From Cyclobacteriaceae bacterium (GTDB lineage Bacteria; Bacteroidota; Bacteroidia; Cytophagales; Cyclobacteriaceae), in contig JAHBUE010000001.1 of assembly GCA_019638235.1 (NCBI GenBank), positions 1,784,492-1,848,491 on the forward strand: a stretch of DNA of 64,000 bases, read 5' to 3'. Made by a program: the position numbers and the translations under genes. The notes under the pieces were generated by a model that searched no databases, was not told the DNA's origin, and saw nothing but the letters and a program-made list of their open reading frames with translations. Of the stretch, positions 1 through 64,000 are shown piece by piece. The stretch's first letter is position 1; the number at the start of each line of letters is the position of its first letter.

Positions 1-1
1 T

Positions 2-3000
2 ATAGTTGAGAATTTCAATGTGGGCGATGCCGCGCCTACACTTACCTTAACACATGTTGCTACGGATAACTCGCGTTGTGTTGCTCCGTTTAATGGCGCA
101 ATTGATCTGACAGTTGCAGGCTCTGCCGGGCCTTTTACTTTTTTGTGGAACGGGCCGGGCGGATTTTCGGCAAGCACTGAAGATATTTCAACGCTGGTTG
201 ATGGCGACTATGATGTGCTGGTAACGGATACGAACAGTGGTTGTACAGCGGTTGCTAATATTACCATTAATAATACTGCACCAACTTTAGTGTTGAGCAC
301 GATTACTACCGATAACAGCCGTTGCGAAGCGCCTTTTAATGGTGCTATTGATTTAACGGTATCGGGCTCAGCCGGTCCGTTTACGTATGCGTGGTCAGGC
401 CCCGGAGGCCCTTACACAACAGAAGATTTAGCCAACCTTCAGGATGGTACTTATAATGTGTTGGTAACAGATGTTAACAGCGACTGTACAGCATCTACCT
501 CAGTTATAATTAACAACACAGCGCCAACGCTTGCATTAAGCGTAGTTACCATTGATAACAGCCGTTGCGAAGCGCCTTTTAATGGTGCTATTGATTTAAC
601 GGTATCGGGCTCAGCCGGTCCGTTTACGTATGCGTGGTCAGGCCCCGGAGGCCCTTACACAACAGAAGATTTAGCCAACCTTCAGGATGGTACTTATAAT
701 GTGTTGGTAACAGATGTTAACAGCGACTGTACAGCATCTACCTCAGTTATAATTAACAACACAGCGCCAACGCTTGCATTAAGCGTAGTTACCATTGATA
801 ACAGCCGTTGCGAAGCGCCTTTTAATGGTGCTATTGATTTAACAGTATCGGGCTCAGCCGGTCCGTTTACGTATGCGTGGTCAGGCCCCGGAGGCCCTTA
901 CACAACAGAAGATTTATCCAACCTTCAGGATGGTACTTATAATGTATTGGTAACAGATGTTAACAGCGACTGTACAGCATCTACCTCAGTTATAATTAAC
1001 AATACAGCGCCAACGCTTGCATTAAGCGTAGTTACCATTGATAACAGCCGTTGCGAAGCGCCTTTTAATGGTGCTATTGATTTAACAGTATCGGGTTCAG
1101 CCGGGCCGTTTACGTTTGATTGGTCAGGGCCAAACGGGCCATTCAGTACGGAAGACTTGGTTAACTTACAAGATGGTACATACATCGTGACTGTTACGGA
1201 TGATATAAGCGGATGTACCGCTACACTTAATGTAGCTGTTAATAACGTTGCACCGGTATTATCGCTTAACCATATTGCAGTTGCCAATTCACAATGCGAT
1301 ACTCCAAATGGCTCTATTGATCTGACCGTATCAGGTTCAGCCGGGCCGTTTACTTTTAACTGGTCAGGCCCATCAGGGTTTACAGCCAGCACTGAGGATA
1401 TCTCCGGTTTGATTGGCGGAAGCTATACGGTAACTGTAAGGGATAATATAAGCGGATGCGAGATAGTGGAAACAATCATTGTTCCGGATGCCACAACTAC
1501 CATGACGATAACATCTGTTGTAACAGATAATGACCAGTGCACAGCGCCATTTAACGGGGCTATTGATATTACCATATCCGGTTCAGCCGGACCATTTACA
1601 TTTTTATGGAATGGCCCGAATGGTTTTTCGGCAACAACAGAAGACATTACCGTGTTGGAGAATGGTGATTATGATGTTACCGTAACGGAAACTTCTTCAG
1701 GATGTGCGGCAAGCACAACGATTACTGTCGGTGATATTCGCCCGGTATTTACGCTTTCAACTACATCAACAGATAACATTCAGTGTAATGCTCCTTTTGA
1801 TGGCGCTATTGATCTTACCGTGAGTGGTTCAGCCGGGCCGTTTCAATTTGCCTGGACAGGCCCGAATGGGTTTGTTGCAAACACAGAAGATGTAACAGCA
1901 TTAGAGCCAGGCACCTATGATGTGGTTGTAACACACACGGCCTCTCAATGTGTTCAAACAACAAGTGTTGTTATCTTAGATAACGCACCGACTCTTTCCC
2001 TGACCTCCGTAGTAACGGATAACAGCAGTTGCGTGGTTCCGTTTACAGGTGAAATTGACATAACAGTATCCGGTTCAGCCGGGCCGTTCACGTTTGCGTG
2101 GTCAGGCCCTAACAGTTTCGCAGCATCAACAGAAGATATTACAGCGTTGCAGGATGGAACCTATACAATTGTAGTTACGGATGTTCCTTCAGGTTGTACT
2201 GTCAGTGCCGACATTGTGGTTGGAAGTACAACAGTTCCTCCAATCATCAGCGCGTCAACAGTAATTGATAACGATCATTGCAACGCTCCGTTCAATGGCG
2301 CTATTTTTATAACTGTTTCCCCTGCGGGTTCTTATACATATCAGTGGAACGGCCCGAATGGTTTTAGTTCAACTGTAGAAGACATTTTAGCGCTTGAATC
2401 GGGTGCTTATAGCGTAACGGTAACCAGTACCGCTTCCGGTTGCTCTGTTACAGGCGACTTTACAGTGGGTAATACTGCCCCGGTTGTTACGGTCGTTGCC
2501 GATGGCATTACCGACAACGCATCTTGCACGGCTCCGTTTGAGGGTGCAATATCAATCACCGCTTCACCTGCCGGAAACTATACGTACTCCTGGACAGGGC
2601 CAAACGGTTTTGCGTCAAGCAGCGAAGACATAACAGCACTTGAACATGGCGATTACATGATAACGGCCACGAACACGGATTTAAACTGTTCCGTTAACGC
2701 TGTGTTTACAGTAGGCGATAACACACCAACCATCACCATAACATCACAAACTATTGTAGCTAATTCAAATTGCCAGCCTCCATTTGATGGTTCAATTGAT
2801 ATTACTGCCGGTGGAACTCCCGGCCCATATTCGTTTGACTGGATTGGCCCGTTTGGTTTTATCGGAACAGGCTCAACAATTACTGACCTTCGTTCTGGCG
2901 ATTACACGGTAACTATCGAAGATCTGACCAACGGCTGTACTGACTCTTATATATTAACAGTAGGAGATAACACACCTCCGATCACGGTAATGTTGGATTC

Positions 3001-5902
3001 TTCCGATCCGAATACAACCTGCAGTGCTCCATTTACAGGATCATTGAATATAACCGTTACCGGTACACCTGGTCCGTTTACGTTTGATTGGGATGGGCCA
3101 AATGGATTTAACGCTACTGATGAAGATATTACTGCGCTTATTCATGGCGATTATGAAGTAACGGTAACAGATACAGGATTGGGCTGTCAGACAACAGTAA
3201 CATTCACTGTAGCGGATAATACACCTGCCGTAACAGTAAGTGTAGATGATGTAACCGGTAATTCAAATTGTATCGCTCCGTTTAACGGTTCAATAACTGT
3301 TAGCGGAGGTGGAACACCCGGCCCGTTTGATTTCTCATGGATTGGCCCGAATAGTTTTGGAGGAACAGGAGCAACGATTACTGATCTGGAACCTGGCGAT
3401 TATGAAGTAACCGTAGAAGATCAGCTATTGGGTTGCTCATCAACTCTAATCATCACAGTACCTGATGTTGCTCCGGTAATTTTCATCACACAAAACACCA
3501 CACCAAACTCGAACTGTCTTGCGCCTTTCAATGGAGCGATTGAAATAACATCGGTAAGTGGAACAGCCGGCCCGTATGATTTTGAGTGGATTGGCCCGAA
3601 TGGTTTTGCATCCACTTCGCAGGATATTACTGATCTTGAACCGGGTGATTATACCGTAACGGTAAGAGATACCAACATAGGTTGCTCGAATAGTTTTGTG
3701 TTGACTGTTCCGCAAAATGCAACAACAGTTTCCATTAGCTTAGTGAACGCCATTGCAAACGACAGGTGTACCGGCCCGTTCAATGGTGCGTTAGATGTCA
3801 CCATAAGCGGAACACCCGGCCCTTACACCATCACCTGGTCAGGCCCTTCAGGATTTTCTGCTTCAACGGAAGACATCAGTTCCGTTGTTCATGGCAACTA
3901 TATTATTGTTGTTGAAGACGATCTGTTAGGCTGCATTAGTACAGCAACTTTTACTGTACCGAATGCAACAGTAGGTTGTGGCGGCCTGAATTGCTTTGCT
4001 TATACGATTACCGTAGTTGATGCCCAAACTCAACGGCCTTCATGCAGTAATCAGAATGATGGTGTTATTACATTAGATATTGTTGGATTAACGGCAGGTA
4101 ATTATATTATACAACTTATCGGAACATCGGGTACGCAAACGCAGGTAGGGCCTTCAGGTGTGTACACCTTCACCGGGCTTTCGCCTGATACTTATGAATA
4201 CCGTATTGAAGATGCAGTAGGTAATGTTTGCCAGCAGCCGTATAACTTATCTGTTCAAACTACTGTTCAGGCTATTGCCTCCGATTTTGTAGATGCCCTG
4301 TGCTTCGGTCAGCCAACCGGTCAGGCAATATTTACCGTAACCGATGGCGGCAACTCGCCTTTTGAATATTCAATTGATGGTTCAACCTGGGTTACTTTTC
4401 TTTCCGGTGCAACCATTACTACACTTCCGCCAAACGGAACATACCCGGTGCTGATACGCGATGACGCATCCGATCAATGCCCGGCAACAGTAATGGTAAC
4501 TATAAACAATACCAATCCGCAGATTACGGCAAGCCTTACAGCTTCGCCTGCAACCTGTAATAATAATGATGGCGCTATAACCATTGATGCACTTCCGGCA
4601 GGTGGTGATGGCGGGCCTTATACGTTCCAGTTTGGATTGGCAGGTTCGGAAGTTCCTGTTGGGTTGCCTGCTGGAAATGTGTTTAGCAATCTCGCTGCCG
4701 GTAATTATAATTTTATTGTAACCGATAATGCCGGTTGCCAACAGGTGTTTGCGCGCACGGTAACATTCCCCGGTTTTGTAAATACTGCTCCTCCGGTAAT
4801 CAATGGCCCGGATTGTACTTCTGGCGGAACAAATGGAAACATCATTCTTACTTTATTGGATGTTGGCACGTATGAATATGCCATAAGCACTGACCCGTTA
4901 TTTATCCCTTCACCTGGCGATTATGATCCAGTAGGTGGGTTAACACTTATTATCCCGAACCTTACCAATGGAGATTATTTTGTATGGTTACGATCCTTAG
5001 GATCGCAATGCCCTACCAAACTTGGACCGCTTACGGTTAGCGGAGTGTTTGAAGTAAGCTTTGCCGCTACTTCTACCAATGAAGTTTGTTTTGGTGATGG
5101 CGGAGCGATTACACTCACCGGCATTACGGGCGCACCTGCGTTGGATTATACCTATACACTTGTATTGAATGGTGTGCCGGAAACAAATACCATTACCTTC
5201 CTGGAAGCGCTTGGTTCCTTTACGCGTAACAACTTAGCCATTGGCAGCTACCAACTGCAAATCAGTCAGGATCAGACTTCGCTGAACGGATGTGTGGTAT
5301 CAACTAACTTCCAGTCGTTTACTATTACCGGCCCTTCTTCGGCTTTGGGTATTTCAGGTGTGGAGAACGTTATGGAATCTTATCCTGATTTGCCGACCGG
5401 TTCCGTGCGTGTGGTGCTGAACGAGAGCGGAGAAGAAGACTACGAGATTAAAATAGAACTTACGCAGCCGATATTTGGCGGCCAGTTCTTCTTCCACGAT
5501 TTCGCTTTAGTGAATCGCGACCCTTCATCCTTGCGTATGCAGACTCAATTTACTAATCTGTATGCCGGCATTTATGAAGTAACCGTTCGTGATGCGTTAG
5601 GTTGTGAGGTGGTTGTTGAAATAGAGATACCGTTGGATACGGATATTTTCATCCCGAACATTTTTACACCAAACGGTGATGGGCATAACGACACCTTTAC
5701 CATTCGTAATTTACCAGATAACGGTGCGCGACTGATTGTGTCTAACCGTTGGGGTAAGCAGGTGTATTCATCCAATAACTATACTAACGATAGCGCCTGG
5801 GATGGTGGCAACGAATCGGATGGTGTGTACTATTACCGCTTGCAGGCCGATGGCCAGGTGTTTACCGGTTGGGTTGAAATTCTCAGAGGAGTAAAACCTT
5901 AA
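2..5902 (+). CDS. giant SprB-repeat surface adhesin, T9SS type B cargo (5' end outside window)
   Basis: The reading frame is open to the left edge and the residues before the first GTG (position 20) continue the repeat pattern, so the true start lies outside the window. The visible part is about 1,960 residues. It holds sixteen modules of roughly 75-85 residues, each with a C-x-x-PF-x-G core, a S/T-GPF or GPY turn, a W-x-GP-x-GF motif and a closing D-G-x-Y-x-V-x-V-T-D strand, which is the SprB-repeat pattern. Four or five more divergent SprB-like modules follow to about residue 1,780. The last 88 residues (from about 5636) begin FIPNIFTPNGDG and form the gliding-associated CHU_C domain used as a type B sorting signal of T9SS. 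The two cysteines per module may pair. Expected role: secreted cell-surface adhesin, as for SprB in Flavobacterium gliding. The stop overlaps the convergent downstream gene by 4 bp. Confidence 0.93.
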   Translation: MVENFNVGDAAPTLTLTHVATDNSRCVAPFNGAIDLTVAGSAGPFTFLWNGPGGFSASTEDISTLVDGDYDVLVTDTNSGCTAVANITINNTAPTLVLSTITTDNSRCEAPFNGAIDLTVSGSAGPFTYAWSGPGGPYTTEDLANLQDGTYNVLVTDVNSDCTASTSVIINNTAPTLALSVVTIDNSRCEAPFNGAIDLTVSGSAGPFTYAWSGPGGPYTTEDLANLQDGTYNVLVTDVNSDCTASTSVIINNTAPTLALSVVTIDNSRCEAPFNGAIDLTVSGSAGPFTYAWSGPGGPYTTEDLSNLQDGTYNVLVTDVNSDCTASTSVIINNTAPTLALSVVTIDNSRCEAPFNGAIDLTVSGSAGPFTFDWSGPNGPFSTEDLVNLQDGTYIVTVTDDISGCTATLNVAVNNVAPVLSLNHIAVANSQCDTPNGSIDLTVSGSAGPFTFNWSGPSGFTASTEDISGLIGGSYTVTVRDNISGCEIVETIIVPDATTTMTITSVVTDNDQCTAPFNGAIDITISGSAGPFTFLWNGPNGFSATTEDITVLENGDYDVTVTETSSGCAASTTITVGDIRPVFTLSTTSTDNIQCNAPFDGAIDLTVSGSAGPFQFAWTGPNGFVANTEDVTALEPGTYDVVVTHTASQCVQTTSVVILDNAPTLSLTSVVTDNSSCVVPFTGEIDITVSGSAGPFTFAWSGPNSFAASTEDITALQDGTYTIVVTDVPSGCTVSADIVVGSTTVPPIISASTVIDNDHCNAPFNGAIFITVSPAGSYTYQWNGPNGFSSTVEDILALESGAYSVTVTSTASGCSVTGDFTVGNTAPVVTVVADGITDNASCTAPFEGAISITASPAGNYTYSWTGPNGFASSSEDITALEHGDYMITATNTDLNCSVNAVFTVGDNTPTITITSQTIVANSNCQPPFDGSIDITAGGTPGPYSFDWIGPFGFIGTGSTITDLRSGDYTVTIEDLTNGCTDSYILTVGDNTPPITVMLDSSDPNTTCSAPFTGSLNITVTGTPGPFTFDWDGPNGFNATDEDITALIHGDYEVTVTDTGLGCQTTVTFTVADNTPAVTVSVDDVTGNSNCIAPFNGSITVSGGGTPGPFDFSWIGPNSFGGTGATITDLEPGDYEVTVEDQLLGCSSTLIITVPDVAPVIFITQNTTPNSNCLAPFNGAIEITSVSGTAGPYDFEWIGPNGFASTSQDITDLEPGDYTVTVRDTNIGCSNSFVLTVPQNATTVSISLVNAIANDRCTGPFNGALDVTISGTPGPYTITWSGPSGFSASTEDISSVVHGNYIIVVEDDLLGCISTATFTVPNATVGCGGLNCFAYTITVVDAQTQRPSCSNQNDGVITLDIVGLTAGNYIIQLIGTSGTQTQVGPSGVYTFTGLSPDTYEYRIEDAVGNVCQQPYNLSVQTTVQAIASDFVDALCFGQPTGQAIFTVTDGGNSPFEYSIDGSTWVTFLSGATITTLPPNGTYPVLIRDDASDQCPATVMVTINNTNPQITASLTASPATCNNNDGAITIDALPAGGDGGPYTFQFGLAGSEVPVGLPAGNVFSNLAAGNYNFIVTDNAGCQQVFARTVTFPGFVNTAPPVINGPDCTSGGTNGNIILTLLDVGTYEYAISTDPLFIPSPGDYDPVGGLTLIIPNLTNGDYFVWLRSLGSQCPTKLGPLTVSGVFEVSFAATSTNEVCFGDGGAITLTGITGAPALDYTYTLVLNGVPETNTITFLEALGSFTRNNLAIGSYQLQISQDQTSLNGCVVSTNFQSFTITGPSSALGISGVENVMESYPDLPTGSVRVVLNESGEEDYEIKIELTQPIFGGQFFFHDFALVNRDPSSLRMQTQFTNLYAGIYEVTVRDALGCEVVVEIEIPLDTDIFIPNIFTPNGDGHNDTFTIRNLPDNGARLIVSNRWGKQVYSSNNYTNDSAWDGGNESDGVYYYRLQADGQVFTGWVEILRGVKP
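311..1118 (+). repeat. 243-bp near-identical tandem repeats inside the adhesin gene
   Basis: The word GATAACAGCCGTTGCGAAGC starts at 311, 554, 797 and 1040, exactly 243 bp (81 codons) apart. The first three units are almost identical at DNA level, differing by a few silent or single-residue changes (for example A to S in the LANLQ motif of the third unit). The fourth unit follows the pattern to about 1118 and then diverges. All other modules of this gene differ from one another, so these units are recent duplications. The unit is in frame, so gain or loss would change adhesin length without breaking the gene. Confidence 0.95.
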
Positions 5903-6909
5903 CGCAACGAAGTCAGAAATTTCAAGGTATCAACGTTATCGGCATAATCTGATAGGGTAGGGTGTTGCGCCTTGCCAAACGGAATGATTGCCGGTGGTGT
6001 ATCGCCAACGACACATTGGATTTTTTCTTCCATCGGATTGAGTAAGTTATTTAGCTCATTAGTAGAAGTGTAGCGCTGGTAGTAGAGCACCGCAATTGGT
6101 GATACTAATTTTTCGGATTCTTGCAGCAGAACAAAACCGTTATCCAAGAAGGGTTCTTTGTTTACTAACAGTATCGACTTTTGGTAATCGTAGTTGTTGG
6201 CATATTTGTGATGATGAATAACCGTTTCAAATTTTTTCCAGGCCGGAAAAATTTTTGTAATGTCATAGCTTGCGGGCACAAACAGCTTCGAAACGTTTCT
6301 GCATCCTAATCCAAAATAACTAAAAACATCTTCGCCAAGTTTTTCGAGCTCTTGTTCGGTTTCTTTTCCCGTAAGGATGGCGCACGAAGTTCTGTTTCTG
6401 CGAATGATATTCGGTACGTTTCTGAAATAGTATTCAAAATGGCGGGCGGTATTATCGCTGCCGGTAGCAATAACCGCGTCAAAATCTTTTAATGCCTGTT
6501 GTTGAATTTGTACAGATGATTGAAACTGGGGTTCGATTTCAAAAAGTTTGTGCAGCAAAAATGTTATCAACACCGAATCTTTTGAACTTAGTTTAATCAC
6601 CGTCTTGTGCCCTGCAACGAGCACGGCCAGCAAATCATGAAAGCCAACCATAGGAATATTTCCAGCCATTACCAGCCCTATTGCTTTGGGTGCGATAAGA
6701 TTGAAATCATAGTGTGAAGTCCACTGCGCCAGGCTTTCTTTAGTAAGATTTTGCTGAATCCCCGAAAGGGCCAACCGTACACTATCGGGTGTAAACCAGG
6801 GGTTTTCGTTGGCGGCTTGCTGTGCCAGGTGTTCAAGCGTTTGGGCATCGAGCGCGCGAATAAAATCGCCTGATTGTGCAATGGCAGAAAGTCGGTTTTC
6901 TAAGGTCAT
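5899..6909 (-). CDS. LuxC-like acyl-CoA reductase
   Basis: The 336-residue protein has the layout of the LuxC/acyl-CoA reductase branch of the aldehyde dehydrogenase superfamily: a nucleotide-binding region with GLVMAGNIPMVGFHD near residue 78, a VIATGSDNTARHF motif near 147, and FGLGCRNVSKLF near 200 whose cysteine is the expected acyl-thioester nucleophile. The family reduces acyl-CoA or acyl esters to aldehyde with NADPH. No other lux gene is present, so light production is not implied. It is divergent from a ferredoxin gene, a pairing I recall from other Bacteroidota, though a functional link is not shown here. The start is the ATG at 6909; no SD sequence is visible. Confidence 0.85.
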   Translation of the reverse strand: MTLENRLSAIAQSGDFIRALDAQTLEHLAQQAANENPWFTPDSVRLALSGIQQNLTKESLAQWTSHYDFNLIAPKAIGLVMAGNIPMVGFHDLLAVLVAGHKTVIKLSSKDSVLITFLLHKLFEIEPQFQSSVQIQQQALKDFDAVIATGSDNTARHFEYYFRNVPNIIRRNRTSCAILTGKETEQELEKLGEDVFSYFGLGCRNVSKLFVPASYDITKIFPAWKKFETVIHHHKYANNYDYQKSILLVNKEPFLDNGFVLLQESEKLVSPIAVLYYQRYTSTNELNNLLNPMEEKIQCVVGDTPPAIIPFGKAQHPTLSDYADNVDTLKFLTSLR

Positions 6910-6939
6910 GCTTCTAAACTTTTGAAAGGCCGTTTATGT

Positions 6940-6970
6940 TTGATGATTAGCAAATTGAAGATTACTTTTG
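6940..6970 (+). promoter_or_regulatory. Bacteroidota-type promoter of the ferredoxin gene
   Basis: TTG at 6940-6942 (within TTTG) and TACTTTTG at 6963-6970 are separated by 20 nt, matching the sigma-ABfr form (TTTG, 19-21 nt, TAnnTTTG). Transcription would begin near 6975, leaving a leader of about 28 nt before the ATG at 7004. Confidence 0.65.
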
Positions 6971-7003
6971 CACCCTGATTTTAACGCGCGAAATTACTCA
7001 ATC

Positions 7004-7354
7004 ATGGCTATTAAAATTACAGATGAATGTATCAATTGTGGGGCTTGCGAACCGGAATGCCCCAATACGGCAATATATGAAGGCGGCCGGGAGTGGAATT
7101 GGGCGGGTGGCACTAAACTAACCGAAGTAAAGCAGGATGATGGCTCAATGGTTGACGCCAAAACCCTGCAAGAACCGGTTTCGGATGAGTTTTACTTTAT
7201 CGTATCGGGTAAGTGTACGGAATGTACCGGCTTTCACGAGGAGCCACAATGCGCGGCCGTATGCCCGGTAGATTGCTGTGTACCTGACCCCGACCATGTT
7301 GAGTCCAAAGAGGTACTTGCAGCCCGCAAGGCGTACCTTCATGATGAGGGATAA
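7004..7354 (+). CDS. 4Fe-4S dicluster ferredoxin
   Basis: 116 residues from the ATG at 7004; upstream codons in the open frame run through the promoter and are not credible. Two clusters are visible: [12 protein letters not shown] at residues 9-20 and a second set with spacing C-x2-C-x8-C-x3-CP ([12 protein letters not shown] then C-x3-CP). The eight-residue insertion in the second motif and the C-terminal tail are typical of the Allochromatium-type (Alvin) 2[4Fe-4S] ferredoxins, which have very low potential. It is a cytoplasmic electron carrier. It is divergently placed from the acyl-CoA reductase gene, and this conserved pairing is why a shared role is plausible but unproven. The minus-strand DUF58 gene ends 2 bp after it. 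Confidence 0.92.
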
Positions 7355-7356
7355 TC

Positions 7357-8265
7357 TTACCGCATTTTTGCCCGTTTAATCAGGTAGGTTTGCAGAATGT
7401 TGTTTACATCTTCGCGAACATCGGCCTTTACAAAGTCAATTTTATATTGATGACAACGCATTTTTAACTCTTCATAAAAGCGGTTCGCTTCCTGTTGATA
7501 GGTTTCGCGGACATCGGCAGGGTTAAGTTTTAATTTCTGGTTGCTTTCCAGGTCAACAAACTCAATCGGCCTGTCGTCAAATGTGAAGGCCAACTCGGTT
7601 TCATAATCCAGCACATGAAATACGATTACTTCGTGTTTGTTGTGTTTCAGGTGTTGCAGCGCTTTAAATATCTCACCTGTGTTATGCTGGTCACCGTCAA
7701 ACATATCGCTGAAAAGAATAACCAATGAACGCTTGTGTATTTTTTCGGCCACTTCGTGCAGCACACGGGCCACGTTGGTAGATTGCTTGCCCGGTTTTTG
7801 ATTAAGAGGCCCGTTTAGCTGGATGAGGATTTTATCTAAATGCGAAGGAGTAGATTTTATCGGGGTTAACGTTTCGATGGTATCCGAAAACAAGCACAAC
7901 CCAACGGCATCGCGTTGCATATTCAGCATATAGGCCAGGGCCGATGCAGCCACAACACTAAACCGGATTTTGGCAAAGGTTTCGGCCGGGTAAAACATAG
8001 AGGGGGAGGTGTCTATCGCAATCAGGCACCTTAGGTTTGTCTCTTCCTCGTATTGCTTGGTAAACAGCCTGTCGGTGCGGGCGTAGGCTTTCCAGTCGAT
8101 ATGGCGCGTACTTTCTCCTTCATTATATAACCGGTGTTCGGCAAATTCAACAGAAAACCCGTGGTAGGGCGATTTGTGCAGGCCGGTTATAAAGCCCTCT
8201 ACCAATTGCCGGGCAAGCAGCTCAAGGTTGGCAGAAGGGCGTATTTCATTCAGATTCAGCTTCAT
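7357..8265 (-). CDS. DUF58 / VWA-like protein
   Basis: About 302 residues from the ATG at 8265 (MKLNLNEIRPSANLEL); an upstream in-frame ATG at 8298 would add 11 residues that look non-coding. The start, the FVEFAEHR-like region followed by GESTRHIDWKAYART, and DTSPSMFYP (a DxSxS metal-ion adhesion motif) are those of the DUF58 family, which folds as a von Willebrand A-like domain. These proteins usually sit beside a MoxR AAA ATPase in Bacteroidota; no MoxR gene is next to this one. The function is unknown; a role in chaperoning or assembling envelope complexes has been proposed for MoxR-linked members. No signal peptide or membrane segment is seen, so it is probably cytoplasmic. Confidence 0.85.
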   Translation of the reverse strand: MKLNLNEIRPSANLELLARQLVEGFITGLHKSPYHGFSVEFAEHRLYNEGESTRHIDWKAYARTDRLFTKQYEEETNLRCLIAIDTSPSMFYPAETFAKIRFSVVAASALAYMLNMQRDAVGLCLFSDTIETLTPIKSTPSHLDKILIQLNGPLNQKPGKQSTNVARVLHEVAEKIHKRSLVILFSDMFDGDQHNTGEIFKALQHLKHNKHEVIVFHVLDYETELAFTFDDRPIEFVDLESNQKLKLNPADVRETYQQEANRFYEELKMRCHQYKIDFVKADVREDVNNILQTYLIKRAKMR

Positions 8266-8429
8266 TTCAGGTATTTCGGGGTGTTTATGTACCAACAAAA
8301 ACAGGCAATTCCGGTTCAGGTAAGTGGCTTATAAATTATCAGTTAAGTCGCTTAGTTTGCAATAACCATCCAAAATACTATATTAACACGATAAAAAACA
8401 CCTAAACCAAACTATAACCCTGCAGGATT

Positions 8430-8786
8430 GTGGAAGAGAACAAGACCAATGGCAGAGATGAGATTTACTCTGCGAAAGTAAAAGCCGGTAAAAGGACTTA
8501 TTTTTTTGATGTGAAATCAACGCGCTCCAATGATTTCTACCTGACCATCACCGAAAGTAAGAAACGATTTAAGGAGGATGGGTTTACCTACGAAAAACAC
8601 AAGATTTTTCTGTATAAAGAAGATTTCGGGAAGTTTATGGAAGCCCTTAACGACACCGTTAACCATGTAAAACATGAGCTTTTGCCTGATGTGGATTTTG
8701 ACCAGTTTGACCATGTGCACGAGCACCATGATGGCGAGGAGGCTACGGCCAAAGCCGATGATAGTGGCGAATTGAAGTGGGATTAA
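8430..8786 (+). CDS. DUF3276 / PUR-alpha-like protein
   Basis: 118 residues starting with GTG at 8430 (VEENKTNGRDEIYSAK). Residues 10-85 carry the pattern of small Bacteroidota and spirochaete PUR-domain proteins: IYSAKVKAGKRTYFFDVK, then a second strand set with DFYLTITESKKRF and KIFLYKEDFGKF. PUR domains bind single-stranded nucleic acid with purine-rich preference. The C-terminal tail (about residues 86-118) is acidic and His-rich and probably disordered. It is monocistronic, with a terminator 23 bp downstream. Binding is inferred from the family only. Confidence 0.8.
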   Translation: MEENKTNGRDEIYSAKVKAGKRTYFFDVKSTRSNDFYLTITESKKRFKEDGFTYEKHKIFLYKEDFGKFMEALNDTVNHVKHELLPDVDFDQFDHVHEHHDGEEATAKADDSGELKWD

Positions 8787-8808
8787 ATCAATAACCTATA
8801 CCTATCTG

Positions 8809-8839
8809 AAAGCCTTCGGAGAACCCGGGGGCTTTTTTT
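8809..8839 (+). terminator. intrinsic terminator after the DUF3276 gene
   Basis: AAAGCC (8809-8814) pairs with GGCTTT (8830-8835), with an inner TTCGG/CCGGG-rich loop, and a seven-T tract ends at 8839. Confidence 0.7.
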
Positions 8840-8907
8840 GCTACCCCGATACCGTTTTGCGGGCTACCTGTTATATTTGCGGCTTAATTTTTTAAACCGT
8901 TTTTACC

Positions 8908-10005
8908 ATGAGTTTGCAGTGTGGAATTGTAGGATTGCCGAATGTTGGAAAATCAACCTTATTTAATGCGCTTTCCAATAACAAGGCCGAAGCCGCAAAT
9001 TTCCCGTTTTGTACTATTGAGCCAAACGTAGGGGTAATTTCAGTACCCGACCCCCGCTTGAAAGTTCTGGAAGGATTGGTGAACCCGCAACGTATTCTAC
9101 CAACCACCATCGAGTTTGTTGATATTGCCGGTTTGGTGAAAGGCGCCAGCAAAGGCGAGGGGCTGGGCAACCAGTTCTTAGCCAACATCCGCGAGGTAGA
9201 TGCCATTGTGCACGTGGTGCGTTGCTTCGATAACGACAACATTGTACATGTTGATGGAAGAGTTAATCCTGTGGCAGATAAAGAAATCATTGACACGGAG
9301 TTACAGCTTAAAGATTTAGAATCGGTTGAAAAGAAAATAACCCGCTTAGAGAAAATTGCGAAAAGTGGAGATGCCAAAGCGAAGAAGGAATTGGCTACAC
9401 TTATTATATATAAAGAAGCATTATTGGCAGGTAAAAATGCCCGTGCGGCAGAGGTGAGCGAGGACGATAAAAAGGCTATTGAAGACCTTCAGTTGCTTAC
9501 TGCCAAACCCGTGCTTTATGTGGCTAATGTGGATGAGGGGTCTGTACTTACCGGCAATAAGCATGTTGACGCGCTACGCGAATTGGTAAAAACCGAGGGT
9601 GCAGAAGTAGTCATTATCTCTGCCGCCATTGAAGCGCAGATTGCCGAGTTGGAAAGTGAAGAAGACCGTGAGACCTTTTTAAAGGAGTACGGCCTGGACG
9701 AGTCTGGCCTGCATAAACTCATCCGGGCTTCGTACAGCCTGCTTAACCTGATAACCTACTTTACGGCCGGTGAGAAGGAAGTAAGGGCCTGGACGATAAA
9801 ACGGGGCTGGAAAGCACCTCAGGCAGCCGGGGTAATCCATACCGACTTTGAAAAAGGCTTCATAAAAGCCGAGGTTATCAAATTAGCTGATTATCAGCAG
9901 TATAAAACAGAAGCTGGCTGTCGGGAGGCCGGAAAAATGGCCATTGAAGGCAAAGAATACGTGGTAGCTGATGGCGATATCATGCATTTTCGCTTTAATG
10001 TGTAA
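8908..10005 (+). CDS. ychF: redox-regulated ATPase YchF (OLA1 family)
   Basis: 365 residues, the normal length. It has the G1 motif GLPNVGKST near residue 8, a switch region with [17 protein letters not shown] near 70, and NVDE in place of the usual NKxD at G4, which is the change that gives YchF/OLA1 preference for ATP over GTP. The C-terminal TGS domain ends with the expected [13 protein letters not shown]. YchF associates with the ribosome and the proteasome-like machinery in other organisms and its exact role is debated. A TATATTTG at 8872-8879 fits the -7 element; a convincing -33 box was not found. Confidence 0.97.
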
Positions 10006-10124
10006 ATATTCCTTACATCGGGCTTTCCTGATTTTTTACTTTTTCGTAGTTTTATAACCCGCTCATTATCAGGTTTAAGCGGTGCTTTAGGTTTTGTATT
10101 TTTTAACCTCATTTTTTAAACGTC

Positions 10125-10928
10125 TTGAGAGCCAGGATTATTTTTTCGCTGAAGAACAGGGGGGCTTATGTTCCTTTTCACCACCAGTATTTGTTGGCGC
10201 AATTCATTAAAGGACTGTTAATATTTGGCCCTGATAAATCGTATCAGACCTACACACAGTTTAATTTCTCAGGGCTTAAAGGTCAGACCAAAATCAGCCG
10301 TAAGGGATTACACTTTTACTCATCTAAAGTAACACTGGTGTTTGCTTGCAGCGACCGCGAGTTTATGAGCTACTTTACGGCCCAGTTGTTTGAGCAAAAA
10401 GACATTATGATTGGCAGCCTGCACTTAGTGCCCGATTCCATTGAAGAAGAAATGCCGGTGATCATTGATGCGGAAGCCCGGTTTTTGTGCATATCGCCAA
10501 TTGTTCCGGTTACTACCTCTTTTAATACCGAACACGGCAAGAAATTCATTTCCCCCGAAAGCGATGAGTTCTCCGATTTGTTGTACGACTCCACCCTTGC
10601 ACGCATGGAGCAAACCGGTAAGTTTACTACCGAGCAATTAGCTTCGTTTTATAAATTTCAGCTTGTGCCCGACCCCGGTTATTTGCAACGCTTGCAGGCA
10701 GCCGGTAAGAAATTTGCGCGCATCTACCCGCTTTATGATAACGATGTAAAATTTGAAGTGCGCGGATATACCTTTCCCTTCACCTTATATGCCGCCCCGG
10801 AAGTGCAACGCTTTGTGTATGAAAACGGCCTGGGCTACTTCTGCCACAAAGGCTTTGGCATGTTGGATATAGCCGGGGGTGATGCTTCTCTGAAACAGAA
10901 CTCGCAGCGCGATGCGGTGTATGCGTAG
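10125..10928 (+). CDS. cas6: orphan CRISPR endoribonuclease Cas6-like protein
   Basis: 267 residues from a TTG at 10125 (MRARIIFSLKNRG), the only start that keeps the family N-terminus. The fold signals are the Cas6 ferredoxin-like start (MRxRIxFSL), VPFHHQYLLAQF near residue 16, a FLCISPIVPV strand near 125, and the C-terminal glycine-rich loop GLGYFCHKGFGML near 240, which is the classic RAMP/Cas6 G-x-G-x5-GFG motif. Cas6 normally cuts CRISPR precursor RNA. By eye-alignment with the Pyrococcus enzyme, the catalytic Tyr falls on a Lys (in AQFIKGLL) and the catalytic His region (YQTYTQFNF) has no His, so catalysis in the usual way is doubtful. No array or other cas gene is in the window. The gene ends 5 bp before a glycosyltransferase gene. 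Confidence 0.82.
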   Translation: MRARIIFSLKNRGAYVPFHHQYLLAQFIKGLLIFGPDKSYQTYTQFNFSGLKGQTKISRKGLHFYSSKVTLVFACSDREFMSYFTAQLFEQKDIMIGSLHLVPDSIEEEMPVIIDAEARFLCISPIVPVTTSFNTEHGKKFISPESDEFSDLLYDSTLARMEQTGKFTTEQLASFYKFQLVPDPGYLQRLQAAGKKFARIYPLYDNDVKFEVRGYTFPFTLYAAPEVQRFVYENGLGYFCHKGFGMLDIAGGDASLKQNSQRDAVYA

Positions 10929-10933
10929 TAACT

Positions 10934-11956
10934 ATGAACAACGGCACGGAAGACTTTGTGGCAACGAAATTTTCGATTATCGTACCGGTGTTCAACAGAC
11001 CCAATGAGGTTGATGAACTCTTAGAAAGCCTCACCCACCAGACCTACACGGATTTTGAAGTAGTAATTGTAGAAGATGGCTCTGCACAAAGCAGCGATAA
11101 GGTAGTAGAAAAGTTTTCGGATACCTTGTCTATAAGCTATTATTTTAAGCCTAATACCGGTCCGGGAGATTCCAGGAATTATGGAATGCGAAAGGCAAAG
11201 GGCAATTATTTTATTATTCTCGATTCTGACTGCATTCTTCCGCCCAACTATATGCAAGAGGTGCACACGGCACTTAGTAACGATTATGTAGATTGTTTTG
11301 GAGGAGAGGACGCGGCTTCAGACAGTTTTACGGATGTGCAGAAAGCTATAAATTTTACCATGACTTCAGTGCTGACAACCGGAGGTGTGCGTGGATCTTC
11401 CGAAAAACTGGGCAAGTTTCAGCCCCGTAGTTTTAATATGGGCATCTCGAAGAAGGCTTTTGAAGCATCTGCAGGATTTGGAAAGATACACCCCGGTGAA
11501 GACCCGGATTTGTCGATGCGTTTGTGGAAATTAGGTTTTCAAACCCGGCTCTTTAATAACGTGTATGTGTTTCATAAAAGACGCATAGACTGGAGCAAGT
11601 TTAAAACGCAGGTTAATAAGTTTGGCAAAGCGCGGCCGATACTGGATAGTTGGCATCCGGAGTATCGCAGAATTACGTTTTGGTTTCCCACGTTGTTTTT
11701 AGCCGGATTTATTTTTTCGGTTTGCGTAGCGCTGACGGGGTATCCGCACGTGTTGTGGATGTATTTCCTTTATTTCCTCATGTGTTTTTTAATCAGCACC
11801 TTTCAGAACAAGAGTGTTAGCATTGGGTTTCTTTCGGTGTATGCAGTAGCCATTCAGTTTTGGGGATACGGAACCGGTTTTTTGCTTTCCTTCTGGAATA
11901 TTTCAGTTCTAAATAAGAAACCCCAGGAGGCATTCCCGGAGCTTTTTTTTCGGTAG
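10934..11956 (+). CDS. family 2 glycosyltransferase with C-terminal membrane segments
   Basis: 340 residues. The GT-A nucleotide-sugar fold is clear: FSIIVPVFNRPNEVDELL near residue 13, VVIVEDGS near 43, an acidic metal-binding motif ILDSDC near 97, and a GEDPDLSMRL acceptor/base region near 190. After about residue 250 there are two or three hydrophobic segments (FPTLFLAGFIFSVCVAL and MYFLYFLMCFLIS), so it is likely anchored in the inner membrane. Substrate cannot be read from sequence. It starts 5 bp after cas6 and may share its transcript. No other polysaccharide genes lie nearby. Confidence 0.9.
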   Translation: MNNGTEDFVATKFSIIVPVFNRPNEVDELLESLTHQTYTDFEVVIVEDGSAQSSDKVVEKFSDTLSISYYFKPNTGPGDSRNYGMRKAKGNYFIILDSDCILPPNYMQEVHTALSNDYVDCFGGEDAASDSFTDVQKAINFTMTSVLTTGGVRGSSEKLGKFQPRSFNMGISKKAFEASAGFGKIHPGEDPDLSMRLWKLGFQTRLFNNVYVFHKRRIDWSKFKTQVNKFGKARPILDSWHPEYRRITFWFPTLFLAGFIFSVCVALTGYPHVLWMYFLYFLMCFLISTFQNKSVSIGFLSVYAVAIQFWGYGTGFLLSFWNISVLNKKPQEAFPELFFR

Positions 11957-12032
11957 TGAAGGCTGTATGAATGCTTTGCAGTGTGGTGTTTTCGGATTAT
12001 TCCCTGCGTTACAGATGATAATCTACATATTT

Positions 12033-13307
12033 TTACCGCTGATTTTCACTAAAAACCTGGTACCCAATCAGCAAATCGGCCATGGGTTGAAATGACCGGT
12101 AGTACACAAATACTTCATACAGGTTTTCGGTTTGGAAGTGGGTGCCTTCAAAATGGTGAGGCGTTAATGTTTTTGATTTTACTACATACTGGTAATCGTA
12201 CCAGCCTTGTTTAAGAAGGGCGGATGCACGGTACTCCCGGCTTGCCGAATCGTAAAGCATTTTGTTTTCACGGCCTAAGTTCCAATGCGTAAAGGCACCG
12301 GTAACATACACCTCGCCATCAACCGGTGGCGATGAAAGCGTAAAGGCTACGTTTACATAGTTGGCGGCATTTACCCTTCGGTAATCATAGTTGTCTATCA
12401 GGTAGTTTCCGTTGTAGTCGGGGTATTGCGAGTAGGCTTCATCCGAACGATTTTTGTCTTTTATGATATAGGCTGTCCAGGGCGATCGGTTCCTGTCCAT
12501 GTAGGCCACATTTCTGCCGGGGTAGTTCAGTGAACGTAAATCGAAGAAGCGAAATTCGTTACCGCCTTTAAACATAGTTGCATCATCAAAAAAACGGTAC
12601 TCTAATTCGCGGATGTTTTCACGAACAAAAGCCGGTTTAATTTCCTGAACTACGTTATCCCAGCGTTGGTTTTGCCGAACAGAAACGTTTACCGTTTCAA
12701 TGGGGTTTATCAGGTCAATGTTTTTGTAATTCAACGTGAAATTGATTTGCTGATTGCGCACTGCCGATGCACCCGAACTCATAATGCTTCCATCTCGAAG
12801 AAACGTAACGTGTGGTTCGTACACCATAAAGCGTTTCGTGAGGATAATATCTTCCTTATCAGAACCGCGATACACTACGACCACATAATTGCCCGGTAAT
12901 TTTACCGAGGGCATGGGTGTCCAGTAGTGCACATAAGGTATCCACGTATCCAACGAAAACTCAAAATTGTTGATGGGGAACTCGTTATAATCCGCAAGGA
13001 AATCAAGGTCCATCAGCGATGATTTTGCCCAGTCGCGGTTGCAGTGTATAAGTTTAAAAGTGTAGTTGTCGCGCTCGGTATGCAGGTCGTCAAATTCTAA
13101 GATAAGATTAGGTTGGCCCAACCGTGCAACGGCAGGAAATTGTTGGGTCATTGGGTCGTTTTCGGCACGGAAAAGCCGCACGGTTTTAATGTTAGCTTCG
13201 TACACGTAATCGGTTAATACAAGGCGTTTTGGGCCTGTGCCGGTGCTTCCGTATTGAAGGGGAGTGCAGGCGCTGAACAGGAGCAGAATAAAAGCGATTT
13301 TTTTCAT
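12033..13307 (-). CDS. T9SS plug-family lipoprotein (DUF5103)
   Basis: 424 residues with a lipoprotein signal (ILLLFSACTP, Cys near residue 14). The sequence LVLTDYVYEANIKTVRLF near 30, HCNRDWAKSSLMDLDFL near 90 and NFEFSLDTWIPYVHY near 113 match the DUF5103 family, known in Bacteroidota annotation as type IX secretion system plug proteins after the Plug subunit that closes the SprA translocon in Flavobacterium. Members contain Ig-like beta domains. The late FTLSSPPVDGEVYVTGAFTHW segment resembles a carbohydrate-binding-like beta sandwich. Whether this paralogue is the SprA plug itself cannot be settled from sequence. It is divergent from the ECF sigma gene across a 140-bp gap. Confidence 0.85.
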   Translation of the reverse strand: MKKIAFILLLFSACTPLQYGSTGTGPKRLVLTDYVYEANIKTVRLFRAENDPMTQQFPAVARLGQPNLILEFDDLHTERDNYTFKLIHCNRDWAKSSLMDLDFLADYNEFPINNFEFSLDTWIPYVHYWTPMPSVKLPGNYVVVVYRGSDKEDIILTKRFMVYEPHVTFLRDGSIMSSGASAVRNQQINFTLNYKNIDLINPIETVNVSVRQNQRWDNVVQEIKPAFVRENIRELEYRFFDDATMFKGGNEFRFFDLRSLNYPGRNVAYMDRNRSPWTAYIIKDKNRSDEAYSQYPDYNGNYLIDNYDYRRVNAANYVNVAFTLSSPPVDGEVYVTGAFTHWNLGRENKMLYDSASREYRASALLKQGWYDYQYVVKSKTLTPHHFEGTHFQTENLYEVFVYYRSFQPMADLLIGYQVFSENQR

Positions 13308-13320
13308 TGGGTAAAACTAA

Positions 13321-13365
13321 GGGAATCTCTAAAATTCTTCCATAATCCCTCTTTCAGAGATTCCC
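13321..13365. repeat. 10-bp perfect inverted repeat in the divergent plug/ECF intergenic region
   Basis: GGGAATCTCT (13321-13330) and AGAGATTCCC (13356-13365) are perfect inverses with a 25-nt spacer. It lies 14 bp upstream of the plug start and about 83 bp upstream of the sigma start. It could be an operator or a leader hairpin; no T-tract follows, so it is not a terminator. Confidence 0.5.
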
Positions 13366-13447
13366 CTAAAATAATAATCTTTACCCATTCCAACCTTTTA
13401 CCACCAAAGGGTGTCTAATAGTGCAAAACGGTCGTTACATAGGGAGC

Positions 13448-14005
13448 ATGCTCGATGAAAAGGAGCTTATTGAACGTTGCCGCAAGGGAAGCAGGGCTGC
13501 CCAACGGGCTTTGTACGACCTTTTTAGTAAGAAAATGATGGTGGTTTGTCTTCGGTATGCGCGTTCTACAGTGGAGGCCGAGGACATGTTGCAAGAGGGC
13601 TTTGTTAGGGTTTTTCAAAGTTTAGACGGTTTTAGGCAAGACGCTAAACTTGAAACGTGGATGACGAGGATAATGGTGAACATAGCCCTCACCCACCATC
13701 GAAAAAAACTTTACCTGTTTCCGATGGTGGATATAGAAAAAATTGACCACCAGGAGGCCCCCGAAGGGTTAGCCCGGTTGCATTTTACGGAACTAATCGC
13801 CATGATTCAATCGCTGCCACAGGGTTGCCAGATTGTATTCAACCTGTTTGCCATTGAAGGTTACAGTCATAAAGAAATTTCAGACATGCTGGGTATATCG
13901 GTAGGAACATCCAAATCGCAATATGCCCGTGCGAGAGTCATCTTGCAAGAAAAATTAAAAGCAGAATCAAAACAATACAAAGCGTATGGAGAAGGGAGAA
14001 TTTGA
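13448..14005 (+). CDS. ECF-type RNA polymerase sigma factor
   Basis: 185 residues from the ATG at 13448 (MLDEKELIERCRKGSR); a GTG at 13421 would add nine residues and is less likely. Region 2 is visible as AAQRALYDLFSKKMM..RYARSTVEAEDMLQEGFVRVF (residues 15-60 or so) and region 4 as the helix-turn-helix EGYSHKEISDMLGISVGTSKSQYARAR near 145. It is an alternative sigma factor of the extracytoplasmic-function group. The next gene overlaps its 3' end by 20 bp and carries a membrane-anchored N-terminal segment, so the two form a sigma/anti-sigma unit. Confidence 0.93.
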   Translation: MLDEKELIERCRKGSRAAQRALYDLFSKKMMVVCLRYARSTVEAEDMLQEGFVRVFQSLDGFRQDAKLETWMTRIMVNIALTHHRKKLYLFPMVDIEKIDHQEAPEGLARLHFTELIAMIQSLPQGCQIVFNLFAIEGYSHKEISDMLGISVGTSKSQYARARVILQEKLKAESKQYKAYGEGRI

Positions 14006-15506
14006 GAAGAAGTGGGGAGATGCCTTTGAGGGAGCGGAAGTAAGCCCGTCCGATTCGGTATGGACAAACATTGAACTTGACCTTGAGCGCGCAGCCGGAA
14101 GCAAGATGAAAAGGCGCATGTTGTTCTATAAACTACTTGCGGCTGCATCGTTGGTGTTTGCTATGGGGATTGGCGCGGTTTATTATTTACAGGTAACCCC
14201 TGAAGGAAACAAAAACAGCCTGGCAACACAACACGAAACACAAGGCGTGGAGGAATCACCTGAAAAGCCTGTTGCCGCAAATACAGAAAGCAACCCTTTC
14301 GGGGATTCAGAAATATCATCCGCTGCTCCCGGCTTATCTGCAACAATTGATAATTTTCAGGCAGATAATGAACCTCTATTGGCAGATGCTAACCGTTCGG
14401 ATAGGGTGCGGATAGAGCATCAGAGCAGTACAGAGAGTCAAAGCAGAACAGAGCATAAAAGCCCTGGTTTACAAGCCGCCAATCACCAACAAAACAAAAC
14501 ACCAGGTAATGAAAATGACCGGGGTAATAACGCATTGGCAGAGCAGAACATAGCATCAACACTTGACGATTCCGGTGTTCGGAACGACCAAACCATCGGA
14601 AAAGCAAATCAGGAATTGGTTGCTATGGATGATAATAAAATTTTGGATAACAGGAAGTTACCGCCACTCACTTTACTAAAAAATCCGGAGTTGATTATTG
14701 CTAAAAAAGAAAACGAATCAACCGCTGACCCGGGCATGGTGCTGTTAGCCAAACTGCGCGATGAGGAAATGAAGTACGAGAAGGAAGAAAAGAAAAAGTC
14801 GCAGCGCGAAGAACTTTGGACTTCCGTTGCTTTTGGTGCGGGTACATTTAGTCCGAATGCAGGAAGCAGTTCGATGATTCAGGCGAGTGATATTCATGGC
14901 TTATCAAGTAGTCACGTCAATAGCCCTTCTTCCGGAAGCAGCTATTCCTTCGGAGTTCAGTTGGGCGGTAAAATTGCCAACCGGGTAGTATTGGTGGGGG
15001 GTGTTAGCTATCTCACACAAAATGCTTCCTATATGTCCAATATCGCTTCTATGGAGTCGATGAATTTAAAGGCGGAGCTGAACGATATGGCCTATTTTAG
15101 CACAAATAACCGGGCGGTAACAACCAGTCCGTATAACGTAAGCAGCAATTTGCAGTACATAAGTGTGCCTACCCAAATTGGTTATGTAGTGGTTGACAGG
15201 AAATTTGCTATACAGTTAAATGGTGGTGTTTCGTCCGATATTTTTATTCTGAACACCCTGACCCCTGATGCCGCTGATGTATCGAAGTCTTCGCAAGGGC
15301 CGGGCAACGACTCGCCCTACCGCCCGGTGCTGTTCAGTGGCTTGGCCGGCACCGAATTTAGTTATCGCTTTTCCGACAAGTACAGGGTTGCGCTTAACCC
15401 AGGGGTTCGGTATGCTTTAAATTCCATGTATAAGGACGGAGTTTCAACGGAGGCATCGCCCATTACTTATGACGTGGCGATCCGGTTTAGATATATTTTT
15501 AAATAG
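13986..15506 (+). CDS. anti-sigma factor fused to an outer-membrane beta-barrel (Dma-like)
   Basis: 506 residues with no N-terminal signal peptide. Residues 1-46 are cytoplasmic-type and charged (W-GDAFEGAEVSPSDSVW), residues 48-69 are one transmembrane helix (LLAAASLVFAMGIGAVYYL), residues 70-275 form a polar, Q/N/E-rich linker, and residues 280-506 look like an eight-strand-class outer-membrane barrel with alternating strands and an aromatic end (RFRYIF). This order puts one chain across both membranes. Such dual membrane-spanning anti-sigma factors (Dma) are described in Bacteroides thetaiotaomicron, where they affect vesicle formation. The 20-bp overlap with the sigma gene supports translational coupling. 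A plain OmpA-like barrel without the anti-sigma role is the alternative. Confidence 0.8.
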   Translation: MEKGEFEKKWGDAFEGAEVSPSDSVWTNIELDLERAAGSKMKRRMLFYKLLAAASLVFAMGIGAVYYLQVTPEGNKNSLATQHETQGVEESPEKPVAANTESNPFGDSEISSAAPGLSATIDNFQADNEPLLADANRSDRVRIEHQSSTESQSRTEHKSPGLQAANHQQNKTPGNENDRGNNALAEQNIASTLDDSGVRNDQTIGKANQELVAMDDNKILDNRKLPPLTLLKNPELIIAKKENESTADPGMVLLAKLRDEEMKYEKEEKKKSQREELWTSVAFGAGTFSPNAGSSSMIQASDIHGLSSSHVNSPSSGSSYSFGVQLGGKIANRVVLVGGVSYLTQNASYMSNIASMESMNLKAELNDMAYFSTNNRAVTTSPYNVSSNLQYISVPTQIGYVVVDRKFAIQLNGGVSSDIFILNTLTPDAADVSKSSQGPGNDSPYRPVLFSGLAGTEFSYRFSDKYRVALNPGVRYALNSMYKDGVSTEASPITYDVAIRFRYIFK

Positions 15507-15560
15507 TGTTCCAACCTTTTTGCTGAAAACCGGGTCTAACCATTAAAACCCATAAAACCT

Positions 15561-16865
15561 ATGACCGCTACCATACGAACCAACCGATTATTGGCCTTGC
15601 TCATTCTTTCTGCCTTGCTTGGCTTGAGTGTGCTGCTGGAAAGTTGTACCGACCGTTGTACCGAAACGTATTCTTACACGTATTTTGAACCGGTTTATAC
15701 GCCTTTGGCTGTTGTTCGTGCTGGTGTAAAACAGGAGGCTCCGCGTCAGCTTCAGGGTGTTGGAAAAATCTATTTTAAAGATGGCTACCTGTTTGTGAAT
15801 CAGCCGGGTGAAGGCATTCACGTAATCGACAACCGGAACCCCGGAAGCCCTTCCATAAAAAGTTTTATCACCATACCGGGTAATTATGACCTGGCCATTC
15901 GTAACTCAACTTTATATGCCGATAGTTATATTGACCTTGTAGCACTTGATATTTCTAACCTCGACAATGTAAATGAAGTTGCCCGATTAGAAAACATTTT
16001 CAGCACCTACAACAGCCTTGGCTATGGTGTAAGCGCTGAACATGGCGTTGTTACCGATTGGGTTGAGAAGAAAATTACGTTTGATGAATCAAACTGCGAG
16101 GGTTTAACATGGCAAACCTGGGGCGGTGCTATATGGGGAAGGGGTGTAGTCATGTTCGATGCGAGTTCGTTCAGCGCTGCGAAAGCGATTGCTCCGAGCA
16201 ACTCAACAGGCATTGGCGGGTCGATGGCGCGGTTTACTATCAACAACAATTATTTGTATATGCTTGATGGTGGCAATATTCATGCGGCAGATATTAGTAT
16301 TAATGCTGCTCCTGAAAAGAAATCGTCACAATATGTTATGTGGGATATTGAAACCATTTTTCCGTATGCAGACAAACTCTTTATCGGGGCACGCAGCGGT
16401 ATGCATATTTATGATTTATCAACTCCCGAAAACCCGGAGAAGCTATCTACTTATTCGCACATTAACAGTTGCGACCCGGTGGTAGTAAGCGGCAACTATG
16501 CCTATGTTACCCTTCGTTCAGGAACGCAATGCGATGGATTTACCAATCAGTTAGAGGTGCTGGATATTTCCAACCTCACCTCACCATCTTTAATAAAAAC
16601 ATACCCCATGCACAACCCGCACGGGCTGGGCGTTGACGACCCGCTATTGTTTATTTGCGATGGCGATGCCGGATTGAAAATTTACAATGCAACCGATAAA
16701 AAGAATATCGATAAAAACCTGATTAAACACTATAAAAACATTCACGCCTACGATGCAATTCCGTTCAACGATGTGCTGATGCTAATCGGTGAAAATGGAA
16801 TTTTTCAATACGATTACAGCGACCTGAATGATATTAAATTGTTAAGTCGTATTCAGGTTAAATAA
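15561..16865 (+). CDS. LVIVD-repeat lipoprotein
   Basis: 434 residues with a lipoprotein signal (LSVLLESCTDRC, Cys near residue 29). The body is built of beta-propeller-like repeats with the LVIVD signature in the form ALDISNLDNV, YDLSTPENPE and LEVLDISNLTSP, i.e. hydrophobic-x-V/I-x-D-ISNP/SDP type units as in the LVIVD family. Members are surface-exposed lipoproteins of unknown function in Bacteroidota. It follows the sigma/anti-sigma pair by 54 bp in the same direction and overlaps the next gene by 1 bp (TAATG), so it may belong to that regulon or operon. Confidence 0.82.
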   Translation: MTATIRTNRLLALLILSALLGLSVLLESCTDRCTETYSYTYFEPVYTPLAVVRAGVKQEAPRQLQGVGKIYFKDGYLFVNQPGEGIHVIDNRNPGSPSIKSFITIPGNYDLAIRNSTLYADSYIDLVALDISNLDNVNEVARLENIFSTYNSLGYGVSAEHGVVTDWVEKKITFDESNCEGLTWQTWGGAIWGRGVVMFDASSFSAAKAIAPSNSTGIGGSMARFTINNNYLYMLDGGNIHAADISINAAPEKKSSQYVMWDIETIFPYADKLFIGARSGMHIYDLSTPENPEKLSTYSHINSCDPVVVSGNYAYVTLRSGTQCDGFTNQLEVLDISNLTSPSLIKTYPMHNPHGLGVDDPLLFICDGDAGLKIYNATDKKNIDKNLIKHYKNIHAYDAIPFNDVLMLIGENGIFQYDYSDLNDIKLLSRIQVK

Positions 16866-17461
16866 TGATAAAACAAGTAGTTGGTTTTTTGGTCGTGTTT
16901 GTTATAGCTCACACGACAAATGCCGGGGAGTTGAAGACGGACTCGATACCCGTTCAGACTTCCCGGTATTATAATTCTTTTTATGCCGGTGCAATGGTTG
17001 GGTGTGGCCTTTGTTACGAGGGTAAAGATTTTACCTTGAGTTTACTGACAATGCACGGCCTACGGGTATCGCCTGGCGTAAAGCTTGGGCTTGGCGTGGG
17101 CATGGATGTATACACCGATTGGCGGTTGTTTCCGTTAGTGGCTGGTGTAACGTTCGATAAAGAGCGCAGGAGAAACGCTATGTACCTGAGCATTAACGGA
17201 GGCCATGCGTGGGGCCGGTATTTGTTACCGGATACCTCGTGGTGGGTGAGTGATTTTACAGGACGAGGAGGTTTTGTATTTAACCCGATGCTTGGATACC
17301 GCATAGGAAATGAACGGATGCGTATTTATGTACAGGCGGGTTATAAACATCAACTAGCTTATACAAAGTCGGAGAATATCGGGGCGTGGGGAGGGAACAC
17401 CTTTACCCGTGAATACGAATTAAACCGGTTTGTGTTTCAAATGGGTTTTGGGTTTAGGTAG
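16865..17461 (+). CDS. small exported barrel-like protein
   Basis: 198 residues. A signal peptide is likely (residues 1-20, FLVVFVIAHTTNAGE). The rest has short alternating beta segments (SFYAGAMVGCGLCYEG, VKLGLGVGMDVYTDWRLFPLV) and finishes with an aromatic-rich strand (RFVFQMGFGFR), as in small outer-membrane beta-barrels. I do not recognise a named family. Its start codon overlaps the stop of the LVIVD gene, so the two are probably co-translated. Its 3' end overlaps the convergent ABC-F gene by 8 bp. Confidence 0.72.
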   Translation: MIKQVVGFLVVFVIAHTTNAGELKTDSIPVQTSRYYNSFYAGAMVGCGLCYEGKDFTLSLLTMHGLRVSPGVKLGLGVGMDVYTDWRLFPLVAGVTFDKERRRNAMYLSINGGHAWGRYLLPDTSWWVSDFTGRGGFVFNPMLGYRIGNERMRIYVQAGYKHQLAYTKSENIGAWGGNTFTREYELNRFVFQMGFGFR

Positions 17462-19385
17462 CACCCTTTTCCAACTCATCAATTTTCTCTGCCAATTCTT
17501 CCCAACGTTGATTGACTTCATCTAATTTCAAACATACGTTGTCAAATGCGTGTTGTGCTTCCTGCAACTTTTCGTAATGGCCGAATACTTCCGGTAAAGT
17601 CATTCGTTCTTCCAATGTTGTTTTCTCCTGCGTCAGTAATTCAATCTGTTTTTCTGTTTGCTCTAATTCGCGCTGAAGTGGTTTAAGCGCCTGCCCGTTT
17701 TGTGGTTTGCTTTTTTCTTTCGGGGCTGAAGGGGTAATGGTTTTTGTTACACTGGTTGTGATTTTTTCAGGTTGAGTTTTGAGTTCGGCATCTCTTTTCT
17801 TTTTCCAGTAGTCAAACTCTTCGTAGGTTCCCGGATATTCCTTTATCTGGTAATCTTCAATATACCAGATTTTATTAGCTACCTGGCTGATGAAATGCCG
17901 GTTGTGCGAAACAACAACAAAACTTCCCTGGTATTGTTGTAATGCCTGTATCAGGATATTCTCGGAAATGAAATCAAGGTGGTTGGTAGGTTCATCCAAC
18001 AATAAAAAATTTGCTTCTGAAATCAATGTTTTAGCAAGCGCTACCCGCGATTTCTCACCTCCTGAAAGCACTTTTATTTTTTTGAATACGTCTTCATCTG
18101 AAAAAAGAAAGCAACCCAATACATTTCGTAGCTGTTGCTCTGTCTTGCCGGAGCCGGCTTGCTTTAATTCGTCTAATATTTCATTTTCAACATGAAGCGA
18201 CTCCAACTGATGTTGCGCAAAAAATCCCTGAATAACGTTATAGCCCAATGTCCGTTTTCCTTCAATGGGTTCGTTGCCTGAAATGATACGCAGCAAGGTT
18301 GACTTACCTTTTCCGTTGGCGCCTATCAGCGCAATTTTATCTCCGCGCTCAATGGTGGCAGAAGTATGCTTGAGTATCTGCAACTCGCTATATGCTTTTG
18401 AAATATCTTCAAGCGTAACGATATATCGGCCTGGTTGCTGGTTAAAGGTGAACTTGAAATTTACGGCTGCCGTATCTTGCACTACTTCATCAATGCGTTC
18501 CATGCGGTCGAGCGCTTTTACGCGCGACTGCACCTGCCTTGCTTTTGTTGCCTTCGCTCTGAAGCGTTCAATAAACCGTTCGGTCTGCCGTATTTTTTGC
18601 TGTTGATTTTCAAACGCATTCTGTTGTATCTCTTCCCGTAAGGATTTTTCTTCTAAATAAAATGAATAATTGCCTTCGTAGCTGATAAGCTGTTGCTGCG
18701 TAACATCAACAATCTTGGTAACAACGTTATCTAAAAATGTTCTGTCGTGCGAAACAATCATCACTGCGCCCTCATAGCTTCTCAGGTAATTCTCAACCCA
18801 TTCAATAGAGGGCAGGTCGAGGTGGTTGGTGGGCTCATCCAACATTAACAAGGAAGGTTTTTCCAACAACAACTTGGCAAGCATTACCCGCATACGCCAA
18901 CCCCCCGAAAACTCTTTTAGCGGACGATGAAGGTCGGAAGTAGCAAAGCCTATCCCTTCCAGCACCTCTTCGGCTTTCGACTGCAAGCCATACCCGCCCA
19001 GGTGGTCGTATTTTTCCTGGAGCTTTGAAAGTTTTTCAACCCAGTCCTCGCGGTATTCTTTTTCGAGTTTATAAATAAGCGCTTCGATGTCGCGTTCAAT
19101 ATCCACTACTTCCCTGAACGCCTGCATGGCTACCGTAAGGATGGAGTCATCTGTTTGGTAAGAAAGTAAGTCCTGGTTTAAAAAACCAAGCGTGCAATCG
19201 TTGCTTTTGCTAATGCTGCCCGTATCGGGGGTTAGTTCGCCATTAATCAGTTTAAGCAGGGTTGATTTCCCGCGTCCGTTCAACCCAATCAGGCCGATTT
19301 TATCCTTTGGCTTAATGAACATGCTGGCGTTTTCATACAATGCGCGACCGCCAATGAAGTAGGAGAGATTGGTAATGGAAATCAT
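17454..19385 (-). CDS. ABC-F family ATPase
   Basis: 643 residues with two ATP-binding cassettes and no membrane segment. Walker A motifs are GLNGRGKST near residue 33 and GANGKGKST near 355. Signature motifs are FSGGWRMR and LSGGEKSR, and both Walker B sites read LLxLDEPTNHLD. A linker between the cassettes is rich in Arg/Lys/Gln, as for the ribosome-contacting P-site tRNA interaction motif. The C-terminal 90 residues form a coiled coil (LKPLQRELEQTEKQIELL). ABC-F proteins act on the ribosome in translation; subfamily (Uup, YheS or other) is not assigned here. Confidence 0.95.
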   Translation of the reverse strand: MISITNLSYFIGGRALYENASMFIKPKDKIGLIGLNGRGKSTLLKLINGELTPDTGSISKSNDCTLGFLNQDLLSYQTDDSILTVAMQAFREVVDIERDIEALIYKLEKEYREDWVEKLSKLQEKYDHLGGYGLQSKAEEVLEGIGFATSDLHRPLKEFSGGWRMRVMLAKLLLEKPSLLMLDEPTNHLDLPSIEWVENYLRSYEGAVMIVSHDRTFLDNVVTKIVDVTQQQLISYEGNYSFYLEEKSLREEIQQNAFENQQQKIRQTERFIERFRAKATKARQVQSRVKALDRMERIDEVVQDTAAVNFKFTFNQQPGRYIVTLEDISKAYSELQILKHTSATIERGDKIALIGANGKGKSTLLRIISGNEPIEGKRTLGYNVIQGFFAQHQLESLHVENEILDELKQAGSGKTEQQLRNVLGCFLFSDEDVFKKIKVLSGGEKSRVALAKTLISEANFLLLDEPTNHLDFISENILIQALQQYQGSFVVVSHNRHFISQVANKIWYIEDYQIKEYPGTYEEFDYWKKKRDAELKTQPEKITTSVTKTITPSAPKEKSKPQNGQALKPLQRELEQTEKQIELLTQEKTTLEERMTLPEVFGHYEKLQEAQHAFDNVCLKLDEVNQRWEELAEKIDELEKGAT

Positions 19386-19508
19386 TTGGGCGCAAAGATA
19401 ATAGTTGCGCTATCGTTACCCAATAAACCGCGCCATACAACCGTTACGGAATACAGGTTTTTATTAATGCTGATTTCGAGTATTTTGCCTGACTAAAAAT
19501 TAAAAGTT

Positions 19509-20690
19509 ATGCGCATATTAAAATTTGGCTTCCCCGCTGTTTTACTCATCACCGCCTTGTTGCAATGCAATAATGGCACAAAGCCGGTTGTTGAACTGCC
19601 TCTGGGCGAAGACGGCAGCGTTGCTGCGTTAACGGAGTATTCAAAATCGTTGCCGTTAGAGAAGATTAAGTTGCCTGCCGGATTTTCCATTGAAGTTTTT
19701 GCAGAAGTGGAAAACGCCCGCTCTATGGTAATGAGTCCTTCAGGTGTGTTGTATGTGGGCAATCGCAATGGCGATAAGGTATTTGCTGTGAAAGATACCG
19801 ATGGCGATTTTAAAGCCGATAAAAAATGGGTGATTGCCTCCGGGCTTAATATGCCCAATGGTGTTGCGTTTAAAGATGGCGATTTATACGTGGCTGAAGT
19901 TAACCGCATTTTAAAATATGCTGGCATTGAGTCGAAATTAGCAAATCCGCCCGCACCCACTATTATAAATGATGCCTATCCAAAAGACACGCATCACGGT
20001 TGGAAGTACATTGCCTTTGGGCCTGACGGAAAATTGTATGTTCCGGTAGGGGCGCCCTGCAATATATGCGAATCGAAAGATGAAATTTATGCAAGCATTA
20101 CACGTATTAATGCTGATGGCAGCGGCCGCGAAATTTTTGCACGCGGTGTGCGCAATACGGTAGGCTTTACCTGGCACCCGGTAACTAAGGAGCTTTGGTT
20201 TACTGATAACGGCAGAGATATGTTGGGCGATGATATTCCGCCTTGCGAATTGAATTATGCACCGAAGGCCGGGATGCACTTTGGTTACCCGTATTGTCAT
20301 GGTGGTACTATTAAAGACCCTGAATTTGGTAACAAGCGCCCTTGCGATGATTTTGTAGATCCGGCTCAAAACCTGGGGCCGCATACTGCACCGTTGGGAA
20401 TAAAATTTTATACAGGCGATATGTTTCCGTCAGCGTATAAGAACCAGGCCTTTATTGCTGAGCATGGTTCGTGGAACCGGACGCAGAAAATCGGGTATCG
20501 AGTTAGCCTTGTTAAAATTCAAAACAACACGAAAGCTACCGCTTATGAAACGTTTGCTGATGGTTGGTTAGATGATGCAACTCAAAAGTATTGGGGGCGC
20601 CCGGTTGATGTTTTGGTGCTGAACGATGGTTCCATGCTGGTATCAGACGACCATGCAAATGTGGTGTATAGAATTTCGTACAAGGGATGA
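19509..20690 (+). CDS. sorbosone-dehydrogenase-like PQQ beta-propeller lipoprotein
   Basis: 393 residues with a lipoprotein signal (LLITALLQCNNGTKP, Cys near residue 18). The protein has the six-bladed propeller pattern of the glucose/sorbosone dehydrogenase family: LPAGFSIEVFAEVENARSM near 55, HHGWKYIAFGPDGKLYVPVG near 160, RGVRNTVGFTWHP near 213 and AEHGSWNRTQKIGYR near 317. Members oxidise sugars with PQQ in the periplasm or on the surface; several Bacteroidota copies lack proven activity. The gene stands alone, with a repeat-word spacer after it. Confidence 0.88.
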   Translation: MRILKFGFPAVLLITALLQCNNGTKPVVELPLGEDGSVAALTEYSKSLPLEKIKLPAGFSIEVFAEVENARSMVMSPSGVLYVGNRNGDKVFAVKDTDGDFKADKKWVIASGLNMPNGVAFKDGDLYVAEVNRILKYAGIESKLANPPAPTIINDAYPKDTHHGWKYIAFGPDGKLYVPVGAPCNICESKDEIYASITRINADGSGREIFARGVRNTVGFTWHPVTKELWFTDNGRDMLGDDIPPCELNYAPKAGMHFGYPYCHGGTIKDPEFGNKRPCDDFVDPAQNLGPHTAPLGIKFYTGDMFPSAYKNQAFIAEHGSWNRTQKIGYRVSLVKIQNNTKATAYETFADGWLDDATQKYWGRPVDVLVLNDGSMLVSDDHANVVYRISYKG

Positions 20691-20692
20691 TG

Positions 20693-20812
20693 AGTTACAA
20701 GCAATGAGCCTCAAGTTGCAAACAATAAGTCTCAAAGCTACATAACTCGAAACTCATAATTCATAACCTGAAACTTGTAACCCGTAACTTGTACCTCGCA
20801 ACCCGAACCCCG
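20693..20812. repeat. degenerate repeat-word spacer before lgt
   Basis: The whole gap between two genes is made of variations on short words such as AACTCGAAACTCATAATTC, CTGAAACTTGTAACCC and GTAACTTGTACC. It has no coding potential I can support. Similar word-like stretches occur elsewhere in the window (see findings). Confidence 0.7.
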
Positions 20813-20813
20813 T

Positions 20814-21596
20814 ATGTATCCTGTACTTTTTAAACTTGGCAGTGTAACCATTTACAGTTATGGCTTTTTAATTGCCATTGGTGTGGTATGCGCAGTAGCG
20901 TACATGACTATTCGCGGAAAGAAGGAAGTGGGGCTTACGTTCGACCAGGCCAATACGTTGTTTCTGCTTGTTTTTATTGCTGCGGTAGTGGGTGGCAAAG
21001 TGTTCCTGTTTTTTGAAAACCCGTCATGGTATATGGAAAGCCCGAAGCGGTTGTTTACCGGAAGTGGCTTTGTGTTTTATGGTTCGTTTTTGTTTGCCGT
21101 GCCTACCATGTTGTGGTTCTTTAAAAAGAACAAGCTGCCGGTTTACCAAATGCTGGATATTATGGCCATAGTTACTTGCTTAGTACACATGTTTGGCAGA
21201 TTGGGGTGCTTTATGGCGGGCTGTTGTTATGGCAAACCTACCACGTCTGCGTTTGGTGTTGTGTTTACCGACCCCGCTTGTCAGGCCAAACCGCTTAACA
21301 CCCCGCTTTACCCCACGCAGTTAATGGAATCGGGATTTATTTTTTTAGTGATGCTATTCCTGTTGTTCATCCGGCAGAAAAAGAAATTTCACGGGCAGTT
21401 GTTTTTGCTGTACCTCATGCTGTATGCCGTTGGAAGGTTTGTGTTGGAATATTTTCGGGGCGATGAAGTGCGCGGCTTTGTGGTTGATGGCTATGTATCG
21501 CACTCGCAGTTTATTGCGCTGGCTATTTTTGGCGTAGCGGCATTGATTTACGGAAGGTGGTCGAAGCGGAATAGGGTTGTTGGTGGGAAGAAATGA
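20814..21596 (+). CDS. lgt: prolipoprotein diacylglyceryl transferase
   Basis: 260 residues, seven hydrophobic segments. The Lgt hallmarks are IYSYGFLIAIGV near residue 13, HMFGRLGCFMAGCCYGKPT near 125 (the conserved HGGL-GR region) and YPTQLMES near 163. Lgt moves a diacylglyceryl group from phosphatidylglycerol to the Cys of lipobox proteins in the inner membrane. Several lipoproteins in this window depend on such an enzyme. Bacteroidota often have more than one Lgt-like gene, so this may not be the only copy. Its ATG directly follows the repeat-word spacer. Confidence 0.9.
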   Translation: MYPVLFKLGSVTIYSYGFLIAIGVVCAVAYMTIRGKKEVGLTFDQANTLFLLVFIAAVVGGKVFLFFENPSWYMESPKRLFTGSGFVFYGSFLFAVPTMLWFFKKNKLPVYQMLDIMAIVTCLVHMFGRLGCFMAGCCYGKPTTSAFGVVFTDPACQAKPLNTPLYPTQLMESGFIFLVMLFLLFIRQKKKFHGQLFLLYLMLYAVGRFVLEYFRGDEVRGFVVDGYVSHSQFIALAIFGVAALIYGRWSKRNRVVGGKK

Positions 21597-21631
21597 ACAA
21601 GAAAAGAGTCAAGCGCTTCGCTGAAAATAAA

Positions 21632-21659
21632 AAAGCCGTAGAAAAACTTCCACGGCTTT
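21632..21659 (-). terminator. terminator of the tRNA gene
   Basis: On the minus strand, just after the tRNA 3' end, AAAGCCGT (rc of 21652-21659) pairs with ACGGCTTT (rc of 21632-21639) and is followed by a T-rich run. The hairpin can also end the plus-strand lgt transcript. Confidence 0.7.
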
Positions 21660-21660
21660 G

Positions 21661-21734
21661 TGGGCCCAGCAGGGCACGATCCTGCGACCCCCTGATTATG
21701 AGTCAGGTGCTCTAACCAGCTGAGCTATGGGCCC
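21661..21734 (-). tRNA. tRNA with CAT anticodon (Met elongator or Ile2)
   Basis: A 74-nt cloverleaf reads GGGCCCA acceptor, D-stem GCTC with loop AGCTGGTTA, anticodon stem CCTGA with loop CTCATAA, a five-base variable region GGGTC, T-stem GCAGG and discriminator A. CCA is not encoded. All stems pair. The T-loop is ATCGTGC in place of the normal TTCRANY, giving A54 and T58. The CAT anticodon fits elongator Met or lysidine-modified Ile2; sequence alone does not decide. It is not the initiator by its fully paired 1-72 position. Confidence 0.93.
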
Positions 21735-21903
21735 TGATTTGATCAAAAATCAGGTCGCAATGTTAGCATTTTGACAGCTAAAATCCCAATCCGTTTGCGC
21801 TATTTCATTAGTTAAACTTTTTAATTCAGGCAACATTTGCATATTTGAGGTTAATACGGAAGCCTGATTTTTAGACGGCATTTATAGATTTTTTAAACAG
21901 GTT

Positions 21904-23061
21904 ATGAGCAAGGAAACAAAGCGGATTATTCTCCAGGTTGGTTTATTCATACTCACGTTTATCACTACCACATTGGCCGGGGCCTCCTGGTGTTATGGCA
22001 AAACGTATATCGCAATCGTTCCGTTTAATATTCTGGTTGACGACACCTTTACGTTGAATGACTTTTGGAGCGGATTGCATTTCTCCGTTCCTTTTTTACT
22101 TATTCTCACGGTGCATGAATTTGGGCATTACCTCACGGCTAAACATAACCGCATAAAATCCAGCTTACCGTATTATATACCCATGCCGCCAATTCCGTTT
22201 TCTATCGGAACAATGGGCGCCATTATACGGTTGCGTCAGCGTGTTAGCTCGCTTAAAGTAAATTTTGATATTGGTATTGCCGGCCCGTTGGCGGGTTTTG
22301 TTATGGCATTAATCATTTTGTTTTACGGATTTATCAATCTTCCCCCGGCAGAGTACATTTTTGAAATTCATCCGGAGTATGAACAATACGGATTTGATTA
22401 TGCAGCGCATGTATATGGAAATCAGGAGGGAGTTATTGATGTGGTGATCGGCAAAAATCTACTCTTTCTTTTCTTTGAAAAGTTTGTTGCCGATCCGCAG
22501 CGTATGCCAAACCCACACGAGATCATGCACTATCCCTACCTGTTTTCCGGTTTCTTAGCGCTTATCTTTACGGCATTGAACCTGCTACCCATCGGACAAT
22601 TGGATGGCGGCCATGTGTTGTACGGATTGGTTGGCTATAAAAACCATAAGCTGATCGCATCAGGTGTTTTTATCGCATTTATTTTTTATGCCGGGTTGGG
22701 ATTAGTACATCCGTTGCAACCTATGGGCGACCTGATTTTTTACGCACCGGCCTATGTGATATTTCTTGTACTTTGCTTACGCGGATTGAAATTCTCAAAT
22801 CAGAGCACAATAATGATTGCCTTACTGATTTTTGCCGGGCAGTTTGTGTGGGCGTGGCTTCAGCCATCGGTAAACGGTTTTACCGGATGGCTGTTGTTTG
22901 CGTTTATAATTGGAAGATTGGCAGGAGTCGATCATCCGCCCGCAGAAATTGAAGAGAAACTTGATACAAACCGCCAGGTATTAGGTTGGATCGCCCTGAT
23001 AATTTTTGTGATCTGCTTCAGTCCTTACCCCATTGAAATGACTGCCGCTATTCCTGAATAA
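21904..23061 (+). CDS. site-2 protease family zinc metalloprotease (M50)
   Basis: 385 residues with about seven to eight membrane segments. The zinc site is TVHEFGHYLTAKH near residue 64 (HExxH) and NLLPIGQLDGGHVLYGL near 228 supplies the second motif (NxxPxxxLDGG). The IRLRQRVSSLKVNFDIGIAGPLAGF segment is typical of the EGY-like/Bacteroidota group without a PDZ domain. Such proteases cleave within the membrane, often anti-sigma factors or signal-peptide remnants. No anti-sigma gene is adjacent, so the substrate is unknown. The convergent downstream gene overlaps its end by 14 bp. Confidence 0.92.
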   Translation: MSKETKRIILQVGLFILTFITTTLAGASWCYGKTYIAIVPFNILVDDTFTLNDFWSGLHFSVPFLLILTVHEFGHYLTAKHNRIKSSLPYYIPMPPIPFSIGTMGAIIRLRQRVSSLKVNFDIGIAGPLAGFVMALIILFYGFINLPPAEYIFEIHPEYEQYGFDYAAHVYGNQEGVIDVVIGKNLLFLFFEKFVADPQRMPNPHEIMHYPYLFSGFLALIFTALNLLPIGQLDGGHVLYGLVGYKNHKLIASGVFIAFIFYAGLGLVHPLQPMGDLIFYAPAYVIFLVLCLRGLKFSNQSTIMIALLIFAGQFVWAWLQPSVNGFTGWLLFAFIIGRLAGVDHPPAEIEEKLDTNRQVLGWIALIIFVICFSPYPIEMTAAIPE

Positions 23062-24916
23062 TAATTTTTTGGGATTGATACGTGTGCCCGTCAAAGTACC
23101 GCACAATGTACAGGCCGGGCAGGGGCGATACAAGCTTTATGCGTTTCTTGTTTTCTTCTTCCGTTTCTTCAATCCTTACAGGCCGCCCCGATGGTGAAAG
23201 AACTTGCAGTTGATGAGCCCTTCCTTCCAAAAAGAACTCGCCTTTCGTTGGATTTGGATAAAGCGCTACCGGTTTTTTAATACGCCCTTCTGTTGAGGTT
23301 ACAGGCGCTACCGTGCCGGGGCCGAAGCGCGGCCGTATCATCAGGCTGCCGGTAAGCACCGTGTTTTGTAGCCACGTGTTCGGGTTGTTGATGCCGCCAG
23401 TATTCACATACAAATGCTCGCCCGAATCGTTACTCGCATCCAGGCCGATCAACACCCGGCCAGATGCCTGGCGCCAGCCGATAAAAAAAGTATCCTGAAC
23501 AATAGCAGATGGAGTAAACTCCCGCAAAACAAATTGATTGTTACTGTTTCGCTGAACAGGCACAAGTTCTTCTAAAAGTATAGTACCGGGTTTGCCGTTG
23601 TCATTATCCCAGACGTAAAACATAACTGTTGAAGCAAACGTGCCGTAGGAAGTCGGGAAGTACACATACACACCGTTTATCGTATCCGGGTCGGGCGTTT
23701 GCATTACAAACCGGTAGGCGGCAACATTACCAGGTTGCGTAAGGCCAACAGCATATTCGGCAATGCCGTCATCGTAGGCGTAAAAATCTTTCAATATAGA
23801 AACAGTGCTTATGGTATCGTTCACTCTGAAATCTATATTTCCAAAATCAGGGCGAATGGTATCATCGGCCTGTAACGTAATGGTGTTGCTAACAACTACT
23901 GAATCGGCAGCGGGATCGATGTTGGATATGGAGGGCAACGTGTCTGTTTCGATCACCCGTTGTTCATAGGCCAACATCGTTGGCAGTATGGCTAAGTAAT
24001 CTCTAAGCTGTATGCTCACCTCCTGGAGTAACGAGTTATTTTTATACGATTCAACCCTGGCGGAATAATTATAGTTTGATGGTTGTGTGATTCCTTCAAG
24101 GTTACTCAATCCAAACCTGGGATATAATGATTGATCTGGCTGGGTGAGCAGGTGCGTAACCGGAACGGCATAATAGCTACCAAACGCTGGTGAAAGCAAG
24201 GTATAAAGTGAACGATCAGGAATTGATCTGCTCCCTTCAGTTCTGCCTTTGTTCATATAAACATAATCAATATGCCAGGCGTCAAACCGTCCTGACTGCC
24301 TTCCATAAGCCTGAAAGCGAAACTGAAAATCGTCATGGAAATATTGATTTTGGTTGATGCGCAATTCAGCGTAATAGAATTGATCGGGTTCCTGCGCATC
24401 GGTAGGACGAAGCGTGAAAGCTTCTATCCAGTTGCCGGTATCGTTTAACAATTCAAGACGCAGGTAGTCATTAGGATCAGGCGCTTCGCCAAATCCGCCC
24501 CATTGGTAATAGAAGCTAAGGAACACCGAGTTTTGTTCGGCTATGCTAACTTCCGTCATTTTAATCTTGCGCGAAACCATTATATCGGTTGGCCCTGTAT
24601 CGAGGTTTTGGTTGGGGTTGGGTGCATAAGGTGTGCCGTTTCCATCAAGGCCGTCAAACGTGGCTACGTTTATGGTTGGCGGGTTAATGGCCGAGCCGGA
24701 GTTAATCCATATATGGGCTTTATCCTCCCACAATGTATCGGTATGTGCCAATGAAGAAAAGTCATCCCAGAAGGGAAGGGAAAGCGGCTCAAACGCTTTT
24801 TGCCGTGCTGATGAAGTGTGCGGGTTGCTATGGGCAATCGGGTACACGGTCAGCTGGGCAAAGGCCACAACCGGTAATAAAAACAATACTGCCGAATACA
24901 ATGAGTAAGCGCGCAC
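23048..24916 (-). CDS. exported T9SS type A cargo protein
   Basis: 622 residues with a signal peptide (LYSAVLFLLPVVAFAQ, cut near residue 20). The N-terminal half has a jelly-roll-like region (LPFWDDFSSLAHTDTLW near 47; LSFYYQWGG near 130). The last 75 residues begin KKPVALYPNPTKGEFFL and end with a short basic-hydrophobic strand, which is the type A Por sorting domain. It is exported through T9SS and attached to or released from the cell surface. Its GTG start follows the PASTA stop codon with no gap, so the ddl-PASTA-cargo genes are probably one transcript. Function unknown. Confidence 0.85.
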   Translation of the reverse strand: MRAYSLYSAVLFLLPVVAFAQLTVYPIAHSNPHTSSARQKAFEPLSLPFWDDFSSLAHTDTLWEDKAHIWINSGSAINPPTINVATFDGLDGNGTPYAPNPNQNLDTGPTDIMVSRKIKMTEVSIAEQNSVFLSFYYQWGGFGEAPDPNDYLRLELLNDTGNWIEAFTLRPTDAQEPDQFYYAELRINQNQYFHDDFQFRFQAYGRQSGRFDAWHIDYVYMNKGRTEGSRSIPDRSLYTLLSPAFGSYYAVPVTHLLTQPDQSLYPRFGLSNLEGITQPSNYNYSARVESYKNNSLLQEVSIQLRDYLAILPTMLAYEQRVIETDTLPSISNIDPAADSVVVSNTITLQADDTIRPDFGNIDFRVNDTISTVSILKDFYAYDDGIAEYAVGLTQPGNVAAYRFVMQTPDPDTINGVYVYFPTSYGTFASTVMFYVWDNDNGKPGTILLEELVPVQRNSNNQFVLREFTPSAIVQDTFFIGWRQASGRVLIGLDASNDSGEHLYVNTGGINNPNTWLQNTVLTGSLMIRPRFGPGTVAPVTSTEGRIKKPVALYPNPTKGEFFLEGRAHQLQVLSPSGRPVRIEETEEENKKRIKLVSPLPGLYIVRYFDGHTYQSQKIIIQE

Positions 24917-25735
24917 TTAATTCAATGGATTATCCTCGTCTTCGTCAATTTCTTCTTCATCGGGTAGAGGCGTACCTTTTTTACCTACCCATACTTCAAC
25001 GACATCGCCTACCTTAATATTTTGGCCGGGCATGGGGTTTTGTTTCAACACAACAACGGGTTCCGTGCCCAACGTATCGCCAACTACCTCAATGGAAATA
25101 TTCAGGTGCGAGCCGAAAATCGGGATTTTGGCATCTTCCAGTGTATATCCGCGAACATCCGGTGCAGGAAAGCTATTGTTTCCGCCATCTTCAACAACGA
25201 GGTCGATAACGGAACCTTTCGGAATGCGCGTGCCCGGTTCAATTTTCTCGCCCTCATAGCGCATTTCTTTTACTAAGTTCAGAAATGGCCCGCGCACTAA
25301 TTGAATGCGGCCGCGTTTTAATTCGTTGCCGCGCAAAATAGCTTCGGCATTAATCAACGACCCGTCAACGAGGTTGGGCATCGGCAGGGTGGGAGGTGTA
25401 ACCCGGTTAAGCGAAATATAAATTACCCTGTCCTTTTTTACTTTTGAACCGGCTGCCGGAAACTGCCGCAATACGGTAAGGGGCGGGTATTCTTCTGTGT
25501 AAGATGAATCGTTGACTTCATAACGAAGGTTACGCTTCACTAAAAAATCTTCAAGCTCTGTAACATTCAGCCCTTCAATACTGGGTACAGTAATGGTTTC
25601 GCCATGATTGGTAGAAGCAGGCAGGTACATATAAAAATAAAATAACGCCAGCAGCATCACGATTACTACCGATGCCAGCAGGCTTACTAAAACTCCGCCT
25701 AATGTTGATGTGTATTTTTTAAGATTCAGTTTCAT
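24917..25735 (-). CDS. membrane-anchored PASTA-domain protein
   Basis: 272 residues: a short cytoplasmic start, one membrane helix (VVIVMLLALFYFYMYL, near residues 22-40) and three PASTA repeats facing the periplasm, seen as VPSIEGLNVTELEDFLVKR, MPNLVDGSLINAEAILRG and APDVRGYTLEDAKIPIF with the typical GSKVKKDRVIYISLN-type strand. The C-terminus is acidic. PASTA domains bind muropeptides. There is no kinase domain. It lies 11 bp downstream of ddl, consistent with a cell-wall role; the rluD gene that often accompanies this pair in Bacteroidota is absent here. Confidence 0.9.
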   Translation of the reverse strand: MKLNLKKYTSTLGGVLVSLLASVVIVMLLALFYFYMYLPASTNHGETITVPSIEGLNVTELEDFLVKRNLRYEVNDSSYTEEYPPLTVLRQFPAAGSKVKKDRVIYISLNRVTPPTLPMPNLVDGSLINAEAILRGNELKRGRIQLVRGPFLNLVKEMRYEGEKIEPGTRIPKGSVIDLVVEDGGNNSFPAPDVRGYTLEDAKIPIFGSHLNISIEVVGDTLGTEPVVVLKQNPMPGQNIKVGDVVEVWVGKKGTPLPDEEEIDEDEDNPLN

Positions 25736-25746
25736 GTGCTGAAAAG

Positions 25747-26832
25747 TTAATACGTTAACGCAGATTCATATCCGCGTTCAATACGTTTGCCGGATTCATA
25801 ACGCTCCGAAGCGAGGTCAATTATCCGGCTGATGAGTTCGGTAAAGCTTATTCCGCGTTCTTTCCACATCATCGGAAACATGGAAGAATTGGTAAAGCCC
25901 GGTATGGTGTTTATTTCGTTCACATATACCTTTCCTTTTTTTGTAAGAAACAGGTCAACACGGGCGAAGTCCTCGCACCGCAATGTTTCATACGCTTTAA
26001 CAGAGGTTTCGCGTATTAATTTTATACTCGTCTCGTCTAATGCGGCAGGAACTTCAATCGATACGGCATCCGGGTCAACGTACTTGGCATCAAACGTATA
26101 GAAATCATATTTCTTTTTAACTACAATTTCGCCCGGGTTCGATGCCTGCACGGGATAGTTGCCGATTATGGCACATTCAATTTCCCTGCCGGTTATAAAT
26201 TCTTCAAAAATCACTTCGTCATCATACTTAAATGCTTCCTCTACCGCTTTTTTAAATTCTGATTTTTTGGAAACTTTTGAAACACCAACGGACGAACCGA
26301 GGCTTGCGGATTTCACCATGAATGGAAGTTTGAGGCTCTTTTCTATTTCGTCAAAATTGATTTTTTCTTTTTCGTAATAACGATAGGCCACGTATTTTGA
26401 AACAGGAACACCTGCCTCTTTTAAAAAACGTTTGGCCACTACTTTGTTCATCGACAGGGCAGAGCCCAACACGCCTGTTCCTACCATCGGCAGTTCCATT
26501 GCCTTTATCATACCCTGAATGCTGCCGTCTTCGCCATTGGTGCCATGCAGCACCGGAAAGATAAGGTCAACTTTTATGCGGTCGCCACTGGCCAATAAAA
26601 TCAGTCCGGCATTTTTCGGGTCAAGTAGCAGCCCAAGCGCTTTGCCCTGTTCAATGTCCGCAGTAACGGTTTGTGTTAAAAACCACTGGCCGGAATTACT
26701 GATGCCAATGGGCAGGGGTTCAAACCGGTCTTTATCGATAAATTCCAGGATATTGCGGGCGGAGTTAACGGAAACGCCATGTTCAACGGAACGCCCGCCA
26801 TACAGCAAGGCTACTTTCTTTTTTCCTGACAT
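25747..26832 (-). CDS. ddl: D-alanine--D-alanine ligase
   Basis: 361 residues, ATP-grasp fold. Motifs: KKVALLYGGRSVEHGVS at the N-terminus, HGTNGEDGSIQGM near 95, EEFITGREIECAIIG near 210, and NEINTIPGFTNSSMFP near 315 (metal and substrate site). It joins two D-Ala molecules for peptidoglycan precursors in the cytoplasm. The start is the ATG at 26832. It heads a minus-strand run with the PASTA and T9SS cargo genes. Confidence 0.97.
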   Translation of the reverse strand: MSGKKKVALLYGGRSVEHGVSVNSARNILEFIDKDRFEPLPIGISNSGQWFLTQTVTADIEQGKALGLLLDPKNAGLILLASGDRIKVDLIFPVLHGTNGEDGSIQGMIKAMELPMVGTGVLGSALSMNKVVAKRFLKEAGVPVSKYVAYRYYEKEKINFDEIEKSLKLPFMVKSASLGSSVGVSKVSKKSEFKKAVEEAFKYDDEVIFEEFITGREIECAIIGNYPVQASNPGEIVVKKKYDFYTFDAKYVDPDAVSIEVPAALDETSIKLIRETSVKAYETLRCEDFARVDLFLTKKGKVYVNEINTIPGFTNSSMFPMMWKERGISFTELISRIIDLASERYESGKRIERGYESALTY

Positions 26833-26889
26833 TTAAAAAATTTTAATAGTTCAAAGATAGTCAATTCTACCGCAATGAACGGATGCTTT

Positions 26890-29094
26890 TTACCGGGAAA
26901 GATAAAACTTAGACGCGTAAAAACGGTTGCCTGCCCGTATGCGCATAATGTAAATACCCGTAGCGGCTGCGCCCAAATCAATCGTAAAGGTCTGGTTAAG
27001 AATATCGGTGGCGGTGGTGTTGACAAATTCGCGACCTATCGCATCCACAATGTAAATGCCTACAGGTTGGCGTTCGGGCAAATTAAAGGTAATGGTTGCT
27101 TCGTTGTTGTTCCAGTAAATGGAATACGGTTCATCTGCCTTCACGCGGGTGGGGCTGTCGTCAAGAAAAAACTCAATGTTATCAAGGTAAACGTTGTTGC
27201 CCCTTGCATTGGTAAACACAAAAGCAAACCGCACCTGTTGTTCGCCAATTACATCAGTAAGGTTTACGAATCTGTCGATTAACCAATTACCGGTAGTGGA
27301 AGGCTTCCAATTGGTTGCCGAAAGTTCACTATAAAACTGGTTGGCATATTCGCTTATCAAGGTTACCGGCCAGGTTGCGCCACAATCTGTTGAAGCTAAA
27401 ATTTTAAACTGGTCGTTGTCTGTTTGATTAAAAGCATAAGCAATGTCGTAGAACATGCTGGCTTTGGTTGTGAAACTAAAATCTAATATCGGGGTTGCCA
27501 GCCAGACTTCTTCGCCCACAACACCCTGGGTGAAAGCCTGAACGGTGGCTGAATTACCGAAGTTAGTTGGTATAAGTTGCCAGTTGGTTCCGTTAGGTGT
27601 GCTGACGGTTGACCAGTTCAACACATCAAATCGTTGCCGCAGTGGTATATAATCGGTTGATTGGTCAACCAACACGGTGGCATTCATAAAACTGTTGGCA
27701 GGGTTATCATCCGGTTCGCCATTGGCTTCTTCAACTTCAACCAATATGGTGTTAAGTCCGGCATTCAGGTTTACTGTTGGTGCGAGTGTTAACGTGCGCG
27801 ATAAGCCGGTTTCTAATGCCGGTGTAATCGGTACAACAAGGGTAGTGGTAGCGCTGCCGTTTACCGAGTAACGAAACGTTACTGTGTTCAGTGGTGCATC
27901 GCTGAGGTTTGCAATGCTAACGACAAGCGGTGCGGAAGTGGCGCACGATATGGGTGAAGGAGAATCTATCCTGTTAATGGCCACATCAATCCTATCACAA
28001 TTTACGGGTGCGGTTAGTCCGGGGGAAGTAAGCAAGCTGTTCCTTCTGGGAATTGTCGGCTCGTTCAAAATAAATTCCATCCGTTCAACTTGCCCTGCGG
28101 TAAACAAGTTCATGCAGACATCATTCGTATAGTCCATGTAATTCTGGAACATTTTAATGATAGGTTCTCCGCATACCGTTGTTTGCGGATGCGAGGGGCA
28201 ACCCGATGTGTTGCCGGTTTGTCGAGGCGTATCAGCTACATAATCTGTACCGCAGGTTGCGTCACCCCAGATGTGGCGTAAACCAAAAAAATGACCTATC
28301 TCGTGTGTGGCGGTGCGGCCTTTGTTGTATTGCGGTTCGAGGTTGAACGGCCCGTAATCATTACTGCCAAATGCTTCGTAGTCAATCACTACGCCATCTG
28401 TTTGTGCCAGGCCGTTCTGATATGCTTCCAATCCTTCAAGCGTTGATACCGGGAATTGTGCAGCCCCTAATGTATTTCCTGAAAGATTCGTAACCCAAAT
28501 GTTCAGGTAGTGTTGCGAAGGCCAGTAGCTATGCGATTTCAATGTAATATTATCTAATAAGGTCGACCATGAGGATTTGCTGCCCTGCACCCGTACAATG
28601 CCGGTAGTGCATAAGCCGTTCGGGTCGCTTTTCGCCAATACAAACTCAATGTCGATACTGCCTGCTACCGGTTGAAACAGTGCAGGGGTATTTGAAGCAT
28701 CGGCATTCAGTCGCTTGAAATCGTTATTGATAACTTCAAGTTGGGAGTAGATTTGCGCGTCTGAAATATTGGTGCCCGTACCAATGGGTTCGCCATTATG
28801 AATGACATGCACCACTACGGGTATCTGGTAGGTATCGCCTTGCTGCCGGTGTGTTTCGCCCTGTTGCTGACGCATCCGCTTTTGCAGTTCCTGTTTCCGG
28901 CTTAGCCATTCTTCAAACTGTAAATCGGATTGCGGCAATTTACCCTCATTGCGAAGTTGCTGCATGTACTGCACGGTTCCGCATCGCTCTTGCGCGTATG
29001 CGTTTACCCCTAAATGAGATAAAACAACAAAAATGAATACACTTACAACAAATTGGCGCACCGGTAATACATTAAACCAAACTATATCAGCCAA
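26890..29094 (-). CDS. secreted M43 (pappalysin-like) metalloprotease, T9SS type A
   Basis: 734 residues. A long n-region precedes the signal helix (FVVSVFIFVVLSHLGVNAYAQ, cut near residue 36). The zinc site THEIGHFFGLRHIWGD near 270 (HExxHxxGxxH) and the Met-turn region QNYMDYTND near 320 place it in peptidase family M43. Two beta-sandwich domains follow, and the last 75 residues are a type A sorting domain with PEREPVGIYIVD-like strands. It is exported through T9SS and degrades extracellular protein. Its 3' end lies 57 bp from ddl but on the same strand; a separate promoter is likely since the ORF is upstream of ddl. Confidence 0.92.
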   Translation of the reverse strand: MADIVWFNVLPVRQFVVSVFIFVVLSHLGVNAYAQERCGTVQYMQQLRNEGKLPQSDLQFEEWLSRKQELQKRMRQQQGETHRQQGDTYQIPVVVHVIHNGEPIGTGTNISDAQIYSQLEVINNDFKRLNADASNTPALFQPVAGSIDIEFVLAKSDPNGLCTTGIVRVQGSKSSWSTLLDNITLKSHSYWPSQHYLNIWVTNLSGNTLGAAQFPVSTLEGLEAYQNGLAQTDGVVIDYEAFGSNDYGPFNLEPQYNKGRTATHEIGHFFGLRHIWGDATCGTDYVADTPRQTGNTSGCPSHPQTTVCGEPIIKMFQNYMDYTNDVCMNLFTAGQVERMEFILNEPTIPRRNSLLTSPGLTAPVNCDRIDVAINRIDSPSPISCATSAPLVVSIANLSDAPLNTVTFRYSVNGSATTTLVVPITPALETGLSRTLTLAPTVNLNAGLNTILVEVEEANGEPDDNPANSFMNATVLVDQSTDYIPLRQRFDVLNWSTVSTPNGTNWQLIPTNFGNSATVQAFTQGVVGEEVWLATPILDFSFTTKASMFYDIAYAFNQTDNDQFKILASTDCGATWPVTLISEYANQFYSELSATNWKPSTTGNWLIDRFVNLTDVIGEQQVRFAFVFTNARGNNVYLDNIEFFLDDSPTRVKADEPYSIYWNNNEATITFNLPERQPVGIYIVDAIGREFVNTTATDILNQTFTIDLGAAATGIYIMRIRAGNRFYASKFYLSR

Positions 29095-29118
29095 ATATAG
29101 TAATCGTAACCATAATTT

Positions 29119-29149
29119 TAGGACTTAGGTGTTAGGACTTAGGACCTGG
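29119..29149. repeat. TTAGGACT word repeats
   Basis: Three copies of TTAGGACTTAGG-like words in 31 bp. The same word family recurs at 34716-34778. It separates the M43 gene from the accessory island. The rest of the 295-bp gap holds the attC-like fold. Confidence 0.7.
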
Positions 29150-29272
29150 AAGCTCATCTGCCGAAGCTCTTGCCTGCCGTATCCCGCAGGGAGCAGGCTG
29201 GTAGCGTAGGCAGGTTAGTTTACTCTTGTCACTGACTGCACTGTTGGTTCGCACGGTTACTGTAACGGTTCG

Positions 29273-29389
29273 GGGCTTGGCGTAGTGGCGGATTTTTAGT
29301 ACTGCCGTTGATTAGAATTACTATCGTTCAATTTAGCACAAATGTTCAATAGAAATCCGTCACCCGCCATTAAGCCTTGTTATCGGCTG
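29273..29389 (-). other. attC-like folded site directly after the Fic stop codon
   Basis: Read on the minus strand from the base after the Fic TAA, the sequence CAGCCGATAACAAGGC leads into an arm (29351-29378) that is an imperfect inverse of 29273-29297. Paired blocks are GGCTT, GGCG, GTG and CGGATTT (19 pairs) with unpaired AAT, single-base and two-base bulges, and a 53-nt apical part. A long imperfect stem with extrahelical bases directly after a gene's stop is the layout of integron attC sites. No integrase is present, and the R/L boxes match the RYYYAAC consensus poorly. Confidence 0.45.
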
Positions 29390-30475
29390 TTATTTTTCTT
29401 CCAATATTTTCAGTAGTCGTTGGTTAAGATACAATTTTTCCTTTCCAACTTTTACCGATTTCAAAAATCCATTTTCTTCCAATGTCTGTAAATAGTTACC
29501 GACTGTTTTCGGGTTTCCAATGTTTTTGTCAGTCAAGTGTTGGCGTTTGGTGTATGGCAAACGAAACAAAATCTCAACCAAGTCCTTTGAATATACTTTT
29601 GGCAATTTAGTTTTAATCTCATTTGCTGTTTTGTCCATTGTTGTTGTGATTTTATTTAGTCGTGTCAAACCTTTGGTTGATGTTTCTTCAATCATATCCA
29701 ACATATACAAAATGTAGCTTTCCCAATCGTTATTTTCGGTTACGCCACGCAAACACTTGTAATAGTCAACTTTGTTTTTGATGATGTATTCACTCAAATA
29801 AATTGCAGGTGTGTCAAGCAAGCCCGAAAGTTTGAGATACAGTAACAATAAAATTCTTCCTGTTCTTCCGTTACCGTCTGCAAAAGGGTGGATTGCTTCA
29901 AATTGATAGTGCATTAACGCCATTTTGATAAGTGGGTCAATGCTTTCATCTTCGTTAATGAACTTTTCCAAATTCGCCAACTTCTCACGAATTATTGGTT
30001 CGCCACTTGGCGGTGTGTAAATCACTTCACCTTGTGTGTTGCTTAATGTAGTTCCGGGTGTAACCCGAATTGAAGCTGTATTTTGTTTAATGCACTGAAC
30101 AATGCTGATACAAAGATTTGTTGTGATGAATGGTTTCTTCTTTAATTGTTCTAAGCCCAACCAAAGTGCTTCTTTGTAACTCAACACTTCTTTGGTAGCT
30201 GAATTTTCTACTTTTCTATCAGCAACCAAAGATTTATAAAGTTCATCGTTTGTTGTTATGATGTTTTCAACTTCCGAACTCGCTTTTGCTTCCTGCAAAT
30301 AAATCGTGTCCAAAAACAAAGTTGGGTTAGGTAGGTTGAGCAAAGTTCCATTCAGTTGAGCCAATGCTCTGCCTGCCGAAATAGCTTTCCGCAGTATTTC
30401 TTTTGTTTCAATGTCTGCCTTTGGTGGTAGCAACGGCAAGTCATTATACGGTATTTTTCGGTCAAATTTGCTCAT
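29390..30475 (-). CDS. class II Fic-family AMPylase
   Basis: 361 residues from the ATG at 30475 (MSKFDRKIPYNDLPLLPPK); a TTG at 30484 would add three. Domains in order: Fic_N (residues 1-85), the Fic core with IHPFADGNGRTGR near 200, and a C-terminal winged helix (YTKRQHLTDKNIGNPKTVGNYLQ near 310). The N-terminal SSEVEN at about 67-72 fits the [ST]xxxE[GN] inhibitory motif, so this is a self-inhibited class II Fic. Fic proteins attach AMP from ATP to hydroxyl side chains. The codon use is more A/T-rich than in neighbouring genes, and the gene sits between attC-like and remnant sequences, which suggests horizontal transfer. The winged helix probably binds the repeat array upstream. Confidence 0.92.
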   Translation of the reverse strand: MSKFDRKIPYNDLPLLPPKADIETKEILRKAISAGRALAQLNGTLLNLPNPTLFLDTIYLQEAKASSEVENIITTNDELYKSLVADRKVENSATKEVLSYKEALWLGLEQLKKKPFITTNLCISIVQCIKQNTASIRVTPGTTLSNTQGEVIYTPPSGEPIIREKLANLEKFINEDESIDPLIKMALMHYQFEAIHPFADGNGRTGRILLLLYLKLSGLLDTPAIYLSEYIIKNKVDYYKCLRGVTENNDWESYILYMLDMIEETSTKGLTRLNKITTTMDKTANEIKTKLPKVYSKDLVEILFRLPYTKRQHLTDKNIGNPKTVGNYLQTLEENGFLKSVKVGKEKLYLNQRLLKILEEK

Positions 30476-30492
30476 TTTGTTCAAGTGTAAGC

Positions 30493-30572
30493 TTTACTCT
30501 CGCCTCTAATACAAGGGCAAAAATACTAAAAATTTACTCTCGTTCAAAACATAAGGGTAAAATTTGCCCTCG
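30493..30572 (-). promoter_or_regulatory. Fic promoter with five operator-like half-sites
   Basis: On the plus strand the half-site TTTACTCTCG occurs at 30493 and 30533 and TTTGCCCTCG at 30563; inverted half-sites CAAGGGCAAA and TAAGGGTAAA occur at 30512 and 30552. The two direct pairs are spaced exactly 40 bp. A minus-strand promoter TTG (30545-30547), 19 nt, TATTTTTG (30518-30525) fits the Bacteroidota form and overlaps the half-sites. The Fic winged helix is the obvious candidate ligand, giving autoregulation. Confidence 0.6.
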
Positions 30573-30586
30573 TTCGTTTCGGGCTG

Positions 30587-30851
30587 TTAGTTACTAATGT
30601 TGTAAGTTTTCTTTACCAATTCCAAGAGTTTTAGCGTTTCAACAAAACCGCCTTTAAATCGCTTGTCAAACGGATTGGTTGTGTCAAAATGCCAACAGTC
30701 AAAAATTGCAGGAAGTAGTTTGGTAACTGGCTAAAACTTTTAAGAAAATTCAATACGTCTTCTAATCCGTCTTCAATGTTGTTTATAATAATATCTTCCG
30801 AAATCAATTCAGCAATTTTGTGTCGTTTATATCGTGGGTTTCAATTTTCAT
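30587..30851 (-). pseudogene. decayed gene, N-terminus DUF4180-like
   Basis: From an ATG at 30851 the frame reads MKIETHDINDTK, then needs a one-base shift to continue as IAELISEDIIINNIEDGL, a start I associate with the DUF4180 family. The frame then breaks again, and the last 35 codons read (from about 30692) WHFDTTNPFDKRFKGGF to a TAA at 30587-30589. At least two frameshifts and probably an internal deletion are required. The stop is followed by CAGCC, as for the Fic gene. Family assignment is from memory and uncertain. Confidence 0.35.
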
Positions 30852-30884
30852 TTTGTCTGTCCGTTGTTTTTTGCAGGGTCGTCC

Positions 30885-31032
30885 GTTACAATGCCCGCTA
30901 ACCTTTTTGCAGCTACCCGAAGGTAGCGATTTAGAAGCACTTCACTGTCAGTAAAGCACAAACTTTGACAGAAGAACAAAGCTTGATTTAACCACTGAAC
31001 CGCCACTCTTGGGCAGGTGCTGTTATAGGGCG
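30885..31032 (-). repeat. folded intergenic element upstream of the Fic cassette
   Basis: This stretch holds a perfect GCTACC-CGAA-GGTAGC hairpin (30912-30927), a CTGTC..GACAG hairpin (30945-30971) and, on the minus strand, CCTATAACAGCACC at its outer end and GGTTAGCGGGCATTGTAAC at the other. The ends recall attC boxes. There is no coding potential. It may be a second, more decayed cassette boundary. Confidence 0.35.
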
Positions 31033-31097
31033 TTTATTGATAAATTAAAATCTTAAACTAATATTCATAGACCAAGCAATTTATTATTCAGCCATAA

Positions 31098-31523
31098 TCA
31101 GTGATTATGATGCTTACATGGCACCATCGCGGCCAAAAAATCAGGTTCTTTCCTTTTGTATTTCTGTCCAAATGCCACCGGTTCATCCTGCTCCTTTATC
31201 TTGCGTTCTATAATATTATAACAAGGGTAGATTTCAAGGGCCTTTTGATAAGTTGCCCGTGCCATTTCCTTTTCACCGCAATACTTGTAAATATCAGCCG
31301 CACCTTCAATAGCATATACAAAATCCGGATACAACTCCTCTGTGAGTTCAGCTATGGCCATGGCTTCTACTTTCTTATTCTCTTTATGAAATTTCCTGCC
31401 TGTAGAAATTAACATATTCCAGCGAATGGGATATTCTTGGTCAACGTCTTCCTGATTTTCCATAAATGCCTGAATAGTAGCATCAATGCCATCCTCTTCA
31501 AAACGCGGAGCAAACCATTCGTA
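31098..31523 (-). pseudogene. 5'-truncated TPR-containing C-terminal fragment
   Basis: The frame opens at TAC (31523), just after an in-frame TAG, and runs 141 codons to 31098. Residues before the first ATG (WFAPRFEEDGIDATI) look coding, so the gene seems to have lost its start. The remaining part has a TPR-like pair of helices (AMAIAELTEELYPDFVYAIEGAADIY and ARATYQKALEIYP). Such tails occur at the C-terminus of exported hydrolases in Bacteroidota. If translated from the ATG at 31463 it would give 121 residues. Confidence 0.5.
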
Positions 31524-31618
31524 CTAGTTGTTAACTTAACGGTTCATGGTGAAAAAAAAGTGAAAGCAATAGATGCCCACATGGGGCAAAAGTTATAATT
31601 TCTTCCTATAGGAATGGG

Positions 31619-33268
31619 TTAAATGCCATTCAACAGTTTTTTATATTGATTAGAGTTGGATAGAATTTCGGTTGACTTCTTAATATCCTCGTCATTTTTA
31701 AGCCCAGCCTGTATGCTGCCGCGCTCAAGGTGAAAACGCGAAATAATATCTTCTTCCAGCAGCGTTTTAATCTGGTCTTTATAAAGCATCAACTCGTTTT
31801 TCTTACTTTCCGAGATCTTTGCATTGATTTGGTCAAGTTGCGATTTTAATTCGTTGTAGTACCGTTCACGTTTGGCCTCATCGCTCAACTGGCTAAGTTG
31901 CTGGTCAAGCCTGGAGTTGTACTGGTAGTCTTTATCCTTCATCCATGTTACAAATTGCTGGTATTCGTCTGACGAAAGTGAAAAATTTTTCGGGTCAGGC
32001 TGATTCTTCAGAGCGTGTGCGTAGCGCGTGGCATAATCGAAAATGTAACCCATAGCAAATAATGTATGCGTAACCGGGTGCGTATCGTCATGCTCTACTG
32101 TAATGTCGGGTTCGATGCCGCCACCATCATACACGGTGCGTCCGTTTGTGGTTTTGAAGGCCACTTTTAACGAATCGGGAATTGAGGCTACGCTGCCATC
32201 ATCCCTGCGATGCGAGTAATCCATCACTTGTATGCAGCGGCCTGTTGGTGTGTAGTATTTCGCTGTGGTAATTTTTACCTGCGCGTTGTACGACAACGGG
32301 CGGGGTATTTGCACCAACCCTTTTCCGAAAGAACGCTCGCCAATAATTACTGCGCGGTCATAATCCTGTAATGTACCGGCAACAATTTCAGAAGCTGAAG
32401 CGCTTGAGCGATTAATCAGCACCACCAACGGAATTTCAAGATCAAGCGGGTTGTCGAGCGTAGAATAGGTTGCGTTTTGGTCTGCAATTTTTCCTTTTGT
32501 GCTCACTACCGGTTTTCCTTTTGGCAGGAAGATGTTACAAACATTAACAGCTTCCATCAGTAGCCCGCCAAGATTGTCGCGCAGGTCAAGCACCAATCCT
32601 TTCGGGTTATGCTCTTTCAGTTTAAGGAAAGCGTTGCGCACATTCTTTCCGGCATCGGGTGTAAATTCGCTTAAACAGATGTAGGCGTAGCCCTGATCGA
32701 GCATGCCATAATACGGTACGTTATTCAGCTTTATTTTTTCGCGCTTAAAGTCAAGCTTTAGCGGTTCATCACGACCGAAACGTTTTACCGTAAGTGATAC
32801 AGGCTCACCCACCTGCCCCTTCATCAAATCACCGGCTTCTTTCCGGCTTACTTTTGAAAGGTCAACCTGGTCGATTTTCAGAATTTCATCGCCAATTTTC
32901 AGTCCGCCTTTCTGTGCAGCAAAGCCTTCCATAATCATGGTTACTACTGTGCGGTCGCCAAACTCGCGTGTAATGGCGCCAATGCCACCATACTGCCCGG
33001 TGTTCATGGTTCTGAAATTTTCAATCTGATCTTCGGGGATGTAGTTGGTGTACGGATCAAGCGACTCCAGCATGGCATCAATGCCGGTTTTTACAAGGTG
33101 ATTGGGATTCACTTCATCTACATAATGCGCGTTTACCTCTTTGAAGAGGGTAGCGAAAATGTCTAAGTTCTTGGCTATTTCAAAGTAGCGGTCGGCTGGG
33201 GGGGTAAATGAAAAAGCCACGATACCCAACAGGGTAATGGCTATTATAAAATTCAATCTCTTTTTCAT
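31619..33268 (-). CDS. S41 family C-terminal processing protease
   Basis: 549 residues from the ATG at 33268 (MKKRLNFIIAIT); an ATG nine bases upstream is less likely. An N-terminal hydrophobic segment (FIIAITLLGIVAFSF) acts as signal or anchor. A PDZ domain follows (YGGIGAITREFGDRT near 95; GDEILKIDQVDL near 125). The catalytic Ser lies in NRSSASASEIVAG near 290 and the Lys in GERSFGKGLVQIP near 320. It acts in the periplasm on C-termini of envelope proteins. The C-terminal 130 residues are helical and charged. A short conserved gene and fabH lie upstream on the same strand. Confidence 0.94.
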   Translation of the reverse strand: MKKRLNFIIAITLLGIVAFSFTPPADRYFEIAKNLDIFATLFKEVNAHYVDEVNPNHLVKTGIDAMLESLDPYTNYIPEDQIENFRTMNTGQYGGIGAITREFGDRTVVTMIMEGFAAQKGGLKIGDEILKIDQVDLSKVSRKEAGDLMKGQVGEPVSLTVKRFGRDEPLKLDFKREKIKLNNVPYYGMLDQGYAYICLSEFTPDAGKNVRNAFLKLKEHNPKGLVLDLRDNLGGLLMEAVNVCNIFLPKGKPVVSTKGKIADQNATYSTLDNPLDLEIPLVVLINRSSASASEIVAGTLQDYDRAVIIGERSFGKGLVQIPRPLSYNAQVKITTAKYYTPTGRCIQVMDYSHRRDDGSVASIPDSLKVAFKTTNGRTVYDGGGIEPDITVEHDDTHPVTHTLFAMGYIFDYATRYAHALKNQPDPKNFSLSSDEYQQFVTWMKDKDYQYNSRLDQQLSQLSDEAKRERYYNELKSQLDQINAKISESKKNELMLYKDQIKTLLEEDIISRFHLERGSIQAGLKNDEDIKKSTEILSNSNQYKKLLNGI

Positions 33269-33362
33269 GTGCTGCATAGTTCAATTAACGTAGCGCAGGG
33301 CAGATTTGGTACGCCCCATATCGTAACCGGAAAATTACGGATTTGAAAGGTGTATTTTCCCC

Positions 33363-33587
33363 TCAAAACTTATCCGGTATCTGGATAATCCGAATCACCA
33401 CTTCGTGCGGATCGCCATCTTTATCCAGCAAGCTGAATTTTACCGAAGGGTTATCCCGGTTCAGTTGGGTTTCCACATTTACCACCTGGTTGTCTTGCAG
33501 GTGCTTCTGAATTTCTTCCTGAAGTATAAATAACGCATTGGCGAAATCAACTTCAATGGGGCTGGGGTTGTAGGTTGATGTTTTCAT
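33363..33587 (-). CDS. short conserved hypothetical protein
   Basis: 74 residues from the ATG at 33587 (MKTSTYNPSPIEVDFANAL). Soluble, mixed alpha/beta, no signal peptide. I recognise no domain. It sits between fabH and the S41 protease gene on the same strand with 63-95 bp gaps. The codon use looks like its neighbours, so it is probably real. Confidence 0.65.
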   Translation of the reverse strand: MKTSTYNPSPIEVDFANALFILQEEIQKHLQDNQVVNVETQLNRDNPSVKFSLLDKDGDPHEVVIRIIQIPDKF

Positions 33588-33650
33588 CGGGTCTATAATC
33601 AACAGGTTGCAGGCTTGCTTTTTGAGCCTTACCCTTGAGCTAAAAAAATG

Positions 33651-34649
33651 TTACCACCGGATAAGCGCAGAGGCCCACGTAAAGCCACTGCCGAATGCGG
33701 CTAAACAAAGTACGTCATTTTCTTTGATTTTACCTTCAGCCCAGGCCTCGCTCATGGCAATGGGTATGGAGGCTGCGGTAGTATTGCCATACCGCATAAT
33801 GTTGTTGTACACCTGCTCATCCGATAACCCCATTTTTTCCTGTATATACTGGCTGATGCGCAAATTGGCCTGGTGCGGAACCAACAGGTTAATATCGTCT
33901 TTGGTCATGTTGTTGGCGGCAAGCGCTTCTTTAATTACCTCCATAAAGCGCACTACGGCATGTTTGAAAACCTGGTTGCCGTTCATCACCACTTTAAAAT
34001 GCGTGGTATCAAGTATCTGTTCGGGCTGGCGTTCTTCTCTTGGCCGGCTGCTGCCAGGATCGCGCACATAGAGTTCTTCGGCAAAGCGGCCATCAGAATG
34101 TAAATGTGTGGAAAGCACTCCGGGCTTTTCTGAACGTTGAAGAATTGCAGCTCCGGCACCATCGGCAAAAATTACGGCCGTATTGCGGCCACGGGTTGAA
34201 ACATCAATGGCGGTAGATTGAATTTCGGCACCTACCACCAATACAGTTTTATACATGCCCGATTTTATAAACTGATCGGCTACTGAAAGTGCATAGATAA
34301 ACCCCGAACAGGCATTGCGTATATCAAGTGCGCCAATGCTTTCCAAGCCTAATTCGCGTTGAAGCAAAACGCCCGATCCCGGAAAAAAATAATCGGGGGT
34401 AATGGTAGCGAATACAATAAAATCGATGTCTTTTTCAGTAAGATTTGCCCGTTGCAACGCCATGCGGGCAGCCTTGGCAGCCATGTTGGCTACGGTATCG
34501 GTTTCAGGATTTATCCACCTGCGTTCTTTTATGCCGGTACGTTCTACAATCCATTCGTTGTTGGTGTCCATTAAACCGGACAGGTGCTCATTGGTAATGA
34601 TGTTTTCGGGAACGTGGTGTCCAAGGCCCGCAATTTTAGAATAGTGCAT
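33651..34649 (-). CDS. fabH: beta-ketoacyl-ACP synthase III
   Basis: 332 residues from the ATG at 34649 (MHYSKIAGLGHHVPENII); the upstream in-frame ATG at 34685 adds 12 unlikely residues. The Cys-His-Asn triad is visible as RNACSGFIYAL near 112, LVPHQANLRI near 250 and YGNTTAASIP near 280. It joins acetyl- or branched acyl-CoA with malonyl-ACP to begin fatty-acid synthesis. Bacteroidota often have several FabH copies; this one stands apart from plsX and rpmF, so it may be one of two. Confidence 0.95.
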   Translation of the reverse strand: MHYSKIAGLGHHVPENIITNEHLSGLMDTNNEWIVERTGIKERRWINPETDTVANMAAKAARMALQRANLTEKDIDFIVFATITPDYFFPGSGVLLQRELGLESIGALDIRNACSGFIYALSVADQFIKSGMYKTVLVVGAEIQSTAIDVSTRGRNTAVIFADGAGAAILQRSEKPGVLSTHLHSDGRFAEELYVRDPGSSRPREERQPEQILDTTHFKVVMNGNQVFKHAVVRFMEVIKEALAANNMTKDDINLLVPHQANLRISQYIQEKMGLSDEQVYNNIMRYGNTTAASIPIAMSEAWAEGKIKENDVLCLAAFGSGFTWASALIRW

Positions 34650-34715
34650 GACGCAAACGTTTGTAAAACGCCCGAAGATAAACAAATGTTATTGAAACCT
34701 AATGGATGTTAGGGA

Positions 34716-34778
34716 TTTGTTAACTAAGCCCTAAGTCCTTTGGTTTAGGGCTTAGGACTTAGGTATTAGGGCTTGCGA
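34716..34778. repeat. TTAGGACT/CTAAGTCC word repeats
   Basis: Words TAAGCCCTAAGTCC, TTAGGGCTTAGGACTTAGG and TATTAGGGCTT fill about 60 bp between fabH and the remnant genes. They match the words at 29119-29149 and lie at the edge of a deletion scar. Confidence 0.7.
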
Positions 34779-34804
34779 TAGCCGAAAACAGAACTTAGTA
34801 TAGA

Positions 34805-35098
34805 TTACTTCTTCTCCACCGTTTTAACATTGTCATCCGGTATTCTGTCAATGAGTTTATTATAGGGATCAATACCTGCCTTAACGGGTTTTGTGTCCAC
34901 TATAAATTCCAATGTGTGTTCGCCCGGTACGAGCCAGTGTTTTTTCAGGTAGAGCGGAGTTTTTTGCGTCATGCCTTTGTCATTCTTTCCGTCTTCTGCA
35001 AAAATCCCGATTTCAATCAGGTCTTTAGTCTTACCTTCACCAATATCGCGGCCTGTACTGTCGTAATAAATCTTTTTGGTTTGTACTGTTAAGCTCAC
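34805..35098 (-). pseudogene. C-terminal remnant of an ABC permease/M1 aminopeptidase fusion gene
   Basis: 97 codons, opening with GTG. The text (LYLKKHWLVPGEHTLEF and AGIDPYNKLIDRIPDDN) is what I expect at the very end of the large Bacteroidota proteins that fuse an ABC-2 permease to an M1 aminopeptidase (about 1,200 residues). Nothing of the permease or the zinc site remains. It lies next to, and overlaps by 4 bp, the remnant of the ATPase gene that normally precedes such a permease, so an internal deletion of several kilobases is likely. Confidence 0.7.
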
Positions 35099-35400
35099 CT
35101 GGCAATGTGGTCAAGCATGGTTTGTGCCGTTACCTTGGGGTAAACGCCAAACTCCTGTGGCAGATACCCCAGAACTTTTCTTACATCGTGCTTGTCTTTC
35201 AGCACGTCAAGATTGCCTAAGGTTATCGAACCGGTGTCTGCGTCTTGCAGGGTAGCTATGGTTCGCATCAGCGATGATTTACCCGCGCCATTCGGCCCAA
35301 GTAAACCGTACATGCCCTGGTTGATAGTTAACGAAACATTTTTAAGCGCCTGCACACCATTAGCGTATGTTTTGCTTAGGTCTTTGATAATTAATTGCAT
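35095..35400 (-). pseudogene. N-terminal remnant of an ABC transporter ATPase
   Basis: 101 codons with Walker A (GPNGAGKSS near residue 36) and a Q-loop (GYLPQEFGVY near 80), then a stop straight after MLDHIAR. The signature motif, Walker B and H-loop are all missing, so it cannot hydrolyse ATP. In intact homologues the same region continues as MLDHIAVLKG. The junction with the M1 remnant (CATTGCCAGGTGAGC on the minus strand) is therefore the deletion point. Confidence 0.8.
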
Positions 35401-35454
35401 GGGATTATGTGGGGATTGGTTATTGAAATAAAGAACGATAAACCCTAAGTAACA

Positions 35455-35483
35455 AAAAATCCATCGGATTAGGATGGATTTTT
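35455..35483 (-). terminator. terminator of leuS
   Basis: AAAAATCCATC (35455-35465) pairs with GATGGATTTTT (35473-35483) around a seven-base loop. It lies 29 bp past the leuS stop on the minus strand and is symmetric, so it can work in both directions. Confidence 0.75.
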
Positions 35484-35511
35484 GAAGTTAAATAATTTCA
35501 GAGGCAGGGTA

Positions 35512-38355
35512 TCAGAGCACCACATTCACAATTTTGCCGGGTACTACTATTACCTTTTTGGGCGGCTTGCCTTCCGTCCATTTGCTTATGATTTCGGAAG
35601 CCAGTACAGTTTTTTCGATGTCTTCTTTAGGCATATCCAGTGCAAACTCCATTTTGGTGCGTACCCTTCCGTTGATGGAGATGGGGTACTCAAACGAGCT
35701 TTCCTTCAGGTACTCTTCGTTGTATTGCGGGAACGATGCTTTTAAAATCGTTTCGGCATGGCCGAGCTTTTGCCATAACTCCTCGGCCGTGTGCGGGGCG
35801 TAAGGGGAGAGGGCGATAACTAACGGTTCAAGCACTGCGCGTTTATTGCACTTCAGCGAAGTCAATTCGTTTACGCAAATCATAAATTCGCTTATCGTTG
35901 TATTGAAAGAGAAGTTATTGATGTCCTGCTCAACTTTCTTTAACGTTTTATGAAGAATTTTCAATTCATCGCGTGTAGGCTCGGCATCGCTTACGATAAT
36001 ATTACCTTGCGCATCGTGAAACAGGTTCCAGAATTTGCGTAAGAATTTAAACACACCATCAATGCCGTTTGTGTTCCAGGGCTTGCTTAGTTCTAACGGG
36101 CCGAGAAACATTTCGTATAAACGCAGGGTGTCGGCTCCGTAGTTGCTCACAATGTCATCGGGGTTAACAACATTGTGCTTGGATTTTGACATTTTTTCAA
36201 CCTCGCTTCCGCAGATATATTTTCCGTTTTCGAGAATAAATTCTGCGTCAGCAAAATCAGGTCGCCATTTTTTAAACGCTTCAATGTTTAATGTGTCATT
36301 ATCCACAAGGTTCACATCTGCATGAAGGGCAGTAACGTCATAATCTTTTTTAAGATTAGAAGATACAAATTTGTTTGTCCCGTTAATACGGTAAACGAAT
36401 TTACTCATTCCCTGAATATGCCCCTGATTAATCAGCTTCTTAAATGGTTCTTCGGCCTGCACATAGCCCAAATCTTTCAATGCTTTACACCAGAAACGCG
36501 AATACAGCAAGTGGCCGGTGGCATGTTCGCTGCCGCCCATATATAAATCAACATCTTTCCAGTATTGTTCGGCTTCTTTGCCAACAAACTCGCTGTTATT
36601 CTTTGAATCCATATACCGAAACCAGTACCAGCTTGAGCCTGCCCAGCCGGGCATGGTGGTCAATTCAAATGGATAAACGGGTTCCGGGTTCCGGGTTCCG
36701 GGCTGGGGGTGAGGCCTATACCCCCAATCTTTCGCTCTTGCCAAAGGTGGTTCACCACTTTCTGTTGGCTTGTACTCATCAATTTCAGGAAGTGTGATTG
36801 GTAAATCTTTCTCTTCAACAAGTTTCGGAATGCCGTCTTTATAATAAACAGGAAAAGGCTCACCCCAATACCGTTGCCTGCCGAAGATGGCATCGCGCAT
36901 ACGGAAGTTTACTTTGCGTTGGCCAATGCCAAGCTGTTCAACTTTTTCTAAGGCTTTTTCAATCGCTGTTTTCCAATCCAGGCCATTCAGGAAATCAGAA
37001 TTAATCATCGAACCTGATTTTGGCTCGAAGTTGTCTTTTGTAATATCCGATGTTGGGCCTTCCAGCACATTGATGATTGGCAGGTTAAAATGTTTCGCGA
37101 AAGCGTAGTCGCGTGTATCGCTGCTGGGCACGGCCATTACGGCTCCGGTTCCGTAACCGGCCAATACGTAATCAGCAATCCATACCGGAATTTTTGCACC
37201 GTTAAACGGATTGATGGCATACGCTCCGGTAAACGCACCACTGATGCGTTTTACTTCGCTCATGCGCTCGCGCTCACTGCGGTTTTTGGCTACTTCAACA
37301 TATTTTTCAACTTCCTCTTTTTGCTCAGCGGTTGTAATTTGTGAAACCAATTCGTGTTCGGGTGCCAGCACCATAAACGTTACGCCAAAAATGGTATCGA
37401 TGCGGGTTGTGAATACATCAATTGTTAATTGTGAATTGTTAATTGTAAATTGTAATTCACACCCAACAGATTTTCCAATCCAGTTCCGTTGCATTTCTTT
37501 TACCGGTTCAGGCCAGTGAATAGTATCTAACCCGTTGAGTAAACGTTCTGCGTAAGCAGAAATGCGCATACTCCATTGCAACATTTTTATTCTTTCAACC
37601 GGGTAGCCTCCGCGCTCGCTTACGCCATCTTTCACTTCATCGTTGGAAAGCACCGTGCCCAATGCTGCGCACCAGTTCACCATAGTTTCGCTTTGGTAGG
37701 CAATGCGGTAATGCTGCAAGAAAATTTCTTTTTCTTTTTCGTTAAAAGCTTTCCACTGTTCAGCAGTAATTACCGGAGTGTCTTCGTTACAGGCAGCTTT
37801 AACGTTTTTGTTTCCTTCTTTTTCCAAAACATCAATTAATGTTTGGATAGGCTCGGTCTTCCCAACTATGGAGTTTTTACTATTATCAACTACGGACAGA
37901 TTATACCACGCATTAAACAACTGCATAAAAATCCACTGCGTCCATTTGTAGTATTGTGGGTCGCAGGTTTGCACTTCACGGCTCCAGTCGTAAGAAAAGC
38001 CTATTTGCCTGAGTTGTCGCTTATACGTTTCAATATTTTTTGCTGTAGTAATGGCAGGGTGCTGACCGGTTTGTATGGCATACTGTTCTGCCGGAAGGCC
38101 AAACGCATCAAACCCCATAGGGTGCAATACATTAAAACCTTTCAGGCGTTTGTAGCGGGCAACAATGTCGGAGGCAATATAACCCAACGGATGCCCCACG
38201 TGCAGCCCTGCCCCCGAAGGATAGGGGAACATATCCAGTACATAATATTTTGGCCGGGAAGGGTCGGTTTCAACTTTATAAACGCCATCTTTTTCCCATT
38301 TCTCCTGCCATTTTTGCTCAATTCGTCTGATTTCTTCTTTGCTGTACTCTGCCAT
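35512..38355 (-). CDS. leuS: leucyl-tRNA synthetase
   Basis: 947 residues. Class I motifs: [17 protein letters not shown] near residue 44 (HIGH) and EKMSKSKHN near 690 (KMSKS). The editing (CP1) domain carries [13 protein letters not shown] near 325 and the [15 protein letters not shown] loop near 410. The C-terminal anticodon-binding region ends with [11 protein letters not shown]. The enzyme charges tRNA-Leu. Two short low-complexity runs are inside the frame: [10 protein letters not shown] (37417-37458) in the editing domain and [12 protein letters not shown] (36679-36710) near the zinc-like insertion. These look like inserted repeat words that kept the frame. Confidence 0.97.
36679..36710. 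repeat. GGGTTCC word repeat inside leuS
   Basis: Three tandem copies of GGTTCCG followed by GGCTGGGGG, read on the minus strand as the codons for PGTRNPEP. The region sits in a loop between the catalytic core segments [10 protein letters not shown] and [11 protein letters not shown]. Confidence 0.75.
37417..37458. repeat. TTAATTGTGAATTG word repeat inside leuS
   Basis: Words AATTGTTAATTGTGAATTG and TTAATTGTAAATTG give the codons [10 protein letters not shown] in the editing domain. The word type is common between genes in Cytophagales. Confidence 0.75.
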
Positions 38356-38515
38356 TTGTCTGCTATGCTTTCAATATAACCCGCAAAAATAGTCTAATCC
38401 TTCAAAACCCCCATCGTCCGGGTTAAACAACTCATCCGGCTTATTCCACAGTTCGGTAACTCATTTTAGAATAGCCCGGTTGCTGCGCTAATCTTTACCA
38501 TACAATTCACCAACG

Positions 38516-40663
38516 ATGATAAAAAACATACTCATTCTCTGCCTCGCCATATTAACCGTGCCGGTAGCCGGACAGGTAACGCTATCTGGAATCGTAACGG
38601 ATGCTAAAGGCGAGCCTGTTCCGGGGGCAAATGTTTTATTGTTGGATACGTATGACGGAACCACATCAGGTAATGACGGTAAATTTTCATTCACCACAAC
38701 CGAACAAGGCATACAAACCCTGCTTGTGAGGTTTATTGGTTTTAAGGAATTTAGGCAGGCAATAGATTTAAGTAAACCCCAGGTTGGGCTGGTGATTATC
38801 CTGAAAGAAGAAATCAACCAGCTTGAGGCTGTTACCATAACAGCCGGGGCATTTGCCGCCAGTGATGAATCGCGCAGAACAATTTTTAAAGCCCTTGATA
38901 TTGCCACGACTGCCGGGGCTACTGCCGATATAGCCGGAGCATTGAACACGTTGCCCGGAACACAGAAAGTGGGAGAGAGCGGAAGACTGTTTGTGCGTGG
39001 AGGCGATGGCAACGAAGCGCGCACCTTTATTGATGGCATGGTGGTGCTGGATGCCTATGGCCCGGCAGCCTCCAACACGCCTTCGCGTGGAAGATTTTTA
39101 CCGTTCATGTTCAAAGGCACAAGTTTTAGTACAGGTGGTTACTCTGCCGAGTACGGACAGGCGCTTTCATCTGCGCTTGTACTTGATTCAAAAGATGAAG
39201 AACAACTTACCCGCACGGATATAGGAGTTCTTTCCGTTGGTGCAGATGTGGCGCACACGCACGCATGGGAAAAGGCATCGTGGGCGGGTAAGATTGGTTA
39301 TACGAACATCAGGCCGTATTTTAATTTAATTAACCAGGAGATTGATTGGGAGAAGGCTCCTGTATCTGTTGAAGGAAGTTCGGCATACCGTCAGCGGGTT
39401 GGCGATACCGGCATGTTTAAGGTGTATGGAAATTTTAATCACACCAACTTTTCCTTGTATCACCACGACATTGATGATGCTGATAGTAAAACCCACATTG
39501 ACCTGACTAATAATTTTCGCTACCTGAATGGTTCGTATAAATCGGCCTTAAACGATACATGGTCAGTGCGTACCGGCATATCGTACACGCTTACGGAAAA
39601 CAAGATGAAGCAAGGCGTATTAAATCTTACTGACAAAGATGAAGGCGTTCATGCCAAAGTAGTTTTTGACGGTTCATTATCCGATAAAGTAGAGCTAAGA
39701 ACGGGAACAGAGGTTATTACACGCCACTACCGCGCAGCCGTAGATACCTCTTCTTTTACGCCTGGATTTGATGAAGTTATCGTTTCAGGATTTGCCGAGG
39801 CGGATATTTACACCAGCAATAAATTTGTAGCAAGGGCAGGCGGCCGGATGGAATACAATAACCTGTTAAACCGTGCATATGTTGACCCGCGCATTTCATT
39901 AGCCTATAAAACAGGAAAGAGCGGACAGGTTTCGTTGGCTTATGGCAAGTTCAGGCAATCACCAAATAACGAATGGTTAAGATGGGATAATGAACTTGAT
40001 GCTGAGAAAGCCGACCACTACATTTTAAATTACCAGTTGATTGAAAACAACCGCACATTCAGGGTAGAAACGTATTATAAAACGTATAATGAGCTGATAA
40101 AATTTGAAAACGGAAACTCTGCAGCACTCACCAACAACGGTTCGGGTTATGCAAGGGGTGTTGAATTGTTCTACCGCGATAACAAAACCATTCGCAATGC
40201 CGATTATTGGGTGTCGTATTCTTTTCTTGATACCGAGCGCGATTACCTGAACACACCGTATGCTGTAACGCCCTCGTTTGCCTCGGCACATAACTTTTCG
40301 GTGGTGTACAAACATTTTTTCTCAAAACTTAAATCGCAGGTTGGTGCAACGTATTCCTATACAAGCGGCCGGCCGTACAACAATCCGAATGAAGGTCGCT
40401 TTAACAACAGTCGCACAAAAAGTTACCAGGATTTAAGTGTTAATATCAGCTATCTACCCAAGCCATACCTGATTGTATATTTCTCTTGCACTAATCTGCT
40501 TGGCCGCGATAATATTTTTGGCTATGAGTTTAGTAATACGCTAAACAGTGAGGGTGTGTATAACAGCCGTGCTATCCGGCAGGCTGCGCCCCGGTTTGTA
40601 TTTCTCGGAATGTTTATAACGCTGTCTAAAAATAAATCAATTAACCAATTACCAAGTCTTTAA
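38516..40663 (+). CDS. TonB-dependent outer-membrane receptor
   Basis: 715 residues. Signal peptide (LILCLAILTVPVAGQ, cut near residue 20), then a carboxypeptidase-like regulatory domain (LSGIVTDAKGEPVPGANVLL near 23), a plug domain (residues about 110-220; FVRGGDGNEARTFIDGMVV) and a long beta-barrel ending with a aromatic-rich strand. It imports a ligand with TonB energy; the ligand is unknown. The gene begins a plus-strand run with a TPR-like protein, a small membrane protein and a LytS/LytR pair, which may regulate it. Confidence 0.93.
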   Translation: MIKNILILCLAILTVPVAGQVTLSGIVTDAKGEPVPGANVLLLDTYDGTTSGNDGKFSFTTTEQGIQTLLVRFIGFKEFRQAIDLSKPQVGLVIILKEEINQLEAVTITAGAFAASDESRRTIFKALDIATTAGATADIAGALNTLPGTQKVGESGRLFVRGGDGNEARTFIDGMVVLDAYGPAASNTPSRGRFLPFMFKGTSFSTGGYSAEYGQALSSALVLDSKDEEQLTRTDIGVLSVGADVAHTHAWEKASWAGKIGYTNIRPYFNLINQEIDWEKAPVSVEGSSAYRQRVGDTGMFKVYGNFNHTNFSLYHHDIDDADSKTHIDLTNNFRYLNGSYKSALNDTWSVRTGISYTLTENKMKQGVLNLTDKDEGVHAKVVFDGSLSDKVELRTGTEVITRHYRAAVDTSSFTPGFDEVIVSGFAEADIYTSNKFVARAGGRMEYNNLLNRAYVDPRISLAYKTGKSGQVSLAYGKFRQSPNNEWLRWDNELDAEKADHYILNYQLIENNRTFRVETYYKTYNELIKFENGNSAALTNNGSGYARGVELFYRDNKTIRNADYWVSYSFLDTERDYLNTPYAVTPSFASAHNFSVVYKHFFSKLKSQVGATYSYTSGRPYNNPNEGRFNNSRTKSYQDLSVNISYLPKPYLIVYFSCTNLLGRDNIFGYEFSNTLNSEGVYNSRAIRQAAPRFVFLGMFITLSKNKSINQLPSL

Positions 40664-40688
40664 TTGTAAACTTTAAACCATAACTAAT

Positions 40689-41339
40689 ATGAAAAAGCTA
40701 AACATTATCCCCCTCATTCTTGCAGCAATCGGACTTATTGCATGGAAAGCTACTGCAAACGATAAGTACACGGAAAATATGCAGAAAAACATTAATGCTG
40801 TTTACAGCGCAAAGTCTGTTGAAGAAATACAAACTATCGTTAATGCGTTTGAGCGCATCGGTGAAGCCGAAAAAACAAAATGGGAGCCGTTCTATTATGC
40901 TTCGTATGGTTATTTGATGATGGCCGTACAGGAAAAAGAGTCGTCAAAAAAAGATGCACCGCTCGACCTTGCCTTGAAAGCGTTGGAAAAAGCAAAAGCT
41001 GTTAACCCTGCCGAGTCGGAGATTGTGGCGTTGGAAGGATTCATTCACATGATCCGGGTTTCGGTTGATCCCGCCTCGCGTGGTCAGCAATACTCAGGGT
41101 TGGCTATGCAGAATTTTGGTAAAGCATTAGGGTTAAACCCCAATAACCCACGCGCCTTATATCTGATGGCGCAAATGCAGTATGGTACAGCGCAGTTTTT
41201 TGGATCACCAACTGATGAAGCCTGTGGTACATTGGCAAAAGCAATTGCAGCTTTTGATAATACTAAACCCGAAAATCCGTTAAGCCCGGCCTGGGGAAAG
41301 AACATGGCGCTGGGAATGAAGGAGAATATGTGTAAGTGA
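40689..41339 (+). CDS. exported TPR-like protein
   Basis: 216 residues with an N-terminal signal segment (IIPLILAAIGLIAWKATA). Two or three TPR-like helical pairs follow (LALKALEKAKAVNPAESEI near 93 and AMQNFGKALGLNPNNPRAL near 135). TPRs mediate protein contact. It is 25 bp downstream of the TonB receptor gene and is probably co-transcribed. No further function can be given. Confidence 0.78.
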   Translation: MKKLNIIPLILAAIGLIAWKATANDKYTENMQKNINAVYSAKSVEEIQTIVNAFERIGEAEKTKWEPFYYASYGYLMMAVQEKESSKKDAPLDLALKALEKAKAVNPAESEIVALEGFIHMIRVSVDPASRGQQYSGLAMQNFGKALGLNPNNPRALYLMAQMQYGTAQFFGSPTDEACGTLAKAIAAFDNTKPENPLSPAWGKNMALGMKENMCK

Positions 41340-41354
41340 GAACCCGGAATCTGA

Positions 41355-41612
41355 ATGATTCGGATAAGTAAATATACAACCATAGCCCTGCTGGTTTCGC
41401 TTGTCGTGTACCCGGCTTTGTATTGCTCCGGCATCAGGGGAAAAATTATTGTTCCGATATTTGAACAAAACAGCAGGCTACATTGGTGGTATTTCTGGCT
41501 TACCAACATGGCTTTTCATTGGATACCATTTGCTGTAATTGTATTTGCTATGAGAAAAATTGATGTGAGTATGGTTTTGCTCCATAAAAGATTCTCATTT
41601 GTTAAAACTTGA
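41355..41612 (+). CDS. small two-helix membrane protein
   Basis: 85 residues with two hydrophobic segments (TTIALLVSLVVYPALY near 8 and MAFHWIPFAVIVFAM near 52). No family recognised. The spacing of 15 bp after the TPR gene and 33 bp before the kinase gene favours a real gene, but codon evidence is slight. Confidence 0.5.
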   Translation: MIRISKYTTIALLVSLVVYPALYCSGIRGKIIVPIFEQNSRLHWWYFWLTNMAFHWIPFAVIVFAMRKIDVSMVLLHKRFSFVKT

Positions 41613-41645
41613 ATACAGAATCAGGATGATTTAATATCTTGTGGA

Positions 41646-42668
41646 ATGATTAACATAGACCGTAAAACATTATTGCGCGAACTTCGTGATCTGCTGCTGC
41701 TGATTTTGTTCGGACTTTTCATTGTCATTGCCCTTGGTTATACAAAATCCACTAAGCAATTTTTGGTAGTTGGATCATTTAACGCATTGATGTGGGTTTT
41801 CTTATGGAAAGGCAACGCGCTGATCAGTCACCTTATCTCTGCCCGTGTCAACTGGCTGAAATCTCCTGGTAAGAGTTTGATTTTACTGTCTGCCGGAAGC
41901 ATAGCCTATACGGTAGGCAGTGTTGTTTTGCTGATGAAACTCTACGGGCTTTTTTGGGATATTGACTTTGGCCGTTCGTCTGTAATGATTTACGGTGTTA
42001 TTGTTGTTACAATAATCATAAGCCTGTTTTTGCATGGCCGTTCGTTTTTGCAGAACTGGAAGCAAAGCGTAATTGATGCAGAGAAATTAAAACGCGAAAG
42101 TGTTACGGCACGTTATGAAAGTTTAAAGAGCCAGGTAAACCCACATTTTTTGTTCAACAGCTTAAACGCACTCACCAACTTGGTGTATGAAGATCAAAAC
42201 TTGGCCGCTAAGTTTATCAAACAGTTATCGGAAGTGTACCGGTACGTGCTGGATACCCGCAACCGCGAGTTGGTAGGAAAGGAAGAAGAACTGAAATTCC
42301 TTGAATCATATATCTTTTTGCAGAAAATCCGCTTTGGCGATAATCTTAACATTGATATTCAGTTAAACGGAGTAAAAACTTTTTTTCCTCCATTGGTTTT
42401 GCAAATGCTGATTGAGAACGCCATCAAGCACAATGTTATTTCAACCGATATGCCACTAACCATCCGCATTTATGCAGAAAAAGAGTATGTGATAATTGAA
42501 AACAACTTACAGAAAAAGAAGGTGCTGACAGAAGAATCGGTTGGAATAGGGTTGAGTAATATTAAGTCGCGGTATGAATTTTTAACCGGAAAAGAAACGA
42601 AAGTGGAAGAGATGGATGAAGTATTTCGCGTAAAGCTACCCGTAATTGAGCATATTGATTCGCTATGA
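41646..42668 (+). CDS. LytS-type sensor histidine kinase
   Basis: 340 residues. Four membrane segments lie in residues 15-135, then a His_kinase domain with the H-box QVNPHFLFNSLNALTNLV near 162 and an ATP-binding N-box LVLQMLIENAIKHN near 250. G-box residues are VGIGLSNIKSRYEFL near 305. This is the LytS/YehU class with few or no extracellular loops. It phosphorylates the response regulator whose ATG overlaps its stop by 4 bp. Confidence 0.92.
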   Translation: MINIDRKTLLRELRDLLLLILFGLFIVIALGYTKSTKQFLVVGSFNALMWVFLWKGNALISHLISARVNWLKSPGKSLILLSAGSIAYTVGSVVLLMKLYGLFWDIDFGRSSVMIYGVIVVTIIISLFLHGRSFLQNWKQSVIDAEKLKRESVTARYESLKSQVNPHFLFNSLNALTNLVYEDQNLAAKFIKQLSEVYRYVLDTRNRELVGKEEELKFLESYIFLQKIRFGDNLNIDIQLNGVKTFFPPLVLQMLIENAIKHNVISTDMPLTIRIYAEKEYVIIENNLQKKKVLTEESVGIGLSNIKSRYEFLTGKETKVEEMDEVFRVKLPVIEHIDSL

Positions 42669-43426
42669 ATGTTTTGATTATTGAAGATGAGGCCCAGGCG
42701 GCAAGACTTTTAGAGAGCCTGATAACAGAACTGGTTCCCCATGCCCATGTTATGGGGCGTACGGATTCGGTAAAAAATTCTGTGAAATGGCTTGAATCAA
42801 ACCCTGCTCCCGATCTTATTTTTATGGATATACAGTTAGGCGATGGCCTGAGTTTTGAAATTTTTGAGAAAACAGAAGTTAAATCGCCAGTAGTATTTAC
42901 CACCGCATACGATGAATACGCACTCAAGGCATTTAAAGTGAACAGTATTGACTACATACTGAAGCCTATTGATAAGGAAGAACTTCAGGCAGCGTTAAAG
43001 AAATACAGCAATCTTTCAGGAAGCCTGACTACTTCATCGGCTTTAACCGGCAGCATTAATAAAGTAGTCGAACTACTGTCGAGAAAATACAAAGAACGGT
43101 TTGTAGTTAAAGTGGGCGAGCATTTGCGCACCATTGAGGTGAAGGACATTTATTATTTTTATAGTGCCGACAAGGCTACATTCTGCCAAACGCGAGATAA
43201 CCGCAGGCAGGTTCTTGATTTACCCCTCGACCAGTTGGAAGATGTAGTTGACCCGTTGTTGTTTTTCAGGATTAACCGCAAATACTTAGTGAGTGCTTCT
43301 TCTTTGCAGGATATTATCAACTATACCAACAGTCGGTTGAAACTTGTGTTGGCCGGATCGGAAGATAATGATATAATAGTATCCCGTGAGCGGGTGCAGG
43401 CATTCAGGCAGTGGCTTGACCGGTAA
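42665..43426 (+). CDS. LytTR-family response regulator
   Basis: 253 residues. The receiver domain (residues 1-120) has IIEDEAQAARLL with the acidic pair, the phospho-acceptor in DLIFMDIQLGDGL near 54, and KPIDKEEL near 103. The LytTR DNA-binding domain (residues 150-253) shows RFVVKVGEHLRTIEVKDIYY and LDQLEDVVDPLLFFRINRKYLV. Together with the LytS-type kinase it forms a two-component system that may control the upstream TonB receptor operon. Confidence 0.94.
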   Translation: MNVLIIEDEAQAARLLESLITELVPHAHVMGRTDSVKNSVKWLESNPAPDLIFMDIQLGDGLSFEIFEKTEVKSPVVFTTAYDEYALKAFKVNSIDYILKPIDKEELQAALKKYSNLSGSLTTSSALTGSINKVVELLSRKYKERFVVKVGEHLRTIEVKDIYYFYSADKATFCQTRDNRRQVLDLPLDQLEDVVDPLLFFRINRKYLVSASSLQDIINYTNSRLKLVLAGSEDNDIIVSRERVQAFRQWLDR

Positions 43427-43834
43427 TTAACCCGGCTTTTGACTCAACACTTCCTTCAAATCGTCAATATCGCTTTGTTTGAACGGTTTGGTAATATAAT
43501 GGACTACATTGCTGTATTTGAGGGCCTCATCCTTGTCTTTCTTGTTATTTGAGCTGGTCAGCACAACTATTTTGCAATGCTCCCGAACGGCAGGGGCAAA
43601 CGAGTCAAAGTTTTGCAGAAACCCAAACCCATCAATATTTGGCATATTCAGGTCGAGGAAGATAATATCCGGTACTCTGGCATCGGGTTGCTGAAGGGCT
43701 TCAATAGCCTCCTGTGCTGATTTATAGGCAGTTATGTTATTGGTAAAGGCGTACACTTCCAGAAACCTTCTTTGGATGAAAAGATCAATTTCGCTGTCGT
43801 CTATCAGTATGGTATTGTCCACTTTTCCTTCCAT
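43427..43834 (-). CDS. single-domain response regulator (CheY-like)
   Basis: 135 residues from the ATG at 43834 (MEGKVDNTILIDDSEIDLF). It is a receiver domain alone: acidic pair DDSEID near 11, phospho-acceptor in IIFLDLNMPNIDGFGFL near 62, and TKPFKQSDI near 115 with the conserved Lys. It ends directly against the LytTR gene on the other strand. No output domain, so it acts by protein contact. A partner kinase is not in the window. Confidence 0.9.
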   Translation of the reverse strand: MEGKVDNTILIDDSEIDLFIQRRFLEVYAFTNNITAYKSAQEAIEALQQPDARVPDIIFLDLNMPNIDGFGFLQNFDSFAPAVREHCKIVVLTSSNNKKDKDEALKYSNVVHYITKPFKQSDIDDLKEVLSQKPG

Positions 43835-43981
43835 AATAGTTGGGAGAATTATAACCTGCCAAAGTAAACATACCACAAATAGGCTGTAATGCCGAAAGAA
43901 ATGTATCAAAAAATGTTTTTTTTACGGTTTTATAGCACCAAAAAATGTGTTAAAATTGGCCTTCTAAACCCAACCGAAATT

Positions 43982-44869
43982 ATGAATTCTAAAAATGCCC
44001 TTTATTTTTTGTTCGCCATCTGCCTGGTGTTTGGTCTGAACTCGTGTGGATCATCCGGAGAGAAAAATGCCAATGCGGATGAGTTTAAGGAAGCAGAGGA
44101 GAGCCTGCGTTCAACTATTGAGGATGTTGTGTACAACATTCCTTCGCCTACAGAAATTCCATATCTGATTGAGCAAACCGGTGCCGAATTTAATCAGGGC
44201 CTTGTAAATCCACGCTCAAAAGCAGATTCTTATATTAACCGTTCCGATAAAGCCGCCCTTAACCTGGGCGTGTACACTGCTGATGTTGGCTACCTTACCT
44301 CCTACGAAAAAACCCAGGAGGCTATTGATTACTTAGGCGCCTGTAAAAGCCTGGCCGACCATTTGGGGGTTATTGGCGCGTTTGATATTGATATATTGAA
44401 GCGTTTTGAAGCTCACATTTCCAATAGGGACTCTTTAGCCAACCTGTTGGATGAGTCCATCAGGCAGGCTGAGAGATTTTTAAAGGACGATGCCCGAAAC
44501 AAGCAATCAGCTTTGATTGTAACCGGCAGTTTTATTGAAGGACTGCATATTTCAACCGGGCTGGTAAACACCTACCCGAAAGATTTACTGCCTACGGATG
44601 CCCGTAACGTAATCCTTACCCCGGTTATCCAGGTTATTCTTAACCAGAAGAAATCCGTGTCTGAATTGCTGAAAATGTTGTCGGCCATTGAGCAAACCGA
44701 TCCGGTAAGCGGCATAGTATCCAACCTGAAAGAACTTGAGGCAGCGTATGATTCGTTGAATATTGAAGACCAGATCAAGAATAACCGCGCTGATCTTGTG
44801 TTGAGCGATAAAAACCTTGAAAAAATATCAGAGGTTGTTTCCAGGATGCGCTCATCAATCGTTGAATAG
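43982..44869 (+). CDS. unknown conserved lipoprotein
   Basis: 295 residues from the ATG at 43982 (MNSKNALYFLFAICL); an upstream start at 43889 would add 31 residues without a signal peptide. The lipobox is VFGLNSCGSSG with Cys near 20. The mature part is mostly helical (IPYLIEQTGAEFNQGL near 63; LADHLGVIGAFDIDIL near 125). No family recognised. A strong terminator follows, so it forms its own unit. Confidence 0.82.
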   Translation: MNSKNALYFLFAICLVFGLNSCGSSGEKNANADEFKEAEESLRSTIEDVVYNIPSPTEIPYLIEQTGAEFNQGLVNPRSKADSYINRSDKAALNLGVYTADVGYLTSYEKTQEAIDYLGACKSLADHLGVIGAFDIDILKRFEAHISNRDSLANLLDESIRQAERFLKDDARNKQSALIVTGSFIEGLHISTGLVNTYPKDLLPTDARNVILTPVIQVILNQKKSVSELLKMLSAIEQTDPVSGIVSNLKELEAAYDSLNIEDQIKNNRADLVLSDKNLEKISEVVSRMRSSIVE

Positions 44870-44890
44870 ATCAACCCTACATTGCTATAA

Positions 44891-44920
44891 AAATAAGGGC
44901 CGTGTTTGCGGCCTTTATTT
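44891..44920 (+). terminator. terminator after the lipoprotein gene
   Basis: AAATAAGGGCCG (44891-44902) pairs with CGGCCTTTATTT (44909-44920) with one G-T pair, followed by a T tract. Confidence 0.75.
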
Positions 44921-44974
44921 TTTTATCATAACCGCAGTTCTTTACTATCTTTAATAAAAAAATCCCGACCCAAT

Positions 44975-47900
44975 ATGAGTGAGGAAATCCTTAAAGCGCT
45001 CCTAAGACTTTTTGCTGTAGTAGCCCGCCAGGATGAAGTAACCCGGCAGGAACGTGAACAGGTCAGAACCTTTCTTCGCGAGCACCTCAACGAAGTTAAG
45101 GTTGAATCTTACCTGGTGGTGTTTGACGATTTTGTAAATACTACCGGAAAATTAGAAGGGACTGAGGATTCTTTTAACATCAAACGTATTTGTGCGGAGA
45201 TCAACCAGGGGCTTACACAAAAGCAAAAATATGTGGTGGTGCTGGAATTGGTGAGGCTAATCCTGGCCGATTCTGTAATAACAGAGCGGGAGCAGGAATT
45301 AGTGTTGCTGATCTGCCAATCATTTAAAATCAGTAAAGCCGACCTTGAGTCGATTAAAACATTTTTAGCAGGGCAGGAGTCATCTCATCTTGACCTCCCC
45401 GGTCTTCTCATCATCGACCCGAATGAAGATGTGAATTTCAGGCATGCACTACATATCCGAAGAAAAAACCTGAAAGGATTTATAGAAATACTTTACCTGC
45501 AGCAAGCTGAGTTATACCTGGTGAAATACATCGGTAAGTCGGATGTTTACCTTAATGGCGTACCATTTCGCTCTGGCTCCATACAAGTGTTTAGCGTAGG
45601 AAGCACGCTGCGTTGGGATAAAGATGAGCCTGTTTATTATGGCGATATATTGAGCCGTTTTAAACAACTTGATAAAGGTGAACGGATTTCGTTTGAAGCT
45701 ACAGATATTCATTTCAAATTTAAAAACGGTGGAATTGGTTTGCAACGGGTAAACCTGGCCGAAGAATCGGGTAACTTAGTGGCGTTGATGGGTGCAAGCG
45801 GTTCGGGTAAATCCACCTTGCTGCATGTGTTAAACGGTTCTGAAAAACCTACAAGCGGCCAGGTGCTGGTTAACGGTATCAATATCCATAAAGAACCCGA
45901 AAAAATTGAAGGTGTAATAGGCTTTGTTCCCCAGGATGATTTACTTATTGAAGACCTTACCGTATATCAAAACCTGTACTATGCTGCCAAACTTTGCTTC
46001 AGCGACCTGAGCGAAGAGAGAATAAACGCGCTGGTGATGGAAACATTAGAAGACCTCGGGCTTGCCGAACGCAAAGACCTGAAGGTAGGATCGCCACTTC
46101 AAAAAACAATTAGTGGTGGTCAACGCAAGCGACTTAATATTGGCCTGGAGTTGTTACGCGAGCCGGCCATCTTGTTTTGCGATGAACCCACCAGCGGTCT
46201 TTCATCACGCGATTCGGAGAATATTATTGATTTGCTGAAAGAACTTTCCTTAAAAGGAAAACTTGTCTTTGCCGTAATACACCAACCATCATCCGATATT
46301 TTTAAGAAATTCGACCGGCTGCTCATATTGGATACAGGCGGGTACCAGATTTATTATGGAAACCCTGTAGATGCCATCGTATATTTCAAACGCGCCACCG
46401 ACATGATTAACAGCGATGTGGGCGAATGCTATGAATGTGGTAACGTTAACCCTGAACAGATATTTAATATTATCGAAACAAAGGTTATTAATGAATACGG
46501 ACAATTTACCAATGAACGAAAGGTATTACCCGAGCAATGGTTTGGTATGTACCGGCAATCGGGCGGCCATGCGTTAGCGCGTGCTTCTGAAAAGCCCGTT
46601 AAATCAACACTACGCATACCGGGCAGGTTAAAACAAATAAAACTTTTTTCCCTGCGCGATATACAGGCCAAGATTCACAACCGCCAATACATGATTATTA
46701 ACCTGCTGGAGGCTCCCCTGCTGGCTTTTATCCTTGCCTTTATTGTGCGGTATTATAACGTTGACGATAAACTGCATGTAGGTTACGTGTTTTCCAAAAA
46801 CCTGAACCTGCCCGCTTACCTGTTCATGAGCATTATTGTGGCGTTGTTTATGGGGCTTACTGTTAGTGCGGAAGAGATCATACGCGACAGAAAGATACTC
46901 AAGCGCGAGGCATTTCTGCATTTGAGCCGAAGCAGTTACCTGCTTTCTAAAATCGGTATTTTATTCTTGTTATCGGCTATTCAAACACTCACCTTTGTAT
47001 TGGTGGGAAACTATATTCTTGAAATAAAAGGAATGTTGTTTGAACATTGGCTGATTTTATTTGCTGTTTCCTGTTTTGCAAATACACTGGGGCTTAATAT
47101 TTCTTCAGCCTTTAATTCAGCAGTTACCATTTACATTTTAATTCCGTTGCTGATCATCCCGCAACTTATTCTTAGCGGAGTAGTGGTGAAGTTTGACAAA
47201 TTAAACCCAACAATCGGCAACACGGCAACGGTACCGCTTGTGGGCGATGTTATGGCTTCGCGATGGGCGTTTGAAGCGGCAATGGTAACGCAATTCAAAG
47301 ACAACAAGTATGAACAGGAGTTTTACCTGTACGATAAAATCATGGCCGATGCTGATTATCGCAAAATCTATTTTATCCCTGAACTGGAGAGTAAACTTCA
47401 ATTCTGTTTGGCGAACCGTGTTACCAATGATCCGGAACTAAAACGCAAATACAACTCAGATATTAACTTAGTTCGCATGGAAATCAGGCGCGAAGCTAAA
47501 GAAGCCGGAAGAGAGCACTACGAATGGCTTGATAACTTAGATGTAAACCATTTCGACTCGACAACTTATAACGAGGCTATAAGTTTTTTAGGTAATCTGC
47601 GCAGATTGTATATAAACCGGTACAACAAGGCCGATGGTGAAAAGGAAAAGAAAATTACACAGATGACGGAAACCATGGAGGGGACACGCGCATACGAAAA
47701 GCTTCGTAATGAATACCGCAACGAAGCCATAGTAGAGTTTGTTAAGAACCTGACAGAAACGCACCGGATTATTGAAAAAGATGGTAAACTGATTCAAAAG
47801 ATTTACCCGATCTACAAAGACCCAGACCCTGACCACGTTATTGATTTTGATGCCCAGTTTTACATGCCTAAAAAGCACTTTCTTAACTCGAATATGGACA

Positions 47901-48031
47901 CCCTGTTTTTCAATACTGGTGTAATCTGGTCGATGACACTGGTACTGGCTATTGCGCTGTATTTTGATGTGCTGCGCAGAATCATTGATGGTTTTGGTAA
48001 TCTTTCTAACCCCCTGAATCGCAGGGTTTAA
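44975..48031 (+). CDS. ABCG-type transporter with TerB-like and FHA-like N-terminus
   Basis: 1,018 residues from the ATG at 44975 (MSEEILKALLRLFAVVARQD). Residues 1-135 look like a TerB-type helical domain (ADSVITEREQELVLLICQ at about 98-115). Residues 155-232 resemble an FHA domain (KYIGKSDVYLNGVPF near 184). The ABC domain follows with Walker A GASGSGKST at 273-281, signature ISGGQRKRLNI, and FCDEPTSGL. After it come six membrane segments of ABC-2 type (LLEAPLLAFILAFIVRYY; FLLSAIQTLTFVLVGNY; YILIPLLIIPQLILSG) and a long soluble loop of about 240 residues before the last helix. The order ATPase-then-permease in one chain is that of ABCG half-transporters. Substrate unknown. The N-terminal assignments are moderate. 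Confidence 0.86.
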   Translation: MSEEILKALLRLFAVVARQDEVTRQEREQVRTFLREHLNEVKVESYLVVFDDFVNTTGKLEGTEDSFNIKRICAEINQGLTQKQKYVVVLELVRLILADSVITEREQELVLLICQSFKISKADLESIKTFLAGQESSHLDLPGLLIIDPNEDVNFRHALHIRRKNLKGFIEILYLQQAELYLVKYIGKSDVYLNGVPFRSGSIQVFSVGSTLRWDKDEPVYYGDILSRFKQLDKGERISFEATDIHFKFKNGGIGLQRVNLAEESGNLVALMGASGSGKSTLLHVLNGSEKPTSGQVLVNGINIHKEPEKIEGVIGFVPQDDLLIEDLTVYQNLYYAAKLCFSDLSEERINALVMETLEDLGLAERKDLKVGSPLQKTISGGQRKRLNIGLELLREPAILFCDEPTSGLSSRDSENIIDLLKELSLKGKLVFAVIHQPSSDIFKKFDRLLILDTGGYQIYYGNPVDAIVYFKRATDMINSDVGECYECGNVNPEQIFNIIETKVINEYGQFTNERKVLPEQWFGMYRQSGGHALARASEKPVKSTLRIPGRLKQIKLFSLRDIQAKIHNRQYMIINLLEAPLLAFILAFIVRYYNVDDKLHVGYVFSKNLNLPAYLFMSIIVALFMGLTVSAEEIIRDRKILKREAFLHLSRSSYLLSKIGILFLLSAIQTLTFVLVGNYILEIKGMLFEHWLILFAVSCFANTLGLNISSAFNSAVTIYILIPLLIIPQLILSGVVVKFDKLNPTIGNTATVPLVGDVMASRWAFEAAMVTQFKDNKYEQEFYLYDKIMADADYRKIYFIPELESKLQFCLANRVTNDPELKRKYNSDINLVRMEIRREAKEAGREHYEWLDNLDVNHFDSTTYNEAISFLGNLRRLYINRYNKADGEKEKKITQMTETMEGTRAYEKLRNEYRNEAIVEFVKNLTETHRIIEKDGKLIQKIYPIYKDPDPDHVIDFDAQFYMPKKHFLNSNMDTLFFNTGVIWSMTLVLAIALYFDVLRRIIDGFGNLSNPLNRRV

Positions 48032-48113
48032 TCGTTACTGTTCAGTGAAGTAACACTGCACGTTTTTCATTCCGGTGAATTCCATTAATTTTGCAGTGAA
48101 ATTTTCGGCCACC

Positions 48114-48167
48114 ATGATTGTATTATTGTTTATCCTGTTAATCCTGATCTTCGTAAGGATATTCTGA
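48114..48167 (+). CDS. possible 17-residue membrane peptide
   Basis: The ORF reads MIVLLFILLILIFVRIF and ends one base before the ydcF start. It is almost wholly hydrophobic with a single Arg near the C-terminus, which fits a one-helix membrane peptide. TAATTTTG at 48086-48093 fits a -7 promoter element upstream. It may equally be a leader that couples translation to ydcF, or a chance ORF. Confidence 0.35.
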   Translation: MIVLLFILLILIFVRIF

Positions 48168-48168
48168 C

Positions 48169-48933
48169 ATGTTTTTTACACTCTCCAAAATCCTTGGATA
48201 CCTCACCTCTCCGCTTGTTTGGGTTTGCGGACTGTTAGTTGCCTCCCTTATTGTAAAGAGCAAACGTTGGAAAACCAGGTTACAGTATTCATCAATTGTA
48301 ATACTGTTGTTCTTCTCAAACGATTTTATCGCCAATGAAGTAATGCGATTGTGGGAAGTTTCGCCAACACCCTATTCAAAAATAGACAAGGTGTACAGCT
48401 ATGGCATATTGCTTACGGGCGTTACCAGTACAGATAACCAACCGGAAGACAGGGTATATTTTCAGCGCGGTGCCGACCGGGTAGTGCATACAGTTGATTT
48501 GTACAAACGTGGCATCATAAAGAAAATTTTAGTGGCCGGTGGCAGCGGCCGGTTGCTGACAACCGGCAGGAGGGAAGCGGACGATATTGTAAAAGCGCTT
48601 TCGCTGATGGGCGTGCCACGCGAGGATATTCTTATTGAAAACGAATCGCGTAATACGACTGAATCAGCACACAATGTAAAGGCTATGCTTGCCGGGCCGG
48701 ATTCGGTTAACTTATTATTGATTACCTCAGCTTTTCACATGCGCAGGTCGGAAGGGTGCTTCCGAAAGGCAGGGATGACTCCCGATACCTTTAGTACAGA
48801 TTTTTATACGCACCCGCGTTACTTTACACCTGATGTTTTATTAGTGCCAAAAATTGAGGCACTTAAAATCTGGCAGAAATTATTCAGGGAATGGACAGGC
48901 ATTATAGCCTATCGGTTGGCCGGGTATATCTGA
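48169..48933 (+). CDS. YdcF/ElyC-like DUF218 membrane protein
   Basis: 254 residues. Two membrane helices lie at the start (LTSPLVWVCGLLVASLIV and SIVILLFFSNDFIA). The DUF218 domain has AGGSGRLLTTGRREADD near 120 and ENESRNTTESAHN near 162, then LLLITSAFHMRRS near 183. In Proteobacteria relatives (ElyC, SanA) affect envelope integrity and peptidoglycan precursors. A single-base gap separates it from the tiny ORF upstream. Confidence 0.88.
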   Translation: MFFTLSKILGYLTSPLVWVCGLLVASLIVKSKRWKTRLQYSSIVILLFFSNDFIANEVMRLWEVSPTPYSKIDKVYSYGILLTGVTSTDNQPEDRVYFQRGADRVVHTVDLYKRGIIKKILVAGGSGRLLTTGRREADDIVKALSLMGVPREDILIENESRNTTESAHNVKAMLAGPDSVNLLLITSAFHMRRSEGCFRKAGMTPDTFSTDFYTHPRYFTPDVLLVPKIEALKIWQKLFREWTGIIAYRLAGYI

Positions 48934-48940
48934 AAACAGT

Positions 48941-49210
48941 TTACAATACACTGTCCTTTCGCCATCCTTCCCGTGCCTCCTGGTTGAGGTAAGAAGTAAG
49001 GCTGTCTAAGTTTGAGAACACCTGTATTTTTTGAGGCTCACTTTCTGGTTCAGCAGAAGGAAACATCACTTCCACAAAAAAGCCTTTTACCATGTACAGT
49101 GAATAGTGGCAACTGTTACGTACCTGTTTTCCGATAAGCGTTCCTTTTTGACGCAGGTAGGAGAGTTGCTGCTCGTGTGAAAAACGTTGGAAGAAGAATT
49201 TAGTGAACAT
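48941..49210 (-). CDS. short conserved hypothetical protein
   Basis: 89 residues, soluble, with a basic N-terminus (FTKFFFQRFSHEQQLSYLRQ) and an acidic stretch in the middle. No domain recognised. It is convergent with ydcF and its 3' ends are 7 bp apart. The coding pattern is consistent with a real gene. The 201 bp to the next gene hold only the terminator at 49361. Confidence 0.6.
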   Translation of the reverse strand: MFTKFFFQRFSHEQQLSYLRQKGTLIGKQVRNSCHYSLYMVKGFFVEVMFPSAEPESEPQKIQVFSNLDSLTSYLNQEAREGWRKDSVL

Positions 49211-49360
49211 ATAGCTACTGGTATATGGCCCATTTATGCAAAGTACATTCCATAGCCGAATAGGCTTGTTTCGAGCAGATTTAAGGAACCTGGTTGGTTG
49301 TCGTGTCCTAAAATGGGATTTTTCTTCTAAAAATGAGGCTTGGAACTGGGAGTAAATAAA

Positions 49361-49388
49361 AAAGCAGCCGGGTTATTCCGGCTGCTTT
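49361..49388 (-). terminator. terminator of the GDSL-lipoprotein gene
   Basis: A perfect 11-bp stem (AAAGCAGCCGG at 49361-49371, CCGGCTGCTTT at 49378-49388) with a six-base loop and a T-tract on the minus strand. It lies 24 bp beyond the GDSL gene stop. Confidence 0.85.
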
Positions 49389-49411
49389 CAGGTTTAGGTT
49401 ATGTAAATCGG

Positions 49412-51064
49412 TTAATACGAATTGCCTGGTGAAATAGGAGTTCTTGTTCCCCTGTATTTGGTAATATCAGCTTTCGGTATGGTTGAACCGAACTTGGCAT
49501 TAATGGCATCTATAAAGATGTTAGCCAAAAATGCGTATCCTCTTCCGTTAGGATGGACACCATCTTCCGAGAACCCCGCATAAGGAGGCGTGATGCTTGG
49601 AGTCAGCAAAATGCCATTTACCATTGTTCCCTGTGTAGCTACAAGATTATTTAAACCTGCGTTTACGTCAGCCAGCGCCAGACGGTCACCACTGCCAGCA
49701 ACAATATTGGCAATAATTTGATTGAAGGCATCAACCCGATCTCTTATCTCAACAATCTCTGATGGGACAAGTACGTATTGATCACCCAGCGGTACAGTTA
49801 TACCGTTAATTGCCTGCGGGTTTCCGCCCACGCACGTACCTAAAACCGACCCTGCTGTTAATGTTATCAGGTCTGTTGACGTGGTTTGCCGGGCTTGCCT
49901 GTAAGGTTCCAATGCTGCACGTTGTTCCGGAGTTATCATCCCCAGTCCGGTAAGTGCATCAAATCCTGGTCCCAGGTCTGTTAGGGTTTTATCATGTATC
50001 AAAATAGGGTTGTTGGCAGAAGCTGAAAATGAAACTTTGCGTGCGTCTAATTGTGCTGCCGTTCCGAAAGCACCGCCAAAAGCAGGGTCTTTTAAACCGT
50101 CTAATACCTGGTTATATCCTGCGAATCCTGCATTGACTGCACCAGCCGTACCGGCATCCATCGGTATGTTATTCCATCTTACGGTGAAAAAGAACGGAAT
50201 TGAAGTTACATACGGGATGTTAGCCACAACACCTTTGGCGTCCGGGAGGTTGCCCAGCAATGTGGCTATGACTCCACCATATCGGGTTTGAAAATCAGCA
50301 GCAGATGTTAAAATTGCCGGGTTAGAACCTCCGCCCGTAGCGTAGCCCAACACATCGTTGTTGCCTACTTCAACTAAGAAAAACGTTGGCTGCGCAGCAA
50401 CAGCATCACCTAAAATTGTTGATGTGCCGGGGTTTGATGCAAATCGTGATGCGTAGTATAAACCGAATGCCGGGTTTGGTGATGATGGCACCAATAGTTC
50501 GCCAACGGTAATTCCGGGAACACCAAAATTATTGAGCTTGGTTTTGTCTCCACTGTAAGCCCATGCCGGTGATTGCGGACTTAATGCAGTATTATAAGGC
50601 GCAGGCAATGCCTCGGTAGCAGGCCCTGGAGAAGGGCAGGTTGTAGCAGGCAATGCCGGTCTTCCTGCCGGTGCAGGACCAGCCGCACGCGGACCAGCTC
50701 CATCCGGATCAAACAAAACCAACCGGCCAAGCGGAATGTCTGTTGATGGGATGAATGATGAAAAACCATTCTCGGAATTTATATCAGGCTGGTTAAACTC
50801 ACCGGTTGCACCGGCATACACCATCTGCTGATGAATAATTTTACCGATGGATTCATTTTGCCCTGCCGTAAAAAGCGCATTCGATTGTAAACCTGCGGCA
50901 AGTGAGTTTCCGATGGTTACAAACTTTGACACGTTTATGTTGGCGCCAATGCTACCGGTAGGTTGACTTGGGACATTTGGATCTTTAAGTTCTGCAACCT
51001 CTTGCGTACAGCCAAAAATCAAAGCTGCCGAAAAGAGTATGGATAGTTTATTATATTTTTTCAT
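49412..51064 (-). CDS. SGNH/GDSL hydrolase lipoprotein
   Basis: 550 residues with a lipobox (LIFGCTQEV, Cys near residue 19). The GDSL blocks are TIGNSLAAGLQ near 49 (block I, Ser as GNSL), VEVGNNDVLGY near 232 (block III) and DGVHPNGRGYAF near 508 (block V with the catalytic DxxH). Such enzymes are surface esterases, lipases or carbohydrate deacetylases. It lies 25 bp downstream of a TonB receptor gene on the same strand, so the two probably form a nutrient-uptake pair in which the lipoprotein processes or binds the substrate at the cell surface. Confidence 0.88.
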   Translation of the reverse strand: MKKYNKLSILFSAALIFGCTQEVAELKDPNVPSQPTGSIGANINVSKFVTIGNSLAAGLQSNALFTAGQNESIGKIIHQQMVYAGATGEFNQPDINSENGFSSFIPSTDIPLGRLVLFDPDGAGPRAAGPAPAGRPALPATTCPSPGPATEALPAPYNTALSPQSPAWAYSGDKTKLNNFGVPGITVGELLVPSSPNPAFGLYYASRFASNPGTSTILGDAVAAQPTFFLVEVGNNDVLGYATGGGSNPAILTSAADFQTRYGGVIATLLGNLPDAKGVVANIPYVTSIPFFFTVRWNNIPMDAGTAGAVNAGFAGYNQVLDGLKDPAFGGAFGTAAQLDARKVSFSASANNPILIHDKTLTDLGPGFDALTGLGMITPEQRAALEPYRQARQTTSTDLITLTAGSVLGTCVGGNPQAINGITVPLGDQYVLVPSEIVEIRDRVDAFNQIIANIVAGSGDRLALADVNAGLNNLVATQGTMVNGILLTPSITPPYAGFSEDGVHPNGRGYAFLANIFIDAINAKFGSTIPKADITKYRGTRTPISPGNSY

Positions 51065-51088
51065 AGGACGATATTTTTATCTCTTGTG

Positions 51089-53827
51089 TTATTTAAAAAA
51101 CTCATCAAATACAATGGAAACATAATACATCTGGCCTACGAATGGCCCGCCAATGTTGGTTCTGTAATCTCCCTGTCCCAGGTTTGTTCCACCAAGTTTA
51201 ACAACAGATTTGATTGAGGGTACACGACAACTGACTGCGGCATCAAGCACACCGAATTCGGGTACTTCCCATGTTCCGTAAGAAGAGAACCACTCAAAGC
51301 CTTGCTGCCAACGGTAGTTAACATTGAAGCCTATGTTTTTGGTGAGTTTCCTGTTGCCAATACCAACGTTGAATTTGTTGTTAGGTGTGTTAAACCCTGC
51401 ATTATAAACACGACCTGGAACTTCATCCATAGAGAAGTTGGCATAGTTGTAATTTGCGTTCAGCGTATATCCTTTTGGCAAGTTATAGGTTATACCCACT
51501 CCAATACCAAATGATGTTATCTGTTCAGGTGAGTTTGAATACAGACTGAATATAGTTCCCGGAGCAAGTGTCTGCCCGTGGTGAGTGGTGGCTGTTTTAC
51601 TGGCCACAAAGTCAGTACCGATAAAATCGTTGTATATATTATAATACATATTCAAATCAACCAACACATTATTGCTGAACAGCCCCTTGTATCCTACTTC
51701 AAGAGCCTTGAGTTGTTCGGGCTGTACATACGGCACATTGGTTTCTGCTAACAAAGCAGGGTTACCGCCTACAGGATTTCCTTGAGCGTCAAGTGATCCT
51801 CCGGTAGCCTGGTAGGCCCTGTATGAATCGCGGGTGTACGATCCGCCATTGTGCACGCCATAACGTGCTGCATTTGCTTCTGTGCTTCCAAGCAGGATGG
51901 CATCAGATGCGGGGAAGTAAATAAACTGTGCCTGTGTTTGCGGGTTTCTGAAACCGGTCTGGAAAGAAGCGCGAATGTTATGATTCTCAGAGAACGTGTA
52001 CACACCAGAAATACGGGGTGTTACTTGTCCGTCAAAGTTTTCATTTTTATCATACCGGATAGAACCTGTTAGTTTTAATCCGCCAAAGGTTTTGGCTATC
52101 TGGGTGTAAGCCCCGAATTCATTAATCTTGATTCTTTCAAAATTTGCTTCGGCACGGCTTGGTGCATCCGGATCTTCATTCAGGATGGTGCCATCTGTTG
52201 ACAAATCATATTGTCTTACATTTCCTCCTACCATTACTTCAGCAAACTTTATTTCGTTTTTGAAGTTGTAATTGAATTCACCATGCCATATCCGTGAGTT
52301 GTCTTTAAAAGTGGCCCCCGGAGGGCTTCCCTGGAAAAAGGCATTGCGAACATTATTAACAAGTGTGTTGAACTGAGGTGTACCTACAGGGGGTCTGTTA
52401 CGGTCTGCCCATGCACGTGCCGCAGCATGATTACCGGCCGGTACATCAGGAGCGTTTCCGCTGAAAGCATTCAGGTAATCTGGTACCCATGATGCAGCAG
52501 AGGGGCTGTAGGTTTCGTTCATGTACGAACCCAACGCCAACAGATTGTATGAATCGCCTGCATCAGTTTGTGTCAGGTATCCGCGCACAAAGAAGTTATC
52601 AGATTTAAGTTCTAATTTTTGAAATACCTGTGTAAAGTTTCGCAGGGCGTATTTTGCATCTCCCTGGTAAACCGCATCGCCAGAACCAAAACGGTAGTTG
52701 TATGAAAGTTCCATACGGTCCGTAATACGATAGTGCAACGCTACATCAGCTTTTATACTTCTTGCTGAATAGTCGTCAATAATGTCTTCTTCTCTGAAGC
52801 CTGTTCTTCTGAGTGTTGTAGGGAAACCGGGAATTGAAATAACCGCTTCATCACCATACAAATTCACACCGTCAAAATCAGGCGATCCCGAAAGATCTGT
52901 TTCTGAATTGGCTCTCAAACGATCTTGCCTGTAGTCGTTTGCTTTCCAGTCTTGGGCATCCTGAAAAGAGAAATTTACTTTGAAGGCAAACTTGTTGTTG
53001 AATGCTTTTGCGTAGCGTACACCGAAGTTGTACATCGGGAATGCTTCTCCCTGTGCGTCAGAGGTTGTAATGCCCGCTTTAAACAACGCGCTTAATCCCT
53101 GAAACTCAAAGGGGCTTTTACTGTTCATAATTAAAATACCGTTGAACGCATTGGGGCCGTACAGGGCAGATGCGGCACCGGGTATTAATTCCATGCTTTC
53201 GGCATCCAGTTCGCCAATACCTACAATATTACCAGTAGGGAAATTAAGTATAGGTGCAGATCCGTCAATGCCGTCAATCCATTGTACAAAGCGTTCGTTT
53301 GATATAGTCGCAAAACCGCGTGTGTTAATGGCCGGAAAGTTTAAGCTACTGGATGTTACCTGTACGCCTTTCACATTTGCCAAGGCGTCAAAGTAATCGG
53401 GTACGGGCGCTTGCTGAATGGCTATCAAGTCCATCTTTTCAATAGTTACAGGCGACTGAAGAATGCTTTCTTCCATGCGCGAAGCCGATACTACAATTTC
53501 CTGCCCCAGAATACTCTGCTCTTCCAGGTTAATAGCCAGCCCGGTAGTGTTGGCATTGGTAATGTCTATTTCCTGTACCCGGTAACCTATAAACGAGATT
53601 ATCAGCGTGAGGGGAGGCTCCTGGTTTACCCTTAGGCTGAATTCGCCACTTGTGTTGGTGGTTGTTCCAATCACTTTACCTTTAACAATGATGTTTACAC
53701 CGCCCAAAGGTTCGCCAGTGCTGCTGTCTTTCACTGTTCCGGAAATGTTGGTTTGGGCAAAGGCTGTCGTGATGCATAACAACATGACGAGCGATGTCCC
53801 CAGCAAACGTTTGTAAAACTTCTCCAT
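51089..53827 (-). CDS. TonB-dependent outer-membrane receptor with CarboxypepD_reg domain
   Basis: 912 residues. Signal peptide (LVMLLCITTAFAQ, cut near 25), an N-terminal carboxypeptidase-like regulatory domain (ISGTVKDSSTGEPLGGVNI near 29), a plug with IVVSASRMEESILQSPVTI near 110 and NTRGFATISNERF near 168, and a barrel ending with VSIVFDEFF, with the terminal Phe. It binds a nutrient and passes it into the periplasm with TonB energy. It pairs with the GDSL lipoprotein 24 bp downstream. A palindrome upstream may control it. Confidence 0.94.
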   Translation of the reverse strand: MEKFYKRLLGTSLVMLLCITTAFAQTNISGTVKDSSTGEPLGGVNIIVKGKVIGTTTNTSGEFSLRVNQEPPLTLIISFIGYRVQEIDITNANTTGLAINLEEQSILGQEIVVSASRMEESILQSPVTIEKMDLIAIQQAPVPDYFDALANVKGVQVTSSSLNFPAINTRGFATISNERFVQWIDGIDGSAPILNFPTGNIVGIGELDAESMELIPGAASALYGPNAFNGILIMNSKSPFEFQGLSALFKAGITTSDAQGEAFPMYNFGVRYAKAFNNKFAFKVNFSFQDAQDWKANDYRQDRLRANSETDLSGSPDFDGVNLYGDEAVISIPGFPTTLRRTGFREEDIIDDYSARSIKADVALHYRITDRMELSYNYRFGSGDAVYQGDAKYALRNFTQVFQKLELKSDNFFVRGYLTQTDAGDSYNLLALGSYMNETYSPSAASWVPDYLNAFSGNAPDVPAGNHAAARAWADRNRPPVGTPQFNTLVNNVRNAFFQGSPPGATFKDNSRIWHGEFNYNFKNEIKFAEVMVGGNVRQYDLSTDGTILNEDPDAPSRAEANFERIKINEFGAYTQIAKTFGGLKLTGSIRYDKNENFDGQVTPRISGVYTFSENHNIRASFQTGFRNPQTQAQFIYFPASDAILLGSTEANAARYGVHNGGSYTRDSYRAYQATGGSLDAQGNPVGGNPALLAETNVPYVQPEQLKALEVGYKGLFSNNVLVDLNMYYNIYNDFIGTDFVASKTATTHHGQTLAPGTIFSLYSNSPEQITSFGIGVGITYNLPKGYTLNANYNYANFSMDEVPGRVYNAGFNTPNNKFNVGIGNRKLTKNIGFNVNYRWQQGFEWFSSYGTWEVPEFGVLDAAVSCRVPSIKSVVKLGGTNLGQGDYRTNIGGPFVGQMYYVSIVFDEFFK

Positions 53828-53887
53828 ACGATAGTTTTTTTTAATGGTTGGTTTTGGAATTAAATAATTGTGTTTATTGAAAATGAC

Positions 53888-53941
53888 AAATACGACTGTT
53901 CGTATTTCCCTGAAAAGTACAAAATTTATTCAAAACCCAAA
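53888..53941 (-). promoter_or_regulatory. palindromic operator and promoter upstream of the TonB receptor
   Basis: AAATACGA-CTGT-TCGTATTT at 53888-53907 is a perfect 8-bp inverted repeat about 60 bp upstream of the ATG. On the minus strand a TTTG (53938-53941), 18 nt, TACTTTTC (53912-53919) gives an imperfect Bacteroidota promoter whose expected start lies over the palindrome. That placement suits a repressor. No regulator gene is adjacent. Confidence 0.5.
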
Positions 53942-54070
53942 GAAAACGGTTGCGGTTTCGGTAAAGTAGAACCGGGTAAAAGGAGGTTGAAAGAAGGAGT
54001 TTGAAATTAGTATGCTATGCAGCATATTTTTAAATCCCCTGAATCCCCTAACCCATAGTAGGTGGTGGGA

Positions 54071-54406
54071 TTACTTTCCCTTTTCGCTGCTGATATGTTT
54101 TACTAACCGGTCGCATAGGGCATTGGTTTCCTGCACCATATACTCATCACCGGTGGCCGACAAAATGCTTTGGGCAAGCCCGCCCAGGCAATCAATATAG
54201 AATCGTTTCATTTCATCTACGGGCATGTCTTTCGTCCAGAGGTCGATGCGGAGTGTATTTTTCTGAGCTTCATCCCATAAGGAAATACTAATGCTCTTTG
54301 TTTCGGAAGGGGCGGCATCGGGTTTGTCGGAGGCATCCCACAGAATTTTATCGGGTATGTTGTTTTTGTCTAATTCTACAGTGAAGTTTATGGTGGTTTT
54401 GCGCAT
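54071..54406 (-). CDS. gldC: gliding motility protein GldC
   Basis: 111 residues from the ATG at 54406 (MRKTTINFTVELDKNNIPD). The KSISISLWDEAQKNTLRID run near 39 and DLWTKDMPVDEMKRFY near 58 are typical of GldC. GldC is a cytoplasmic accessory of gliding/T9SS in Flavobacterium and is not essential for secretion. The upstream 100 bp is composed of TTTGAAGATTT words. The scoB gene follows on the same strand upstream by 103 bp. Confidence 0.88.
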   Translation of the reverse strand: MRKTTINFTVELDKNNIPDKILWDASDKPDAAPSETKSISISLWDEAQKNTLRIDLWTKDMPVDEMKRFYIDCLGGLAQSILSATGDEYMVQETNALCDRLVKHISSEKGK

Positions 54407-54508
54407 GACTTTAATAATTTGAAGATTTTTTAATTTGAAGATTTGAAAATGAATTGAGTTGAAAATTAGTTCTGTGGCAAGATAGGCTATTTTCAAATGA
54501 GCACATCT
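54407..54508. repeat. TTTGAAGATTTG word spacer between gldC and scoB
   Basis: Most of the gap is built of the words TTTGAAGATTT, TTAATTTGAAG and ATTTGAAAATG, with CATCTTCAAATTAAC at the far side. It has no supportable coding content. Confidence 0.6.
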
Positions 54509-55165
54509 TCAAATTAACATCTCGGGAATATCGCCTTCAATTACCAGCTTGCCTGCTGTGGCATTTTTAATTTGCTCTACGGAAACTCCCGGGGCACGTT
54601 CCAACAGTTTAAAGCCGCCTTCGGGCAATACGTCAAGCACGGCCATATCGGTTACGATTTTCTTTACGCACTTAATACCGGTTATGGGCAGCGTACAATC
54701 TGGCAATAGTTTCGATGCGCCATCTTTACTGCAATGTTGCATGGCTACAATAATGTTGTTGGCCGATGCTACCAAATCCATAGCGCCCCCCATACCTTTC
54801 ACCATTTTGCCTGGAACTTTCCAGTTGGCGATGTCGCCATTTTCAGAAACCTCCATAGCGCCAAGGATGGTGAGGTGAACGTGGCCGCCCCGTATCATAC
54901 CAAAACTTTCGGCAGAACTGAACAAAGCCGAGCCGGGCATCATGGTAATGGTTTGCTTGCCGGCATTAATCAGGTCGGGGTCAATGTTATCTTCTGTTGG
55001 AAAAGGCCCAATACCCAACAACCCGTTTTCTGATTGTAGTACAACATTTAGATTAGCCGGGATGTAATTGGCTACCAACGTAGGAATGCCGATACCAAGA
55101 TTGATGTACATACCATCTTTAACTTCTTTTGCAATGCGTTTTGCGATACCGTTTTTATCCAGCAT
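54509..55165 (-). CDS. scoB: CoA-transferase subunit B
   Basis: 218 residues. Motifs: MYINLGIGIPTLVANYIP near 19, and VLQSENGLLGIGPFP near 42, in which the Glu of SENG is the catalytic thioester residue of the 3-oxoacid/acetate CoA-transferase family. The C-terminus carries CTLPITGIKCVKKIVTD. It works with the alpha subunit encoded upstream to move CoA from succinyl-CoA (or acetyl-CoA) to a 3-keto acid. The two genes are split by a four-helix-bundle gene. Confidence 0.92.
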   Translation of the reverse strand: MLDKNGIAKRIAKEVKDGMYINLGIGIPTLVANYIPANLNVVLQSENGLLGIGPFPTEDNIDPDLINAGKQTITMMPGSALFSSAESFGMIRGGHVHLTILGAMEVSENGDIANWKVPGKMVKGMGGAMDLVASANNIIVAMQHCSKDGASKLLPDCTLPITGIKCVKKIVTDMAVLDVLPEGGFKLLERAPGVSVEQIKNATAGKLVIEGDIPEMLI

Positions 55166-55170
55166 AATTT

Positions 55171-55566
55171 TTAATTCGTTGATGAGTTAATTCGGTTATT
55201 TTTTGATGTGGCAATAATTTTTGAGAGCACTTTTTTAATGCTCAGGATTTTCTCTAACAGTATTTTGCAATCAGGATAATTTTCGGATTGATCACAGATT
55301 TCCAACCAATACTCGGTTTCGTCAGCTTCCTTTGCTGCAATTTTTATTTTGTGAATAAAGTCTGCTCTGGACTCAGCATTTTGAGCCTCACGTACATTTG
55401 CGCCAATGGACGTTCCAGACTTAATTAACTGTCGGGCAACGAGAAATTTTCGTTCAATCTCTAAGTTCTCTGTGAATGTTACGATGTCAAGCGCAAATTG
55501 AAATGTCAGGTTAACAATCAGGTTGTCTTTTAAATCAGGGTTATATTTCTTTTTAATACTATCCAT
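55171..55566 (-). CDS. four-helix-bundle protein (S23/IVP-like)
   Basis: 131 residues. The pattern KFLVARQLIKSGTSIGANV near residue 41 with REAQNAESRADFIHKI and AAKEADETEYWLEI is that of the four-helix-bundle family of 23S rRNA intervening-sequence proteins, related to Avd of diversity-generating retroelements. The function is unknown; the fold may bind RNA or a reverse transcriptase in relatives. It sits between scoA and scoB, which are normally adjacent, and its last codons lie inside a 21-bp inverted end (see the repeat entry). Confidence 0.9.
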   Translation of the reverse strand: MDSIKKKYNPDLKDNLIVNLTFQFALDIVTFTENLEIERKFLVARQLIKSGTSIGANVREAQNAESRADFIHKIKIAAKEADETEYWLEICDQSENYPDCKILLEKILSIKKVLSKIIATSKNNRINSSTN

Positions 55567-55604
55567 TTTTTTGCATCATCAATGAATTAAAAAATCAACG
55601 AATT
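55173..55604. mobile_element. 432-bp unit with 21-bp inverted ends carrying the four-helix-bundle gene
   Basis: AATTCGTTGATGAGTTAATTC (55173-55193) and the inverse of 55584-55604 (AATTCGTTGAT, TTT, TTAATTC) agree at 18 of 21 positions. The ends enclose nearly the whole four-helix-bundle gene and fall at the scoA stop codon and just before the scoB start. This suggests a small inserted unit. There is no transposase and no obvious target duplication. Confidence 0.5.
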
Positions 55605-56295
55605 ACCGAATTGTTTTCTGCTCAATCCTTTTCTCATAATTTTCTCCTTCAAAAATCCGTTGCACATAAATACCGGGTGTATGAATCTGATTGGGGTCAA
55701 GTTCTCCTAAAGGAACAAGTTCTTCTACTTCGGCAATGGTAATTTTTCCGGCTGCCGCCATCATGGGGTTAAAATTTTGCGAAGTGCCACGATACACTAA
55801 GTTGCCGGCTGTGTCGCCTTTCCAGGCTTTTACCAACGAAAAGTCGGCACGAAGCCAATGCTCCATTAAATACATTTTGCCGTGAAACTCGCGCACTTCT
55901 TTTCCTTCGGCAACTTCAGTTCCGTAGCCTGCGGGTGTAAAGAAGGCGGGGATGCCCGCCCCTCCGGCACGTATTCTTTCGGCAAGTGTTCCCTGTGGTA
56001 TCAGGTCAACTTCCAGTTCGCCCGACAAAAGCTGTCGTTCAAATTCTGCATTTTCGCCAACATAAGACGATATCATTTTTTTTACCTGACGGGTTTTCAG
56101 TAAAAGCCCGATTCCGAAATCATCAACACCGGCATTATTTGAAATACAGGTAAGTCCGCTTATGCCTTTTCGTAACAATGCCTGGATGCAATTTTCAGGA
56201 ATGCCCGAAAGCCCGAAGCCCCCCAGCATTAACGTTGCGTTGTCGGGTATGTCGCGAATGGCCTCATCGGCATGGGCTACAACTTTATTAATCAT
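55603..56295 (-). CDS. scoA: CoA-transferase subunit A
   Basis: 230 residues from the ATG at 56295 ([16 protein letters not shown]). The [13 protein letters not shown] loop near 25 and [19 protein letters not shown] near 103 are the alpha-subunit signatures of 3-oxoacid CoA-transferase. It pairs with scoB to activate or use ketone bodies or short acids. Its stop codon coincides with one end of the four-helix-bundle unit. Confidence 0.93.
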
Positions 56296-56351
56296 AATAC
56301 AGTAATTGGTTGAGTGCAAATCTCCGTATTCAATCGGCAATTCACAATACC

Positions 56352-57278
56352 TTAGTTCAGGCGTTTGAGGGCTTCTTCCTTATCCCGATGGAGTTGTGCT
56401 TTCATATCCTCCAGGTCGTTGAATTTCATATCGCTGCGAATCATGCTTAGAAATTTTATAGTAAGCGCTTCGCCATAAATATCCTTATCGAAATCAAAAA
56501 TATTTACTTCAATTGATTTGTGTGCACCCCCTACGGTTGGCCTGTACCCGATATACAGCATGCCCTGATAAGTTTGCCCTTCGTAGGTTGCAGTAACCGC
56601 ATAAATTCCATCCATCGGAATAAGTTTGTACTGTGTGTCAATGTCGATGTTGGCAGTAGGAAACCCAATCAATCTCCCAAGACGGTCTCCTTTAATCACA
56701 CGCCCGCTTATGCTATACGGTTTTCCTGATAAATGATAGGCAGTTTCAACGTCACCGGTTTCAAGCGCTTTGCGGATTTTTGTAGAGCTAACGGTAATGC
56801 TGTCCACATCCTGCCGGGAGATTTCTTCTACTTCAAATCCATAACGAGGCCCGTTGGCTTTCAACTCATCAAAACTTCCTTCGCGGTTATGCCCGAAACG
56901 ATGGTCGTACCCGATAACTAATTTTTTTGTGCCGATAGTGTTTACCAAAATTTTTGTGATGAACTCTTCTGACGAAAGATTGGAAAACTCTTTTGTGAAG
57001 GGTATCCTGATAAGATGATGAATGCCTTGTTCTTTCAGCAATTCGGCCTTTTCTTCAAAGGTGTTAAGCAATTTAAGTGTAGTGTCATCGGGGTATAACA
57101 CTAAGCGCGGGTGTGGCCAGAAGGTAATCACTACGGTTTCGCCTTTTGATTTTTCGGCTACTTCTTTAAGTCGTGTAAGAATTTTCTGATGCCCCACATG
57201 CACGCCATCAAAGGTGCCGCTGGTAACAACTGCGTTGTCAAGTTTTATAAAATCATCGGGTGTATGATAGATTTTCAT
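56352..57278 (-). CDS. ribF: bifunctional riboflavin kinase/FAD synthetase
   Basis: 308 residues. The N-terminal FAD-synthetase half has [14 protein letters not shown] near 22 and [14 protein letters not shown] near 118. The flavokinase half has [19 protein letters not shown] near 193 and [13 protein letters not shown] near 245. It makes FMN and FAD from riboflavin in the cytoplasm. It overlaps truB by 4 bp and is the last gene of the ftsX-DUF3098-uppP-truB-ribF run. Confidence 0.96.
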
Positions 57279-57928
57279 ACTGTAACTTCTTCCAGCCCTA
57301 AGCTGTCGTCAAGTTTGTAGGGGCCAATTCGTGTGCGACAAAGTTGTGAAAGATAGGCGCCAACACCAAGTATTTCGCCCAGATCGCGCACTAAGCTGCG
57401 AATGTACGTGCCCTTGGAGCAAACAATTCTGAATTCAATAACAGGTTGGTTATACGATACAATATCGAAAACGCTCACCTCTACATCGCGGGGTTTCAGT
57501 TCAGGGTCTTTGCCTTTGCGTGCAAGGGCGTAAGCCCGTTTGCCTCCTATTTTAATGGCCGAATGTGCAGGCGGCACCTGTTGAATTTTTCCTGTCAGTT
57601 GCCGCGCTGCTGATTGAATATGCTCCGGTGCAATATGGCTAACGTCAACTGGTGTTGATACTTCAGTTTCCAGGTCGTGCGAAGGGGTAGTTTGACCGAT
57701 AACAATCTTTCCGGTGTATTCTTTCTCAAGCCCCATAAACTCTTCTATGCGCTTGGTCATTTTTCCGGTGCAGATAATAAGCAAGCCTGTGGCAAGCGGG
57801 TCGAGCGTGCCGGCATGCCCGATTTTTTTCATTTTTAGCTTGTATCGTAATTTGTTTACAACATCAAACGATGTCCACTCAAGCGGTTTATTTATGAGTA
57901 ATACCCTATCGGTAGAGATGCTTTCCAT
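57275..57928 (-). CDS. truB: tRNA pseudouridine(55) synthase
   Basis: 217 residues, shorter than the E. coli enzyme because the C-terminal PUA-like tail is missing, as is usual in Bacteroidota. The catalytic Asp lies in GHAGTLDPLATGLL near 40. RSLVRDLGEILGVGAYLS near 180 is the RNA-binding region. It makes pseudouridine at position 55 of tRNAs, which ties to the unusual T-loop of the tRNA in this window. It overlaps both neighbours by 1-4 bp. Confidence 0.95.
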   Translation of the reverse strand: MESISTDRVLLINKPLEWTSFDVVNKLRYKLKMKKIGHAGTLDPLATGLLIICTGKMTKRIEEFMGLEKEYTGKIVIGQTTPSHDLETEVSTPVDVSHIAPEHIQSAARQLTGKIQQVPPAHSAIKIGGKRAYALARKGKDPELKPRDVEVSVFDIVSYNQPVIEFRIVCSKGTYIRSLVRDLGEILGVGAYLSQLCRTRIGPYKLDDSLGLEEVTV

Positions 57929-58722
57929 TAAACAATAGCCAGGTCAACACCGAGGTAATACAAGATTAACAACACTAACCCGGCAACAATGCGGTAATAC
58001 CCGAATACTTTAAAGCCGTGTTTGGTTAAAAAACTGATAAACGATTTGATAGCAATCAAGGCTACGATGAAGGCTACGATGTTGCCAATAATCAACAGGT
58101 TTACTTCGTGCGAAGTAAACCCCGGACCATCTTTATAGAAAACAAGCATTTTGTATGCTGTTGCGGCAAACATGGTAGGCACGGCAAGAAAAAAAGAAAA
58201 TTCGGCTGCGGTTTTTTTGTTCAACTTTTGTGTGAGGCCGCCAATAATAGTGGCGGCTGATCGTGAAACCCCCGGAATCATAGCGATACACTGAAAGAAA
58301 CCTATTTTTAAGGCAGTGGGGTAAGAAATTTCCTGATCAGGTTTGCTTTCATTTTTTTCAAAGATTTTATCAATAAATAAAAAGATAATACCGCCAATAA
58401 TCAGCATAAACCCCACTACTTCAATACGCTCAAGCAAGGCATCGATGTAATCGTTAAATAAAAAACCAATAGCTGCTGCCGGGGCAAAGGCAATAATAAG
58501 TTTGAAATAGAAATCGAGCGACTGAAGAAATCTTTTCCAGTACAATACAATTACGGAAAGAATAGCACCAAATTGAATAGCAACGGTAAATACTTTTGTG
58601 AAGGGATCCTGCGCAATACCCATTACTGACGAGCCGATAATCATGTGCCCGGTTGACGAAACAGGAAGAAACTCGGTTAACCCTTCAATAATCGCCAGGA
58701 TTATAGATTGCAGTACAGACAT
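57928..58722 (-). CDS. uppP: undecaprenyl-diphosphate phosphatase
   Basis: 264 residues, about eight membrane helices. The signature [17 protein letters not shown] near 14 and [14 protein letters not shown] near 155 hold the catalytic Glu and Arg motifs. It recycles the lipid carrier for peptidoglycan and O-antigen. It overlaps truB by 1 bp and follows DUF3098 by 21 bp. Confidence 0.96.
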
Positions 58723-58743
58723 GAAATAAATTATGTGAAACTG

Positions 58744-58953
58744 CTATTTTTTTTCATCAGGCCGGTAGAGTACAGCCACTACTTCAATGGCAAAACCTGC
58801 CAGCACAATAAGCGGGCCGAGGGTTAATCCTAAAAAACCAAAACCATAATCTTCTTTATCAAGCGACATAACGGTGAAGCCAACAACTAATGTTACCAAC
58901 CCCAACACCATAATTTGATAATTCTTTTTTGTAAACGGCAGTTTATTTTCCAT
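58744..58953 (-). CDS. DUF3098 small membrane protein
   Basis: 69 residues from the ATG at 58953 (MENKLPFTKKNYQIMVLG). Two membrane helices (MVLGLVTLVVGFTVM and LTLGPLIVLAGFAIEVVAVL). DUF3098 is a Bacteroidota-specific family usually placed between ftsX and uppP, as here. A link to cell division or cell-wall work is inferred from this order only. It starts 4 bp after ftsX. Confidence 0.88.
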   Translation of the reverse strand: MENKLPFTKKNYQIMVLGLVTLVVGFTVMSLDKEDYGFGFLGLTLGPLIVLAGFAIEVVAVLYRPDEKK

Positions 58954-58957
58954 AATG

Positions 58958-59854
58958 CTAATAGAGTTCGTCAAGCGACATTTTTAAATACCGGCCTATT
59001 GAGAAGAATGTACTGGTAGCCGCTACGAGCATACCCAACGCCATGAGCGCTACGGCCAATAGCATAACATGGTCTTTGTTCATCAGTAATACAAGGTCTT
59101 CAATTTCGCCATGCGCGTAGTTCACCAACCCGGCAATGCAGGCCGAAGCAAACAAGGCCGCAATCAATCCGTATAGAAGTGAGCGAACAATAAACGGACG
59201 CTGAATAAACCAGCGTTTGGCGCCTACTAACTGCATGCTCCTGATAAGAAAACGTTGCGAAAAAAGCGCAAGGCGTATGGTATTATTAATCAGCAATACT
59301 ACGGTAATCAGCAGGAGCGCGGCAAGTCCAAATAGAATGAGTGTAATGCTGGTAATGTTTTTGTTTACAGTTTCAATCAATCCTTCTTTGGGTACAACCT
59401 GGAATACACCACTCATGGCTTCAATTTCTTTCTTGATGTCCTGCATGGCGGCAGCTTCGTGATAAGCCGGGTCAATGCTTATGAGGTAGGCGTCATGCAA
59501 GGGGTTTTCGCCAAGAAGTTTGGTAAAGTCTTCCCCGGTTTCTTCGATAAATTTCTTTGCCGCATCCTCTTTAGATATAAACTGAAGCGCAGAGCCGAGG
59601 GTTTGCTTGCTGATATAGGGGAGGGCTTCTAATTTTTTCTCGATTTGTGTACGTTGTGTTTCCGTAAGGTTCGTGTTTAGGTACACTTCCATACGGATAT
59701 TATCGCGCACAAGTTTTTCAAGCTGGTTTGAATAAATGAGGGCAACTCCAAACAAGCCGATTACAATCAAAGCCAGCGTAATGCTGATAATAACCCCGAT
59801 GGAGGGATAGCTACCTAATTTCTTCCTGGTGTACCCTTTTTGCATAGCGGCCAA
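58958..59854 (-). CDS. ftsX: cell-division permease-like protein FtsX
   Basis: 298 residues. One membrane helix near 22-44 (IGVIISITLALIVIGLFGV), a periplasmic domain (RMEVYLNTNLTETQRTQIE near 55) and three more helices in the C-terminal half (LILFGLAALLLITVVLLI; IAALFASACIAGL; LLAVALMALGMLVA). FtsX with FtsE controls cell-wall hydrolases at the division site. The ftsE gene is not in the window. A second ATG three codons in is a possible start. Confidence 0.92.
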   Translation of the reverse strand: MAAMQKGYTRKKLGSYPSIGVIISITLALIVIGLFGVALIYSNQLEKLVRDNIRMEVYLNTNLTETQRTQIEKKLEALPYISKQTLGSALQFISKEDAAKKFIEETGEDFTKLLGENPLHDAYLISIDPAYHEAAAMQDIKKEIEAMSGVFQVVPKEGLIETVNKNITSITLILFGLAALLLITVVLLINNTIRLALFSQRFLIRSMQLVGAKRWFIQRPFIVRSLLYGLIAALFASACIAGLVNYAHGEIEDLVLLMNKDHVMLLAVALMALGMLVAATSTFFSIGRYLKMSLDELY

Positions 59855-59868
59855 ATTTAGGAAATAAA

Positions 59869-59901
59869 AAAGCCTCTGGAAATTAACCAGAGGCTTTTTA
59901 T
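59869..59901 (-). terminator. terminator of the second anti-sigma gene
   Basis: AAAAAGCCTCTGG pairs with CCAGAGGCTTTTT around a seven-base loop. It lies 15 bp past the anti-sigma stop on the minus strand and upstream of ftsX, so it separates the two units. Confidence 0.85.
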
Positions 59902-59915
59902 TGGCTCCCTCTCAA

Positions 59916-60782
59916 TCATTCTACACGATTCGTTCTTAATTTCTGGATCAACTTGGCATCGCGGATGGCAACCAGTTCTGTCGGGGTGTCTTTCTGCGTA
60001 TCCAACAGGTAGTAGCTTGATTTGTAATACAGGAATACAGTACGCTTGTCTTTGGCGATAAATTCCAGTATCTCATATAAATTCTCTTCAAACGAGCCGA
60101 ACAGGATAAGCTTGCCGTTTCTGAACAGGTAGTGGAAGTTGTGTTTTTTGCTTCCGGCTTCTGTTACTACTTCAATGCTTGAGGTAACAAAAGCTTCTGA
60201 AATAATAGCAAGTTGTTCCCGCTCGTGCTGAAGTACCGGGTCATTTCCAGGTTCTTCATCCGGAACGAACAATTGAAGCGCTGGTTGCTGACCGGCTGGT
60301 TCAACCGCTTTTGTTTTTTCAACATTCTTTTCTGCTGTTTTGGTGTTGTCTGCCAATGTAATTTCCTGTGCAGTTTCGGGTTGATCTTCCGGTTCCGGTG
60401 TTGTTTCTGTTTCCGGTGTTGCGGATGGCTCAATCTGTTCCGAAATAATCAGGGCTTCCTGTTCAGACGTATTCGTTTCATCGCTGAAATAGTAGTAAAC
60501 AGCCGTGGAGACAAGACCAACCACTACTACGGAAGAAATCACTTTTGTAAGCAATGTGGTTTGCCCGGCAGGAATAGAAGAAACCGGAATATTTTTCAGC
60601 ATCGTTTTCAACTCGGCAGCACGCGCCTGGCGGATACTTTCTACCATCGACTGCTGAAACTGCATTTCTTTGTTTAATTCCGGATCAGCTTCGAGCTTTT
60701 GCTCAAAAGCCTGCCTGTCCTGCTCGCTCATGCGGTGCGACAGGTAATCATCCAATAATTCAAAATCCTTTTCTAAGGCCAT
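59916..60782 (-). CDS. probable anti-sigma factor with one membrane helix
   Basis: 288 residues. The N-terminal 60 residues (LLDDYLSHRMSEQDRQAFEQ near 9) look like an anti-sigma domain, one helix lies at 80-99 (VISSVVVVGLVSTAVYYYF), then a Glu/Pro/Thr-rich linker (SATPETETTPEPEDQPE) to about 200 and a small C-terminal domain. It starts 4 bp after the sigma gene stop, typical of a sigma/anti-sigma pair. The C-terminal domain is not recognised. Unlike the first pair, it has no outer-membrane barrel. Confidence 0.8.
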   Translation of the reverse strand: MALEKDFELLDDYLSHRMSEQDRQAFEQKLEADPELNKEMQFQQSMVESIRQARAAELKTMLKNIPVSSIPAGQTTLLTKVISSVVVVGLVSTAVYYYFSDETNTSEQEALIISEQIEPSATPETETTPEPEDQPETAQEITLADNTKTAEKNVEKTKAVEPAGQQPALQLFVPDEEPGNDPVLQHEREQLAIISEAFVTSSIEVVTEAGSKKHNFHYLFRNGKLILFGSFEENLYEILEFIAKDKRTVFLYYKSSYYLLDTQKDTPTELVAIRDAKLIQKLRTNRVE

Positions 60783-60786
60783 GTTC

Positions 60787-61326
60787 TTAATCTAAAAAAT
60801 CCCGCTCAGAATACTGAGCCTTCACTAATTCATCTAATTTCTTTTTACACTTATATTTTTTTGTCTTTGCAGTGTCGGTATTGGCAAACCCCAATTTTTC
60901 GGCAATGTCCTGCATCGACATTTCTTCAAAGTAATAATACATCAAAACCTTCTTGCAGGTTTCGCCAAGTTGCTCAATGCACTGGGCTATAATCCTGTTC
61001 CGCTCCTCAGTTTCCGTATCTATCGTTACGGCAACGTCTTTCTCTTCATTGGAAAGGCGCTTTTTACGATCCAGTTCTTTTCTCCATAAATTCTGGCATA
61101 TACTGTAAATGTATGTGCTGATTTTGGAGGTCATTACTAACTTTCCGGAGGTTGCCTTTTGCCAGAAAACCACTAAGGCATCCTGGTAAATGTCACGGGC
61201 CTCTTCTTCTGTTCCACTATTGGTGATAACTAACTTGGTCATCATCCTGTAATACTTCTTATACAGGGTTTCAAGAGCCTTCTCATCGCCTCGGCAGATG
61301 CGGTCAAAGATCTCTTTTTCTTCCAT
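60787..61326 (-). CDS. ECF-type RNA polymerase sigma factor
   Basis: 179 residues from the ATG at 61326 (MEEKEIFDRICRGDEKAL); a farther ATG at 61350 is less likely. Region 2: LETLYKKYYRMMTKL near 21 and EEEARDIYQDALVVFW near 42. Region 4: EEMSMQDIAEKLGFANTDTAKTKKYKC near 135, the helix-turn-helix. It recruits polymerase to stress or envelope promoters. It forms a unit with the anti-sigma gene downstream. Confidence 0.93.
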   Translation of the reverse strand: MEEKEIFDRICRGDEKALETLYKKYYRMMTKLVITNSGTEEEARDIYQDALVVFWQKATSGKLVMTSKISTYIYSICQNLWRKELDRKKRLSNEEKDVAVTIDTETEERNRIIAQCIEQLGETCKKVLMYYYFEEMSMQDIAEKLGFANTDTAKTKKYKCKKKLDELVKAQYSERDFLD

Positions 61327-61419
61327 CACTGAATTCGACTTGTATACCATAGGGTATGTACCATGTAACCCGCGAACGGGATTTCTTTTAGACTTATCGA
61401 TTAATTGTTTTTTCAGTGG

Positions 61420-61851
61420 TTAAGATACTCTTTTCCACGTTTGGGTACGCCATACCGGGCCCCAATATCCCCGAACTTTAAGGTCTTTGCCATCAAGCCA
61501 GATTTTACACCGGTAAATTTTCCCGGCTTCTGGGTCAAGAATATCTCCCCCCGAGTATTCATTTCCTTGCTTTTTAAGCTGGCGGATGATTTCCATGCCT
61601 ATTATCTTTTTATTGTACCGGTCATCATCCTGCGGGCATTTGTCGCATACAGGATCAGGCTCTCTGCCCGGTTTTGGAAAGGTTTTGATCACTTTTCCAT
61701 AGATGAATCCGTTACGTTCAAAAATCTCTACAACGGATTTGGCCTCTCCAGTCTTGTCGTCAATGGATTTCCATTGACCCAGGATTGAATCCTGGCTAAA
61801 GGCGCTTATGCTCGTAAAAAGCAGCAATATCAGGCATTGAATTTTAGGCAT
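61420..61851 (-). CDS. exported DUF2147 protein
   Basis: 143 residues from the ATG at 61851 (MPKIQCLILLLFTSISAFS); the frame extends upstream through the hppA terminator, so an earlier start is unlikely. Signal peptide to about residue 20. DUF2147 features: LGQWKSIDDKTGEAKSVV near 24, and CKIWLDGKDLKVRGYWGP near 116. Function unknown. The C-terminus is RTQTWKRV. It stands alone between the sigma gene and hppA. Confidence 0.86.
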   Translation of the reverse strand: MPKIQCLILLLFTSISAFSQDSILGQWKSIDDKTGEAKSVVEIFERNGFIYGKVIKTFPKPGREPDPVCDKCPQDDDRYNKKIIGMEIIRQLKKQGNEYSGGDILDPEAGKIYRCKIWLDGKDLKVRGYWGPVWRTQTWKRVS

Positions 61852-61875
61852 ATAGATGGTCTTTTGTGCAAAAAT

Positions 61876-61905
61876 AAAAACCCTGACGGTTAAATCAGGG
61901 TTTTT
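61876..61905 (-). terminator. terminator of hppA
   Basis: AAAAACCCTGA (61876-61886) pairs perfectly with TCAGGGTTTTT (61895-61905). It lies 23 bp past the hppA stop. The DUF2147 start is 25 bp farther on. Confidence 0.85.
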
Positions 61906-61928
61906 CAAAACTACTCAAAAAAAGAAGA

Positions 61929-64000
61929 TTATTCTACTTCACTCTGATCGGCTGAAGCAGTGCTTGTAACTTCAATAGTTGGTTTAGGTTGTTCTACCTT
62001 AGCTTCCAGATCTGATGACGGAGCCAACAGGGGAGCAATAACTAAGGCCACAACCGACATCAGTTTTAACAAAATGTTCAGCGAAGGCCCGGAAGTATCT
62101 TTAAACGGATCGCCAACAGTATCGCCAACTACGGCAGCTTTGTGTGGCTCAGACTTTTTATAGAATTTCTCACCGTTAATCTCAACGCCTTCTTCAAAGC
62201 TTTTCTTTGCGTTATCCCACGCGCCACCGGCATTCGATTGGAAAATAGCCATTAACACACCCGATACGGTTACACCGGCCAACATTCCGCCTAACGCTTC
62301 TACACCAAATCCGGGCAGGAAGGCAATCAACACTGGAGCGATAACAGCCATTAAACCGGGCAATACCATTTGACGAATAGCAGCCTGGGTAGAAATTTCT
62401 ACACACTTACCGTACTCGGCTTTACCGTCTGCATCGTGGAATATTTTCTTGTCTTCTTCAGTCCATTCATCTATTGCTTTATCGCCATTGCGTTTCATAG
62501 CATCAAGGGCGGCTTTCAATTGCGGGATGGAAGAGAACTGTCTTCTTACTTCTTCAATCATCGACATGGCCGCGCGACCTACCGCACCCATTGCCATTGC
62601 CGAGAACACAAACGGCAGCATACCGCCAATGAATAACCCGGCAATAACATTAGCTTTTGATACATCAATGGTGCTCAGTTTGGCAGTAGTCATGAAGGCG
62701 CCAAATAACGCCAATGCCGTAAGAGCAGCAGAGGCAATAGCGAAACCTTTACCAATAGCAGCAGTAGTATTTCCTACCGCATCCAATTTATCAGTACGTG
62801 AACGCACTTCTTTAGGCAACTCCGACATTTCGGCAATACCACCAGCATTGTCTGAAATAGGGCCGTAAGCATCAACAGCTAATTGAATACCCAAGTTTGA
62901 AAGCATACCCACAGCAGCAATGGCTATACCGTATAATCCGCCAAAGTAAAAAGCGCCAATGATAGATAATGCAATGATGATGACAGGAAGTGCAGTGGAC
63001 ATCATACCCACGCCTAACCCGGCAATAATGTTAGTGGCAGCGCCTGTTGACGACTGACGCACAATTGAGATTACGGGCTTCTTACCCATACCGGTATAGT
63101 ATTCGGTGATAAGGCCAACTAATAAACCGGCAACCAAACCAATAACAGTTGCCCAGAATACACCCAAAGCCGTCATAGTACGAATATACGGAGTGCCGTC
63201 ATCGTTGGTGTACAACGGATCTGTAAACGACCATTGTTCGGGCAGCATGTAAACAATTATGAAATAAGAAGCGGCAATCATCAAACCGGATGAAATAAAC
63301 TCACCCATGTTCAGCGCTTTTTGCGGATCTCCGCCTTCTTTAACGCGAACAAAAAATGTTCCGAGGAATGACATTACAATGCCAACACCTGATAATACAA
63401 GTGGTAGCAATACGGCTGATAGTCCGTTGAAGTTATCGACAAATCCGGGCACCATAAAGGCTGCGCCCAATACCATAGTTCCAACAATAGAGCCAACATA
63501 CGATTCAAAAAGGTCAGCACCCATACCGGCAACATCACCTACGTTATCACCTACGTTATCGGCAATGGTAGCTGGGTTTAACGGGTGATCTTCCGGAATA
63601 CCGGCTTCTACTTTACCTACAAGGTCAGCGCCAACATCAGCCGCTTTGGTGTAAATACCACCGCCAACACGAGCGAAGAGTGCGATTGAAGACGCGCCAA
63701 AAGAAAACCCGGTAATGATTGTAATTACCTGGTTCAGGTTGGCCTGATTGTCAACTCCAAACATGTTGGAATAGATAATAAACAATCCGCTAAGCCCCAG
63801 AACACCAAGACCTACCACACCCATACCCATTACCGAACCACCGGCAAAGGCAACCTCTAACGCGCGGCCAAGACTTGTGCGGGCAGCCTGGGTAGTGCGA
63901 ACATTTGCTTTAGTAGCTACACGCATACCGATAAAACCGGCAAGGGCAGAGCAAAACGCACCCACTATAAATGAAACCGCCACCAAGGGAGATGACGTTT
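61929..64000 (-). CDS. hppA: membrane-bound sodium/proton pyrophosphatase, K+-dependent type (5' end outside window)
   Basis: Coding continues in frame to the right edge ([15 protein letters not shown]), so the N-terminus, about 50 residues by family length, is missing. The [18 protein letters not shown] motif and [20 protein letters not shown] are the pyrophosphate-binding signatures. [19 protein letters not shown] has Ala at the position that is Lys in K+-independent enzymes, so this copy is the K+-dependent type, which includes Na+-pumping forms. About sixteen membrane helices are expected. It hydrolyses pyrophosphate to pump Na+ and/or H+. The C-terminal 20 residues form a polar tail ([16 protein letters not shown]). 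Confidence 0.96.

Follow-up and report, generated by a model that had tools for sequence, protein, structure and literature searches.

The gene at positions 10,125–10,928 (+ strand) of the 64,000-nucleotide window, by which the whole stretch of Cyclobacteriaceae DNA analysed here is meant, encodes a 267-residue protein that derives from Cas6 and is a member of a non-CRISPR Cas6 family of Cytophagales, a large order of environmental bacteria. It starts with TTG and ends with the stop codon at 10,926–10,928. The family has kept the Cas6 fold, exists as one syntenic, vertically inherited gene outside CRISPR loci, is under strong constraint, has no catalytic triad and occurs in genomes that have no cas1. 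The reading that best accounts for these observations, and which is considered probable, is that a Cas6 was domesticated in Cytophagales as a single syntenic gene, whose product would work independently of CRISPR and at a low level, presumably binding RNA without cleaving it. If this is true, a Cas protein stripped of its known active site has become a core cellular gene, passed on vertically and fixed in a large part of an order, and this would be a clean example of exaptation, different from those on record. The available part of PMC8730458 reports such reuse of CRISPR parts for transposons, plasmids, viruses and guide RNAs, and a Cas6 fixed outside CRISPR is not described in the available parts of PMC8730458, PMC3150331, PMC3652601 and PMC11697453. 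Additionally, no paper on the Cytophagales family was recognised in a literature coverage largely without subscription journals. The family also stands as a defined candidate RNA-binding protein in this order.

The Cas6 signals that the first-pass annotation had reported in this frame were borne out by profile searches, in which Pfam Cas_Cas6_C (7.1e-19, 69 bits against a cut-off of 23) and PADLOC Cas6b (4.6e-29) matched the window protein well above chance. TIGR01877 also matched it (5.7e-14), with a score of 53.0 bits, just below the curated cut-off of 58.65, which was exceeded by five of the seven other family members scanned. The PADLOC profile PDLC01782 gave 88–100 bits in the four family members examined versus 177–214 bits in the five PF01881-type CRISPR Cas6 proteins scanned. 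A ferredoxin-like start and a glycine-rich loop had also been proposed, and Pfam, the structure model and the alignment agree on a double ferredoxin-like fold with a C-terminal glycine-rich loop, the latter encoded by codons 235–248 (10,827–10,868, +). Fold, C-terminal domain and loop are common to the family and to CRISPR Cas6 as defined by PF01881, TIGR01877 and PADLOC Cas6b, as are the residues P17, F48, S49, S124 and P125 and, within the loop, G235, G237 and G243–M246. Unlike CRISPR Cas6, the family has neither the catalytic triad nor a cas operon, lies near ychF and carries 44 near-invariant positions of its own that are rare in the comparison Cas6.

An AlphaFold2 model computed from 68 alignment rows (A2) reached a pLDDT of 72 and a pTM of 0.74, and was weak (pLDDT below 50) at residues 125–134, 198–213 and 241–245, regions that take in some of the glycine-rich loop and some of the basic motif. 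Its top matches were the solved Cas6 structures 5yi6, 3qjj, 3ufc, 3i4h and 3pkm, with Z scores of 18.4–20.2 over 212–226 residues, and Foldseek E-values against Cas6 went down to 5e-13. When the family profile was compared with structure chains, 3ufc ranked best (1.6e-15), followed by 5yi6 and, in third place, by PH0350 of Pyrococcus horikoshii (2e-13). We take 3ufc and PH0350 (3qjj/3qjp) to be non-catalytic Cas6-related proteins of Pyrococcus and count them as the most similar kind known. Both are near-best matches of the model (Z 19.6–20.0) and, judging by eye from the alignments, all three triad residues (Tyr, His and Lys) seem to be missing from them too, so that a Cas6 fold without triad is found in the window family as in these proteins. 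They differ in that the Pyrococcus proteins seem to retain more between helix 1 and strand 2, where the family is about 12 residues shorter than Bacteroidota Cas6, and we know of no order-wide syntenic core status for the non-catalytic Cas6 of Pyrococcus. The latter binds CRISPR repeat RNA. Judging from its Cas6 fold, it is reasonably likely that the Cytophagales protein binds RNA, in which case a cellular RNA would lie in the groove that receives repeat RNA in Cas6, with no cleavage.

The Tyr and His of the archaeal triad had already seemed to be missing from the window protein, and they are absent from the whole family, none of the 46 orthologues having either. This was verified in an alignment of the 46 family members with 26 other Bacteroidota Cas6, in which the P. 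furiosus numbering came from a profile alignment and from the triad given in the available part of PMC3652601. The comparison proteins were gathered partly through similarity to the Cytophagales family and consist of five from cas regions or second matches of relatives and 21 matches from the phylum sample (L110–L130) with uninspected gene neighbourhoods; with this composition, the column of P. furiosus Tyr31 holds Y in 24 of the 26 and in none of the 46. In the window protein this column is occupied by Lys29 (codon at 10,209–10,211, +), and across the family by K in 35, R in four, Q in three, D in two, T in one and S in one. The His46 column holds H in 26/26 comparison Cas6 and a gap in 46/46 family members, so the His segment is missing, which goes beyond mere mutation. 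An intact catalytic His elsewhere in the fold was not seen, since the alignment shows the segment that bears it deleted rather than displaced, the stretch between the triad columns being mostly 18 residues long in family members, as against 30 in comparison Cas6. The third residue is gone too, the column of P. furiosus Lys52 being K in 25/26 comparison Cas6 versus 2/46 family members.

Absence of the triad is no proof of absent cleavage, since Cas6 enzymes without the His exist: as described in the available part of PMC3652601, that of Sulfolobus solfataricus cuts without it, through Lys25, Lys28, Lys51 and Arg231. The S. solfataricus enzyme (3zfv, 4ill) resembles the family in missing the catalytic His and having basic residues in its place, according to the same part of PMC3652601, but it is a dimeric, CRISPR-associated crRNA enzyme and a far weaker match of the model (Z 8.1–8.3). 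The family could therefore still be an endoribonuclease, acting on a cellular RNA through a rebuilt active site. The glycine-rich loop might, for example, form such a site together with H20, K52 and K195/K196/R199, or a lysine site like that of the S. solfataricus enzyme might serve. In fact, H20, K52, K195, K196, R199 and R213 are invariant in 46/46 orthologues, H19 is found in 44/46, and 39/46 carry K or R at the Tyr column. On the other hand, that column is neither K nor R in the remaining 7/46, K is kept at the P. furiosus Lys52 column in no more than two, and the remaining residues resemble no known Cas6 active site, which leaves a rebuilt nuclease unlikely, though worth keeping in view on account of the S. 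solfataricus precedent.

The same alignment bears on whether the triad was lost or was never there. A quick, unrooted tree with long branches, used solely for its two-group split, separated the family from the 26 other Bacteroidota Cas6 with an SH-aLRT of 100. Because the tree is unrooted, the direction of triad change is unproven, and this leaves some room for a RAMP lineage that never had the triad and is not a derived Cas6. Such an origin is very improbable, given that the family is homologous over its full length to the triad-bearing Cas6 of P. furiosus and Bacteroidota and that, in the samples searched, it is limited to part of one order. Since the homologous Cas6 conserve the triad, descent from a Cas6 with loss of the triad is the simpler path.

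Comparisons of close relatives indicated that the protein is strongly constrained. Synonymous to nonsynonymous changes were counted as 83:2, 109:6, 90:5 and 120:25, and the four of eight pairs with finite dS, the other four being saturated, gave dN/dS values of 0.004, 0.007, 0.009 and 0.021. The range of 0.004–0.021 rules out a pseudogene. The 44 family-specific positions include R4, H19, H20, K52-G53-Q54, E109, D151, K195, K196, R199, E211, R213, Y215, T216 and D248, several of which cluster in motifs: Lys52-Gly53-Gln54 (codons at 10,278–10,286, +), invariant across the 46 orthologues and seldom present in the 26 comparison proteins; the invariant, family-specific basic motif Lys195-Lys196-x-x-Arg199 (10,707–10,721, +); and the motif Glu211-Val-Arg213-Gly-Tyr-Thr216, defined in the orthologue alignment (10,755–10,772, +). 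Many of the 44 are hydrophobic or acidic (E107, E109, D147, D151, D248), which would also fit a protein interface, so that the double ferredoxin fold might serve a structural protein or subunit that binds protein rather than RNA. The invariant basic residues (R2, R4, K52, K195, K196, R199, R213) and the retained loop would suit a nucleic acid better, and a protein-binding role is accordingly regarded as improbable next to the RNA-binding one.

As to distribution, an orthologue was present in 46 of 59 relatives, with identities to the window protein of 43–94% in a 37-row alignment. In an order-wide sample of Cytophagales, 179 of 391 genomes matched; 173 matches, at E 3.9e-69 or better, were strong, and six, with E-values between 2e-11 and 2.5e-5, were weak. 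The gene was found in 84 of the 87 genomes of its own family in this sample, with three misses among the genomes listed, and other families of the order, including f11 and f13, were without it among the genomes listed, weak matches apart. In a sample of the phylum, 58 of 392 genomes matched; the nine strong matches (E 4e-125 or better) all belonged to the own family, and the remaining 49 had E-values of 2e-23 or weaker. A scan of named genomes recovered 371 relatives among 493 pattern matches, and the best 80 of the 371, all titled Bacteroidota, include Ohtaekwangia koreensis, Chryseolinea serpens and Fulvivirga sediminis. The gene had been called an orphan, which is too modest in that it is conserved and syntenic across hundreds of species.

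The conserved upstream neighbour is ychF (8,908–10,005, +), found in 35 of 43 loci, preceded by a small conserved frame two genes upstream (cluster 2; 8,430–8,786, +), which we take to be a PUR-type DUF3276 protein and which is found in 34 of the 43; the genes of clusters 3 and 4 are each present in 29/43. This chromosomal position near ychF looks vertically inherited, in contrast to the mobile habit of cas genes. A link with the GT2 glycosyltransferase gene at 10,934–11,956 (+), which had been singled out as lying 5 bp downstream, was rejected: the 5-bp spacing after the stop codon was confirmed, but such a gene occupies that place in 1/43 loci, and since no homologue exists in the other 42 loci compared, the arrangement is local and the gene stands outside the system. 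In this genome alone among the 43 loci, it separates the Cas6-like gene from its usual downstream neighbour.

A mobile origin was likewise rejected, as no PHROG match and no phage record were found and viral contigs gave 29 pattern matches with no relatives among them. Among 72,556 plasmid records, a single one carries a family member, and it is a 602-kb replicon of Bernardetia. On this secondary replicon the gene (L211:5001–5813) lies amid metabolic genes, away from ychF, and its annotation there reads "CRISPR-associated endoribonuclease Cas6"; the 10.8 kb around it contain no further cas gene. Automatic naming of this kind, which passing NCBI's cut-off (5/7 members scanned) favours, may make genomes seem to hold class 1 parts that they lack.

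Within the window, the absence of CRISPR repeats and of other cas genes noted at first held up, as a scan for array-like repeats (18-mers in at least three copies at 45–95 nt spacing) was empty and the Cas1 and Cas6_C matches of the genome add no second cas gene there. The genome (3.66 Mb, 99% complete, six contigs) encodes one Cas6_C protein, which is the window protein, and one Cas1, and it has no match to Pfam PF10040. An array does exist elsewhere in the genome, which corrects the first-pass annotation, in a type II-C-like locus at L082:6488–15700 (C1, about 1,170,487–1,179,699) with 40 repeats at 66-nt spacing, Cas1, a Cas2-like frame and a 1468-residue Cas9, the names Cas9, Cas2 and II-C being assigned by eye and presumptive. 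A 216-residue frame (L082:10644–11294), presumably related to REP-associated transposases to judge by eye, sits between cas1 and cas9 in that locus. Type II systems use RNase III and tracrRNA rather than Cas6, so there is no CRISPR client in the own genome among the markers tested. A class 1 operon elsewhere that lacks its own Cas6, which would have offered such a client, was not seen, PF03787 and PF09704 having no match in the genome; these two families constitute the whole class 1 marker set, with Cas10, Cas3 and other Cas7 families outside it. By the same two markers and the repeat scan, the class 1 cas operon or array that would be expected of a CRISPR Cas6 is missing beside the window gene.

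Across the order sample, Cas1 was present in 86 of the 173 carriers and absent in 87, and it was present in 69 of 218 non-carriers, a positive association (Fisher p 4e-4, kinship ignored). The same tendency appears among the 59 relatives, in which Cas1 was found in 26/46 carriers versus 2/13 non-carriers (p 0.012, kinship ignored). The non-carriers include small-genome families and entire families without the gene. This association runs against the CRISPR-independent reading and is not nothing. It could mean that the protein works in trans for CRISPR systems elsewhere in the genome, either by binding their crRNA or by processing it, an explanation that is nevertheless hardly credible in view of the 87 carriers without Cas1, of an own genome in which the type II-C locus is the only one among what was found, and of the Cas6 candidates that class 1 loci of relatives encode themselves. 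In the own family, where the gene is near-universal, Cas1 was found in 34/84 carriers and absent in 50/84. Motif scanning of the cas regions retrieved from relatives identified own Cas6 candidates in 11 class 1 loci of nine genomes (two loci each in G025 and G029, one each in G028, G034, G035, G036, G046, G050 and G052), and revealed none in what was retrieved of G026, G039 and G058. One protein each from G025, G028, G034, G035, G036, G050 and G052 was examined by Pfam and PADLOC, and 7/7 were Cas6 or Cas6b, the G035 protein sitting on a different contig from its motif-scan candidate. In G034, a second frame of 218 residues with a glycine-rich C-terminus (L048:8157–8813) adjoins the CRISPR Cas6.

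It had been suggested beforehand that a Cas6 was recruited for another RNA-binding role; the part of this proposal that places the role outside CRISPR is well supported by synteny, near-universal presence in the own family with or without Cas1, strong purifying selection and triad loss in 46/46 orthologues, and the RNA-binding part is plausible from the fold. The job of the family is probably related to RNA rather than to immunity.

Regarding expression, the start codons of the best 80 of the 371 homologues were TTG in 47 and GTG in 32, with one frame-offset row reading AGTG and no ATG, versus an ATG start for ychF in 75/75 of the same loci. A tree of 68 rows required at least nine switches between TTG and GTG and none to ATG; in the 46-orthologue set, 4/46 begin with ATG. 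The leader between the ychF stop and the start codon (10,006–10,124, +) comprises a promoter-like conserved block and then a T-rich stretch with T6 runs. These runs number 2.59 per 94-nt leader, compared with 1.07 after shuffling and 0.29 for ychF, and at least two were found in 46% of 41 leaders versus 3% of 230 other leaders (43 loci). They flank the start codon, and 56 runs among 80 leaders end at codons 7–8. We read the non-ATG start and the leader runs, both sequence features, as a sign that selection may favour low or regulated translation. RNA structure at –75 to +25 was not in excess, with a mean z of –0.24 for 81 leaders, and values in the coding region were similar. A conserved leader hairpin was considered as RNA target and was unsupported, the RNAalifold energy being about –0.9 on 29 leaders. 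The only Rfam match in the window at gathering scores was a tRNA, and none lay close to the Cas6-like gene.

The T6 runs, U6 in the mRNA, offer a lead to a candidate RNA ligand. Under the favoured reading of a domesticated, non-cleaving Cas6, the protein would act at low abundance, either in post-transcriptional regulation or as an RNA chaperone, and its own mRNA, with U6 runs on both sides of the non-ATG start, would be a candidate target through which its own level might be held down. The fuller version of this proposal, in which a former CRISPR RNA-processing enzyme now serves as a conserved RNA-binding regulator independent of CRISPR, its level limited by the non-ATG start and possibly also by its binding to U6 runs of its own leader, could go either way, and autoregulation through the leader is a doubtful element of it. 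Non-ATG starts also mark the small cluster 2 frame: of its 31 leaders scored by longest frame, 28 precede a GTG and three a TTG, so that two nearby genes share conserved non-ATG starts. Finally, the window opens (positions 20–5,902) with a highly repetitive protein of 1960 residues, whose predicted location is probably extracellular.
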